Part shown: positions 1 through 64,000 of the stretch, piece by piece | How positions within the stretch are numbered: position 1 is the stretch's first letter | Layout: every line of letters begins with the position of its first letter | Assembly (NCBI GenBank): GCA_030765065.1 | Contig: CM060978.1 | Span: 59,052,421 to 59,116,420 of the forward strand | From: Deroplatys truncata | Taxonomy: Eukaryota > Arthropoda > Insecta > Mantodea > Mantidae | DNA length: 64,000 nucleotides | Reading direction: 5' to 3' | Made by a program: the position numbers and the translations under genes | Notes under the pieces: generated by a model | Database searches by the model: none | What the model saw: the letters and a program-made list of their open reading frames with translations, nothing else | Told to the model about the DNA's origin: nothing

Positions 1-168
1 AAGTTATGCTGTTCACAGTAACACACACACGGACATGTTTCCAAAAATGCTTTTTTTGGATTCAGGGGGTCTGAAAACATGTATTTTCGGTGAAATTTCG
101 GTATCGTATTTTGGGTGGAATGCAATACTTCCCCTACTTACTATACGTAGTAGAGAAAGTAAAAATGT
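1..168 (+). mobile_element. Helentron-like element, 3' part
   Basis: Only the 3' part of the dominant repeat is in the window: the (AC)n tract, the segment TTTTGGATTCAGGGGGTCT and the terminal hairpin CCCCTACTTACTATACGTAGTAGAG followed by AAAGTAAAA, given here in pieces of one continuous end. The family structure is described at 28785-29698. The copy runs off the left edge of the window. Confidence 0.65.
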
Positions 169-179
169 GTAATCAAAGT

Positions 180-247
180 ATTTCAACAAACTTTTATATC
201 TCTTTTTAGAAGAGTGTGCGAGAAAGTCATATGAATGTAACATATTA
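180..247 (-). mobile_element. Helentron-like 5' end fragment
   Basis: A 68-bp piece matches the 5' terminus of the family in reverse orientation: GAGAAAGTCATATGAATG then TAACATATTA, compared with GAGAAAGTCATGTGAGTG then TAACACATCAGA in good copies. It lies just beyond the 3' end of the preceding forward copy, so the pair may be one rearranged element. Confidence 0.45.
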
Positions 248-984
248 AAATTATTTTATTTCCGACTGCAGCTAGTACCGTTTTAAACTTAAATATTCCT
301 ACGTTGGAATATTCTTTCAATTGGCTAGTATTTTGAACGCTCCATCTGTTGTTTGATTGAAAGCAAGCCAACTCTAACAAAAGAAGATCATTTAGAGCTC
401 CCGTTTGAATGAAGAGATTGGCTGCCGAATAGTTAGACAATACGGAGAGAAATCAAATAAAAAAGGAAAGGGTTGCGCTTAAGGAAAAGGAAAATAAAAG
501 AGAAGGAGGCGGTTATGAAACAGGAAAGACCTCTCATAGCCGGATAAGATGATGGATATTGAACTGGGGCAGAGCGGATAATAATACACTTATGGAAGAA
601 ACAAAGGAAAGCAATCGAGGCTACGCCAGACGATCAAATGGGAGAGATTTGTGCAACTATTCATGTTAGTGCTCTCAGACTTAAAGTGCACACTTTAGTT
701 ATGGAAAAAATTCACTAAAGAACTTTTGATTTAAAACTGACATTAGTAAAGTCTATGTTTTGTATTCATACAAGTGGGTATTATATTTAAGAGTGGTCTG
801 TACTGAAGTTGATAATTCTACTAATTTCAACCAGTTAGTTTATCACAGATTTTGTTAACATAATTATAGCAACAGACATTTTTATAGTTTTTAAATTCAC
901 ATTTCATTTCTTGAATATAGGTAGTATTTCGTTTCTAAAAAAAATATTTTATAAAAATCAATCATATTTTCAATTATTAAAAAC
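248..984. other. unassigned AT-rich sequence
   Basis: I see no repeat shared with the rest of the window, no coding frame of note and no structured RNA here. A purine-rich patch lies at about 460-620. Confidence 0.4.
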
Positions 985-1286
985 TGTCGTGGTGTAGTGG
1001 TTACCATGCTAGCCTATAGTTCCCGAGGTTGTGGGTTCAAACCCGGCGGAGGGCGATGACTTTTTACGGGCGTAAATATCCTTAGCATGGTTTCCTTCAG
1101 AAGAGAAGTATATCTGATGGTCCCGTGTCGTAGATTTACGCACGTAAAAGAACCTTAAGCCTGATAAAGAGGTCTCTAAGCAAAATTTCATGTCTTTCAC
1201 GCCCAATATAGAATGGGACGCTAAGGACCATAGTGGTTAAAGAGCGTCCATAAATAACACTCAATTTAATTTCATTTCCTAAAGGT
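985..1286 (+). mobile_element. tRNA-derived SINE, family 1
   Basis: The head resembles a tRNA gene: an A-box-like TGGTGTAGTGG at 990-1000 and a B-box-like GGTTCAAACCC at 1034-1044, with the tRNA-Val-like string GTGTAGTGGTTA. It is followed by a unique body (TTTACGGGCGTAAATATCC, then ACGCACGTAAAAGAACC) and a tail ending in CCATAAATAACACTCAATTT. The same body recurs at 61803-62049 and, inverted, at 62196-62455. This copy has the most complete head, so RNA polymerase III transcription of its ancestor is a fair inference. Confidence 0.75.
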
Positions 1287-1498
1287 ACCAATAGGTAACA
1301 TTTGTAAACGTTGCAGTCTTTTATGTTTTCAACACTCAACACGCGCTGCTCTACCATAATAAAATTATAATCGTATTTTAAATTCCTTGGAGATATCTTT
1401 AATAATTTTAGAAAAAAATTATATTAATTTTATTATGTTATCTAATCAAGCGTTCCACACTAGTTTTGAAAAAATAAGAATACTACTACGTTATTTAA

Positions 1499-1521
1499 AT
1501 AATAATAATAATAATAATAAT
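1499..1521. repeat. (AAT)n microsatellite
   Basis: About seven uninterrupted AAT units. Trinucleotide runs of this kind end a SINE and a LINE elsewhere in the window, but no retroelement body is recognisable just upstream here. Confidence 0.85.
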
Positions 1522-1779
1522 AGTATACAAAACTGTCAATTAGAATTATATTCCCTCTCCTGATTGTTTCATAAAATCATTTTAAATTTCGAAATATAAT
1601 GTTTGTAACAATTTATACTTAGTAGTTGAATTAATTATGTCACATATTGAGCAATTTAAAAGTGTAGCAAACGCCACTTACCAGTTTTTAAATATGATTC
1701 TGTGTGAGTTTCTACTGAAGATCGTAACAAGATTAGTTACATATGCATCGTATTATTAATGTGCAGAAGTGTAAAAAAA

Positions 1780-1999
1780 TCCAAAGTGGAGCAATAGGCA
1801 CTAGAAGTAACTATAGGCCGTTAGGCCGTGTGCTCTGGGCATTTAAATGCTCACGTGTTGGAACTTTGAAGAACTCGAGAGCAAAAGCCATGTTATGTAA
1901 TTGAACCTAAATGTTCAAAGTATTTTTTGGATATAAACACTATTGGTTTATTTGTTAAAAATATTGACAGAATTTCATTTGTTAATCTAGATGAAGTTT
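1780..1999 (-). mobile_element. TTAA-type MITE fragment
   Basis: Reverse-oriented match to the element at 34571-36000. It shares GTGTGCTC, GGGCATTTAAATGCT, GAGAGCAAAA and the downstream AAATGTTC segment. The outer TTAA terminus is not clear, so the copy is probably truncated or diverged. Confidence 0.5.
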
Positions 2000-2149
2000 A
2001 ATTATACACTTATACATTTTGTAGTAGGTGTAAGAAGATTATAGTAGGGTAAAGCAATAATCAGACTTTAAAAAGCGGGTCAATGTGCGATAGCTTTGAA
2101 ATTGTATACTCTTTGAAAGACAATGAGACAAAAGTAATAGCAACTTAAC

Positions 2150-2505
2150 ACTTGAAAAAAGTATTAGTATGTGAAAATTGAAACCAATACAAAAATATCT
2201 CGGAAATGGTTAACGACACAAAAAGAATTGTTTTACATAAATTGTGCACTTTGACGAGGTCTACAGTTTTTGTGTAGTAAGGTTTTGTCTAACTTGCGGT
2301 TTACCAATTAAACAAAAGTCATTCAGAATGAAGAGAACATCATATTCAAGATATATATTTTATTTGCCATGCAAATATTTTAAAGATACAGTATTTTAAT
2401 AAACATCATTGAAGCCATTTTTTGTGAAAAATAGAGTGATCAAACATTACTCATATAAAGGGAGTTTTGGATGTAGAATATTCTTGAAAATCTTTGATGC
2501 GTCTT
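2150..2505 (+). mobile_element. Helentron-like fragment
   Basis: Central part of the family in forward orientation: ATATCTCGGAAATGGTTAACG, TTTTTGTGTAGTAAGGTTTT, and AAAAGTCATTCAGAATGAAG are all landmarks of the core (each a short quoted piece). It breaks off where an oppositely oriented fragment begins. Confidence 0.55.
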
Positions 2506-2509
2506 TCTA

Positions 2510-2745
2510 GTATGCGACAGGAAGATTTTTAAGAAAATCCCTCGATCCCAACTACCTTTTACATGGCACATTTTTAGTTAGTTTTTCTTTTCTCAAAATG
2601 GCGCTAATTATTCTGATTAAAATACCAGATGTTTGAATTAACTGAATAATAAAATGTATATACTGAATTTTCTGGGAACAGCCTGTGAAGTCTTCTTTCA
2701 TTCTGAATGACTTTGTAAGGTAGTTTAAAGCTTTTTTGTTCACCC
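2510..2745 (-). mobile_element. Helentron-like fragment, opposite orientation
   Basis: Reverse-strand core segment (AAGAAAATCCCTCGATCCC, TTTTACATGGCACATTTTT, TTTCTGGGAACAGCCT) joined to the forward fragment on its left. The two make a head-on junction near 2505. Confidence 0.55.
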
Positions 2746-2749
2746 AAAA

Positions 2750-4782
2750 ATGAATTTGACTAGAGAACATCTCTGGGGTATGACTTTTTACGATTTTAAA
2801 TTGTCATTAACGCATAAACAACGTGAGATCAGCTTAGAAATGAATTTGGCAAAGAAGTCCCATCTAAGGCAACAATTTATAAGGGAATTCAAAAGACATC
2901 GGTTGTTTCTTAGTGAGAATATCGTGAAGGACGAAAGAAGAAAGGGCCAGGAATGCTGTTACTGATGCAAAGATTGCCGCTGTTCAAGCAATGCTTGAAG
3001 AAGACCGACGGACAAGCTATCGATTCATTCGAATGGCATTAAGCATTGGTATGAGTCAAATCCAAAACATTTTACATCAACAGTTAGACGTAAGAAAACT
3101 TTGTTGTGATGGATTCCACATAAACTGGCTCCCAATTGAGGCAATGTTTTTAACACTTAAATGATTTCAGTCTAATTATATAATGTGTAAATTCAATAAC
3201 AGCCCGGCTTGAAGCAATATGTGTATGTAATAATTTGTAAAGTGTATGTAACAGTCATTGCATATGGTTATATTATTGTAAACATGTTCAATAATGTTAT
3301 ATGAATGCATTACGTAATTTAATAATGTAGGAACTGTGAGAAATAGGTCAAAAGTTGCTAACAATGAGGTAACTTTGAGGCAATCATGAATTTGAAAGTT
3401 TAAATGCTACTAGACATTATTGGAGCAACAATAATGTAAATTTTGAGACAGTTTAAAAATAGACAATGAACAGCCAGAAAAATCTTTAGTTAAATGAAAG
3501 TATTCTATTGGAGTAGAATTAGTCAATCAGAGACTTGAATATACAGAAATTTACAAGCTTAGGCGGTTGAAATCAATTCAGTTACCTGCAGACAGTGATT
3601 GTAACCGGATGCAAGATGCGTCCTCGAGAGATTTAATATGTATTCGTGTGAGACGAAAAATAGTTTTACGTGTTAAAAAGTGCAATTAATTAATAAAAAG
3701 AATCTCACAGCTCTCTATATCAGTGAAGTGTTATTTTAATCGTATGAAGTATTAATAAAAGAAGTGAAGTAAAATTATAATCTTTGTAAGCCTACATTCT
3801 TGTCGCATCACGCCCTGCTAAGAGAAACGTGTCTCTAACAATAATACTGACGCAGCCGAGGCAAACATAAATATTTAATACTTAAAGAAACAGTCAAATT
3901 ACAAAGTTAATATTTTTTTAAACTTGGGGCAAAGACCACCTGAAAGTACATTTGGGGCGAAGGCTACCGGAAACCGGGTACCATACGTGCGGTTGCAAAC
4001 GCACTTTAAGTTTGCCTCCCCAACAGTTGAAATACGACACAATTCCTTCTAAAATACACCTTTATCACAACAAAAAATAAAACGTACTGATTGGTGCAGA
4101 AAAATCTGTAAACTCCAAGGCGGCACTTCATATTTGTTTTGGAATATCACTGCTGATGAATCCTGGATTTATTGAAACGATCCTTAAAAGCAAGGTCAAT
4201 CGGCTCAATGGGTATTTCGAACTGACCCTATGCCTACAGAATTCCGAAGAATTCGCAGTGCTGATAAGAGGATGGTTGCTATCTTTTTTTTTCTAAAACG
4301 GACCATATTGCTACTATAGGATTAGAAGATAGACGTACGGTTACTGCCAATTGGTACACACATGTCTGTTTACCGCAGATTTTTGAAAAAGTTGATTATA
4401 AACGCCCAAAAGGAAAAATAATGTTACATCATGACAACGTATCGTTACATAAGGCAAATCTGAGTATCTGGATACCATAAAGGTCAACACCATATACCCC
4501 CACCATACAGCCCTGACCTAGTACTTTGTGATTTCTTTTTGGTTCCAAAAATTAAAGATAAAATGCTGTAATCAGTTTTTCGTCTTTAGAGGAAGCATTA
4601 CAAATACCCGTTTCTGAAATGCCTCAGGAAGAGTGGCATCATTCCTTTAAGGACTGGATTCATCGAATGCAAAACTGTATTGATATAAAAGGGGAATGGT
4701 TTGAAAAACAATAAAATCATTTTAATTTTTATAAAACTAATCCTTGTTTGATTTTCTAAAAATGGTCATTGTTACTCTCGTA
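2750..4782 (+). pseudogene. mariner-type transposase relic, interrupted
   Basis: The N-terminal part (MNLTREHLWGMTFYDFK, 2750-2965) resembles the mariner start MxLTRExxRxM. Coding similarity continues out of frame to about 3132 (IPHKL), then stops at an LTR-like insertion, and resumes at about 4068 with KRTDWCRKI and the catalytic-type motif ITADESWIY. Later pieces read MLHHDN (second catalytic region) and a tail near 4700. The right end ACTCTCG followed by TA at 4781-4782 fits a mariner terminus (reverse complement TACGAGAGT). Several stops and frameshifts make it inactive. The left terminal repeat is not visible; Helentron fragments lie there. Confidence 0.7.
3137..4067 (+). mobile_element. 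LTR-like unit A, copy 1
   Basis: A 931-bp unit starts TGAGGCA and ends TCA. It splits a mariner reading frame and is flanked by CAAT / CAAC, a possible 4-bp target duplication with one mismatch. It contains AATAAAAG polyadenylation-like signals and the block GCAGCCGAGGCAAAC shared by other copies. Four further copies start at 11528, 28118, 46305 and 52851. The TG...CA ends suggest a solo LTR. No gag or pol frame is attached to any copy. Confidence 0.6.
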
Positions 4783-4794
4783 AAATGTTGTTGT

Positions 4795-6176
4795 TGTTCA
4801 CCAATGGCACTGGGGATTAATTTATCTGCATCATTTTCCCTCTGGCTTCCCAATATAAAGTCTGTAAGTTATCAATTTTAAGGCCTTTGCATTTGGTGAG
4901 ATGCTCTTTGTTCAGGATGACATCTTCTTTATAGAGAGTGCACTTGGGTGTAGGTAGGAACGTATCTTGTAGAGGTGTTCTGCGAGGCAATCGTGCCCAG
5001 TTGCCATGCTGAATAAGGCCACTGCAGTTTTCCTTGGCATTTTTACTTTCTCTATTACGTATAGTAAGTAGGGAAAGTATTGTATTTCACCCAAAAATTA
5101 GATACGAGATTTCACCATAAATACATGTTTTGAAACCCCCTGAATCCGGAAAAAAGCATTTTTGGAAACATGTCCGTGTGTGTGTCTGTGAACAGCATAA
5201 CTCAGAAACGAACAGTTGGATAAACACCAAACTTGGTATTTAGGTTCAGTATCTTCCAGAGATGCGACACGAAGGTTTTCAAGAAAATCCCCCACCCCAG
5301 ATTACCCTTTACATGGAACATTTTTCGAACATTTTAATTTTCTTAAAAATGGCTCTAACGATTTTAATTAAAATATCATATGTTTAAGATATTTTTATGA
5401 CAAATGAAATGTATATCTCGAATTTTCTGGGAGTGTTTCCAAAAGTGTTCTTCATTGTAAACGACTTTTGCATAACTGGTAAACCATAAGAGAGACAAAA
5501 TTTTACTACACAAAAAATATAGGACGCGTTAAAATACACAATTTATGTTATATATATATTATTTTCTGTTGTTGTTGAGTGAACCATTTTCGAGATATTG
5601 CCTGTTATTCCCTTAAATTTTCCAATACTTATACTGTTTCTCAAATTCGATATCCATTTTTTTGTCCTGGTAATGCAAAGAGAATGGAATACTCCACATA
5701 GCAACCACCTCTTAAAATATTTGACTATCGCTTAAAGCCTAGAAATCCACCCTTGCATCTACAAGAAAATTAACAATAAAATTAACATCTCGATATCTCG
5801 ATTAACATGAAGCATATGGAGAATAAGCGTTTGTAAAAATAGTTTGTACAAGAGTAGAGAAAATCATGTGAGTGTAACACATAAGATTTTTTGTAAATTA
5901 AGTCTATCTTTAATATTCTTATAATCTTTATCTTTTAATTTATCTTCTTCGTCAAGTCTCTGCTGTCTTTTCAAATGCTGTTTAATGTTATCTAATTGTT
6001 TATTTATTTGTATTTGTGCTGAAGGTTTTAATTGTTGTATTGCACCTTTTTTTGCTAATTGATTCGCATGTTCATTGCCCAAAAGTCCAACATGATTTTG
6101 GATCCATTGTAGTGTGACATGATTTCTAGTTTCAACTGCTTTAATTAGGCTTCTTACTCGTAAAATTATAACACAT
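4795..6176 (-). pseudogene. LINE ORF2 relic (RNase H and C-terminal zinc knuckle)
   Basis: On the minus strand, 6176-5887 encodes an RNase H segment (VTLQWIQNHVGLLGNEHANQ, then LAKKG), typical of non-LTR retrotransposons. After a Helentron insertion at 5045-5886 the frame resumes as MPRKTAVALFSMATGHDCL, carrying the TGH motif, and then KEHLTKCKG, a degraded C-terminal CCHC region. Removing the insertion joins LNLQK to MPRKT in frame. Upstream reverse transcriptase and endonuclease parts are absent, consistent with 5' truncation. Confidence 0.7.
5045..5886 (-). mobile_element. Helentron-like element, full length, inside a LINE
   Basis: A complete copy of about 842 bp in reverse orientation runs from ACTTTCTCTATTACGTATAG to GTGTAACACATAAGA. 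The left flank is a T-run (5041-5044) and the right flank is TTTTTT, so the target was a T-run (A-run on the LINE strand). It interrupts the LINE ORF2 relic, so it is younger than that LINE. Confidence 0.7.
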
Positions 6177-6235
6177 AAACTGCACGAAGCACCTAATGGG
6201 AATGAACAATGAAGGAATACCAAAAAGAGCCCTCC

Positions 6236-8056
6236 TATACAGGGTAAATCACATAAAACTTGCACCGCAAATGTTTCGGAAATGGAAATTGATGTGCAAT
6301 TCTCACAGCATTGATTGTTAGTCAGGGGCTTGTACATTTAGCCTATAAACAGATTTAAATAATAACGAGAAAGTGTATTTTTTGAGCAAACATACAATTT
6401 TTAAATGGACCAATGCCTAGTTACATCAATAGAATAAAGGTAGGGTAAATTAGAATGTCAATGGTATTTGTGGCAGGATTCTAGTGCAAGTGGTTTACGA
6501 GAAATCGTATTTTGAAAAGTTTCCACCCCGACAATTGTTTGTCCCATTCAACCTGTTTAGTTGCTAGGTACGATGTTGTTATGCGTGTTTGCATTGTGTT
6601 TTCTGTTCATTGAGTGCATTGTGACTTTCTGGTCACTTAGTTTGTGACAGTTCAAGCAGTAAGTCGAGAGTGGAAGATGGGGTTTACTAATGCAGAAAAA
6701 GCCGACATGCTCATGGTGTATGGAGAGTGTAGGAAGAATGCAGTTCCTTCCTGTACGGTGTATGCGGAAACGTATCCCAATAGACGTTAACCATCTCGCC
6801 AATTATTTATCAACCTTTACAACCAATTACGTGAAAGGTACTGTAACACCTAGAAAACGTAACAGAAACAAACAAGTGACTGGAAAAGAGGCAGAAATTA
6901 ATGTTTCGGCTGCCGTTGCAGTAGATCTGCAAATTAGTTCCCGCTTAATTGCACGTGGAATGGCATAAGTCAGGCAAGTGTACTGCGCATTCTCCATCGA
7001 TATAGGTTCCATCCCTATTACATCTCTCTCCAAGAGCTGCATGGCAACGATTTTGAGAGCCGTGTTAACTTTTGTACATGGGCATTAAGACATGATACTT
7101 CAGATTCATCATGTATCTTGTTAAGTGATGAGGTAACATCTACTAATCATGGCCAGGTAAACCGCAGAAGCATGCACTATTGGCCTGTTGACAATCCCCG
7201 TTGGCTTCACCTGGTGGAAACGTGTGGTGTGGAATAGCGAACCATCAGCTCATAGGCCTTTTGTTCATAGAAGGACAATGAATTCGTACAAGTATCGCAG
7301 CTTCCTGACAGACCATCTGCCGCAGATGCTAGAAGACGTTTTTTTTGCAGACTAGGAGGAACCTGTAGTACCAACATGATGGTTGTCCAGCCCATAGTGC
7401 ACGAAGTACTACAGCTTGGCTTAACGAATTGTTTCCAAATCGTTGGATTGGACGAAGAGGACCTGTACCCCTTTAGACATTTTTCTGTGGGGAAGGCTGA
7501 AAGACACTGTCTACAAGGATGTACCAACTACAGCAGACGATATGAAACGACGCATTACTGCTGACTGCTCTGAAGTTTCCGCTGAAATGCTAGAACGTGT
7601 TCAGCAATCTTTCCATAGCAGACTGGAAGCGTGTATTGAAGCTGCCGGTGGTCATTTTGAACACAATCTTTGAAGGGCTATGTTCTCTTTACTTGTAAGA
7701 ATCCGCAGAAATATTGTAAGTCCCTTTTGTTTTTCTTTAGTTTGTGCTACCACAGGTTGTATAAGTGTCGGTGCGTAAAAGTTTCAAAATAAGATTTCTC
7801 GTAAACCACTTGCACTAGAATCCTGTAACATACACCACTGACATTCTAATTTATCCTACCTTTGTTCTGTTGATGTAACTAGGCCTTGTTCCATTTAAAA
7901 AAATGTATGTGTGCTCAAAGAATACACTTTCTCAGTATTATTAAAATCTATTCATAGTTTCTGACTACCAATTAATGCTGTGAAAACTGCACATCAATAG
8001 TACTTTCCAATTCCGAAATATTTTCGGGGCAAGTTTTAGGTGATTCACCCTGTATA
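6236..8056 (+). mobile_element. Tc1/mariner-type transposon with 0.3-kb inverted repeats
   Basis: Long imperfect inverted repeats span about 6236-6527 and 7777-8056. Both begin TATACAGGGT and share GTGCAAGTGGTTTACGAGAA and TTACATCAA. The TA duplicated at both ends and the rescue of the flanking LINE frame fix the boundaries. The element is close to 1.8 kb and carries one broken transposase gene. Long inverted repeats beginning TACAGGGT are common among insect IS630/Tc1/mariner relatives. Confidence 0.8.
6677..7673 (+). pseudogene. Tc1/mariner-type (IS630 superfamily) transposase
   Basis: It begins MGFTNAEKADMLMVYGECRK, an N-terminal helix-turn-helix region I recognise from insect transposases. 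Further recognisable parts are ASVLRILHRYRFHPYY, LLSDEVTSTNHGQVNRRSM (first catalytic Asp region), TTADDMKRRITADCSE and a C-terminus RLEACIEAAGGHFEHNL with stop at 7671-7673. The frame shifts repeatedly from the first 150 bp onwards, so it cannot make a working protein. Length without lesions would be about 330 residues, usual for the family. Confidence 0.75.
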
Positions 8057-8431
8057 ACCCGAGAGGAAGGGGAGATGTTGGCCGACTTCAAAGAAGTTTG
8101 ACTCCGGAACGAGTTGCACAGCCTAAACTCTAAGGAAGAAGAAGAACAACGACAACAAAACATCCACAAAAACAACGCTTTCGTTAGACAAGCTATGCTT
8201 ATTATTATTATTATTATTATTAATTTTGGGAGCGGCTTCAATTATATCAGTTTGTTGATAATCATAACTCTTATGCAGCAAATGCTATTTCACATTTTCA
8301 GGGCTGTCTGCTAAAATTTGGTAAACCCCCAAGATGTATACTCACTACCGTTGCTACTGCTTGCGGGCCTTCGTTGCATTTGACAGTTATGAAGGCTGAG
8401 GAAAACCTGGAAGAAATCTCAGTCAGAGAGA

Positions 8432-8435
<4 letters not shown>

Positions 8436-8490
<55 letters not shown>
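8436..8490. repeat. (AG)n microsatellite
   Basis: About 27 uninterrupted AG units, 55 bp, next to a SINE-3 copy. Confidence 0.95.
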
Positions 8491-8492
<2 letters not shown>

Positions 8493-8504
8493 CTAGCTAC
8501 TCTG

Positions 8505-8890
8505 TCGGTTACACAGAAAACTGATATCTGCTGAGTATTGCTAAAGGTTGGTTACCTGAAGTTAGAAACCTTACGTAGGTATAAACACTACTGAGCTCTA
8601 GCGGAGCAGGACACTTTTTATGCACGTCAGTGTACACACGTAGCTTTTGTGGATGAATATCTCCCACATTATGCATTACCTTTCCCCCCGCCCCACCAAC
8701 CATTGTGAACATACATATTCGAAATGTCGAATTTTGTACAACCCCTAACAAAAAGCCAAGGGGATGATGGATCATATTCGTAACGAAGGAGGGTGGGTAA
8801 TGCAGAAACCGCACCCCGGTATTTTAATATTCCGCTGGGGTTTCAATCCCTACAGCATTCCGGTCACGGGCGGTCTATGACAAGTCGGTA
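8505..8890 (-). mobile_element. SINE family 3, diverged
   Basis: It shares GTTGGTTACCTGAAG, AGAAACCTTA, CACTTTTTATGCACG and a GATGATGGATCATAT region with the better copy at 19585-19850, in the same orientation. The tRNA-like head would be on the right, near 8840-8890, where TTTCAATCCC resembles a reversed B box. Boundaries are uncertain. Confidence 0.5.
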
Positions 8891-9184
8891 GAAATGCACT
8901 CCCCGTTATCGGCAACTCTATCAACTCCCACTCTCTTGTCAAAATAGCCCATCGACATTTAAACAAATGCTATGCGCTTTTTAGGCTTTCAGCTGCCGAA
9001 TGTCATTTCCAGGTAATGAAGCGGAAACTTCGTAGCGACGTTTTGTAAAATTCAGCCAAGAACAACGGCCTCCTCTAAGTGTTGCCAACGATAATAACAT
9101 TGAAGTTGACCGTCTTTATGTTAAAAACAAAAAAATCAGCAAATTTATTTACCATTTCGAAAACTTCGCGCAGGTTTCTTTGTT

Positions 9185-10297
9185 ACTTTCTCTACCGCAC
9201 GTTTGTAATACGTGACCGGGGCAGAGCACCGCAAGTAGGCCGAAACGGCTCTTTGTGCTTCTACCATTACCCTCAGGAGAGAGGAATGATGGAAGACACT
9301 CGAAGGACGACCAGATCCGGATGACGGCGGACGGTGTTCCTCACGTTTCCAGTTCAAACGCATCCGAACCCCCTGCGGTTTCGCCCTGGCGGGACTCACT
9401 AGGAACCTGACTGAACAGTCTCCTAATGCCGCCAGGGAAGAAACCTGTGCAGAGCGCACACCCACCGCCCAGCCGCAACCCGCCAAACACGGTCGCCTGG
9501 TCCTACAACCCTAAAATAACAGCATTCGCCTGCCCACCCGGGGAAACAAAGAAAAACTGATGGATTCAGAATGGGCGGTCGCCGGTGATCGATCCCGGGA
9601 CCTCCTGAATGCGACTCGTATACTTTACCACAGCGCCATCTCCCTCGTGGTATCCATAGTAAGTAGAGGAAGTGTTTGCATATGAACCAAAAATTTCTTA
9701 TGAATGTGACACGAAGGTTTTCAAGAAAATCCCTCCAATAACTAATCATTACATGGAAAAAATTTTTCTCCAAAAAATGGCACTAGCGCTTTCCATTAAA
9801 ATACCATGTTTCTAAGACATTTTCAAGACAAATAAAATGTATATCTTGAATTTTTTGGGAATAGCCTGCAAAGCCCTCTTCTTTTGGAATTAATTTTGCA
9901 TAACTTGTAAACCTTAAGAGATATTAACTACATAAAAATGTATATCTCTTAAAAACTCTATTTTTTGTCAGTTTTATTTTTTGTGGCATTAACTATTTCC
10001 GAGACATTATTTTTATTTGTTTGAATTGCCAAGCACATATACTTTTTTCGTCTATTTAAATTGCTATTCGTATTTTTTTCCGTGGTCATGAAAAGAGAAC
10101 GTATTCACAAAGCCATCACATTGCGACCCACTTTTAAAATATTTGACTATCGCTTAAGCCTTACTGCATGCATCTTTTACCTACAGCGAAATGCATAATA
10201 CAACCATATCTGCAAATGTTTATCTTGAGTAACCTGAAGCAAGTAGAAGAAAAAACTGTTGTGAGAATAGTTTATAGATATGAATGTAACATAGCAA
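9185..10297 (-). mobile_element. Helentron-like element split by a SINE
   Basis: The 3'-terminal ACTTTCTCTAC at 9185-9195 is separated from its continuation ATAGTAAGTAGAGGAAGTG (from about 9657) by a SINE. The copy then runs on, with an internal deletion of the microsatellite region, to a diverged 5' end near 10297 (GAATGTAACATAGCA). Confidence 0.6.
9197..9654 (-). mobile_element. SINE family 2, inside a Helentron-like copy
   Basis: Reverse-strand tRNA-like head at the right end (reads GAGGGAGATGGCGCTGTGG with B-box-like GGGATCGATCACC), then CGACCGCCCATTCTGAATC and a GC-rich body with TTGGCGGGTTGCGGCTGGGC. The body closely matches 17955-18425. This GC-rich block contrasts with its AT-rich host. 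Confidence 0.7.
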
Positions 10298-10302
10298 TTC
10301 TT

Positions 10303-10735
10303 ACTTTCTCTACTTGTTACCCAAGGTAAGTAGAGAATGTATTGCATTCCACTAAAAAACTCTACGTCCATATTTTATCGGAAATAATGTTTTGAGGTCT
10401 AGAGTATCTGTGCGGTTATAACTATCAACAGCATTCACTAAGAACTTGGTATTTCTTAAACTATCTCCAAGGATGAGACAATAAGATTTTATAAATATTT
10501 TTCTACACCAGACTACGCATTACATGGAAAAAGTTTCATGTTTCCTAATTTAAAAAATTATGGCTGTAACGAGTTTGATTAAAGCACAATATATTTGCAT
10601 GGAAAATTTGAATTGAATTTTCTGAGAATAGCTTCGAAGTGCTATTCATTCTGCATGTCTTTTGTATCACTGGTAAACCGTAAAATATAGACAATAACCT
10701 ACTAAACAAAAAAACTCTAATGTGCCACACTTATA
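10303..10735 (-). mobile_element. Helentron-like element, diverged, truncated
   Basis: It begins TTACTTTCTCTACTTG with the terminal hairpin partner GTAAGTAGAGAATGT. Core landmarks (AACAGCATTCAC, GAATTTTCTGAGAATAGC, ACTGGTAAACCGTAA) follow. It ends abruptly where a forward H2-type fragment starts. Confidence 0.55.
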
Positions 10736-11215
10736 TGACTTTGTAAACACTCTATCACTTATGTTTTATCTACTTCATTTTAATCGAGATAAAGCTTTGC
10801 AGAAATAACTACAGTACACATTTTCTTACGATACAAAGAGAACCGATAGTCAAATGTTTAAGAACTGGACCATATACGCTGGCCTTAAAATTCCATGCCG
10901 TTTCCATGACATCACGAGAAACAACTGAAAATGGACAGGACTTAAAAGAACCACGAAGTATTGAACAAATCGAACCATTAATAACGGATATCTCGTAAAT
11001 GGCTTATGCCACAAAAGGTTAGTTGAAATGAATTGTCGGTTTTAAAGAGGCCTACATCTTTGTGCAGTACGTTTTCGTCTATCGCTCAAGGTATACAAAT
11101 TCCTGAAGACGACTTCATAGGCTACTCCCAGAAAATTCCAAAAATAAATGTTATTTTTCATGTAAATATTTCAATATGAAGTGCTTTAATCAAAATCGTT
11201 AGAAAAATACTGCGT
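10736..11215 (+). mobile_element. Helentron-like subfamily H2 fragment
   Basis: Forward H2 core: GAACTGGACCATATACGCTG, CTTAAAATTCCATGCCG, GAGAAACAACTGAAAAT, ACGGATATCTCGTAAATGG. These match the full-length H2 copy at 60599-61447. With the preceding reverse copy it forms a tail-to-tail junction near 10735. Confidence 0.55.
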
Positions 11216-11232
11216 GAGTATCTCACGCGTTA

Positions 11233-12601
11233 GAAGTGAAACTTCTTAGGTGGTAACATTTGTTGATGATTTTATTATTTCAGGATTACGAAACAATTTG
11301 TGGAATTTCTTAATTTAATGATTCTTTTATTCATCAATTCTTATTAATTTTTACTATAGGAAAGAAATTATGGGTATATGATAGCTGAAGTATTGTTTCT
11401 CCCTCTCTTTCTTTTCAACTGCCGGTTTTAAGTAGAGAGGGGGAAGCGTTTCACTTTTCGTCTGATCCAGGCCAATTTACCACAGTACACGTGGCGCATG
11501 CATGTAGAGTATAACGTATGCGATAACTGCCAGCAGTATTTTTAACACTTAAATGATTTCAGTATAATTATATAATATATAAATTCAATAACAGCCTGTC
11601 TTAAAGCAATTTGTATGTACCAATATATAAAAAGTGTATATTACAGTCATTAGGTATGTTTATATTATTGTATACATGTGTAATAATGTTATGTGAATGT
11701 ATTACGTAATTTAATAATGTAGGAGCTGTGAGAATAATGGGTCAAAAGTAGCTAACAATGAGGTAACAATGCGGTAAGCTTAAGGAAATAATGAAATTGA
11801 AACTTTAATAATGTTACTTGTGATTCTTGGAAGCAATAATGTAATATTTGTGACAGTTTATAAAACAGCCAATCAACAACCAGAAAAAGCTTTAGTTAAA
11901 TGAAGGTATTCTATTGGACTAAATTAGCAAATCAAAAACTAAAATGGAGCAAAACTTACAAATTCAGAAGTCAGTTGCTTGTAGGCAGTGTTCCTAACCG
12001 GACGTGAGATGCGTTCTCGAGAAATTTAATACGTATTCGTGTGAGACGAAAATAGTTTACGTGTTAAAATGTGCAAGTAATTAAAATAAAAAATCTCACA
12101 GCTCTCTCTATAACAGTGAAGTGTTATTTAAATCTTGTCAAGCATTAATAAAAGGAGTGAAGTAAAATTATAATCTGTGTAAGCCTACATTCTTCAGTCG
12201 CACCACTCCCTGCTAAGACATTCATATTTCTAAAAAAATATAAATACTGACGCAGCCGAGGCAAACATAAATATATAATATTTAAAGAAACATTCAAAAT
12301 TACAAACTTAATATTTTTAAACTTGGAGCGAAGGCTACCGGAAACTTTTTACCATACGTGCGGTTGCAACTACTTCAAGTTCGGCTCCCCAACAGTAGAA
12401 ATATAATACATCTTCAAACTGACTTTCCATACGTAGCAGCAACAAACCTTCTTCAAATTGGCTCCCAAAACGTGGGGCAAATAACAATACAACTCCTTCA
12501 TACAACAAAAAAATCATTCTTCAGCTGGAGAAGGGGAATCGTTTCACTTTTCGTTTCATCCAGGCCAACTTGCGCTACCGCGCCTAAAGAAGTTTCACTT
12601 C
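11233..12601. mobile_element. possible TIR transposon holding LTR-like unit A2
   Basis: GAAGTGAAACTTCTTAGGTGG at 11233-11252 (first 20 bases) is inverted at 12574-12601. A second stretch, GTTTCACTTTTCG plus ATCCAGGCCAA, appears in direct orientation at about 11450-11480 and 12540-12570. The block is probably a non-autonomous DNA element, interrupted by the LTR-like unit. No transposase or clear target duplication is visible. Confidence 0.4.
11528..12523 (+). mobile_element. LTR-like unit A, copy 2
   Basis: A 996-bp copy from TGCCAGCAGTATTTTTAAC to CATTCTTCA. It holds CCAATC boxes (near 11865 and 11930), AATAAAAGG, GCAGCCGAGGCAAAC and two primer-binding-site-like strings at its right: TTCGGCTCCCCAACAG and TTGGCTCCCAAAACGTGGGG. 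The latter resembles the complement of an insect tRNA-Lys 3' end. The flanking four bases do not match. Confidence 0.6.
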
Positions 12602-12604
12602 AAT

Positions 12605-12865
12605 AAAATTTTCTAAAAAGGTTCCAGTAAAGGGTAGAAAGAGGTGAGGTATTTTCTTGAAAATCTTCCTGTCACATCTTCGGAAGGTGTTGAGCTTAAA
12701 TAATATATGTGGTATTTATCCGACATTTCTTTCAGCTACAATGTTCAAAGACGGACACGCAAACAGATGTATTTCTAAAAAACGATTTTTTTATTCACGA
12801 GGCCTCAACACATATATTTCCGGTGAAATCTCGGTGTAGAGATTTTGGGTGAAGGTATGTGGTAC
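12605..12865 (+). mobile_element. Helentron-like 3' fragment
   Basis: Forward 3' part: GTATTTTCTTGAAAATCTTC, GGTATTTATCCGACATT, and TTTCCGGTGAAATCTCGGTG. The terminal hairpin is lost. Confidence 0.5.
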
Positions 12866-12904
12866 AGAACGTAAAACTGTAAATCTGGTTGAATCACACG
12901 GTTC

Positions 12905-13010
12905 ATATCCAATGAAATTTTTGCGGCGTTAACCATTTCCGAGAAATTCTTTCTTATTGGCTTGAACTTTCAAACACTACACTTTTCTCAAACAGGTAAG
13001 TCGCTTTTTC
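12905..13010 (-). mobile_element. Helentron-like fragment
   Basis: Short reverse core piece (TGCGGCGTTAACCATTTCCG, then AGAAATTCTTTCTTATTGG) directly left of a copy that retains its terminal hairpin. Confidence 0.4.
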
Positions 13011-13029
13011 TGCAACACATCAAATTTTT

Positions 13030-13782
13030 ACTTTCTCTACTACGTATAGTAAGTAGGGGAAGTACTCCACCCAAAATTCGATACCGAGATTTCACCCAAA
13101 ATGCATATTTTGAGGCACCCTGAATCCAAAAAAAACATTTTTGTAAAAGTTCCTGTATGTGTATGTGTGTCTGTGTTTGTATCTGTGAACAGCATAAGTC
13201 AAAAACGAAAACAGATAAATTCAAAATTGGTATTTAGATTTAGTGTCGTTCAAGGATGCGACACGAAGGTTATCAAGAAAATCCTCCGCCCCAGACTACC
13301 CTTTACATGAACATTTTTCGATAGTTTTGATTTGCTCAAAAATGGCCAACGATTTTGATTAAAATATCACATAGTTAAGATGTTTTCATGACAAATGCAA
13401 CGTATATCATGAATTTTCTGGGAATATCCCCAGAAGCCCTCTTCATCTGAATGACTTTCGCATAACTGGTAAACCGTAGGAGATAGATGAAACTTTTGTA
13501 CACAAAAAATATAGATCTCGTTAAAACACACAATTTATGTCATATACATTGTTTTTGTGGAGTGAACCATCTCCAGGATATTCCTTGTTATCTGTTTGAA
13601 TCTTCCAATACTTATAATTTTTCTCAAATGGGAATTCGTTATTCGCTTTTACTTTCTCTACTACGTATAGTAAGTAGGGGAAGTATTACATTCCACCCAA
13701 AAATTCGATATCCAGATTTCACCGGAAATACATGTTTTGAGACCCTCTGAATCCAAAAAAGGCATTTTTGGAAACATGTCCT

Positions 13783-13816
<34 letters not shown>

Positions 13817-14755
13817 CGCGCCTGTGTCTGAACAGCATAACTCAGAAACGAACAACTTGGTATTTAGGTATTTAATACCAAACTTGGTATTTAGGTTCAG
13901 TGTCTTCCAGAGTTGCGACACAAAGGTTTTCAAGAAAATCCCCCCACCCCAGATTACCCTTTACATGGAACATTTTTCGAAAATATTAATTTTCTCAAAA
14001 ATGGCTCTAACGATTTGGATTAAAATATCATATGTTTAAGATATTTTTATGACAAGTGAAATGTATATCTCGAATTTTATGGGAATGTCTCCAAAGGTAT
14101 TCTTCATTGTGAACGACTTTTGCATAACGTAAACCATAAGAGATAGACAAATTTTAATACACAAAAATGTAGATCGCGTTAAAATACACAATTCATGTCA
14201 TACACATTTTTTTGTTGAGTGAACCATTTTCGAGTAATTGCTTGTTATTTCCTTAAATTTTCCAATACTTATACTTTTTCTCAAATTCGTTATTCAATTT
14301 TATTGTCCTGGTAATGCAAAGAAAATGGAATACTCCACATAGCAACCAGCTCTTAAAATATTTGACTATAGCTTAAAGCCTACCAATTCCCCTTGCATCT
14401 ACAAGAAAATTAGCAATAAGATTAGCGTCTCCATATCTCGATTAACATGAAGCATATGGAGACTAAGCGTTTGTAAAAATAGTTTGTTCAAGAGTAGAGA
14501 AAGTCATGTGAGTGTTACACATCAGATATTTTTATGTCCTGTACATGTAAAAAGAATGGAATGCTCCGCATAGCAACCAGCTCTTAAGAGTTGACCATCA
14601 CTTAAAGCCTACCGTATTCCCCTTGCATCTACAAGAAAATTAACAAAAATATAGTTTCTGCAAATGCTTATCTCGATTGACATGAACTAGATTTGTTTAA
14701 GCGTTTGTAAGAATAGTTTGTACAAGAATTTAGGAAGTGATTCAGAGTTTTAACG
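13030..14755 (-). mobile_element. Helentron-like copy A, hosting copy B
   Basis: Copy A runs from ACTTTCTCTACTACGTATAG at 13030 to GGGAATTCGTTATTCGC at about 13646. It is then interrupted by copy B and resumes at 14527 with TATTTTTATGTCCTGTACAT, the expected next sequence of the family. It ends at a decayed 5' terminus near 14755. Confidence 0.7.
13651..14526 (-). mobile_element. Helentron-like copy B, nested in copy A
   Basis: A complete 876-bp copy from ACTTTCTCTACTACGTATAG to GTTACACATCAGA. It sits in the T-run of copy A with no extra bases and no obvious target duplication. Its microsatellite is (TG)n followed by (CG)n at about 13784-13821. B must be younger than A. Confidence 0.75.
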
Positions 14756-14756
14756 C

Positions 14757-15392
14757 TAGATTTCACGTGGAGTGGTGGATAGACCCGGATACGGTAAATG
14801 CAGTACCTTGATTCTGTTATGTTTAAAACGTTGTAGCAATTTAAAATGAAGTTGCTGTGTGTGCAAGTCTCCTACACACGCCGTGATCAATAGAGCATGC
14901 CTTGCTCGTGGCCCTTTGGCAACAAAGCGCTCTCCACAGTAAAGCCACCCTTCACTTTTTTTTCTTGTGTACCGGCGAACCCCCTCCGACTGAAAAGTAG
15001 TGGCAAGAAACTCTAAGTACCCTTTCCTCCCTTGCCGGATGTATTTACCCACCTCGACTAAAACAAACAGCTATTATGAGTTCCAGGGGGGAGGGGACCG
15101 TTCAAGCAAGATTAGAAGCAGTCCCAGTATTATTAGAATATTTCCTCCAACTGTGTTTACAGCTTCACCGTTTCCTGTGGTTTGTCACAGATCTGTTGGG
15201 GGTAAAACGTCCGTGACGTAGCTCATAACAAACAGTACTTCCAAACTCCATTGTTAAGGTTCTCAGAAGAGAGGAAAATCTCAAAATTAAACTAGGTATT
15301 CTTCAAATTTTACCGTTTATAATATATTGTGACAAATAAAAACACTGGTTAACTCTTAACACATTTTATTTTTAAACAGTAGTGTCTTTTAT
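14757..15392. other. unassigned sequence
   Basis: A GC-richer patch with no window-internal match and no convincing coding frame. I see no tRNA-like or LTR-like motif. Confidence 0.35.
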
Positions 15393-15393
15393 A

Positions 15394-16076
15394 CACTGCC
15401 TTCGTTTTATGTCAAGGCCGCGGATGGCGTGAATGCGTGCTCCGCACACTGTCTACAACACTGCGGTTTTCAGTTCCGTAACTATCGTGTTACTTACTCA
15501 TGAGTATTAGTAACATTATAAGGGGTGTCCATCTGCGCGAAGACATTCTTGACATCGTCCGATGAAATTACCACTCACACATAAGTTCCTCTTGCAATGT
15601 TATGATTTCTGCTTTTATATTGTCTTAAGTTCGTCTCTGATGTGGGGACTGTTGCTATAAACTTTATGTTTTAGCGTTTAACGACCCCGTTGTCCTAAAT
15701 TTATTGACAAAACATTTCACAATGCCTCTACCCGGATAACTAGGAAATTGCTGCTGAAATTGGCAATACACCGGTCTACATGATTCAGTTTTCACGTATG
15801 TATCATACATAAAAATACGTTGTTCAAGCTTGAATTTGTTGATAGGCATTTCCGTGGACTAATAAGAGAATAACATTCTTAAGGAAATCACACACAACAC
15901 AAGTATTGTCGAAACACTTCACAACACGAAGACAAAGCAACGACTAAAACAGCTGATAAGCGTACCCCTGATAAGTACTGTACCGCTGCTGCGCAGTCGC
16001 ATATACCAATGTCATTGCTGTCTCGGCCGATACGCATATAAGGTGGTTGTGGCATTGGCATAAAACGAAAACACTG
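15394..16076 (-). mobile_element. internally deleted Tc1/mariner-type transposon
   Basis: Short inverted ends CACTGCCTTCGTTTTATG (from 15394) and its imperfect inverse CATAAAACGAAAACACTG (ending 16076) are flanked by TA on both sides (15392-15393 and 16077-16078). The 683-bp element keeps a promoter-side region, the start and apparently the end of a transposase, but lacks the middle. A minus-strand AATAAA lies near 15348, just outside the left end. Confidence 0.6.
15540..15849 (-). pseudogene. transposase N-terminus joined to C-terminal remnant
   Basis: It starts MPINKFKLEQRIFMYDTYVK and continues QQFPSYPGRGIVKCFVNKFR, then TTGSL: the N-terminal DNA-binding region of a common insect Tc1/mariner-type transposase. 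The catalytic core is missing. About 100 bp further the strand reads GNFIGRCQECLRADGHPL, resembling the family's C-terminal RCxxCIxxxGxHL. The fragment at 55770 preserves the catalytic region missing here, possibly of the same family. Confidence 0.55.
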
Positions 16077-16340
16077 TATCTTCCCACTCATATCACGGGT
16101 AGTTTAATTTGTTTCATAATATCTTGAATCAAAACCAGTACGTCAAATTGAACATTTTCGTTCAGTTATTTTCTGTACTCCAACATCAACATATGATTAC
16201 ATGGCCCTGCAATGAGCATATGAAACATATCAGTGCATCCATGTCCAATGTAATATGCAGACAGTATATAACCAAATATATAAGTATTTCGAAACAGTAT
16301 GAAACAAAATATTGTACGTTACTGCAGGAGAGTGCTTTTT

Positions 16341-16942
16341 ACTTTCTCTACTAGGTATAGGAAGTAGGGGAATTATTGTATTCCACCCAACAATTCGATA
16401 ACGAGATTTCACCGGAAATATATTTTTTGAGACCCCCTGAATCCAAAAAAAAGCATTTTTGGAAACATGTCCGTGTGTGTCTGTGTGTGTCTCTGTCTGT
16501 GTGTCTGTGAACAGCAAAATTTTACTACACAAAAAATATAGATCGCGTTAAAGCACACAATTTATGCCATATACATTTTGTTTGTTGAGTGAACCATTTT
16601 CGAGATATTGCTTGTTATTCCCTTAAATTTTTCAATACTTATTTTTTCAAATGGGAATTCGTTATTTTTTTTTGTCTTGGACATGCAAAGAGTATTAATT
16701 TGTGGCAAAGAGAATGGTGGTTCACATAGCAACCAACTATTAAGAGTAATGTCTATCATTAAAGCGTACTGTATATCTATATTGCCCTTGTAAATATATA
16801 TTCCCCTTACATCTACAATAAAATTAGCAATAAGATAGAGTCTGCAAATGTTTATCTCGATTAACATGAAGTAGATGGAGAATAAGCGTTTGTATAAATA
16901 GTTTGTACAAGAGTAGAGAAAGTCATGTGAGGGTAACACGGA
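16341..16942 (-). mobile_element. Helentron-like element with internal deletion
   Basis: Both ends are present (ACTTTCTCTACTAGGTATAG and GTCATGTGAGGGTAACACG). About 280 bp are missing between GTGAACAGCA and AAATTTTACTACAC, directly after the microsatellite. Length is 602 bp. Confidence 0.7.
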
Positions 16943-17954
16943 TTTTTCTTTTAGGACACATTTCGATATTCCAGCCTCAGCTTCGCTTCGGCCGTAAACA
17001 TCTTACTCGTCCTGTAAAAACTCAGTTTCCCATACATTACGTACATAACTATTATTGTACACGTAGGGTTTGCTTTTCACGGCAGACGCTATGTTGCACA
17101 CATGGAATGTAAACATATTTGATAGATGAATACTACCGTTTAAATATTACCGTATTTACTTCCCTTTATTTGCTAACATTCGCTTACGATTTAATTCACG
17201 TAGCATTTAAACATAACTATTTCGGCGCGAGCACCCATGTCACCTTTAGTTGTTGACTTGGTCAACACTACAAGGCGTGACTATTGGATCACCAGTTTGC
17301 AGCGGTTAACGGACTTGAGTCAGATACTCCTGCTGATAGTGATTAATTTTATTTACTCATAAGTGTATATTGACGTGCATAAAATGTGACCTATAATGGA
17401 AATGAGCTGTTTGTGTTGGTACTCACAAAATCTAGCCCCACCCCGTTACAGCGAGACCACCTCTGTTTTTTCAACAGTTCTAGCCACTGGATTGGCAGAC
17501 TACTTTACCTCCCCCAAAGTACGGTCGAACTGTTGAAGGTTAACATTACAACTTAAACCTTGTAGCATTTTTGACTCCCCGCATTATAAGATGTGCATAG
17601 AACATGAAGTGTTCGAGGAGACAATAAACAACGAAGCTTTATGAAGGCACTCTTATAGAAGTGGGGATAGCCAAGCGTGCGCCGATAGCTACTACGCTGA
17701 TCACCTGAGGCAACTGCAGCGCCAGCCAGAATTTTCCTGCATGGAAAATTCGCCGGCAGATAGACGAACAGACAGCGCGATTAGTGTGTTTTGCTCAGAG
17801 CAATTGCGTCGTGTAGTGATGGACATTTAAATTCACGTTTCGGTCCTGAGAAACTTTGTTTATTGTTTGTATTGCTATTTGAAGTTTAGCTTATTTACAC
17901 GATATTTAGGACAAAGTTTAAGAACGTTTACGCTGAATTTACATTCACAATACC
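16943..17954. other. unassigned, moderately GC-rich sequence
   Basis: No recognised element. The stretch 17230-17800 is less AT-rich than its surroundings but has no long open frame or splice-bounded coding signal I trust. CCCCACCCCGTTACAGCGAG lies at about 17436. Confidence 0.35.
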
Positions 17955-18425
17955 GCCCATTCTGACCCATGGGTTTTTCATGGTTTCCCCGGGTGGTTCA
18001 TCTACCATAACACTCCTCTCTCTCATTTCCTGTACCCATCATCTTCCTTGTCATCTGTTTCAGGGTTTTAGGTCCATGCGACGGTGTTCGGCGGGTTGCG
18101 GCTGGGCGGTGGCTTCACTCTGTAAGAATTTCATCCCTGGTCTCACTACGGTACCGTTCAGTTAGGTCTCTCCTTAGCGTGGGGCTCCGCTCCGGGGACC
18201 CTGGAGGTTGGTGGCTTATAGACAAGCACCGTGCGGCATCGGATGCGTTCTATCTGGAAACGTTACGGACCCCGCCCATGTTTGCACACGACCGCATCCG
18301 GATCTGGTCTCTCCCCTCATCCCCAGGGGGTCACGTTGGGCCGACTGGCCTGCGAGCTGTTCTCTGCCCCCTACGTGATACATATCTGTACCTTTACCCA
18401 GTCAAGGCAGACAGACAATTTTCAG
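17955..18425 (+). mobile_element. SINE family 2, head missing
   Basis: It begins inside the family (CGCCCATTCTGACCCATGGG) and continues through CGGCGGGTTGCGGCTGGGCG and CATCCGGATCTGGTC. The tRNA-like head is absent, so the copy is 5'-truncated. The GC-rich body gives open frames that I do not regard as genes. Confidence 0.65.
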
Positions 18426-19040
18426 CCTAGAAATTTCAAGTAATTTCATGATATTGTTAATGTATTATCATGTCTTTACAGAGTGAATACTGCCGGAAAT
18501 AAAACATGGCTGTTTAGAGTTATTAATGGTGCCATTTGCCAACGGGTCTTACATATTGTCCATAGTAGGCCTTGTAAGATATCACATCTCTAGGGAATTC
18601 TGGTACAGTACATATCAAATTTCTTCTTAGAAAGGGAAATTAGTTAATTACGTGAGGAATACCTCCATGAAATATATTTCGATGTTAACAGAGGGCCTAG
18701 TATTAACGTAATACAAAGTGGTACAACCTTATATTTTCGTACGCTCTATCGTTTTCTTATTACCTTCGTCTCCAAGTTCCTGATGAAAGCTTTCATATTA
18801 TGTAAAAGCGTAGCTGTCGTTCAGCTTAACCACACATGCAAATAATTCCTTATCCCTTTCACTAGAAGACGGAATTATGTGTTATTGGTTTAGCCTTTCC
18901 TTGTGTACAATGGTAGGGAAACTCTTTTATAGAGGGTGGTATCCGAACCACCCCTTCGTTCCACATAAACTATAAGCATCGTTCATTGGTTGCCTTGTCT
19001 TCTCTTGCTTGATATAGATTTGCGTCATAAGCCTTGGGCG
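18426..19040. other. unassigned sequence
   Basis: Nothing recognisable in either strand. Confidence 0.35.
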
Positions 19041-19049
19041 TATTGTGCT

Positions 19050-19580
19050 ACCTGTATCGTTTTAAAGCCAATTCATTATGCCTGCACCCTTTACCAAGAA
19101 ATAGTCTCATAACAGTTATGGTTTCAAATTTGGGCGTTTGAGTTTCTTTTTTGCACAATCTGCAATCTAAATTATCTGAAACACTCCCAACGTGTTAAAA
19201 CGCTTTTTTTAGGGGCATGTAGTATAATTGTTCTCAGCTGAAGTCTGTTACATTTAGGTAAGTTTTCAGCTGTTTTGTTACATGGTTTTCTAATGAATAG
19301 CTTACCATGGAGTTTTAAGCCAGGTTTTGTGATGCTTTGCTTTGGACCAGTTCTTAATAGCCTCTCTTACTAAACATCGAGATTTTTTAGAGCCGGCTCT
19401 GGCCAAAAAAAAAAAAAAAAAAATCTGAAGCTTCTCCTTGTCTTTCAAATTCATCGCTTTTTCATTTCTCTCTATGCCACTATGACCCGGCACCCAGATG
19501 CGTTGAACTTCATTCCGTTTTGCCAAGCATCGTTGATGGGTTAGTTTGTATGTCCCTGAATTGTTTTTCAGGTCAGTCAC
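19050..19580 (-). pseudogene. LINE ORF2 relic (RNase H and zinc knuckle)
   Basis: The minus strand encodes QRIWVPGHSGIERNEKAMNL, a clear RNase H motif (WVPGHSGIxGNExA), then ARAGSKKSRCLVREAIKNW. Further on, out of frame, SDNLDCRLCKKETQTP gives the C-terminal CxxC knuckle. An A-run at 19406-19424 (T-run in the coding strand) interrupts the RNase H region. Frameshifts and truncation make it inactive. Confidence 0.65.
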
Positions 19581-19584
19581 ATAG

Positions 19585-19850
19585 AGAACTGATACCGGCT
19601 GTGTGGAGTCAAAAGTTGGTTACCTGAAGGTGGAAACCTTAGAGGAAAAAGTGGGGAGTGGGCCACTTTTCATGCACGATAGTGTACCTGTTATTCACTA
19701 TCGTCGAAAAAATAATATGCAATACACATGATTCACTCATCCAGACCCTAGGGAGGATGGGGAATAATCCTGGCTAAAGAAAAATTCCCACCCTTCAGGT
19801 GGGAATCGATCCGGGATCTCTGGATTTGGAGGTTAGTATGTTAATCATCT
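19585..19850 (-). mobile_element. SINE family 3
   Basis: On the reverse strand the head side is at about 19800-19850 (GGATCGATTCCCACC is a B box), followed by GGGTGGGAATTTTTCTTTAG and a body ending with TGCATGAAAAGTGGCC. It abuts the LINE relic on its left. The same body is seen at 8505-8890 and 40440-40592, and a related tail at 33468-33620. Confidence 0.6.
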
Positions 19851-20454
19851 ATTATTGTCATCTACCATTAAATGAAACGTTCCATAAAACCTATAGTAAA
19901 TAACACCTGTAGTATAGGAAAGAGGCATGCTTCTGTTAGTAGTACCTACTCTAATCTCTCGTATTTACTATAAAATCAAGCTCGCAACCTCTTTGTGCAG
20001 TCTGTATCGTTTCAAAAATTTCTATTCTTACAGGTTTTCAAATTTATTATGATGCACAACTAGTCTTTGGTTAGGAATGCATTTTAAACGCCAAATACAG
20101 CAAATTCGCATCAGCATTAATTAAACGTATTAAAACAGGTTTTGGGGGGTTAATTTAACACCGTTGAAGCTAACATTGTTCAATGAAAGAAAATTTGCAT
20201 TAACTCTAATGTTAAACCAATAATATGGTGTTAAAATTTAATATCGGTTGATGAAACCGGACCCTAATACAGTAGGTGGCAGAAGGTAAAAAACATTCTT
20301 TATTAAGGCCAGTCTAAATGCCTTCTGCTGAGTTTGAGGCCACGGCCATGGGAATCAGAGGCTAATAATTTTAATCCTAGAAGGTTCGTTTTTATATAAA
20401 TACTACATGGAATCAGTATAAATTTGTAAGAGGTGGAGAAAAATCTACTATCCT
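19851..20454. other. unassigned AT-rich sequence
   Basis: Contains TTGATGAAACCGGACC near 20249 and a related run of TTAAC motifs that look like decayed MITE sequence, but no second copy is in the window. Confidence 0.35.
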
Positions 20455-20945
20455 ATCTTCCTTAACGGAAAGGACTCAGCACCGATCCAGAGTGGATATT
20501 GTACCTATGTTCCATGAGAGGGGCGTCCTCGGGAGGAAGGATGAGGCAAGAGGAGTCACCGGGTGGCCGGATCCAGGAGCGACGGTACAGCAATGACAGG
20601 TCGCTAAGTTTCCAGAAGTAGATACCCCGGCAGACGGACAGGCAGACCGGGAGCCTCGCCCCACATAGAGAAAGAGACCTTTTCCCCTGCCACGCTGCAC
20701 CAAAACACCATCGCCGACACTTCCGATCCTGAAAGAGACCAACGGGATGAAGGATGAATGAAACGATGAATGGAACGAAATTATGGAGACAGGAAATTCG
20801 GGGGATGAAATTAACCATCCCAACACTCGCCTGGCGACCCGGAAAACCCCGAACACATCCCTGGGTCAGTGGGCGGTCCCCGAGGAACGAAATCGGGACT
20901 TTCCGAATGTGGCAACAGACGATGCCGCGTAATGCTATTCCGCTC
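20455..20945 (-). mobile_element. SINE family 2, diverged
   Basis: Reverse copy sharing ACTCGCCTGGCGACCCGGAA, GTGGGCGGTCCCCGAGGAAC and GGATGAAGGATGAATGAAAC with 31269-31801. Its GC-rich body yields open frames on both strands that are not genes. The right end, with the tRNA-like head, is decayed. Confidence 0.6.
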
Positions 20946-21350
20946 AGTGATAGTTTACTATAGATCATATTTTTATTGCAAGCTTAATATGAAATATTCT
21001 GCACAGATGAAAATATTTAACGATCCCTTGTGTGGTAGAAACCCAATCTCCTTGGAAGCGTTAAGCATCAGCTGTTATGACTTTAAACCACCTTAACTAC
21101 CCATAACATAAACATGGCGTGAGTTGTTAAGTCTGAACTCGATACGTTCTGGTGTTGTGGCTTCCACGGCAGAATTATGACAACAGCTGAGCTCGCCTGC
21201 ATCCTGGCAGTGGCGGCTAGTGCACTACAGGGAACGGAGGTTCCCTTCGTGTAACAATTACCTTTTACCTCAGCTTTATTTGCGAGTTGGGTCTGTTACC
21301 TTTAAATGCTCTAAATTTATAAAGTGTATAATAACCTAAATTTATAAGAT

Positions 21351-22586
21351 ACCCATAGCTAAAATCTTGTAAAAATTTTCAAAATATTAAAAAATACATT
21401 TTTATACCCACAGAACCTTTAGCTTCAACTATACAGTATGGCTTTTGCTCTCAGAACCTTTTAAATCTTCAACATGTGACCAAATAAATGCCCAAGAGCA
21501 CACGTCCAAAGGGTTTCTATTTCTTCTAATGCTTTTCCTCGACTTTGATTTTTCTTACAGTTTTGTGCATTCCATCGATGTAGTTTGTAAAAAATCTTGT
21601 TCAAATTTTCAGCAGAAACTTAGTGATTTTAAAAAAACTACCACATAGCTTTTGATACAGTTTTAAATTACTCAAAATATGAGATAATTAATCTGACCAC
21701 TAAGAGTAAATTACACAAATTAAATTAATTTTTTTTTCTGAAACAACCAGAGGAGCAAAAAAAATTCTATATACTATTGCGTATTATACATTGTGTATTA
21801 TTGTGTATTTAAGTCGAGACTGTATATCTTCAAAACTAAACGTTGTAGAAAAAAATGTCTTGAATAAAAGTTGCTTGATATTATGGGGGAAAGTATATGT
21901 TATTAGTCGGTTTTATTTGAAGAACATTGAGACGGTGATTCTAGGGTATATTTAGTTTTTTTTAAATGGGAACGTACCTTTTGTTTAGTTGTTTTCTCAC
22001 CCCTCATAAAAAATAAACAATATTTGTAATCGTTCCTACACCAATGTAAATAACAACGAATAGTCTGAGTGGCTGTGTACGAAGAGCGCAATGAATTATA
22101 GGACCGTCCATAGATTTGAGGATCAAATTACGTTTCGTAATTGGGAACCAAAACAATATAAAACATGTAGGTTCCCTTTTTAAAAAAGTAAATTGAATCT
22201 AAAATGACCATCATAATGCCCTCCAAACAAAACACAACTAACGGTATTTACTTTTCGCTACAATATCAAGCTTCTTTCTTATTCAGAGTATTTTTTTCTG
22301 CTACGCTTTGTTTTGGAGATATTGTACAGTCTCAACTTAAATGGTCCACCCGTATAAACAATATTTCAATATTTTATTTTTTCAAAATTATCATTTCTGT
22401 ATTGTATGCAACATCTGGTAAATCGGTATAATAGAAGCAAAATAAATGTGTTTCTAAAGAACTATTAAAGGCATCTGCATGAAATTTAAAACACATTTTA
22501 AATTGTGGTACAGTAGTATGTGACAAAATCTTAAAAAAGTTTGTATAAAAACTGCACGACTTAATAAACTTCACCTACAGGTATCC
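21351..22586 (+). mobile_element. TTAA-flanked MITE (family C), copy 1, with nested MITE
   Basis: It shares long segments with 34571-36000, including TTTTGCTCTCA, AAATGCCCAAGAGCACAC, CTGAAACAACCAGAG and a right end GGTATCC next to TTAA (22587-22590). The left end reads GATACCCATAGC beside TTATA. The inverted ends GGATACC / GGTATCC with TTAA targets recall piggyBac-type MITEs, an inference only. A second MITE at 21790-22354 accounts for the extra length. Confidence 0.6.
21790..22354. mobile_element. foldback MITE nested in MITE C
   Basis: About 110-bp imperfect inverted repeats: left ATTTAAGTCGAGACTGTAT then TTCAAAACTAAACG then GTTGCTTGATATTATG; right, reversed, CATTTAAGTTGAGACTGTAC then TCCAAAACAAAGCG then GAAGCTTGATATTG. 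The right terminus is CCACCCGTATA, resembling TATACAGGGTGG-type ends of Tc1/mariner MITEs. It has no coding capacity. Confidence 0.65.
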
Positions 22587-22674
22587 TTAAATGTACTTCT
22601 ACAAATTTCAACAAATTTAACTGATATTTTTATCACATACATCTAATTCACCAATAAAGTAATTGTTAAAAACA

Positions 22675-23341
22675 TCTGATGTGATACATTTACATTACTC
22701 TCTCCCCACACTCTATCGTTTATTAGCAGGTGTACAAACTAATCTTACGAAGAAAAAAAATTATATCTAGTTCATTTTAATAAAATTTTGCAGAAACAGC
22801 TACATTAAACATTTTGTTATAGATACAAAGCGAACAGCGATAGTCAAATGATTAAGAACTGGACGCTGTATGCTGGCCTTAAAATTCCAAACTGTTTTCA
22901 CGCAATACCGAGAAACAATTGAAAATCGATGGGACTAAAACGAATAGGTATTGAGCAATTCGAACGATAATAACGGATACCTCGAAAGGGTTTAATTTAC
23001 GAAAGGTTTGATTTAAATAAGTTTAGTGTTTTAAACAGATCTAGATTTTTTTTGTAGTACGTTTTTGTCTATCGCCTAACATTTGCAGTTATACACAATT
23101 ATACAAAATTCCTTCCTATTGAAGAGAACTTCGTATATATTCCCAGAAAATTCAAGATATACATTTTATTTGTGATGTTAATAGCTTTCATATATGGCAT
23201 TTTAATGAAAATCGTTGGAGCCATTTGCTAGAAAATCAAAATTTTGAAAAATGTTTTATGTAAAGGTTAGTTGGGGTGGGGGATTTTTCGCATCCTTGGA
23301 AGCTTAGTATTTTTCAGACTTTTCGTTTTTAAGTTATCCTG

Positions 23342-23382
<41 letters not shown>

Positions 23383-23506
23383 GCGGACATGTTTCCAAAA
23401 ATGCTGTATTTGGATTAAAGTATTTCCGGTGAAATTTAGGTATCGAAATTTTTAATGGAATACAATACCTACTTTACCTAATGGGTACGTAGTAGAGAAA
23501 GTAAAA
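22675..23506 (+). mobile_element. Helentron-like H2 element, full length
   Basis: It runs from TCTGATGTGATACATTTAC to GTAGTAGAGAAAGTAAAAA. The core matches 60599-61447 (GATTAAGAACTGGACGC, CTTAAAATTCCAAACTG). The 5' subterminal repeat is degraded (TACTCTCTCCCC), while the 3' arm is intact. Confidence 0.65.
23345..23380 (+). repeat. (AC)n microsatellite in a Helentron-like copy
   Basis: About 18 units, between the GTTTACAC and GCGGACATGTTTCCAAAAAT landmarks, the fixed site used in every copy. Confidence 0.95.
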
Positions 23507-23669
23507 ACTCTGATCTCATCTGAAGTATTCTACTGATGATAATTTAAAAATATTCAAGTTTAAATTTTCGCTTTCACATTTCTAAAAATGTTTCATTTTG
23601 GATTCATGGAGTCTCGAAACGTGGAATGCAATAATTCGTATGCTTACAGAAAGTAAAAGTCAAAAATGT

Positions 23670-24810
23670 TTCATATCTAATTTTGCTGTAAGTGTAGATT
23701 TCACTCTAAAACATTTAGACTAAACTGCAAAACAAGAAAAATGTCCAAAGCCGGGAACATCACAAACACGTGTAAATGTAGAGTTTTCTTCTTACGTAAT
23801 TTAAATGCCACCCGCACATCTCTCACGTTTGTGTGAATCTTGTTTCGTCGTGTCAGGTGTTTTCCCTGGAATGTTTTAATCTCGTCCCTTTGTGCTCCAC
23901 TTAATACTTTTAATATGGTCTTTTGTTTCATCTCCGCGATTATTACGTAACCACCTTACTTTCACAACAAACTTTTCTTCTCTCACTTTTAATCTCGTTC
24001 TCCCCATTTTCACTCTTAATCCCTCGCTTCCTTTTTCATATCCTGTACACTGTTTTACTTGAAAATCTTCTCCTGATGTGAAGTTCACGATTTGCAACTC
24101 GGGAGAGTTCGTATTCGAGTCTCTGAATGCAAAAAAGTTGATATGCTACATATGCGTTCACGAAAAATAAACAAATCGATTTAAGAACTTTCAATAATGA
24201 ATTTGTGACATAACTTTGAAAAGAAAGTAATTGATTTTTTAAAGATTTTCACTGCCAAAGAGTAAACTAGCATAAATAAGAAAACGAAACACATTAAAAG
24301 TCCAGAACTTTACCCTTAAAATGTTCCTCCAAATAGCAACAAACTAACGCCAAATCTAATTCTCCACTTGTGTCCCATGAAATATTAAAACATTTAGAGA
24401 AACAAACACCGAAAAGTGAAATTATCGGAATGCTCAAACGTGCAGGCATTTGCCGTAAGAATGACTACATATCTTTAGAAAGAAGTTTATAGGGTTATTT
24501 AACGAGCCTCACACAGATGAAGGTCCGGGGAACAAGTCCCAGAGCTATACAGCTCCTCTCCGTAGCTAACCTCAATGTAAGACAGAGATGCCAGTTAGCA
24601 ACCCCAACTAAAGAAGACCAGGCAGCGTTCCTATTCTACATAGAGCCTTTATCTGGTGCAAGTGGAAACATAATTCATACAAAATTGGTATACAATAGAG
24701 AGGATCGCGAAAATTAAATACTTATAATTATGTTTAACATATCTATGAACAAAATTTAAAGTACATTGGTTGACAATGCTGGTCCGAGTACCCTTAAAAG
24801 TTAATTTTTT
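23670..24810. other. mostly unassigned sequence
   Basis: A decayed Helentron 3' piece lies at about 23560-23660, just left of this stretch. The rest shows no shared repeat and only short, unconvincing frames. Confidence 0.35.
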
Positions 24811-25659
24811 ACTTTCCCTACTACATACAGTAAGTAGGGGAAGTATTGTATTCCACCCAAAAATTCGATACCGAAATTTCACCGGAAATATATGTTTTGA
24901 GGTCCCCTGAATCCAAAAAACCATTTTTGGAAACATGTCTGTGTGTGTGTGTCTGTGTGTGTGACTGTAAACAGCATAACTCAGAAACGAACAGTCGGAT
25001 AAACACCAAACTTGGTATTTAGGTTCAGTACCTTCCAGAGATGCGACACGAAGGTTTTCAAGAAAAACCCTCACCCCATATACCCTTTACATGGAACATT
25101 TTTCGAAAATTTTAATTTTTACAAAGATGGCTCTAACGATTTTGATTAAAATATTGTATATTTAAGATACTTTCATGACAAATAAAATGCATATCCTGAA
25201 TTTTCTGGGAACGTCTCCAAAAGTATTCTTCATTGTGAACGACTTTTGCTTAACTGGTAAACCATAAGAGATAGACAGAATTTTACTACACAAAAAATGT
25301 AGATCGCGTTAAAATACACAATTTATGTCATATACATTTTTTTGTTGTTGTTGTTGAGTGAACCATTTTCGAGATATTGCTTGTTATTCCCTTAGATTTT
25401 CCAATACTTTTTCTCAAATGGGAATTCGTTATTCATTTTTTTACGTCCTGGACATACAAAGAGAATGGAATGCGCCATATAGCAACCAGCTCTTAATATA
25501 TTTGACTATCGCTTAAATACTACCATATTCCCCTTGCACTTACGAGAAAATCAGCAATAAGATTAACATCTCGATTAACAGGAAGCATATGGAGAATAAG
25601 CGTTTGTAAAAATAGTTTGTACAAGAGTAGAGAAAGCCATGTGAGTGTAACACATCAGA
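24811..25659 (-). mobile_element. Helentron-like element, full length
   Basis: An 849-bp copy from ACTTTCCCTACTACATACAG to GTGTAACACATCAGA, flanked by a T-run on the left and TTTTTA on the right. Its (TG)n tract is short and split by a CTG. Confidence 0.75.
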
Positions 25660-26132
25660 TTTTTATAAAGGGGTTCTGGAAACTATAACTACCATTAATT
25701 GCTTGTTCAGTTATAACACCAATGCAAAGAAATTCCAACAACTATCGTGAATCTGTTTTGTTGTGTTACTCTTATAGTTCTCGCAAAACGACGATATTTT
25801 AAACCGATCAAATTACCTCCTGAATATATTTTAATGAACGCTTCTGAAGAATCACATGACATTTCAGTTATTTACTTTACCTACACCACGATAAAACAAA
25901 TTACTTTGAAATTATTTTAAATTAGGCTGTGTAGATTTTATTCTTCCATGGTTGCATGCAAATCAGCTCATCAGAAGTAAGTTTTTCATATTAATATTAC
26001 GAGCGAGTTCAATATGTTGTCCATCTCCCACAGGTCAGCTTAAAAGGTTTATTTTGCAACCCCATTATAAAGGATGCTTTCATTGTTTCTCAAACTTTGT
26101 TCCCTGAACAAGCTGCAGTATTTTTGTTCCAA
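25660..26132. other. unassigned AT-rich spacer
   Basis: Nothing recognised between the Helentron-like copy and the mariner. Confidence 0.4.
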
Positions 26133-26134
26133 TA

Positions 26135-27387
26135 CTAGGGCCACTATTTATATTTTGAGCCTTGGCAACCCTGAATGTTGTAGGTGCCATCTGACGTTTC
26201 CAATGGAAATTTTGACATTTTTGACCATAATCTACTTCAAACATTTTGTCAATAGAGCTCCATTTGTTTTGTTTACACTAACTTGAAAATTGTGTGTCAA
26301 CAAAAACATGGAATTAACTCGTGAAAATGTTCGTGCAATGATTTGTTACGACTTTCGACGTCGATTATAAAGACAAGAGTGCATCGATCAAGTAACTTCC
26401 ACATGTGCCACTGTGAAACGCTGGTATAATGAATTTAATCGTGGCCGCCGTTCGCTCAATGATGAAGTTCGTGAAGGTCGTGCCAGAAAACATTGATGCT
26501 GTGCAAAAACTAATAATCAAAAATCGTCATGCGACATATTGCGAGACTGAGGTAACCCTAGGCATTAGTTCCACCAGCATATATAAAATATTGCATGATT
26601 ATTTAGCCGTGAAAAAGGTTTGCTCTCGTTGGATCCCAAATAATTTGACGTCATCTCAAAAAGATGCTCTTGTCGATTGATGTACAAAAATGCTCAAGAA
26701 ATACAATGGCGGTGTCTCAAAACACGTATATAAGATTGTAACGGGTGACGAATCATGGATCTATGCGTATGAGCCGAAACGTAAACAGCAGTCGACTGTA
26801 TGGGTGTTTCAAGATGAAGCGAATCCCAAAAAAGTTGTTCGCATCAAAGCACTTCAAAGCAAATGGTTGTCTGCTATTTCAGCAAAACTGGCCATGTGAC
26901 AACAGTGCCTTTAGAGGAACGTAAAACAGTCAATGCCGAATGGTACAAAACCATTTGTTTGCCGGAAGTCTTCGGTGAAGTAAGGAAAACCAACAAGAAC
27001 CGTAGGATCATTCTTCATCAAGACAATGCGAGCGCACACACACCTCGTCTAACAACAGAGTATTTGAAGGATCAAAAAATTGAATTGATGGGTCATCCGT
27101 CATACAGTCCTGATTTGGCACCCAATCACTTCTGTTTGTTCCCGAACATCAAGAATAAATTGCGTGGACAACGATTTTCGTTTGCAGAAGAAGCCGTTGA
27201 TGCCTTCAAACACCATGTTTTGGAGGTGTCTCAAGAAGACTGGAATAAATGCCTTGACAAATAGTTCAAACGGATGCAAAAGTGCACTGATCATAAATGA
27301 AAATATTTTGAAAAACAATAAAGCAGTTTTCAATCAGAAATTACTTTGTTTTAATTATTAAGCTCCAAATATAAATAGTGCCCCTCG
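26135..27387 (+). mobile_element. mariner element, complete ends
   Basis: A 1253-bp element with inverted termini of about 27 bp: left CTAGGGCCACTATTTATATT and right AATATAAATAGTGCCCCTCG. TA flanks both sides (26133-26134 and 27388-27389). Size and single transposase frame fit the mariner family. No other copy is present in the window. Confidence 0.9.
26308..27300 (+). pseudogene. mariner transposase, inactivated
   Basis: It begins MELTRENVRAMICYDFRRRL and hits a stop at codon 21. Later parts, in shifting frames, are RWYNEFNRGRRSL, ISSTSIYKILHDYL, VTGDESWIYAYEPKRKQQS (first Asp, codon at 26747), IILHQDNASAHT (second Asp, 27022) and YSPDLAPNHFCLFP. The residue 35 positions after the second Asp, where the D,D34D triad needs Asp, is His (codon CAC at 27127). 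Trp-to-stop changes occur at about 26678 and 27262. Intact relatives are about 345 residues. Confidence 0.9.
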
Positions 27388-27399
27388 TATCAGCATCCT

Positions 27400-27760
27400 T
27401 TCCTAGATCTTTTCTGGTTATAGAATGACAAAGTGTCTTTCTTGCCAATGATGGGCAATCAAACAGGATATGGTGGGGAAGTTTGTCCATCTTCTTTGCA
27501 TTTTCTACGGATGGGTTCTTCTTTGTAGAGTCCCATTTTATGCAGAGGTTTCCTAAAATGACGATGTTCGGATATTATTATAAAACTATGTACTTTCCTT
27601 ACTCCCATTCTGTCAAATCTCAGTTGAGATGAGGAAATAGTGTTGCATGAACCTAGGACAAGTTTCCTAGGTTGTCTTTGTCCAGGAAAAATTTTCCACT
27701 TGTGTTGCCTGCTTCCCTATTCCATGCTTTTACCGACGTTACATTGCTACGTTTTGGAGT
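27400..27760 (-). pseudogene. LINE ORF2 C-terminal relic
   Basis: The minus strand reads AWNREAGNTSGKFFLDKD, then RKPLHKMGLYKEEPIRRKCK, and after a frameshift PHHILFDCPSLARKTL. This is the C-terminal zinc-knuckle part (CxxC...HxxxxC) of a non-LTR retrotransposon. No RNase H or reverse transcriptase is attached. It starts directly right of the mariner. Confidence 0.65.
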
Positions 27761-28784
27761 GGATAATGCTGCTTTACGCACCGTATGTATTTTGAAGTCA
27801 AAGGCATTTAGTGAGTTACAAGTACACAATCAGGTAAGTCAAAGAAAGAATCATCATATTTGGGGGAAGGCCAGAACTTCACAAGGCAATTATTACTTAT
27901 GAGATTTGCAAGCCTTTTTGCTCGTAGCTCTCCAACATTTTTTAAATCTGTTATATGCAATTTTTAGTCGAAAGGAATACTTTCTCTACTTTAGGTAAAC
28001 ATTTATGGCAGAGGAAACGTGGCATACACCAAGCCGTGTGTACCAAAGAATTATAGAAAATCTTTTGCGATTTGACCTCGCAGAACGAAATTAAAATATG
28101 AAGTATTTAATAGTAATTGAGGCAGTATTTTTAACACTTAAATAACTTGAGTCTAATTATATAATATGTAAATTCAATAACAGCCCACCTTGAAACAACA
28201 TGTGTATGTAATAATTTTTAAAATGTGTGTAACAGTCATTGCATATGGTTGTATTATTGTAACCATGTTTACTAATGTTATGTGAATATATTACGTAATT
28301 TAATAATGTAGGAGCTGTGAGAATAATAGGTTAAAAGTTGCTAACAATGAGGTAACAATGAGGTAACATTGGGGCGATAATGAATTTAAAATTTTAACAA
28401 TACTACTTGTGATTCTTCGAAGCAATAATGTAATTTTAGTGACAGTTTATAAAAATAGCCAATCAACAATCAGAAAAATCTTTAGTTAACTGGTGGTATT
28501 CTATTGGATTAGGAATAGCCAATCAGAGACTTAAAATAAAGAAATTTATAAATTTAGGCAGTAAAATCAAGTCAGTTGCTTGTAGACAGCGCTCATAACT
28601 GGACGCGTTGCTTATGAAGTGTTCCTAATCGGACGCGAGATGCGCCCTTGAGAAATTTAATACGTATTCGTGTGTGACGAAAATAGTTTACGTGTTAAAA
28701 AGTGCAAGTAATTAGCAAAAGAATCTCACAATTCTCTTTATCCGTGAAGTGTTATTAATATCGTATCAAGATTAATAAAAAAAA

Positions 28785-29698
28785 TCTGATGTGTTACACT
28801 CACATGACTTTCTCTACTCTTGTACAAGCTATTTATACAAACGCTTATTCTCCATCTACTTACTTCATGTTAATCGAGACAATCATTTGCAGAGTCTATG
28901 TTATTGCTAATTTTCTTGTAGATGTAAGGGGAATGTATATTTACAAGGGCAATTTGGAAATACTTTGGAAGCCTTTAAGCACATACATATCTCTTAATAG
29001 CTGGTTGCTAGGTGCAGCACCATTCCCTTTCCCACAGATTAATACTCTTTGCATATCCAAGACAAAAAAATGAATAACGAATTCCCATTTGAGAAAACAA
29101 GTATTGAAAAATTTAAGAGAATAACAAGTAATATCTCGAAAATGGTTCACTCAACAAAAAAAATGTGTATGACATAAATTGTGTATTTTAACGCGATCTA
29201 CATTTTTGTGTAGTAACATTTTGTCTATCTCTTATGGTTTACCAGTTATGCAAAAGTCGTTCACAATAAAGAATACTTTTGGAGACATTCCCAGGAAATT
29301 CAAGATATACATTTTATTTGTCATAAAAATATCTTAAACATATGATATTTTAATCAAAATCGTTAGAGCCATTTTTGAGAAAATTAAAATTTTCGAAAAA
29401 TCTTCCATGTAAAGGGTACTCTGTGGGTGGGGGATTTTCTTGAAAACCTTCGTGTCGCATCCCTGGAAGATACTGAACCTAAATACCAAGTTTGGTGTTT
29501 ATCTGACTGTTCGTTTCTGAGTTATGCTGTTCACAGACACACACAGAGGCACAGACACACACACGGACATGTTTCCAAAAGTGCTTTTTTTGGATTCAGG
29601 GGGTCTCAAAACATGTATTTCCGGTGAAATCTCGGTATCGAATTTTTGGGTGGAATACAATACTTCCCCTACTTACTATACGTAGTAGAGAAAGTAAA
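28785..29698 (+). mobile_element. Helentron-like element, best reference copy
   Basis: A complete 914-bp copy inside LTR-like unit A3, which fixes its ends. It begins TCTGATGTGTTACAC; a 12-bp subterminal repeat ACTTTCTCTACT lies 22 bp in (28807-28818). A (CA)-rich tract sits at about 29537-29572. The 3' end is a hairpin (29661-29696), followed by AAAA. It has no coding capacity for a Rep/helicase. Subterminal inverted repeats, a microsatellite and a 3' hairpin next to the end are the published hallmarks of Helentrons and their non-autonomous DINE-1/HINE relatives. A TIR-based MITE is the alternative. Confidence 0.7.
29661..29696 (+). other. 3'-terminal hairpin of the Helentron-like family
   Basis: Arms TACTTCCCCTACT (29661-29673) and AGTAGAGAAAGTA (29684-29696) flank the loop TACTATACGT. 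Eleven of 13 positions pair on this strand; on the other strand the two mismatches become G-T wobbles. The second arm is also the exact inverse of the 5' subterminal repeat, so either end can pair with it. Confidence 0.8.
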
Positions 29699-30079
29699 AA
29701 AGTGAATTAAAAATTAGAATCTGTGTAAGCTTACATTCTTCAGCCGCATCACGTCCTGTTAATAAATTCATGTGTCTAAAAAAAAAAAAAAAATACGACG
29801 GAGCCGAGGCAAACACAGATATATAATATTTAAAGAAACAATCAAAATTACAAACTTAATATTTCTTTAAAAAAAACTTTTTTCGGGACGAAGGCTACCG
29901 GAAACATTTTACCATACGTGCGGCTACAATTACTTCAAGTTCGGCTCCCCAACAGTTGAACTACAATATAACACCAACTTCAAATTTGCTTTCCATACGT
30001 GAAGCAACAAACCTGTTTCAAATTGACGCCCAAAAACGTGGCGCAAAAGACGCAAAGATGCTATTTACTTCAAGACAGC

Positions 30080-30288
30080 GCTCGAATTTGTAAAATATGA
30101 ATAATATTATATTGATTGCTGAAACTGCCAGAGAACACGTTTAGAACGCAGTTCTTGAAACAACAGAAATGCCTTCAAAAAGAGAGATGTTGGATGTTTC
30201 GATGCTTTGTTGATTCCCTAGCAGTCATTTTCTTTGAAATTATTTTCAACATGTTTTGCCTTACACCAGCCAATGAAGCGATTAAATG

Positions 30289-30331
<43 letters not shown>

Positions 30332-31050
30332 TTATATATTGCTATCTGGATTTGTTGGATAAGGACTTCTAGTGTTATTATTTCTGCTAGTTCGTTATTT
30401 TCACTTCCATTTTAGTGTCTTTTGAACTCATAATTCCCGCCATTTAATCGTTACGTAGGCTAGATAAGGGAATAACGTTTTAAATCAGCAGAAAGCTGTC
30501 AATATAACGTATAGTTAACTCTACAACGAATTGCGATAAATTGAAGTTTGACGACTTGTGTTGTGCACAGATGATGCGAGCTCTATGAGAAATTAATCAC
30601 GCAAAAAGATATAACGAAAAGTAAAACCTAATCAAACCAAGTCGAGTTATTAAATATGTGCAAATACAAAGCGTAACTGCAATGTGAATGGACTTGAAAC
30701 CACTAGTGCGATAGTCTGAAACTTTTAGCTCCTGTGCACCGTTTTAAAAGACTGCTTTTAGGCCATGCTGTCCAAAAACGTTATATACGCCACTGATATC
30801 TGAGGTTTTGTTTCTGCCTAAAGTGTATATCGTTGCTGCTTCAAACAAAACAGTTGCCTTACATCATCCGTCTCCTCAACGCCCCCTGGCGGTTGAAATA
30901 ACACGTCTCTTCTTTCCAAAAAACCAAGAGAAAAGCGTTATAAAGAAACCCATTTGGTGTATAGGGAAAGCATAGTCTTACATACCTTCTGAGACATTCT
31001 GACAGTTTAAATGCTATCAGAAGACAAAACAGCAACTTTTTATTAGTTTC
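30080..31050. other. unassigned sequence with (TA)n
   Basis: A (TA)n run lies at 30290-30328. The remainder has no match in the window. AACGCCCCCTGGCGG at 30879 is a small palindrome without further context. Confidence 0.4.
30290..30328. repeat. (TA)n microsatellite
   Basis: About 19 alternating TA units. Confidence 0.95.
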
Positions 31051-31052
31051 TT

Positions 31053-31843
31053 TACAATGTACCCAGTAGGTAAAGGAAGTTTTGCGTTCAACTCAACAAT
31101 TAGATAGCGAGATTTCATCTCAAAATCGGGGTCCCATAAATGCAGAAAAAAGGTCAATATACGTGAGTGCAGCATAAACGAAATGTCAAATAAATGTTTG
31201 GTTTTTAAATTCATTACTTTGCAATAGTGGAACCGGAAGATTTTCAACAAAATCCCAGTCTACCCTTTAGGCAGACGTGGAGGAGGACTTTGCACGTCGA
31301 TCTACATAGGTAGTTTGTACCTATGCCCCGAACAGAGCGTCCCCACGAGGGAGAGATGAGGTGAGAGAAGACAGAGGGCGACCGAACCAGGGATACGACA
31401 GGCAGGGTCCGTACCATTTGCAGATTTAAACTCCTTGGATGGGCACCGGTACAGTCGACTACCCTCCCCCAGTGGGCTTGCACATCCCCTTGGGGGCCCA
31501 GAACCCGGAGACTGATCCCATTCCGGGGGACGAAGTTTCCACAGGGCATTCGTTTCCCCTGCCATGCACATGCCGAGACCTCCCGCCGACACGTACAACC
31601 AAGCGTATGAAAGATGAAGTGAGACGAGAATGGAGGTGAAATGGAGGGAAAGGAAATTCAGGGGACTTAATGATCCTTCCCAACATTCGCCTAGCGGCCC
31701 TGAAAAAAATCTATGGGTCGGGGAGGTCGGCCAAGGGAATCAAATCCACGATCTCCCAAATGCGGGACACAGACTTACTGCTTGAGCCTCCCGCTCGATA
31801 ATCTACCCTTTTTCAGGAAAACATTTCGCAACTTTTTATTTTC
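31053..31843 (-). mobile_element. Helentron-like fragment split by a SINE
   Basis: The reverse 3' half begins at a weak terminus near 31053 (TTTCTTTACAATGTACCCAG). It runs to CCAGTCTACCCTTT and resumes after the SINE with TCTACCCTTTTTCAGG, a diverged form of the family's ACCCTTTACATGG region. It then meets a forward fragment. Confidence 0.55.
31269..31801 (-). mobile_element. SINE family 2 with exact target duplication
   Basis: A 533-bp insertion flanked by the perfect 10-bp repeat TCTACCCTTT (31259-31268 and 31802-31811). Read on the minus strand it starts ATCGAGCGGGAGGCTCAAGC, an A-box-like head, with GTGGATTTGATTCCC as B box, then a body of about 450 bp that is GC-rich. No A- or AAT-rich tail is obvious at the distal end. 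Confidence 0.85.
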
Positions 31844-32105
31844 AGCGGCTATTCCCAGACAATTTGTCATACAAATATCTTGAACTAAAAGTATTTCAAT
31901 CATAAACATTTCAGGCATGTTATGATAAAATAAAAAATGTCGAAAAATATTTCATGTATAGGTAGCTTTGGTTCGCGAATTTTCTTGAAAATCTTCGTAT
32001 CGCTGCTTGGAATATAGTAAAATTAAAAGCTTTTGTATTCATCCGGCTTTGCATTCTTGAGTTATGTGTTCACAGACATGTGCGCGCGGGGGATCTTTTT
32101 GAACT
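31844..32105 (+). mobile_element. Helentron-like fragment
   Basis: Forward core: GCTATTCCCAGACAATTTG, ATTTCATGTATAGGTAGC, TTCTTGAAAATCTTCGTATC, GAGTTATGTGTTCACAGAC. It ends at the microsatellite region (GTGCGCGCGG). Confidence 0.5.
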
Positions 32106-32108
32106 TTT

Positions 32109-32674
32109 ACTTTCTCTACTACTTATAGTAAGTAGGGGAAGTAATGCATTCTACCCAAATACTTGATAAAGCATTTTTAGAAAAAGGTACGAGTGTGTGT
32201 GTGTGTTTTTTTTTGTGAACCCAAAAACGAAAAATAGATAAATACCAAACTTGGTATTTAGGTTCAGTTTCTTTCAAAGATGCGACATCAAGACTTTCAA
32301 GAGAATCCCCCCATCCCAGATAACCCTCTACAGGGGACATTTTTCGAAAATTATGATTTTCTCAAATATGGTTCTAACGATATTTATTACAATATCATAT
32401 GTTTAAGGTACTTTCATGAGAAATGAAATATATTTTCTTTAATTTTCTGGTAATGTCCCTAAAAGTCGTCTTCATTCTGAATAAATTTTGCATAACTGGT
32501 AAACCGCAAAAGATAGACAAAATTTCACTTAACAAAAAATGTGATCTCGTTAAAACACACAATTTATTTCATATACAGTTTTTTGTGTGGAGTGAACCAT
32601 TTCTGAGATATTCCTTGTTATTTGTATGAATTTTCCAATATTTTTTCTCAAAAGGGTATTCGTTATTCTTTCTC

Positions 32675-32705
<31 letters not shown>

Positions 32706-32849
32706 TCTTTGGTCTTGGATATGCAAAGAGAATGTAATGCAAACATTTCTGCAAATGTTTATCTGGATTAACATGAAGTAGATGGAGAATAAGCGTTTGT
32801 AAAACTAGTTTGTACAAGAGTAGAGAATATCATGTGAGTGCAACACAAA
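32109..32849 (-). mobile_element. Helentron-like element, nearly complete
   Basis: From ACTTTCTCTACTACTTATAG to GTGAGTGCAACACAAA, 741 bp, with an internal deletion around the microsatellite. A (TC)n run at 32670-32706 replaces the usual TTTTTGTCCTGG region near GGGTATTCGTTATTC, a second simple-repeat site unique to this copy. Confidence 0.65.
32670..32706. repeat. (TC)n microsatellite
   Basis: A TC run of about 37 bp with one TGTC interruption, inside the Helentron-like copy. Confidence 0.9.
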
Positions 32850-32989
32850 TTTCTTTTTATATTTATCCGGGAAAGGGCCTGAAAAATTGTAATCCCGGTA
32901 TCATTTCATACCCAAAAATCGATATCGACTTTTCGGTGGAATGTTACCCCTCTTGCCAAGTACGTGACACAGAAAATAATAACGTATAA

Positions 32990-33465
32990 TTTAGAAACGA
33001 CCTAACATCTATGCATCAAACTTTGCAACAACACTACTTGATACACACTTAAGATATCATTTTCATTTCTAATTTGAGTCCTTATGTCACAATTTTCCTT
33101 TCGCAGTGAATCCAGTCCACGTCAAAGAGCAACATAAATATTGACTTAACTGTTTGACTGTAAACTTCTTGTTGAAATGCGGTCTTTGCAGTCAAAGTGG
33201 GGCGCCTTAAAAACATTTTCTGTGCACAAAGTGAATGACGGTAACATAACGCGGCTGTGTTAGGTGCCCCACTGTGACGTGTAAATAAACGGTACTAAAC
33301 ACAGCTGGACAAACAAATGCTAGTGTTGGCAGGCATGTTTCTTTTTATTACTCGACTGCTGTCGGGTTTCGCTACGGTCGCTGTCTGCGTTAAAACATGT
33401 TGGAAAATACATGCCTGTTTTTTAAAGCTAAATACAAAGTTAATAAAATACTTAACCACAAATGG
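32990..33465. other. unassigned sequence
   Basis: A decayed Helentron 3' piece lies at about 32935-32980, just to the left. No further signal is seen. Confidence 0.35.
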
Positions 33466-33467
33466 TG

Positions 33468-33620
33468 GATGCTGGCCCATAACTCAGTTGGTAAAGCATC
33501 TGCCTGCTGTGATAAGGGTCCCGCGTTTGATTCCCGGCTGGCGGTGGGAATTTTTTCTCTAGCCATGATTATAGCCTATCTTCCCCAGAGTCTGAAAGTG
33601 TAATGTGTGTGTAATCTAAT
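33468..33620 (+). mobile_element. SINE family 3 with tRNA-like head
   Basis: The head reads CCCATAACTCAGTTGGTAAA, an A-box region, then GCGTTTGATTCCCGGC, a B box. The tail GGTGGGAATTTTTTCTCTAG and GCCATGATTATAGCC matches the family-3 tail at 19585-19850. The missing acceptor-stem complementarity rules out a functional tRNA gene. Confidence 0.65.
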
Positions 33621-33749
33621 GTACAAAGCCTAAAGAAAGCCTAAAATCCAATGACAAGAGTTTACAAGTTAACACTATATTTCCAAAGCTAAAAGGCCAC
33701 CGATATGCCAATTGCAGTTAAAGGAAGGATATAAATGGAACAATAAAAT

Positions 33750-34379
33750 TCCGATGTGTTGCCTCGCATGACTTTCTCTACTATTGTACAAACTACCCTT
33801 ATAGACGCTTATTCTCCAACTACTTCATGTTAATCGAGATATCGAAATGTTAATCTCATTGCTAATTTTTTGTAGGTGCAAGGAGAACATCGCAGGCAAA
33901 GCGATAGTCAAATATTTTTAGAGCTGGTTCCTATTTGTAGCATTCCATTCTCTTTACATGTCTAGGACATAAATAAACAATAACGAATTCCCATTTGACG
34001 AAAAGTATAAGTATTGGAAAACTGAAAGAAATAAAAAGACATATTTCTGACATAAATTGTGTGTTTTATCGAGATCTACTTATTTTGTGTAGTAAAATGT
34101 TGTCTATCTCTTACGGTTTTCCAGTTACGCAAAAGTCATTCAGAATAAAGAGTACTTTTGTGGGCATTTCCAAAATATTCAGGATATACATCTTATTTGC
34201 TATAAATATCTTAAACCATATGATATTTTAATCAAAATAGTTAGAATCATTTTTGAGAAAATCAAAATTTTCGAAAAATGTTCCATGTAAAGGGTAGTCT
34301 GGGGTGGGGGTATTTTCTTGAACGTCTTCGTGTAATTTGTACAAGAGTAGATACAGTCATGTGAGTGTAACACATCAGA
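33750..34379. mobile_element. chimeric Helentron-like element with two 5' ends
   Basis: The left end is a forward 5' terminus (TCCGATGTGTTGCCTCGCAT, then ACTTTCTCTACT). The core runs forward to GGGGTATTTTCTTGAACG. The last 45 bp (34335-34379) are a reverse 5' terminus (TTTGTACAAGAGTAG to ACACATCAGA). The normal 3' hairpin and microsatellite are missing, so the 630-bp element now has inverted terminal repeats of about 45 bp. Confidence 0.65.
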
Positions 34380-34409
34380 ATTTTTGAAGTGGTAATTTCG
34401 TTTATTCAC

Positions 34410-34566
34410 GGAGTCATACAAAGAGCATGGAATTTCAAATCCATCACATAGCGATATCTTTTTAAAATATAAAAATCAATGTAGCCTAGTGTTTCCTTCT
34501 TATATAGAGGGAAAGATAGTCTGTAGAGTGAATAGAGAAAATCTTGTGAATGCAAAACATACATTT
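34410..34566 (-). mobile_element. Helentron-like 5' end fragment
   Basis: Reverse 5' part (AAAGAGCATGGAATTTC to GAGAAAATCTTGTGAATGC), diverged, next to the left TTAA of MITE C. Confidence 0.4.
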
Positions 34567-34810
34567 TTAAGGATACTCGTAACTGAAATTTGGTCAAAAT
34601 TTTCGAAAAATTAAAAAATAAGTTTTTATGTCCAAATAATACTTGGAACATTTAGCTTCAATTATATACCATGGGTTTTGCTCTCATAGGCCTTTAAGCC
34701 TTCAACAAGTCAGCATTTAAATGCCCAAGAGCACACGACCTAAATGTCCTGTATTTACTTACAATTGCCCTTTTGGACTTTGATTTTCCTTATACATTTG
34801 TGTATTAAAA

Positions 34811-35510
34811 TTAAAGTTATTATTATTATTATTATTATTATTAATACTCTATTTTACGTCGCTTTAACTATAGGGTCATATCACGACGGATCTGTTTATG
34901 GATAACTCTTAGATCGAGGTGTGGCGGACAGTTAGCTAGAATTTTAATTATTTATTCTAATTAAATATAGGCTTTTTGATTGGAAAACAATCGACCTTCT
35001 AGGTCTCATCCCTGTAACCATGCTATCTTGCTTCGCCATGTTTCCACAGAGACCTTAGTGCATAGCAACAGGATCTTCTGCTTCGTGCCGTGCAGATGGC
35101 ATTAGGGGCCGTCCAGTCTAACTGCTGCTTCATATAGAAAGAGGGACAGTTGGCCTTCTAGGTGTCATTCCTGTAACCATGCCATCTTGCTCGTCACGTG
35201 TCCACACAGACCCTATCACATAGCAGCCGGATCTTCTGGTTCGTGCCGTGCAGATGGCATTAGGGGCCGTCCAGTCTAACTACTTTCATTGTCTGTGGCA
35301 CATCATTCGCTATTACTACCTATTTTTTGCATTTCTACTATTGTTTTTTTAGACTTAAGATGGAACTTTGGGTCGTGGTATTAATTATCCAATCGAGTAT
35401 TTACCTTGGTGACTGAGGGAAACCACGAAAATACCTCAGTCAGATTGTTCGGCTCGGGACCTCCCGAACGCGTGCCACAGACGTTACTGCCTGGGCCATC
35501 CCGCTCGGTA
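34811..35510 (-). mobile_element. SINE family 2, long form, with target duplication
   Basis: A 700-bp insertion in MITE C flanked by the exact 10-bp repeat TGTATTAAAA (34801-34810 and 35511-35520). The minus strand starts TACCGAGCGGGATGGCCCAG, with a weak B box CCGAGCCGAAC, and ends with TAAAGCGACGTAAAAT and an (AAT)n tail at 34818-34843. A 158-bp internal tandem duplication explains the unusual length. Confidence 0.85.
34995..35284. repeat. 158-bp tandem duplication inside a SINE
   Basis: CCTTCTAGGTCTCATCCCTG at 34995 recurs as CCTTCTAGGTGTCATTCCTG at 35154. The shared end GCAGATGGCATTAGGGGCCG occurs in both units. The second unit is partial (about 130 bp) and the copies have diverged by scattered substitutions. 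Confidence 0.85.
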
Positions 35511-36004
35511 TGTATTAAAAATGTGCCATACGATACAGTTTATAAGCAACCTTGTTCAAGTTTCCAGCACAAACTCAGAGAGAATAAACTTAATAAACTG
35601 TCATATGGGTTTTGCTATACTTTTAAACTGCTCAAGATATGACATAAGTAATTCGAACCGCTGTGGATAAACTTATAGGATACTTTTAAAGGTTTAAGAT
35701 TTTTTTTCTGGAAACAACCAGAGTCGTGAATAACATTTCTTTATGACAGTTTTGTACATAGGTGTTTAAATAGTGTGGTAGTATTGCTATCTTTTTCAAA
35801 ATTACGACTTCTGCATTGTGTGGAACACTGATTAATAAGCATAATTAAGGTGAATATCATTTAGTTCCCAAAAATATTAAAGAAATTTGAATGAAATTTA
35901 AATAAAACTTATGACTGAGATAGAGCAGTAAGTAATAAAATGTTGAAAGCACTTAGATAAATAGGCAGTGCAAAATTTAAAATTTCACGTGTGGGTACCC
36001 TTAA

Positions 36005-38205
36005 CACACTAAAATATTTATTAGTGGCATTATTATACATCACATGAAGTGTAAGCTACACAGAGAGAAAGACAAACGGAAACAGTGGAAAGGAGGGAGA
36101 TAGAAGAAGCGTGAAGCCCTTTGTGATGCGACAATTTTAAAATCGTATCCCAGGCTTCAAATTTTGATGCTGTTATGTCGATGCTGCATCAAGATTGATG
36201 ACGTTTACTGTTACCTGCTTTGTTGACAAATTCTCCCAACTCGCTCTGTGATATCTAGTCCGCCAGCTGATCCAGTGGTATAGCCATGAGTTATTTGTCT
36301 CAGAGTATGCGTGGGTGTAGTCTGATAGGACAATACCAGTTTAGTTTGCTGATAAGTTGTAATGTTGACTCAAACATTCTGTTTGAAGAGAGTCACCGAC
36401 TGTTGAATTAAAGAATGAAATTATTTATAGAATAATAATTATGAGAAGCGTCAATTACCGTCTGACGCAGAAACTTTACTCGGTAAGATCCCTTGCAATA
36501 GCCGCTAATTATTTCTATCACCGCGCGTTCATAGGCGCTACACAACTTAAAAATGACACGAGAGATCATAAGAGACGTCACACGATTAAGTCACATGATT
36601 GAGTATGATTTAGAATCCACGCTCTTTTCTCAATTTAAGATCCGTTTACCCATCACTACACACTCTAACGTTGTTACTCACACGATTCAACCCTAAAACC
36701 TCTACGTTGCGTATGTGACACTGCAACTATGCGGTGTCTTAATCAAATCTCAGAATTATATTACCTTTCTAATTTACAGAGTTCCTGGCTAGGTACTAAA
36801 CTCAACCTTAACTGCATTTCCGGAACCTTTAAGCCAATATGCTCTCTACTCGGCTGTTACTAATAACTTTTCTTAACACAACGCGCTAATGAACCTTTTC
36901 TTCGGACAAATCTTTTTACTTAGGCTTATTATATTATGCATAGATTTAATATACAGACATTATTTATTGCAATTATTTCTCTTAGTATCATTTCTTTATT
37001 TAATTATTTGTATCTTCGTATCAATAATTACGGTATCGAGGTACACCGAGGGAGGAGTATGAAGAGAGAGAGGGGGAAGAGAGAAACAGCAAGAAAGTAG
37101 GAGAAACAAATGTCAGCATTTAACACAATAACGCGAGTAGATCCATGTTTCTAGTAGTAAGTAGGTGAAATTTAGTACTTCCTCTGCCTTAAGTGAACGA
37201 CAGCGAATGTAAAAATACCCCCCTTATGACCATTTTAGAACCGGAGTATCGCCTTAGTTACCTCAAACAATTACATCTTCTGTTACCAAGAGAAAGGCGG
37301 CGTAATGTATTGGTCGATCTCACATTTTGAAAGCCCTACACTGTTCCCCAAAGTTTCGAGGGGTCTACATTACGCTACATTCCATTTGCTGCATAATAAA
37401 TGCACCGTCATTGACGCACAAGGTATTTGGAAGCAATTACAGACAAGGGGGAAGCCGTCCTGCGGTTAGCAACGCTTCGTAAAACCTGCAAAGTACCGTG
37501 AACCATTAGATTTTTCTTCTCTCAGCATCACTCACTCCGTCCTTAAAGGCCCATTCACAGCGGGACTGTCATTTGCAACACCTTACTACACAGAAGTGTA
37601 ACATAAACTCCTCTAGCAGTGTCTTCTTTTAGATAAAGAACTGACAAAATGTCTATTTCCTAAAACTTCAAGCAATTCAATTGAAATTATTTCTAATACA
37701 TGTTTATTCGTAGTTAATCCAATGGGACGTTTTTAAACCTTCAAATTTTGTGTATGTACTATTTTTGAATAAAGCGGTAAATTTGTCTAATATTAAAAAT
37801 GTTCCTGGAAAAGTAGTCAGTATATAAATCTAAAAATCAATCATGCATTAAATTATTTAGGTTCCAAATCTTGATGCTTGATGTTAAAGGAAAGATTCCA
37901 CTTAAATTAGGTAAAAATGAAATTTAGGATTGCACATTGAAAATAAATTTTAAAATCCAACAATTTCAAAATTTCAAAAGGTTATTTTTTTGTTTTCTAA
38001 TTTTATTTTCTGAGCACTTTTACTCCTTCAAAATGTTGCACACGAAGGAGTTTGCATCCAGTTCTTTTGAAATTTTTCAATCCATCTGGATAATCTAGAA
38101 CTAATATACTCTCATAAATTCTTATTTTGGTACGAGTTTTTTTGCTATTTATTTTAAAGCCAAAAAGGATGTAAAACATAAATTAAGATTAAGTTTTTAA
38201 AAATG
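36005..38205. other. long unassigned region
   Basis: At 2.2 kb this is the longest stretch with no shared repeat in the window. A purine-rich patch (GAAGAGAGAGAGGGGGAAGA) lies at about 37060. I see no open frame above 60 codons that resembles a protein, nor an exon pattern. It is a candidate for single-copy spacer or old TE sequence. Confidence 0.4.
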
Positions 38206-38211
38206 ATTTTT

Positions 38212-38849
38212 ACTTTCTCTGCAACGGATAGTAAGGTAGGGAACTGTTGCATTACACCCAAAAATTAGATGCTGAGATTTCACTGGAGATACATGTTTTG
38301 AGGCCCCTGAACCCAAAAAAGCATATATACAAAAAGGTCCATGTGTGTTGTGTGTGTGTGTGTCTGAACAGCATAACTCAAAAACGAAGAGTTTTAAGAG
38401 AATCCCCCCACCCCAGATTATCCTTTATGTGGAACATTTTTAGAAAATTTTGATTTTGTCTAAATAGGCTCTAAAGGTTTTGATAACTAGTGAACCGTAA
38501 GAGGTAAGCAAAATGTTACTTCACAAAAAATGTAGGTCTCGTTAAAACTCACAATTTATGTCATACGTATATATTTTTTGTTTATTTATTTTTATTTGTT
38601 TGAATTTTCCAATACTTATACACTTTCTCAAATGGAAATTATTACTCGTTTTTTATGACCTGGACCTTATCCACGTAGCAACCAGCTCTTAAAATATTTG
38701 ACTATCGTTTAAAGCCTACCAGTTCCCCTTGCATCTACAAGAAAATTAGCAATAAGATTAACATCTCGATATCTCGATTAACATGAAGCATGTGGAGAAT
38801 AAGCGTTTGTAAAAATAGTTTCTACAAAAGTAGAGTGAAACACATCAGA
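38212..38849 (-). mobile_element. Helentron-like element with internal deletions
   Basis: From ACTTTCTCTGCAACGGATAG to GTGAAACACATCAGA, 638 bp. Segments after AAAAACGAAGAG and after GGTTTTGATAACTAG are missing relative to full copies. The right flank is TTTTC. Confidence 0.65.
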
Positions 38850-39325
38850 ATTTTCTCACAACCAGGCATTTTATATTATTTTCACCTTTATAGAAAACGA
38901 AATTAGCAGCTGTATTCTAGCCTATGTACGTCATGAATAACCTGTTTTCAAGGTGTAAGAATTATAACAACTGTTGAATACCAAATACACACATAGACTA
39001 AATGCTATTCGTATGCTCTTAGATTATTTGAATTGATGTACATTTCTAATATGCTTGAAAGGGACTTATACATTCACATAAAGCTTCCAGCAAAACTATG
39101 GTTTGTTTTATTATTATTATTATCATTATTATTATTACTGTTAATTTCCCCATTATGCAATGCCAAGAGCGATTATGAATTTGAAATTATTTGAATGCAT
39201 TTTTATTCACGAATGAAATTAACTAATAAACCCATAAAAGAGGATCAGATGTTTTAGAATAAAATATAATCATATTTTAAATTTCAAAATACTGATGACT
39301 GCAACAATACTTTTATGCATGTTAG
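38850..39325. other. unassigned, with (ATT)n
   Basis: An imperfect (ATT)n tract lies at about 39107-39140. Otherwise no element is recognised. Confidence 0.4.
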
Positions 39326-39338
39326 TATACTTACTGAA

Positions 39339-39782
39339 ACCGAGGGAGATGGCTCCGGGAGTCCCGAGGTTCGCCTTCGGGAAGTCTCCGGTTCGATTCC
39401 CGTCGACCGCCCACTCTGATCTTGGGCTTTTTGTAGTTTTCCCTAGTCGGTAGGCAAATTCTGGTGTCGTATGTCATTTATCACGAATTCCTTTCCATCA
39501 TTTCCCTTTAATTCCGTTTCTTTTTCATGTTTAAGGTGTACTTCTAGGTTTCGTGACGGATGGTTGCTCAAAGGAAAGAGTACTCCCTGTGGACACTAGA
39601 GGGCTGCTTGGTGGACGGGTCGTTCATCCTCCTTTCAAGACAGCTCCAACAGTGGGACGGGTCTTCAGGCTGGAACTGTTAGGGACTTCCGCGTGTCTTT
39701 GTGGCGTGTCTGCCTGAGGCGTGTGGCCTCCTGCGGTTCCTTCACTTCATCCCTCCCTCCTGGCCACAATAGTTGTGTAACC
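39339..39782 (+). mobile_element. SINE family 2 with 13-bp target duplication
   Basis: A 444-bp element between perfect copies of TATACTTACTGAA (39326-39338 and 39783-39795). The head is ACCGAGGGAGATGGCTCCGG with the B box CGGTTCGATTCCC, then CGACCGCCCACTCTGATC. Its body (GTGGACACTAGAGGGCTG, AGTGGGACGGGTCTTC) defines a subfamily also seen at 45277, 57255, 57843 and 63350. Confidence 0.9.
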
Positions 39783-40164
39783 TATACTTACTGAATAAAA
39801 ATTAATGGTGGCGCTGAATATTGTAATACACTTTGTAGTGTTATAGTCTTATCCATTTACCTTTCCATGTTAGCTTCCCAGTGTAATAAAATGTTTGTGA
39901 TCTGTTATTTTGATGTTCGCTTGCCCAGTTCATAACCTTCTACTTACTTGATTTATTTCTTGTTTCGTAGCTTGGGCAAATGTTTCAGACGTTTGAATTT
40001 GACGCTTGTTTACAATGGGGCAGTGACTGCCCAGAGATAATAAGAGTATAGTCCTCAATTATCGATACAGACTGCCAGGATGGGTTGATCTTTGACATTT
40101 TCTTGCACACTATCGGTCTAATATCATAAGACTGATGTTAGCGGTTACCTTGTAAATCCTTTAA

Positions 40165-40262
40165 AGGATGTTTGAAATGGTGATTTCTATGACCTTTTTC
40201 CCTTGCTCAAGTTTTTTATTGGAAGTTAATATTTCAAATATTCAGTTCATTTTGGTTGAATT
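40165..40262 (+). repeat. repeat E fragment
   Basis: TTTAAAGGATGTTTGAAATG, then GTGATTTCTATGACCTTTTT, match the reverse complement of 47523-47420. The element is cut off where LINE sequence begins. Confidence 0.45.
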
Positions 40263-40264
40263 GA

Positions 40265-41300
40265 ATATTTGAAAATAAGTACCCCATCTGGTATGCTGAT
40301 GGTTCTAAATCCAGATTTGAGACTGGCTAGACCCCACCTCAACGGTACTAAGCTTTCCTTTTTGGGGAGACTTTGGTTTTCAAGGATCAATTAGCCATTA
40401 GGATGGCATATTTCTATTAAATTCACACACACATACATTTACTCTCTGACTCATACTCCCAGACATTAAGTAGGATGGGGAATAATTCCGGCTAAGGAAA
40501 AATTACTAACTTCTAGGTATAATCGAAACCGGAACCTCTGGATTTGGAAACTGGCATGTTACCATCAGACCACAGAGGTAATCCAAGCTTTTATTTAGCT
40601 CTTATAGCTAGTACTTGGAGAGAGTAGCAAGATACTATAAGAATAGACTCTTATACTCTCCGATAGTAAGGCAATCCTGAAGGCCCTTGATAACTACTTA
40701 GTTAAATCCAAGTTGGTTTTAGAATCCCGTGAGTTCGTCACGGCATTGGCTACAATTCAGTTCAACTGAGGCGGGTGCCAGGGAATGTGGGAATTCTGGG
40801 TAATGAAAGAGCAGATAACGCTGCTAAGAAGGGAGCTGAACCGCATTGAAGCTGTCATTAGAACAGATTAAACTGGCTGTCAGGGACTGGTTGCTCAGAG
40901 AACACCAGAAATGCTAAACTCATATGTAAATTTCAGTCACTTCAACGCTGTCATAGGAGATTGGACAGATGTAGGTCGCGAGAACTGTGAAAATTAAGTA
41001 GAGAAAATCTCTCATGGGCAACTGGACCTTTTACAGGTCCCTCCCCCTCAGAGGGTACCTACACAGCAAGTGAACCCTGCCTGCAGATAGTGCCAACAGG
41101 CGGATGAGAGAGTTCTCCATCTATAATACGTGTACCCAGGAAGAGACAGTCAATTTCTAAAATTGGAGGAGTTTTCAACTATCACGATCTAGACTATGAT
41201 TTAGTTCATCATAAACGTTAGACTTTTGAATCGATGTTAACAAGATTGGGGATGCGCAATGGATCTGCAAAGGTCAGTGTTAACCTTCCAGCATTACGCT
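40265..41300 (+). pseudogene. LINE ORF2 relic (RNase H), split by a SINE
   Basis: WYADGSKSRFETG (RNase H start, 40291 on) and ETLVFKDQLAIRMA precede a SINE at 40440-40592. After it, DSKAILKALDNYLVKSK and, in another frame, VPGNVGILGNERADNAAKKG continue the RNase H domain. The remaining downstream part has only short frames. Stops and frameshifts are frequent. Confidence 0.65.
40440..40592 (-). mobile_element. SINE family 3 inside a LINE relic
   Basis: GGATGGGGAATAATTCCGGC, TAAGGAAAAATTACTAAC and CGGAACCTCTGGATTTGG match the 19740-19840 copy in the same orientation. It separates two parts of one RNase H domain. No target duplication is evident. Confidence 0.6.
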
Positions 41301-41895
41301 AAAATAATAATTATTATTCTTAGAGAAGAAATTTCTTTTTAATGTTGTGATTGCGAATATTCACTGCAGTTTTTGACAGAAGCAGGTGGATGACACAAGA
41401 GGACTACGAGAGTGAAGGATTATGAGACATTCTGTGCAGCATCACTGTGAGTTTTGTTTACATTTTACATTTAACAGCAATTTCTAAAGAAATACAATTT
41501 TCTATACAAATTCCCCTTTATCTCAGAAACTAATTTTTACAAAGTTTTAACATCTTTACCACCTATATACAATCAAATGCTGCTTGTTTTATTGAATAAG
41601 TTTTTTAGTATACGCCCTCTAACACAGCTGCTTGTTGGATTGTTAACATGCCGGAAAAAATTGTACTTTAGCGCCGTAATAAACAAAATCCAGATGGCTA
41701 TGGCGAGTCATATCAAACTTAAAGAAGGTTTTAAACAAGATAGTTGATCATAAAACAAGATAATAGAAGCCAACATTGTTTATGTTGAAAATTAAGTAGG
41801 AAAAAGGTCTCATGGGCAACTGGACCTTTTACAGGACCCTCCCCCTCAGAGGGTACCTACACAGCAAGTGAACCCTACCTACAGATGGTGCCAAA
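40988..41895 (+). repeat. pair of 105-bp direct repeats
   Basis: The segment 40988-41097 (TCATGGGCAACTGGACCTTT, ACAGCAAGTGAACCCTGCC) recurs at 41796-41895 with a handful of substitutions. The first copy belongs to the LINE relic. The second is isolated about 0.8 kb downstream, so it may be a separate LINE fragment or a local duplication. Confidence 0.8.
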
Positions 41896-41899
41896 CAAG

Positions 41900-42305
41900 A
41901 CGGATTGTTTATGTTGATCATAAACGCTTGCAGCAGTGTTTAAATGGAGTATATTCCTCTCAAACTGCTACCGAGTTTTGCTGGCAGCAGTTCCGATTCA
42001 ATGTTTCTAGCTCGGATTGAAATTAGAAACCAGCGCTCTGAATAAGCACTGCCAGCTACATACGCATCTCATATTGTTACGGTCAGCCCTTCCTAAGAGG
42101 CGTTGGTACGATTCATAGCGTAGGATTTAGGCGACTCCGAGAATACGTCAACAAATGACCACGCTATTTGTGTTTATGCAGCGCTTATACCACAAACATT
42201 TATTTTATTTAATGTAATTTACTAAAAAAAACATTTTACTAAAAACCACTCTAAGCAAAAGTTTTAACGAGCTCATCCGTACATGAAAAATAAATAGCTC
42301 TTATT
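41900..42305. other. unassigned sequence
   Basis: No recognisable element before the Helentron-like copy. Confidence 0.35.
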
Positions 42306-42308
42306 TTT

Positions 42309-43115
42309 ACTTTTTCTACCACGTACTAGTGTGTAGAAAAGGTATTGTATTCTACCAAAAATTTGATAGCAGATTTCATCGGAAATATATGTTTTGAGGT
42401 CCCTGAATAAAAAAAAGCATTTTGTGTGTGTGTGTGTCTGTGAACAGCATAACTCAAAAACGAAAAGTCGATAAATACCAAACTTGGCATTTAAGTTCAG
42501 TACCTTCCAAAGATGCGACACATAAGATTTTCAAGAAAATTCCACATTCCAAATTACCTCTTAACATGGAAGTGTTTTTGAACTCTTTTATTTCTTAAAA
42601 AACGGCTGTAACGATTTTTATTAAAATAGCATATAGTAAAGATATTTACGTGCCAAAAATATATCTCGAACGTCCTGGGAATAGCCTTTGAAGACCTCAT
42701 CATTAGAAAGGAATTTTGTATAACCTTGTATAACTTGTAAACGTTAGGCGATACTGCATAAAAAATGTAGATGTCTTTAAACCACGCAATTTATTTAAAA
42801 CAACCTTTTTTGTAGCATCAGCCATTTGCGAGATAACCGTTATTAATGTTTCATACTTAGCCATTCCTTTAATGTCCTACCAATTTTTATCTCTTTCTCG
42901 CGATGTCATGGAAACAGTATGGAATTTTAGGGCCAGCATATAGCGCCCTGTTCTTAAACATTTGACTATCGATATTCCCTTTGTATCTATAACGAAATGT
43001 GTAATATTGCTATTTCCAGAAAGGGCTACCTCGATTAAAATGAAGTAGGTAGGGAAATAAACTGTCGTAAGAATAATTTTTACACTCACTAATAAACCAT
43101 AGAAAGTAGGGAGAT
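42309..43115 (-). mobile_element. Helentron-like H2-type element, diverged
   Basis: It begins ACTTTTTCTACCACGTACTA with hairpin partner GTGTAGAAAAGGT, contains a (GT)n tract at about 42424-42438, and has an H2-type 5' half (GGCCAGCATATAGCG, TTCTTAAACATTTGAC, TCGATTAAAATGAAGTAGG). The 5' end is decayed near 43115. Confidence 0.6.
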
Positions 43116-43119
43116 TTTT

Positions 43120-44029
43120 AAAACTTAAAATCCATTGTTTTTCAATAGCATTTTATTGTATTAAAAGCACCACAGCTTTCCTTGTGGCGAACAAAAGTTT
43201 ATTATTTTCTATTAATTAACAGTGAAAGTTTTACAAAGCATGTCCTGAAAAATTCAGTTAAATACTTGAATAGTCTTTTAGATAATCGCCATTAATTGTT
43301 TAAATTTAACAAATGAGGATAGGGTATTTAGATATCCCTTCACGCCCCTCAATTTTCACGTTCTATATCTTCAAGAATCTCAATCTCAGGAGCATGTTCC
43401 TTACCTCTCTATCACTCCTGTGCATACATCGCATTTGAATTAGTTTTTCCCTCAGATACGCGAAGCAGCGTATGAACAAACCTTAACTATCTGTTTCATT
43501 CAGAACGACTTCCTCCTCTTTTGTTTTTTCTTTCCATGCTGCAGGAAGGGAAGTTTGGAACATCCCATATGGAACTTTGGGTCGTCTGAAGGGAAGCGGA
43601 GGGAAAAAAAGAGAGATACAAAACTTGCGACACAAGCAAACATTTTCTTCTACAGTTCTAAGGCACGAGCAGTTTTAAGGAGAACGCTTACCTCCGGCTC
43701 GGTTTAATGAACTGCCCGCTCTTATGCGACACTACACTGTATTCACTCGTAAGTTGATCCGCGTCAAAAAAAAAAAAAAAAAAAACCCAGGTGACCAGTG
43801 CACCGCTATAATGTATCCTTCCGCATTCGTACTAAAAATACTGTCAGACCATGTGGCGAGTACAAAGGAACGGAGTCCTCATTTCGACAACTGAAACGGT
43901 GACTAGCATATTCTGTTAAAGGTGATAAGATTGATAGTTGCAACAAAATAAACTTTGCACATATAATAATAGTTAATTCTAAAAGAATTAAGCCCAAAAT
44001 AAAGTAACAGGTATGCGATAACCTAATTT
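43120..44029. other. mostly unassigned sequence
   Basis: An A-run of 20 lies at 43766-43785. No coding frame or shared repeat was recognised. Confidence 0.35.
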
Positions 44030-44330
44030 ATTTGCTCTTTGGAGGCGGCACTTTATTAGCTGTTGGCGGCTCAGTTTAAAAAAGAAATTGTGCACTGTTA
44101 CGCGAATTGCATTCTTCTTAAAATCACTACACTATTGCATCGCGTATTTCAATGCTTTCTTTTTTTCCCCGGTGTAACCACTTTTCTCGTTTCAGATTTT
44201 TCTGCACAAGCACTGTTTATACTTGTACTCGAAATACCAGTGAACTCAGAAGTTAATTTCACCATTTCTTTCGCGGAAAGTGTTGGATATTTCTCACATA
44301 ACTTATAATAAAGATTCAACACTATTTTTT
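44030..44330 (-). pseudogene. possible transposase N-terminal fragment
   Basis: The minus strand reads IVLNLYYKLCEKYPTLSAKE, then MVKLTSEFTGISSTSINSAC and VVTPGKKRKH. With frameshifts it continues KNAIRVTVHNFFFK. The order (helix-turn-helix, basic linker, xxAIRxxVHxFxxxK) resembles the N-terminus of a class of insect IS630-type transposases. No catalytic part follows on the left. Confidence 0.4.
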
Positions 44331-44499
44331 TTCACACTAGTCAATGGTTTGCGCGGCTAATGCTTTACGACGAAAACACAAGAACAAATTCACCGTCCTC
44401 CATAATACTAAACACAACTGCTGGTTTCTGGCTGTAAACAATACCCGGATGTCAGGTGACTAATACGAATTGCATCATGGGACTTGTAGCTCTGTTTTA

Positions 44500-45275
44500 C
44501 AGTATAAATCAGCGTTAAATAAAACCTTAGGTATGTGTATAGAATATTATACTATTTAAGGATAAATTCATTAAAAAATTTAGAGATTAGCATGGGACTA
44601 CTTTCCTGCGCGCATTGCTAGCGTATTGCACCACGGTGCACTGACCACGTGGGTTTGTTTAGCCGCGGATCAACCTAAGAGCGAATATAGTTTAGTTCAA
44701 AATTTGAAAGTAAATACTGTGTTCCTCTCACGAGAATGTATCTGTAAGGAATGTGTTGACATCAACAATTCTAGAGCTATCTCAGAAAGATTACGGCTCT
44801 ACTTTCAACATATCAACAAGTCTTAAGGCCTCTTAGAAAACATACGCTCTTCTGTTAGTAATGCTGAATGACCAGTTGCTTTCGTTTGCTTTCTCGTCAC
44901 TGACTTTAACAACGTTAGCAACTATTTCTCGGGTTGACTGTGTAGAGTTCTTCCTTTCTTACAGGGCATTGTAAATGACTTTATAAATCACTAGAAAACA
45001 CTTACACACTGCTCCAAGTGAAACAGGCTGTATAATGACGTTGCGCGAGGTTTTTAATGTAGATAGTAGATCTATTTATGACATCATTGTGATCTGCTGC
45101 GTGGTACTGCCCCCCTCACTCCTCTGGAGAGCAGAACACCCCGCAAACGTTTTCTCGTCAGAGGTCTACTGTACCTTCTCATATAATAAACTTTACTGTA
45201 CCAGGATGGCAGAGTTGATATTTTCTACACAAGAGTTTGAAAAACATTTGCTAACCTATAGTAGCGGTAACGGAG
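44500..45275. other. unassigned sequence
   Basis: Contains GGATGGCAGAGTTGATATTT and a few short frames that I cannot assign. Confidence 0.35.
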
Positions 45276-45276
45276 A

Positions 45277-45785
45277 ATATTGACTCCACCGAGCAAGATA
45301 GCTCTGCGGTAACGTGTTGAGGCTCGCTTTCGGGAGTTCCCGTCGACCGCCCACTCTGACCTGGGTTTTTTGAGGTTTTCTCTGGTCGGTAGGCGAATTA
45401 CAGAGTGGTATCTCATCTACCATCATTTACTTTTCCTGTATCATTTCACTTTCATTCCGTTTCCTTATCTTTCAGGTATGCTTCTAGGTTTCGTGGCGTA
45501 TTGTGGTGCCGGGCAGATTGCGCTTGCTAAAAGGAAATAGTACTCTCCGTGGACACTAGAGGGCTGATTGGTCGAGGGATCGTTTATCATCCTTTCTAGG
45601 CAACTTCAGCAGTGGGTCGGGTCTTTGAGCGTAAAAATGTTAGCGGTTTCCGCGTGTCTCTGTAGTCTGTCTGTATGTGGCCTGTAAACTCTTATCCCTT
45701 CCTTCTAGGGGGTGGTAGCCTCAATAAATCTATGTAGGTCGAGTGGGCGTGTATCCCCCTACGTTATATAACCTATATCTGTATC
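45277..45785 (+). mobile_element. SINE family 2
   Basis: Head CCACCGAGCAAGATAGCTCT; part of the B-box region is deleted (TTCGGGAGTTCCCGTCGACC). Body GTGGACACTAGAGGGCTG and CAGTGGGTCGGGTC matches 39339-39782. The 3' part is longer by the segment GGGGGTGGTAGCCTCAATAA. Confidence 0.75.
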
Positions 45786-46304
45786 TATAATGTCGCCTGT
45801 ACTGCTGTGCTGAGGAGACTGGGATGCTAGCACTTCGCTCCTTCTCTTCTTCTTATTCTTCTCTCGTCGTTGTAGTCCTAAGTTGCCTACATTTGCTTAG
45901 CTGCATTTATCTGGGATCGGGTAATGGGAGTTGAATAAAGTTACATGTTACTGATTGTCTGGACTTATTCCAGTTGAATAAAAAATAATAATGAAGCTAC
46001 TAGCCAGTTGCATATTATACCTACTTGTCTAGACCACTTTGCAATTCACCGAATTACATATTGTTTCCCCTTAACTACCCTTTACCTTGAACCCACATCT
46101 GAGTTCACACGCTTCTCACACAAACCAAAGTGGAGTGCACCTCTTGAAGATCAGAACTGGAAGAAGTTTATAGGAATTGTCAGCTTTTTATACCTATCGG
46201 GAATCGAAATGCCCTATCTTGCCAATATTAATTGGCGAGCCATTATTTAAGAAATTACAGTAAGATAATTATATGAAGTTTTAAAGGACTTTTCAGTAAA
46301 TCTT

Positions 46305-47116
46305 TGAGGCAGTATTTTTAACACTTAAATAATTTCAGTCTAATTATATAATATATATAATTCAATAACACCCCGCCTTAAAGGAATATGTGTATGTAAC
46401 AATATGTAAAAAGTGTATATTACAGTCATTGTATATTTTATATTATTGTATACATGTGTAATAATGTTATGTGAATGTATTACGTAATTTAATAATGTAG
46501 GAGCTGTGAGAATAATAGGTTAAAAGTTGCTAACAGTGAGGTAACAATGAGGTAACCTTGAGGCAATAATGAATTTGAAAGTTAAACAATACTACTTGTA
46601 ATTCTTGGAAGCAATAATGTAAATTTTAGAGACAGTTTAAAAATAGCCAATCAACAACCAGAAAAAGCTTTAGTTAAATAAAAGTATTCTATTGGATTAG
46701 GAATAGCCAATCAGAAATAGAAATACAGAAATTTACAAATTTAGGCGGTAGGAATCAAGTCAGTTGCTTATAGACAGCGCTTATAACTGGACTCGTTGCT
46801 TGCACACAGTGTTCCTAACCGGACGCGAGATGTGTCCTCGAGAAATTTAATACGTATTTTGTGTGAGAAAATAGTTTACGTGTTTAAAAAGTGCAAGTAT
46901 TTAATAAAAGAATCTTACAGCTCTCTATATCAGTGAAGTGTTATTTAAATCGTGTCAGGAGTGAATAAACAATTATAATCTGTGTACGTCTACAATACAA
47001 CAACAATTGGAGCCCAAAGCGTGGTGAAAATAACGTAATAATAAATTACTACATAAAATTGACGACCAACGTGAGGCAAACAACGTAAATAAAAATAATA
47101 ACCTCCATCTTTTACA
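46305..47116 (+). mobile_element. LTR-like unit A, copy 4
   Basis: From TGAGGCAGTATTTTTAAC through CCAATCAG boxes and GAATAAACAATTATAATC to about TTTTACA. It lacks the GCAGCCGAGGCAAAC block of other copies, so it has an internal deletion near 46995. It retains a primer-site-like TTGGAGCCCAAAGCGTGGTG. Confidence 0.6.
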
Positions 47117-47139
47117 GTTGATTGATGAAAAACAATTAA

Positions 47140-47523
47140 ATGATCTTTAATAGAAGAAATGGTTTGTTTAATATTGTACCTAAAACATTTTTGAAAAATA
47201 ATTGATTTATATTAAAAATAACTATGCTATTATATAAAAAAGTTTGGAATAATGCCTTAGCTGCAAATCTGTGGTAAAATTTTCAGCATTTTATGCCAAT
47301 TAATTTCAGAGATAATGGGGCATTTGTATAGAAAATTTTGGTTCTTCAGAAATGCACAAAAAAGATGAGAGAGCCTAAAACTATACGCAGCATTATTTTG
47401 AATTACATTTTAAAACAATTTAAAGTTATCGTACCTCTATGAAGTCTATATCAAAATGAGCGGGAGTTTTGAAATATTCATATTCAACTAAAACCTGAAT
47501 ATAGAAAAAGGTCATGAAAATCA
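47140..47523 (-). repeat. repeat E, longer copy
   Basis: It ends CAACTCCCCTTAA on the right, so the reverse strand begins TTAAGGGGAGTTG. Part matches 40165-40262. The TTAA end hints at another TTAA-targeting MITE, but the left end is unclear. Confidence 0.4.
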
Positions 47524-47717
47524 CCACTTCAACTCCCCTTAACCAACAAGACGCTAATTTTCCCATTGTAATATATAACGTGTTTCCGTATTGGCTGGTA
47601 TTTTTGGGGTCTCATGAAAATAAAATGAAATAATGCACGTTTTTTTCTTTGGCAAAATTTAACTACTTTGGTATTTCCAAGTTGCCTCTGTCTTTTTCTA
47701 ATCTTAACTATCTCACT

Positions 47718-48797
47718 TGATGCAGTAATTTGTATCACAAATTACTTAAATGTAAAGAATGATTATAATATGAATATGCATTTTTGTGTGACATTGATTT
47801 AAGATGTTTGCTGATTGTAATTATTGTTGAGAAGTAAGTTTTGCGATGTTATTATTAATGTTGTTTGTGTATGTGTGTTTACTTCACGCGGTGAAGCCAT
47901 ATTGTGACGTGATTCATTTGTTAGGCTTGTTAGCTCCATCTGGTGTTAGCAATTTGCGGCAGTATTAATGTTCGTTTGAAAGAATGCTACTGTTATTTTA
48001 TTTAATTTTGGTTCTCTGTCCTCCGGCTAGCTATTATCCTTTGGTCGGGCACTTCTCTGTATACAGGTTGTGTAAACGGAAAGGAATCTTTTATCCAAAG
48101 ATAACACTGATGAAGAAATTTGTTTTACACTTTTATTGTCGAACACGTTAACTATCACATTTACACATTGATCTTAACACTCGCCAAACTGAAACTGTTA
48201 TAATAACTTCATTACTGATCACTCTTAATTCGCGTACTTCAATCTTTTGTATAATTAACTTTATCACACTTGAGATTTTTCATAACTCTGTTACGCGTAA
48301 CCTGCAAATTGATATCCGAAGTGTGCCGTACAAATACTTTCGACGAACTGACGGGAATGCGACGTGTAGTGTACAAAGAATTTTGATGAACTGACCGGGT
48401 CTACCTCTAACCTACTCTTTTTATACTCCTTCACCCAGATATGCCTAAAGATTATAACTGAACTGCAATTGGCTAATAAAACGCGCCAACATTAGCGTCT
48501 ATTTTTATATCCAATGAAAATGATGAATACATATGCTCTAGGGAAATGTTCCAGAAGATTCTAAAAGAAAAACGCGCCAATATTACGTAACTTGCTCGTT
48601 TCCAATAATGATAAACAGCTCACCCCCTCGCTGCATTATTGTACGCTATTATTGACAGTTTCAGTAAGGTAGTATAAACTTACTTCCCAACAATAATTAC
48701 AATCAATATACATCTCAAATCAATGTCACATAAAAATGCATATTCATATTACAATCATTATTTACATTTAAGTAATTTGTGATACAAATTACTGCAT
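47718..48797. mobile_element. foldback unit enclosing an inverted LTR-like sequence
   Basis: Segments 47718-47865 and 48689-48797 are imperfect inverse copies; the outer ends read TGATGCAGTAATTTGTATCA and TGATACAAATTACTGCATCA. Each arm also holds the small palindrome AGTAATTTGTATCACAAATTA-CT. Between them, 47866-48688 is a minus-strand copy of the LTR-like sequence found in plus orientation at 48798-49650. No transposase is present. Confidence 0.6.
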
Positions 48798-49650
48798 CAG
48801 TTTATACCGCCTTACTGAAACTGACAATAATAGCGTGCAATAATGCAGCGAGGGGGTGAGCTGTTTATCATTATTGGAGACGAGGAAGTTACGTAATGTT
48901 GGCGCGTTTTTCTTTAGAATTTGCTGGAACATTTTCCCTAGAGCATATGTATTCATAATTTTCATTGGATATAAAAATAGACGCTAATGTGGGCGCGTTT
49001 TATTAGCCAATAGCAACTCAGTTATAATCTTTAGGCATATGGGGGTGTAGGAGTATAAAAAGGGCTAGGTTAGAGGTAAAGTCCTTCAGTCCGTCAGTTC
49101 ATCGAAAATCTTTGTACACTACACGTCGTCTTCACCTCAGTTCGTCGAAAATATTTGTAGGTTAAACGTCGTCTTCAGTCCAGCAGAAATATTTGTACAG
49201 TACACGTCGGCTATCGATTCGCAAGTTACGCGTAGCAGAGTTATGAAAAACCTCAAGTGTTGTAAATTTAATTACACAAAAAGTTGAAGCACGCGAATTA
49301 AGAGTGATCAGTAATGAAGTTATTATAACAGTTTCAGTTTGGCGAGTGTCAAGATCAAAGTGTAAATGTGATAGTGAATGTGTTCGACAATAAAAAGTGT
49401 AAAACAAATTCTTTCATCAGTGTTATCTTTGGATAAATGACTCCTTTCCGTTTACACAACCTGTATAAAGAGAAGTGCTCGACCAAAAAGATCATAGCTA
49501 GCCGGAGGACAGTGAACCAAAATTAAATAAAATCACAGTAGCATTTTTTCAAACAAACACTAAATACTGCCGCAAATTGCTAACACCAGATGGAGCTAAC
49601 AAACCTAACAAGGAATCACGTCACAAAATGGCTTCACCACGTGGAGTAAA
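48798..49650 (+). mobile_element. LTR-like unit B
   Basis: It has the layout of an LTR: upstream region with GCGTTTTATTAGCCAAT, TATA box GTATAAAAAGGG (TATA from 49054), an initiator TTCAGT with A at 49088, tandem repeats of about 44 bp (49085-49211) and AATAAAAAGTG near 49388. An inverse copy occupies 47866-48688. A tRNA-Lys-like primer site follows at 49689. No gag-pol is visible. Confidence 0.65.
49085..49211 (+). repeat. three 44-bp tandem repeats in LTR-like unit B
   Basis: Each unit contains a TTCAGTCC or TTCACC start, TCGAAAATCTTTGTACACTA-like sequence and ACGTCGTC. The inverse copy (about 48300-48390) has only two units, so copy number has changed between the two LTR-like sequences. 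Confidence 0.75.
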
Positions 49651-49688
49651 CACAAATACACAAACATTATAAATAATACCGTCGCAAA

Positions 49689-49710
49689 TTGGCTCCCAAA
49701 CGTGGGGCTC
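49689..49710 (+). promoter_or_regulatory. tRNA-Lys-type primer-binding-site-like sequence
   Basis: TTGGCTCCCAAACGTGGGGC matches, with few differences, the complement of the 3' end of insect tRNA-Lys (TGGCGCCCAACGTGGGGC). It lies about 40 bp after LTR-like unit B, where a retrotransposon primer site would be expected. Confidence 0.6.
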
Positions 49711-49719
49711 AACAAATTA

Positions 49720-50074
49720 AATATAACAGAAGTAAACCACTTCACACTCTCTCCAGGTGCTATTTATCCTAGCATCTTTCTCTTCGGTCACTTCTTTAGC
49801 CTACTCCCTGTGATAGGTTTTTTCCCATCCACCCTGTGTGGTTTGGATGTTAACTACTTGTGTTAGCCAGCTTCATGTACAACTTTTACCAATTACAATA
49901 ATCAGTTTTTAATTCATATTAATATCCTTATATTATATTACTTATTCACACATTTATTTAGTATTCCTGTCCGTTTTCTCACTATCTATTCTTTTTTAAT
50001 TAGTCTCCTTTTTATTACTTCCTATTTTGAGTTTCTTCCTATAGTGATTACTATTATACATAAATTTTTTAATT
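49720..50074. other. unassigned AT-rich sequence
   Basis: No internal retrotransposon coding sequence follows the primer-like site. Confidence 0.4.
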
Positions 50075-50562
50075 TTTCTACTACATATATTAAGTAGAAG
50101 TACTGTACTCCACCTAAAAATTCCATATCGAGATTTCACTGGAAATATATGTTTTCAGACCTCCTGAAGCGCCACCCAAAAAAAAAGAAAAAAAAACCCT
50201 CATTTTTAGAAAACGTCCGTGTGTGCTTGTATGTGTCTGTGAACAGCAGAACTCAAAAACGAAAAGTAAGATCTATATATATATATATATATACCAACCT
50301 TGGTATTTAAGTTCAGTATCTTCTAAAGATGCTACACGAAAATTTTCATGAAAATCCCCACACCAACTACACTTTGCATGGAGCAGTTTTTGAATTCTTT
50401 TATTTTTACTCTCTCTACTACGTATAGTAAAGTAGGGGAAGTATTGTATTCCACCCAAAAATTCAATACCGAGATTTCACCGGAAATACATGTTTTGAGA
50501 CCCCCTGAATCCAAAAAAGCAGTTTTAGAAACATGTCCGTGTGCGTGTCTGCGTTACAGTGC

Positions 50563-50593
<31 letters not shown>

Positions 50594-51838
50594 GTTGTGT
50601 GTGTGTGTATGTCTGTGAACAGCATAACTCAGAAACGAACAGTCGGATAAACACCAAACTTGGTATTTAGGTTCAGTATCTTCCAGAGATGCGACACGAA
50701 GGTTTTCAAGAAAATCCCTCCACCCCAGATTACCCTTTACAAACATTTTTCGAAAATTTTAATTTTATCAAAAAGGGCTCTAACGATTTAGATTAAAATA
50801 TCATATGTTTAAGATATTTTCATGACAAATGAAATGTATATCTCAAATTTTCTGGGAATGTCTCCAAAAGTATTCTTCATTGTGAACAACTTTTGCGTAA
50901 CTGGTAAACCATAAGAGATAGACGAAATTTCGATAGACTACACAAAAAATGTAGATCGAGTTAAAATACACAATTTGTGTCACACATTTTTTTGTTGAGT
51001 GAACCATTTTCGATATATTCCCTGTAATTCCCTTAAATTTTCCAATACTTATATTTTTTATGAAACTTGGTATTCATTTTTTTTGTCCTGATATTGCAGA
51101 GAATGGACTACTCCACATAGCAACCAGCTCTTAAAATATTTGACTATCGCTTAAAGCCTACCAATTCCCCTTGCATCTACAAGAAAATTAGCAATAAGAT
51201 TAAAATCTCGATATCTCGTCTAACATGAAGCATATGGGGAATAAGCGTTTGTAAAAATAGTTTTACAAGAGTGGAGACAGTCATGTGAGTGTAACACATC
51301 AGATTCTTTAAGAAATGGCGATTCTGATTAAAATATCGTATATTAAAAATATTTTATGACATATAAAACCTATATCTTAAAATTTCTGTAATAGCCTCTG
51401 AAGTCCTCTTCATTCGAAAGAAATTTTGTATAATCTTGTATAACTGCTAAACATCAAGCGATAGACAAAAACACACTATACAAAAACTATAGATATCTTT
51501 AAAGCACACCATTTAGTCAAATAACTTTTTTTGTGGCTTAAGCCATTTCTGAGATCTTTTTATTAATGGTTCGAATAAGTCCTGTCTACATTCAGTTGTT
51601 TCTCGCGATTGCATGAGAACAGTGTAAAATTTTAAGGTCAGTATCCAGTTCAGAAACAATTGACTATCGCTATACGCTTTGTATCTATAACAAAAATTGT
51701 AATGTAACGATTTCTGCAAAGGTTATTTGTATTAAAATGAAGTAGATAGAAAAATAAGGTTTAGTAAGAATATTTTGTATACCCATTAATAAATGATAAA
51801 GGGGAGAGAAGCTAATGTGAATGTAACAGTAACATTTT
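50075..51838 (-). mobile_element. Helentron-like H2-type copy hosting another copy
   Basis: The left part starts TTCTACTACATATATTAAG and runs to TTTTTGAATTCTTTTA. It resumes at 51304 with TTCTTTAAGAAATGGCG and runs to a decayed 5' end (GAATGTAACAGTAAC). The uninterrupted relative at 42309-43115 has these parts contiguous. A (TA)n run lies at about 50273-50293. Confidence 0.65.
50408..51303 (-). mobile_element. Helentron-like element, nested
   Basis: A complete 896-bp copy from ACTCTCTCTACTACGTATAG to GTGTAACACATCAGA, inserted in the T-run of the older copy. Its (GT)n tract at about 50563-50610 is long and compound. Confidence 0.75.
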
Positions 51839-51839
51839 T

Positions 51840-52262
51840 AGGTCATCTATACTTGGGGCCTGTTGATTAGATCAGTAAATAATTATAAATATATAAGCTC
51901 GTGACGAAGGGGTTATATTTTATGGTGCTGTAAAATACCTAAAAGGCATTATGGACCCTTTAAACAGAGCTATTTCATTTTTTGAATTTAGGTTAGAAAC
52001 AGTGACCCATAGGAGAGTTTGGCCATGCTGAGTGCTACTTGACGGTCGTTCCCGCCGCGCCACTACGACCACAGTTCCGCTCAGCAAACACAATCAGCGG
52101 CGCCGTCAAGGGGTGGAATATTTACGGGCCAGCCCACTAAATCACACTGTCTGCCGCGAGTCTTGTAACGTTTAGATAATACCGCTTCCTTCACACACAC
52201 AGCACTAATCGAGTTCCAACACTAATTACGCCAATTCGCAACTCCATGGTTTGGCGAACCGT
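51840..52262. other. unassigned sequence
   Basis: The patch 52050-52160 is GC-richer (CCGCCGCGCCACTACGACC). No match or coding frame. Confidence 0.35.
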
Positions 52263-52465
52263 TAAATGTACCATCACAGGCATTTCGCACATCCGTAACC
52301 ATAGCAACTTGCATGCTCTTCTGTGTTTCTCTCACTATAAAACTGTTGCTAAATGTTGGAAAACTGTACACTGTGTGTGTTTCCTGCCATGTCGATATGC
52401 ATTTGTTTCTAACCTGAAAGCAGTGGGGAAAATGAAACTTTACGTCTCATTAGATACAAGGCTCG
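52263..52465 (+). repeat. repeat D, copy 1
   Basis: TGTACCATCACAGGCATTTC, GTGTTTCTCTCACTATAAA and GTCGATATGCATTTGTTTCT match 56508-56715 in the same orientation. Its nature is unknown. Confidence 0.6.
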
Positions 52466-52850
52466 CCAGGCAGTTATGATCAACTTGGCTTTAAAATATT
52501 AGGAAAACATCTTGTGTTAGATTCACATTACGTTCTCTACCCAGTTTCATTTATTAATAACAGCTTATCTTAGAAAGCTTTTTTTCTGCCGAATTCATTT
52601 TAATCGAGACAAATCGAGACGCTATACGCTGACCTTAAAATTCCACACTATTTCCATGCAATTGCGAGAAACAAGTGAAGGTCGACAGGGCTTTAAAAGA
52701 ATAACAAGATATTGAACAATTCGAACCATTAATGACGGATATCTTGGAAATGGGTTATGCCATGTGAAAAGACCTACATTTTTGTGTAGTGCGTTTTCGT
52801 CTTTTGTTAACGTTTACCAGATTCTACAAACTTCCTTCTGAATGAAGACT

Positions 52851-53771
52851 TGAGGCAGTATCTTTAACACTTAAATGATCTCAGTATAATTGTATAATAT
52901 AAATTTAATAACAGCCCGCCTTAAAGCAATATGTGTATGTAACAGTATATGAAAAGTGTATATTACAGTCATTGTAAATGTTTATATTATTGTATCCATG
53001 TAACATTGTTATGTAAATGTATTACGTAATTTAATAATGTAGGAGCTGTAAGAGTAATAGGTTAAAAGTTGCTAACAATGAGGTAACAATGAGGTAACCT
53101 TGAGGCAATAATGAATTAGAACGTTTAAATGTTACTTGTGATTCTTGGAAGCAATAATGTAATTTTAGTGACAGTTTAGAAAATAGCCAATCAACAACAA
53201 GATAAAGCTTTAGTTAAATGAAAGTATTCTATTGGAGTAGGATTAGCCAATCAGAAACTTAAAAGGAGAAACATTTACAAATTGAGAATTTAGTTGACTG
53301 TAAACAGTGTTCCTAACCGGACACGAGACACGTCCTCGAGAAGTATAATTCGTATTCGTGTGAGACGAAAATAGTTTACGTGTTAAAAAGTGCAAGTAAT
53401 TAATAAAATAATCTCACAGCTCTCTATCAGTGAAGTGTTATTTAAATCGTGTCAAGCATTATTAAAAGGAGTGAAGTAAAATTATAATCTGTGTAAGTCT
53501 ACATTCTTAGTCGCATCACAACCCTGCCAAGACATCCATGTCTCTAAAATAAATACTGACACAGCCGAGGCAAACATAATATTTTTAAATTTCTTGACGA
53601 AGGCTACCGGGTATCATACGTGTGGTTGCAACTACTTCAAGTTCGGCTCCCCAACAGTTGAACTACAATACAACTCCTATAACAAAATAATTTCTTCAAA
53701 TTGACGCTCAAAGTGTGGTGCAAATAACGTAAAGATACTATCTACTTCCAATTTGCTTCCAAACGTGGGGC

Positions 53772-53830
<59 letters not shown>

Positions 53831-53854
53831 TACAACAAAATAACCATCTTCTCA
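52851..53854 (+). mobile_element. LTR-like unit A, copy 5, with target duplication
   Basis: A 1004-bp unit TGAGGCAGTATC to CATCTTCTCA, flanked by a perfect 4-bp GACT (52847-52850 and 53855-53858). It interrupts an H2 core, which rejoins well after its removal. The primer-site-like motif occurs three times near its right end (about 53638, 53695 and 53748), followed by a (TAA)n tract. Confidence 0.7.
53772..53830. repeat. (TAA)n microsatellite
   Basis: About 20 uninterrupted units inside the LTR-like unit, not seen in its other copies. Confidence 0.95.
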
Positions 53855-54013
53855 GACTTCACAGGCTATTTTCAGAACCTACAAGATAAACATTTTATTT
53901 TTCATGTAAATATTTTTAACATATAAAGGGTAATTGGGATTTTCTTGAAAATCTTCGTGTCACATCTTTGGAAGTTTGGTATTCATCTGAGTTTTCGTTT
54001 TTCAGTTATGCTG

Positions 54014-54015
<2 letters not shown>

Positions 54016-54090
<75 letters not shown>
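54016..54090 (+). repeat. (AC)n microsatellite, longest in the window
   Basis: About 37 perfect units at the usual Helentron-like microsatellite site. Confidence 0.95.
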
Positions 54091-54093
<3 letters not shown>

Positions 54094-54309
54094 CAATTTT
54101 ATAAAAATCTGATGTGATACATTCACATGACTTTCTCTACTCTCTCGTGTTTTCCATACTCCACAGTTTCCGCCACACACGTAATATAATTGCGTCAGTC
54201 CTCGCCTCTCTATGCTTCGAAGACTGCGCCGTTCGTTGCTGCCCTGGATTCGATGCCCGCCCTGGCTGGTTGATTTAATTGTGCGGTAATTCTCGCTGTT
54301 GTCCTGGCT

Positions 54310-55141
54310 AGTTGAACTCAGCGTGGATGTAAGCATGGACCTATCACGATTGCTAATAAGCTCGATGATCTCGGTAGTGGTACAAGGAGCTCAGAGGAGA
54401 ATTTACTACTCATCATAATGTTTGGGTAGCTGCAAATTATTGTCACTTCTCACTTTAAAACACTACATAATGTTCCTGTTCACTTATTACTTTATCTAGA
54501 ACTCGGAAATCACCGATATATTGTTAATTAATATGTGATTGGTCACATTTACGCTTCCGCACAAAACGCACACTATTTGCTCGCCAACTTTATCATACGG
54601 AGTAGTGTGGATTCCTCGTCTATATCAGGAAGTCAACTCCTCGATTTTTGGGTAAATATCAACTATTTATAGACCACGATCCCCACTTAAAATTTTGGGA
54701 TCTGATTTCTCATTGTAGGAATTTTCCGGTTCTCTCAGCATGGCTAAATATTATTTAATATATATATTTTTTTCTCATTGGCTATTTTGTATATATCATG
54801 TGACTTTTTCCCGGGCTTCTCCCGGTAATTTTCCGTTCTGTGTTATATTTTCCTCACTCCATACTTCCGGAGCGGAGACAAATAAGGTCATAAAAACTTG
54901 CCCTTCGGTTCTAACACAAAAGATCCCGGTTTTCTCTGCACATGTGAACAGCATATTTCTACCCTAACGGCAGAGTTCAAGACATTCTAAAACGTTATAT
55001 ACAAGACAAATATTACATTACACAAAATGACTATTTACACGGTGTTCACATTATACACATATATCATTCATATATCAAATTAATCACTAAATAAATTAAC
55101 ACATATAAAATTAATTCGGGCACATTCTGTCCCATAATACA
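54310..55141 (-). mobile_element. possible LTR (unit C), minus strand
   Basis: Minus strand starts TGTATTATGGGACAGAATGT and has a TATA-like TCTATAAATAG (plus coordinates about 54663-54673) and a following transcribed-like region. TG start and TATA position suggest an LTR. The other end and target duplication are not identified, and no second copy is present. A plain promoter-like coincidence cannot be excluded. Confidence 0.3.
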
Positions 55142-55768
55142 GTGCTTTTTCTTCACACTGTGACCACCGCGCGGGTCTTCGTGCGCCGGACGCCGTAGTT
55201 TGGACTCCCGCCGAAAGAGTTATAATTTCCTCGCATGTGACGCACCTCATAGCTACTAGTCGGCCACGTTATGAATGCGCTTGGAGGAGGGAGCCAGTGT
55301 TTTTTTGACACTGCCTAACGTCATCAAGGCTAGGGATCAGGGGGATGAGCGGAAGTCGATACGAGACTGAACAGTCACATAATGAAGGTATTACTAAGGC
55401 CTCATCCTCGTTAGTAAATGCAGCTCAGAACTGTGGAATTTTACCTGACTGTCCTTCCGATGCCCCGCCTTCTTGTTTCGTAACCCTTTAGTTCCTCTTT
55501 CCATCGCACGCACTCATCGTGGCTAACCAATACAGTTACAATGAAAACAAACACATAGCTGTTGATGTTGAAAACCTTGTCCTTCTCTACCCACACCTTT
55601 CTGGAATCTTCCCAGGAAGTGTTCATTCACAATGGAGAGTTCCATATCCGAAACGGAGTGAACTTCTTGCCTGTTTTCTTTTAGGTCTTACAATGTATGG
55701 GAGTTTGTTGCATATACCTTATTTTTTCATGCGATCATCAAAGTCGCGTACGTATCCGTAATTGTATT
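55142..55768. other. unassigned, GC-richer sequence
   Basis: Includes CCGCGCGGGTCTTCGTGCGC at about 55168. Short frames exist but show no family motif. The right part may be the decayed upstream region of the transposase relic. Confidence 0.35.
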
Positions 55769-55769
55769 T

Positions 55770-56150
55770 TGGGAAATGATGGCAGTAAATGACCCACGCG
55801 TAACATTCTTCCCTGACGAAGCATGGTTCCGTTTATATGGCTATGTTTCGTCGCAAAATAACATGTTGGAGTGCAGCGAAACCCGATTTTGCACGCAAGA
55901 TTCCCTTTTATAACGCGAAAATTGGTATGTAGTAAACGTATTACAGAATAGTTGGAATTTTATTCTTTGAATAAACAATAAATGCAGAGAGATACAGCAA
56001 TAACGTAATTACAGCATTTTTGAATAGCTAACCGACGTTGGATGTTTGTCTGGATTTACCAACAGGACTTTGTTCTGCGCATACAGTTGAAGAGTTATTA
56101 ATTTTAATTCAGGGATTTTTTTAGATAGTGTAATCAGTAAAGATATGGCC
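55770..56150 (+). pseudogene. transposase relic, catalytic region
   Basis: NDPRVTFFPDEAWFRLYGYV then SSQNNMLE matches the first catalytic region (FxDEAWFxLxGYVNSQN) of a common insect Tc1/mariner-type transposase. Frameshifted continuation gives PFYNAKIGM, INAERYSNNVITAFLN and a remnant of the next catalytic block. The protein start and end are missing. Confidence 0.6.
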
Positions 56151-56344
56151 CTTACGATCCCCTATTTAATTGTGTGTATTTTTAACTATAGGAGAACTTG
56201 AAAAGTAACGCGTGTGCATAAAAGTAAACGCAACAACTTTAAATATTGCAAAACTTAAACATTTAAAAGTATTTAAAAAGTACCGAAGGTTTATCTCAAA
56301 GTATTAAGCATACTTCGATACCAATGCGTATCGAGAGTATCGAG

Positions 56345-56492
56345 GCCCCATTCCTATAATTAACCTTCGCAGCATTCGCCTAACGACCCGGGAAAACTCC
56401 CGAAAAAACTCATGGGCCAGGAAGATCGGCCACGGGAATCGAGTCCAGGACCTTTCAAATGTGCGTTCACACGCGCCACCTCTCCCGGTATA
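56345..56492 (-). mobile_element. SINE family 2, head region only
   Basis: Reverse head: right end CACCTCTCCCGGTATA, B-box region GGGAATCGAGTCC, then GCATTCGCCTAACGACCCGG. Only about 150 bp are present. Confidence 0.65.
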
Positions 56493-56507
56493 GGACTTTT
56501 AATTTTC

Positions 56508-56715
56508 CCTTAAATGCACCATCACAGGTATTTTGACATCCGTAACCACAGCAACTTCTGTGTTTCTTCTGTGTTTCTCTCACTATAAAGCTGTTACTAC
56601 ATGTTGGGAAACGGACTACAAAATTCTAGATTGCATTTGTTTCATGCCGTGTTGATATGCATTTATTTCTGAACTGAAAACAATATAGAAAATGGAACTT
56701 TACGCTTCACGAGGC
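56508..56715 (+). repeat. repeat D, copy 2
   Basis: Direct match to 52263-52465. It abuts the SINE fragment, which may mark an insertion near the repeat's left end. Confidence 0.6.
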
Positions 56716-56719
56716 ATTT

Positions 56720-57250
56720 TCCATACTCAGTATTTATTGCCACACACGCAGCAGTAATATTTCAGACTAGCTGGCTTACGCTACGTTTAAAGTTGCAAGG
56801 ATGAGTTGATAGGTTCCGTTAATCTTCCTCTGTACTTGGACATATCCCACAAGAAGCAATCTAAATTCGATTTTAAACGTGTGTAAGTGTATTAATAGGG
56901 AGTGACTTATATATCCTCCTTCACCCTTAGTGCACTGAAGGAGGAAGAGGGCTATAGCAATATAACTGATGCTTGAAGACAAGTGCTAACATCTCGAGAA
57001 TTAATTGACAAAGAGACATTTGCTGTATATTCGTAATTAACCTCGAGAAACATCGGTCGCCATTCCTCACCTATATCTATTCGTAATTTGCCAAAGAGCT
57101 GACAGAACTAGCACAGGTATGCTTATTGGTGCGATACACAGCCCAAGACGTTATAGCACCTACAAGGTGACACCGCCATTCTCAATAAAATTAAGTCATG
57201 ACGCCATGAAGTACCCTAGAAACGGTAACAAATGTGTTGATTTCTTGCTG
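56720..57250. other. unassigned sequence
   Basis: No recognised element. Confidence 0.35.
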
Positions 57251-57254
57251 TCGT

Positions 57255-57670
57255 TTCTGTACATTCTCCATAGTTTTCCCGGGATGATAGGCGAATGGGG
57301 TGGTTCCTCTTCTCCCATGACTATATTTCCCATTCATTCCGTTTCCTTTTCATGCTTCAGGTACGTATCCAGGTTTCGTGACGTGAGGTGGTGTCTTACA
57401 GATGGCAGGGATGCTTCCTCTAAGGAAAGAGTATTCCCGTAGACACCAGCGGGCCGCCTAGTAGCAAGGGTCGTTCATTGCCCTCTCTGGGCATCTCCGA
57501 CGGTGGGTCGGATCCACGAGCTAGGAATTTTTAGGGACTTCTGCGCGCCTTTGTGGCCGTCTGCCACATGTAGCCTAGAGTTTCCTTCGGTTTACTCATA
57601 TCTCCAAGGGGTGATAGCCGTAATAGATCTGTGTAAGTCACGGTGCTCAAGGTGAACCCTTCGTTGTATG
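57255..57670 (+). mobile_element. SINE family 2, head missing
   Basis: It starts within the body (TAGTTTTCCCGGGATGATAG) and keeps CATTCATTCCGTTTCC, GGTTTCGTGACGTGAGGTG, CACCAGCGGGCCGCC and GACGGTGGGTCGGATC. The 5' tRNA-like part is absent. Confidence 0.65.
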
Positions 57671-57679
57671 AGCTAAACC

Positions 57680-58403
57680 TAGCTATAGTAAGTAAAGGAA
57701 GTGTTGCATTTCATCCAAAAATTCTATATAAAGACTTCAGCGAAAACATACGTTTTGAGGTCCACGTAAACATCATGACTCAAAAACGAAAACTCAGCTA
57801 AACATATCAAACTTGATATTTAAGTTAGGCATCGCCGAGAGATTTTTACGCGGTAATTTGTGAAGCTTTGCATTTGGAGGGTTCGGGTTCGAATCCCGGG
57901 TCAATAGGGGAATACTGGGGTTGTTTATCCTGTACCACGATTTCCTTTCCATTATTTCCCCTCCATTCCGTTAACTTCTCATTTTCCAAACATATTTCTA
58001 GATTTCTTGGCGTATGGTGGTGCCGGAGAAATGGTGCGGATACCAACAATACTCCCTGTGATCGCCCTTTATAGGCAGCTCCAGCGGTGGGACGGGTCTT
58101 CGAGCCTGGAATTATTAGGGATTACGGACTTCTGCGCGTTTATGTGGTCTATCTGACTGCGACGTATAGCATCCTGCAGTTTCCTTCCTTACTTCATTCC
58201 TTCTTTTTGAGGGGTGGTATGTAGGTCTAGGTGGCGAGCTGTCCCCTGCGTTGTATAACCCTAAGTCCATCCAAACTGCTCTCTACATGGAAAAATTGCC
58301 GTGAATTTTTGTTTTTCTCAAAAATAACTGAAGGTTTTGATTTAAATACCATTTGTTTAAGAATAGCAGCTAGAGAAAGTTATGTGAATGCAACACAGCA
58401 TTC
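57680..58403 (-). mobile_element. Helentron-like fragment split by a SINE
   Basis: The reverse 3' part (TATAGTAAGTAAAGGAAGTG to ATCGCCGAGAG) is separated from CTCTCTACATGGAAAAATTG and the 5' end GAGAAAGTTATGTGAATGC by a SINE at 57843-58262. The first dozen bases of the terminus and much of the core are missing. Confidence 0.55.
57843..58262 (+). mobile_element. SINE family 2 inside a Helentron-like copy
   Basis: The head is partly preserved (GCGGTAATTTGTGAAGC and B box GGGTTCGAATCCCGGG), then TACCACGATTTCCTTTCC and the body CCAGCGGTGGGACGGGTC. It ends near GTATAACCCTAAG. Confidence 0.7.
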
Positions 58404-58429
58404 AGCATAGAATCCGAATATTGTGACGC

Positions 58430-58930
58430 AGCGGCTATGGTCCAAGATTATCAGGAGGTCGGCGCCGAGCGGTCCGAGTAAACAGCGATAACGCCGCTTG
58501 CCAGCGTAAACCCCGCGCACGCTATCTGTAGAGACCTAGAGATTTCTGGAAGATTTATCTCCCCCCTCCTCCAGAAAGTGTGTCGGAATAGTTCTAGAAG
58601 GTTGGGAACCTTCTTTGGAAGAGTCCAGTACGTATATAAGCGAGCGCTCTCGCGGGTAGTCAGTCAGTGGAGAATCGAATGCGAAAGAGTGGAGTTGGGT
58701 CGGTCAGTGGGTGAGTTTCCCGTGCGACACCAGGAGCGATTCTCCCAGCGCACTTGAGACGGCTTTGTAACGTGCAGCGGAGAGACGGTTGTGAAAGTCT
58801 TGTGTTCGACGACTCCACAGTGAAGTGAACCATCCGGCATGAAGATGCTGCGTTACCAAGGAAGTGAACTGGCGGAGAATTGAACTAGTTCATAGTGAAC
58901 GAAATGAAGGCTACAGTGTGAAGGTGAACT
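58430..58930 (+). promoter_or_regulatory. GC-rich promoter block with heat-shock elements
   Basis: Heat-shock-element units occur at 58544-58556 (TTCTGGAAGATTT), 58592-58603 (TTCTAGAAGGTT) and 58606-58613 (GAACCTTC). TATATAAG follows at 58633 and a TCAGT initiator with A at 58662, a 29-bp spacing typical of arthropod core promoters. The next 270 bp are GC-rich with only tiny frames. Either an LTR (a TG start at 58429 is possible) or a detached promoter and leader is likely. No gene follows. Confidence 0.5.
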
Positions 58931-58999
58931 ACATAAACCCGAAAGAGTGACATAAAAAGGAAACAGTCACAATAGGAACTGAGTGAGAGTTGAAAAACT

Positions 59000-59392
59000 G
59001 GAGGAAGTTACATGTGTATGTGTACATAAAAACGCTCTCAAATTTCGGATCTTCCAAAGATGTAACATGAAGGTCTTCAACCAAATCCTCCCAAACCAAA
59101 CTATGATTCGTTACTTTGCATTTTCTCAAAATGGCACACGATTTTGACTGCAATGACAAAGTTTAAGGTTTTTTATAACAAATAAGAAATATCTATTTAA
59201 TTATCTGCAAGAAAGTTCTCTTCATTTGAATTAATTGTTTATAACTTGTAAACCGTAAAGATAGAGAAATACTTTCTTCGAAAAAAAGGAAACCATGCAG
59301 ATATCCTTAAAACACGCAATTTATATTATTTTTTGGCATTAGCAATTTCCGATATTTTCTTTGTTATAAGTTTAATTTTTCAAAAAGTTGTC
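59000..59392 (-). mobile_element. Helentron-like fragment
   Basis: Reverse core (CTTCCAAAGATGTAACATG, ACTTGTAAACCGTAAAG, CATTAGCAATTTCCGATAT) without either terminus. It ends in a T-run used by the next copy. Confidence 0.55.
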
Positions 59393-59625
59393 TTTTTTAC
59401 TTTCTCCTGCTTACCTATAGTAAGCAGAGGAAGTATTTCATTTTACTAACAAATTCGATACCGAGATATGTATGTATGTATGTGAACAATAAAACTAAAG
59501 ACGAAAAGTTTCTTAAATACCATACCTGGTATTTAAACTCTGCATCTTCCAAGGCTGTAACATGAAACGTCCAAAATCAGAAGAGGGTAGAGAAAATAAT
59601 ATGAATATAACACTTCATATTTTTC
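59393..59625 (-). mobile_element. miniature Helentron-like derivative
   Basis: Only about 230 bp: the 3' hairpin end ACTTTCTCCTGCTTACCTAT, the microsatellite site changed to (TATG)n, and then a jump from GTAACATGAAACGTCC to a 5' end GAGAAAATAATATGAATA. Most of the core is deleted. Confidence 0.55.
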
Positions 59626-59639
59626 TTGTAATACAACAA

Positions 59640-60015
59640 ATTACTTCACTTGTTCTGGCAATTATAAACTAAATGTGCAATGCTTATTATGAAACACCAG
59701 CCGCCGCTGAAGTTTCTCCCTATTATGAATCTGATACGGTGCTTTGAATGCAGGAAAGCAAAAGAAGGTAACAAAATAATCGGCAAGGAAAGGAAATTGA
59801 GGAAATACGTGGAAATAGAAGGAAATCAAAAGATGGAGAGAAATATAGACAGAATTGAAATGGTTCTTGGAATATTATTCTTGTTTTATACCCGTATAAC
59901 AAAGAAATTAGAAGGATATCGGCCTCTCTTTATTAAAAGATATATCATATAATTTTATTCTGGAAATCTGTAAATTGCTAATGTATATTTCTCCGAAAAA
60001 AATAGTTTTAAGCTA
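59640..60015. other. unassigned, A-rich sequence
   Basis: A 90-codon A-rich open frame at 59680-59952 (many Lys, Glu, Ile) has no recognisable domain. I take it as chance. Confidence 0.4.
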
Positions 60016-60021
60016 AAATAA

Positions 60022-60598
60022 TCTGATGTGATACATTTCACATGAATTTTTATACCCTCTGTCCTATTCTTGCTAAAGCTTATTTTTCTGGCTACTACAT
60101 TCAATCCAAATAAACCTTTCCAAAAATAGTTGCATTACACATTTCGGTATAAATACAAAGAGAACAACAATTGCGAGAAACAACAGGAAATCGTTGGATC
60201 TTTAAGAGAATAAGTATTGAACAATTTGAAGCTTTAATAATGCATATCTCAGAAACAGCTTATGCCGCAAAATCTATTTAAAGTAAATTGTGTGGTATAA
60301 AGAGATCCACATTTTCTGTGTGGTACGTTTTCGTCTATGGCTTAACGTTTGCTTCAAGTTATACAAGGTTATACAAAATTCCTTCCGAATGAAGAGGACT
60401 TCCTAGGCTATTTCCAGACAAACATTTTATTTGCCATGTAAGTATCTGTCACATATGGTATTTTAATAAAAATCGTTACAGCCATTATTTAGAAAATAAA
60501 AAATTTCGAAAATTGTTCCATGTAAATAATTTCGAAAATCTTCGTGTTATATCCTTGGAGGATACTAAACTTGCAGCGTGGAATATTTCGAAAAAAAA
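60022..60598 (+). mobile_element. Helentron-like H2 element, 3'-truncated
   Basis: Starts TCTGATGTGATACATTTCAC. The core follows the H2 pattern to AGGATACTAAACTTGCAGC and stops in an A-run where the next copy begins. Confidence 0.6.
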
Positions 60599-61447
60599 TC
60601 TGATGTGATGCATTCACATAACTTTCTCTACCCTCTGTCTTTATTATGGTGTACAAACTATTCTTACTAAAGCTTATTGTTCTATCCACTACATTAAACG
60701 AAAGAAATCTTTGCAAAAATAGCTACATTACACATTTCGTTATACATACAAACAGAACAGCGATAGTCAGATGTTTAAGAACTGGACGCTATATGCTGGC
60801 CTTAAAATTCCATACTGTTTCCATGTAATCGCGAGAAACAACTCAAAATCGATGGAACTAAATGACAAGTATTGAATATACGAACCTTTAACAACGGATA
60901 TCTCAGAAACGACGTATGCCACAAAAGAACTTATTTAAAGTAAATTGTTTGTTTTAAACAGAACTACATTTTTTATCTGATACATTTTCGTCTATCACTT
61001 AATGTTTACAAGTTATACACGATTATACAAAATTCCTTCCGAATGAACAGGTCTTCTTAGGCAATTACCAGAAAATTCAACATATACATTTTATTTTCTA
61101 TGTAAATATCTTTTATATGTGATATTTTAATAAAAATCGTTACAGCCATGCTTCAGAAAATCAGAATTTTCAACAAAAATGTTTCATGTAAAGAGTAGAT
61201 TGTGGTGGAGAGATTTTCTTAAAAAGCTTCGTGTCGCATCTTTGGAAGATAATAAACTCAAATAGCAAGTTTGGTATTTATGGGACTTTTCGTATTTGAC
61301 ACACAGATACTCAAATGGACATGCTTCCAAAAATGCTTTATTTGTATTCAGGGCGCCTCAAAACATGTATTTCCGGTGAAATCTCGGTATTGAGTTTTGG
61401 GTGGAATGCAATGCTTCCCTATTTACTATACCTAGTAGAGAAAGTAA
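60599..61447 (+). mobile_element. Helentron-like H2 element, best copy
   Basis: A complete 849-bp H2 copy from TCTGATGTGATGCATTCAC, subterminal repeat ACTTTCTCTACC, to AGTAGAGAAAGT. Its 3' quarter is close to the main family while its 5' half differs throughout, so the subfamilies may have recombined. The microsatellite is nearly absent (ACACACAGATACTC). Confidence 0.7.
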
Positions 61448-61544
61448 AAATATTTTCACATTGTACACTTTATGGGGGTCTAAATTTTCCTGTAGTCTAT
61501 TTCCTATGGTTTCCTTACTATACAACGCTCACTCAAATAAGGGA

Positions 61545-62185
61545 TATTTTACAGGCTATTCGCAGTAAAATAAAGATATGCATTATATCTGTCATGCAGA
61601 TATCTTCAGCATAAGATATCGTAATATCGTATTATAAGATTTAATCGTTTGGGCCATTTTTGAGAATATAAAAAAAATAAAAACTTTTCCTTCAAAGGGA
61701 TATCTTAGTGCAGGGAGATTTTGTTCAAAATCTACATGTGAATTCGTGTAAGATACTGAACTTAAATATCTAGTCTTTGAGTTATACTGTACCCAAACAA
61801 AGGTATGCGTCGCCTTCCGTGGTGGTCACCATTTAAACCCGGCAGAGGGCGGTGGATTTTTTCGGACCTAAAACTCATTAGCATGGCTTCCTTGGGAAGG
61901 GAAGTAAAGCTGATGGTCGTAGATTTACGCACGTAAAAGAACCTCAAGCCTGATAAAGAGGCCTCTGAGCAAAATTACCGGTCTTTCTCGCCCAATATAG
62001 AATGGGACTGAGAATCACAGCGTGCATAAATAAAACTCAATTTGATTTCACAAAGCTGCGTGAGGAACATTTTTCGAAAAATTCTTTATTTGGGTTCAGG
62101 TAAATTAAAAACATGTACTGCCAGTGAAACTTTAGAATGAAATACTTCCTCTATCTACCAGAAGTATATGGAGGGAAAAATATAA
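61545..62185 (+). mobile_element. Helentron-like fragment split by SINE family 1
   Basis: Forward core to GAGTTATACTGTACCCAAAC, then the SINE, then CTGCGTGAGGAACATTTTTC and a decayed 3' end (GAAATACTTCCTCTATCTAC). Confidence 0.5.
61803..62049 (+). mobile_element. SINE family 1, deleted head
   Basis: The head has an internal deletion (CCGTGGTGGTCACC directly joined to ATTTAAACCCGGC), removing much between the A and B boxes. The body matches 985-1286. A possible 6-bp target duplication ACAAAG flanks it (61797-61802 and 62050-62055). Confidence 0.7.
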
Positions 62186-62195
62186 AGTGTAAAAA

Positions 62196-62455
62196 AAAAA
62201 TGAGTTTTATTTATGGACGCTCTTTAACTACTATGGTTCTTAGCGTCCCATTCTATATTGGGCGTGAAAGACCGGAAATTTTGCTCAGAGACCTCTTTAT
62301 CAGGCTTGAGGTTCTTTTACGTGCCGTAAATCTACGACACGGGACCACTGGCTTTACTTCCCTTCCGAAGGAAGCCATGCTAAGGATTTTTACGCCCGAA
62401 AAAAATCCATCGTCCTTCGCCGGGTTTGAACCTTGGGAACTAGAGTATATAGTGT
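62196..62455 (-). mobile_element. SINE family 1, inverted copy
   Basis: The A-rich tail is at the left (AAAAAAAAATGAGTTTTATT), then the body in reverse and the B box GCCGGGTTTGAACC near 62418. With the copy at 61803 it makes an inverted pair about 150 bp apart. Confidence 0.75.
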
Positions 62456-63349
62456 AGGCTATACCTCTTATATTATGTATGTGTGCCTATAAATATATCT
62501 GGAAAATGTTTTGACTATCCCACTCATAAGCCACGTATTTGATATTGGTGGATAATGTTTAGCCCTACCTCGGATATCGAACAATAACGGTCATTTATCT
62601 TGTAATATTGTGACTTTGTCCAGATTTCCAACTGTCACTTCTTACAGGTCTTAGAGAATGTAAACGTACTTCTTCCTATAATGATACCAAGGATGGTTTA
62701 GAATGTAGTACTTCATGTTTTGTTCTATTTCTAATTATAACTTGTATTAAATAGAATTTGACGACATTTATATTCTCAAGCTTACCCCAATTTACCCTGT
62801 TATGAACTAAATCTCATAAGGCAGGCGTTTTTCGCTTCATTATTTATCACTAAGTACCTTCTATTAACTGATTTTAATAAAAACAAAGCTCAATAAATGT
62901 CACGGTTACTCAAAACCAGCGCAAAAAGAACGAACTGCCTTAAGTACAGTCGGTAATCTCATAAGTGGTCCGTGTAGGTTCAATAATGTAATCAAAAAGT
63001 GTACCTGTAGTTAAGGGTCGATGTTCGTTTGTTTCCGGCTGAAGCAAACTCGAGCGGTTCTTACATAAAGTCGTTCACCAAGAAACCATAAAAACAGAGT
63101 TTAAGGGCCTAGTTGTAATGCGAAACAGCAAGCAAGCTATTAAAAGATTATGGCAAAACGTAAGGCCTATAAATTGTCCTCACGTGCAGCATGTAAGAGA
63201 GGCAGTCATAACGCTTTACATCGCTAAGTCACGCATTAATAAAAACAGTGCATACACAGTTTAACAGACGGTATCCGAGTTTTGTTTTTCAGAGTTGAAA
63301 TGATATTATCTGTGGAATATGTAGTATGGTGTTTTCTCAGCAGATGTCG
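62456..63349. other. unassigned sequence
   Basis: No match to other parts of the window and no credible coding frame. Confidence 0.4.
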
Positions 63350-63606
63350 GTATAGTATGGCTCTGCAGTAACGTGTGAGGCTCGCATTCGGGAGGTCCCA
63401 GGTTCGATGCCCGTAGACCGTCCACTCTGAACTTCAGTTTTTCGTGGTTTTCCCTAGTTGGTATGCGAATGCTGGGGTAGTTTATCTACCACGATTTCCT
63501 TTCTATAATCTCCCGTTCATTCCGTCTCCTTTTCCTCTTTCGTGTTGTATGGACATTAGAGGACTGCTTGGTGACGAGTCGTTCATCGCCCCCTATGCAG
63601 TGTTGC
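63350..63606 (+). mobile_element. SINE family 2, 3'-shortened
   Basis: Head GTATGGCTCTGCAGTAACG, B box CAGGTTCGATGCCC, then AGACCGTCCACTCTGAAC and TGGTTTTCCCTAGTTGG. The middle is deleted between CTCTTTCGTGTTG and ATGGACATTAGAGGACTGC. Confidence 0.75.
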
Positions 63607-64000
63607 CAACTTGGCGACTTCGTATCGCTATTTCTAACGACCTTCAGTCCTGTGTTAACGACAGATTTGCTGTATTGGTAGCTAACGGCAAATATGACAT
63701 TTTCGGCTAAACCCGGCAAAATTTCTATTCCTTTTCGCTAAACTCTTTAATGTATTTGTGACCACAAATTTCTATTTATTCAAAGTTAATACGAGGCGTG
63801 TTTTAAAGCAGCCACCGAATACTTTTTTGAAAATAACAGAACATTTGTTTCCAAATATTGCTATGAAAGCAAAGTCTACACTTCTTGTTTCACAAAATCC
63901 TCTTGTTGAAATTTTTTTACACCAAAGAACTTCTTCAAATTTAGAAACAGATGAAAATCGCTTGTGCCAATCCGGGCTGTAGGGGGCGGGACGGGGGTTG
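63607..64000. other. unassigned, possible transposon end
   Basis: TACGAGGCGTGTTTTAAAG at 63790 looks like the start of a mariner-type terminal repeat, and the next bases could belong to such an element running off the window. There is no inverse end to confirm it. Confidence 0.3.

Follow-up and report, generated by a model that had tools for sequence, protein, structure and literature searches.

The repeat described here is very probably a HINE of about 0.75 to 1.0 kb, located on the minus strand from 29699 to 28785 of the window (the whole stretch of 64,000 nucleotides analysed), which would have been spread by the Rep-helicase-endonuclease of autonomous Helentrons carrying the same ends in this genome. 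Its layout, its abundance, the ends and domains of a candidate partner, insertion into T-rich sites and nested composites were observed directly. This type of element, a small non-autonomous rolling-circle transposon, is ordinary, but its number is unusually high, and our analysis adds the candidate partner, a corrected polarity and the nested head/tail composites. The class proposed in the preliminary description of this DNA, a non-autonomous, DINE-1-like Helentron, is well supported by the layout and by a Rep/helicase partner with the same ends.

Read along the minus strand, the copy has the order TTTT-ACTTTCTCTACT-(10 bases)-AGTAGGGGAAGT ... TG-rich tract ... AGTAGAGAAAGT-C-ATGTG-AGTGTAA-CACAT-CAGA-T-run (Table 1), and the element, or the T-run housing it, extends to 29699-29701. 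The plus strand reads TCTGATGTGTTACACTCACATGACTTTCTCTACT, i.e., TCTGATGTG...ACTTTCTCTACT, at positions 28785 to 28818, where TCTGATGTG is the complement of the element's 3′ end, and AGTAGAGAAAGT, the exact inverse of ACTTTCTCTACT, at positions 29684 to 29695. The 12-base repeat with an exact inverse at the far end, which had been reported at the outset, was thereby found again in the window sequence, as was the (CA)n tract. The latter lies in the 5′ part of the element and is present both in the window copy and in the consensus of 30 sampled copies, to which the window copy is 92.8% identical. At 12 bp, the subTIRs fall within the HINE criterion of 11 to 15 bp, one being near-terminal at the 5′ end and the other clearly internal at the 3′ end. 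Among 31 non-redundant complete copies, the 5′ and the 3′ subTIR are each exact in 25 and both are exact in 22, while the IR arm AGTAGGGGAAGT is exact in 24. The region 29662 to 29695 folds into a hairpin. Its outer arm is the subTIR itself; the inner arm, AGTAGGGGAAGT, pairs with it through two G.T wobbles among its base pairs.

Table 1. Positions in the window of the HINE copy, its parts, its paralogous empty sites and a nested pair
Feature	Position	Strand	Remarks
Whole HINE copy	28785..29699	−	True 5′ end 29699, true 3′ end 28785
5′ subTIR ACTTTCTCTACT, TTTT ahead of it	29684..29695	−	Exact inverse of 28807-28818
IR arm AGTAGGGGAAGT	29662..29673	−	Pairs with the 5′ subTIR: 10 Watson-Crick pairs and two G.T wobbles
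TG-rich microsatellite (CA-rich on the + strand)	29532..29566, approximate limits	−	
Internal T-run (GTTATTCA-T7-GTCTTGG)	29064..29070	−	Equivalent site in other copies is an insertion target
3′ subTIR AGTAGAGAAAGT	28807..28818	−	
3′ stem-loop ATGTG-AGTGTAA-CACAT, then CAGA and Ts	28789..28805	−	Stem complementary in 29 of 31 copies
Paralogous empty site of the window copy	3696..3817	−	84.8% identity to the joined flanks
Second paralogous empty site of the window copy	12088..12212	−	82.5% identity to the joined flanks
Third paralogous empty site of the window copy	53405..53519	−	83.2% identity to the joined flanks
Nested pair	13027..14526	+	HINE head 13027-13650, complete HINE 13648-14526 in its internal T-run, host tail after

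Judged from the candidate partner, whose open frame points in the minus-strand direction of the window copy and which has both ends in common with it, the orientation first assigned to the element is inverted, and the element runs from 29699 to 28785. A partner was required to fix the polarity, since the assignment of 5′ and 3′ ends to DINE-1 is arbitrary without ORFs, as stated by Yang and Barbash in 2008 (PMC2374699). One Helentron reported by Thomas et al. in 2014 (PMC4067079) has its frame in the opposite direction; for the window HINE, layout and partner frame agree on the direction. The published order of DINE-1 elements is a subTIR, a partly complementary inverted repeat, a microsatellite, a 3′ subTIR and a stem-loop (PMC2374699, PMC4067079), and by its place in this order the self-repeat hairpin corresponds to a standard part of the DINE-1/HINE layout. 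The hairpin, taken in the preliminary description for the 3′ end, is thus the element's 5′ end. The role in termination suggested for it was likewise assigned to the wrong end, because the hairpin is the published 5′ inverted repeat; it is more likely to mark the 5′ end for recognition than to act as a terminator. The short stem-loop at the actual 3′ end had been overlooked. This correction matters for annotation, as the conspicuous hairpin is the 5′ end and the inconspicuous stem-loop is the putative functional one at the 3′ end.

The host genome assembly comprises 4.29 Gb in 818 contigs. Allowing up to two mismatches, ACTTTCTCTACT occurs 48 times in the window against 7.97 expected, a number reached in none of 100 shuffles. 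Over the 4.29 Gb, the single end pattern TCTGATGTGN{5,20}ACTTTCTCTACT has 165,999 matches (83,336 + 82,663), and the reversed pattern used as a control has none. About 25 copies had initially been estimated for the window. Sequence resembling the family consensus, diverged fragments included, does make up 22.9% of it, and many decayed fragments are present, but at the thresholds used we counted only 14 hairpin ends, 8 TCTGATGTG ends and 7 pairs of both ends, one of which spans 2275 bp. To assemble the copy set, 2 segmental duplicates (the second copy in L009 and one of the two in L016) were removed from 33 rows, leaving 31 copies, and the 2275-bp pair was further set aside for the consensus. 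The latter is 857 bp long, and the 30 contributing copies are 75.8 to 97.4% identical to it. As the 20 sampled genome regions were picked around exact end matches, with one more taken for an array, copy density in them does not stand for the genome average. A literature search with the letters of ACTTTCTCTACT returned matches that were unrelated according to their titles and the beginnings of their abstracts, and a search for Helitron or DINE-1 in cockroach found none.

A search for a Rep/helicase partner bounded by these two ends yielded a candidate. At least 152 matches to PF14214 (Helitron_like_N) were obtained in the host genome, a lower bound with 150 of 291 candidates scored, versus none in any of 14 control genomes. 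Among the matches listed, 30 lie in open frames of at least 1000 aa and are stop-free, and 18 of these frames exceed 2000 aa; such long open frames thus coexist in one genome with the 165,999 exact end-pattern matches. The copy at C4:200717500-200732499 has a single open frame of 2324 aa in the minus-strand sense of the finding. DUF6570, Helitron_like_N and PIF1 were recognized in the part of this frame that lies in L029. For the last 265 aa of the frame, Exo_endo_phos_2 scored just above the cut-off (27.9 bits, cut-off 27.4); Exo_endo_phos did not reach its own (19.0 versus 24.5), neither profile came up in a scan of the longer protein at E 0.001, and a comparison of the endonuclease end with PDB sequences gave a single, uninformative match, at E 0.47. 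In the translation, PHEHMFFWL resembles the HUH motif and YIIKYISK the tyrosine motif of Helitron Reps, and GDFNFD and SDHKPI resemble endonuclease motifs. The N-terminal 575 aa match Herpes_teg_N (E 7.2e-10; L030:3-1727, minus), a cysteine-protease-like domain dissimilar to the Rep/helicase core. The frame also contains a charged repeat region with a unit of about 21 aa, and 11 of the 18 listed frames longer than 2000 aa are 2261, 2324, 2345, 2387 or 2408 aa long, lengths that differ by multiples of 21. A second group of Helitron_like_N sequences scores better (E down to 1.5e-54; e.g., C1:38116489-38117034); many of its members have stop codons, and it is probably an older or different Helitron lineage.

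Compared with the window HINE, the partner has 91% identity across about 766 columns at its 5′ end and 94.6% across its last 37 bp. The ten partner copies sampled were all picked for long frames out of the at least 152 PF14214 matches. In all nine further copies, for which both ends were fetched, the 3′ end is the same, and it is identical over 60 bp in eight of the nine, which speaks against the possibility that Rep-bearing copies would have acquired HINE ends merely through adjacency. HINE and partner share an identical 5′ subTIR and, at the 3′ end, the 11 bases GTAGAGAAAGT. According to the rules given in PMC4067079, at least 11 identical subTIR bases define a family and 80% identity over 60 bp defines a subfamily. 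The HINE and the sampled partner would therefore belong to one Helentron family under the 11-base rule. Over the last 60 bp, they have 45 identical positions in a 66-column alignment, below 80%, which would place them in separate subfamilies, so that the direct partner of the HINE may be a different one from that sampled.

The target of the element is T-rich. Among the matches listed, at least three paralogous empty sites of the window copy were found in the window itself, with 82.5 to 84.8% identity, and an empty unit corresponding to a copy in a tandem array of contig C1 was found at 95% identity. The paralogs of the window copy present a C followed by four Ts at the insertion point, and the C1 unit presents five Ts. 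The base ahead of TTTT is a T in 28 of the 31 copies, and the next base out is A or T in 23, which matches the preference for WT|TTT reported for DINE-1, where insertion occurs past the second base of WTTTT (PMC2374699, PMC4067079). The T-run on the left is exactly 5 in 19 of the 31 copies, and that on the right varies from 0 to 12. In the C1 case, 5 Ts became 5 + 5, which is explained equally well by Ts brought in with the element and by a 5-base duplication of the target Ts; the same ambiguity is found in published DINE-1 work (PMC2374699, PMC4067079). The C1 array lies at about 15 to 120 kb (L001 to L009), with 29 listed end matches spaced by about 3.4 kb, apart from one double step; its repeat unit contains a HINE, which one unit (L009:1665-1787) lacks. 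For the HINEs of L016 and L019, the host DNA itself is arrayed, and the flanks match 168 and 98 to 99 times in the sampled DNA.

The T-runs are also what could suggest a MITE-like cut-and-paste element with subterminal inverted repeats, a poly-T target-site duplication and a DDE transposase: many of the 19 copies with exactly five left Ts have five or more on the right, and the C1 insertion is formally a 5-base T duplication. We nevertheless regard this class as very improbable. The same ends are borne by long Rep/helicase frames, one of the inverted repeats lies about 22 bases from its end with a stem-loop outside it, as in Helentrons, and the only mixed-sequence repeat beyond Ts at the insertion flanks is TTC, in 1 of the 31 copies. 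A 133-aa open frame on the plus strand of the window (26863 to 27264) resembles, by eye, a mariner-type transposase fragment; it has no adjoining HINE end in the stretch read, and the lone ACTTTCTCTACT motif at 27979 is accompanied by no other part of the element in the 501 bases examined. A canonical Helitron would share with the HINE its rolling-circle class and a Rep/helicase partner, but it should have a 5′ TC, a 3′ CTRR and an insertion site between A and T. These features were tested and did not fit: 30 of 31 paired copies have TNTT before the 5′ subTIR-like repeat and CAGA or a close variant followed by Ts at the 3′ end, no CTRR end is present, and the target is T-rich. The partner moreover carries an endonuclease domain, scored just above the cut-off. 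We consider this class extremely improbable, even less probable than the cut-and-paste one, and retain a HINE mobilized by Helentrons.

The arm shared by the two ends had been proposed to let the 3′ end pair either with itself or with the 5′ end. Taken alone, the 5′ end folds into a hairpin of −5.7 kcal/mol on the top strand of the element (z −3.18; 2 of 200 shuffles) and of −3.2 kcal/mol on the other strand (z −1.33; 19 of 200), the difference arising because the wobble pairs are confined to one of the strands. The folding energy of the 3′ stem-loop was no better than that of shuffles (z −0.82; 38 of 200); support for this putative structure comes from the complementarity of its stem in 29 of 31 copies and from a location like that of published ones. 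When the whole strand was folded as DNA in a protein-free model, the 5′ subTIR paired with the 3′ subTIR with a mean probability of 0.95 to 0.97, versus 0.01 to 0.02 with the IR, and the duplex energies were −12.2 kcal/mol for subTIR/subTIR and −7.1 kcal/mol for subTIR/IR. Covariation lent no support to selection on pairing: in 33 distinct 5′ ends, 93.6% of the cells were paired versus 93.2% in shuffles (51 of 500 reached the observed value), and one pair had a double change versus 0.6 in shuffles, while slid control versions paired in 44.7 to 66.4% of the cells. This test is weak because the rows are for the most part decayed copies belonging to a single family. The alternative pairing of the shared arm thus has support from thermodynamics and none from covariation.

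Earlier proposals exist for the pairing of subterminal repeats (PMC4344730) and for the 3′ stem-loop as a terminator (PMC2374699); the exchange between two pairing partners as a signal is our own suggestion. A rather speculative and improbable extension is that the three copies of the repeat form a strand-specific switch that signals a complete, peeled-off element to the Rep protein. As long as single-stranded DNA is confined to the 5′ end, the subTIR there would fold on the weaker, wobble-containing IR; the 3′ subTIR, once exposed, would displace the IR and pin both ends together. If so, the IR would be kept imperfect for its displacement by the 3′ subTIR.

The internal T-run of HINEs itself serves as a target for HINE insertion. 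In 2 of the 31 copies, the insertion sits in a host T-run with the host head and tail on both sides (the nested pair in the window and L024 5837). One further copy has a host head only (L017 1876) and four have a host tail only (L010, L014, L020 and L021), giving 3 heads and 6 tails among the 31 copies. An apparent head in L014 was left out of this count because its match showed it to be host flank. In a pattern search for such junctions, 3 of 8 head hits and 8 of 14 tail hits were taken as real by eye. Consecutive 3′ ends are also found, four in L021 and three in L029. Of the 10 sampled autonomous copies, 8 have an extra 5′ head with one identical inner junction. The sequences outside vary from copy to copy, both on the 5′ side, where the flank could be seen in 7 of the 8, and on the 3′ side.

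These composites would fit rolling-circle movement in which a single 5′ end serves as the start and an available 3′ end, sometimes beyond the first, as the stop. We infer that nicking by the partner protein takes place at the T-rich 5′ end and that one strand is peeled off in the 5′ to 3′ direction, normally up to the 3′ subTIR and the short stem-loop, the product then joining into a T-run. A start at an outer 5′ end, or a run past the first 3′ end, would make two-head or multi-tail units from nested insertions; tandem clusters arising through missed termination are discussed in published DINE-1 work (PMC2374699, PMC4067079). The composites, and only they, might alternatively result from unequal recombination between nested copies rather than from a choice of start and stop ends. 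Nested copies in the same direction provide the repeats needed for this, and one copy clearly lies within the 3.4-kb tandem array. Yet the single inner head junction in 8 of 10 autonomous copies with differing flanks looks as if a double-headed unit had moved, and we regard recombination as a serious but less likely source. If they reflect start and stop choice, the nested composites may preserve a record of the ends that served, so that end choice by Helentrons could be studied statistically in this genome.

The closest known systems share most of this organization. In the descriptions of Drosophila DINE-1/INE-1 cited here (PMC2374699, PMC4067079), the elements similarly have subTIRs of 12 to 13 bp, a second, partly complementary inverted repeat beside the 5′ subTIR, a microsatellite, a stem-loop past the 3′ subTIR and a T-rich WT|TTT target, and they are noncoding and very numerous. 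They differ in the sequence of the subTIR, in the 3′ stem (5 bp here versus 7 to 11 bp), in the bases ahead of the 5′ subTIR (TTTT here versus 0 to 2 bp) and in the central repeat array, which the sampled copies lack. The HINEs of Crassostrea gigas, as presented in PMC7492417, have a 5′ subTIR with a complementary IR 1 to 12 bp away, a microsatellite, and a 3′ subTIR followed by a palindrome; unlike those found here, the oyster elements have satellite-like central arrays, and both sequence and host are different. The lepidopteran Hel-2 Helitrons of PMC4344730 also combine an inverted repeat at the 5′ end, a microsatellite, a 3′ hairpin and subterminal inverted repeats for which pairing has been proposed, but their termini are 5′ TC and 3′ CTRR and they lie between A and T. 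The candidate partner resembles the autonomous Helentrons of PMC4067079 in its Rep-helicase-endonuclease order, with the endonuclease C-terminal, and in the kind of ends, and differs from them by its N-terminal Herpes_teg_N-like domain and by the extra 5′ head in 8 of 10 copies. Elsewhere in the window, a 157-aa open frame on the minus strand (5864 to 6337) contains a stretch that resembles, by eye, a retroelement RNase H.
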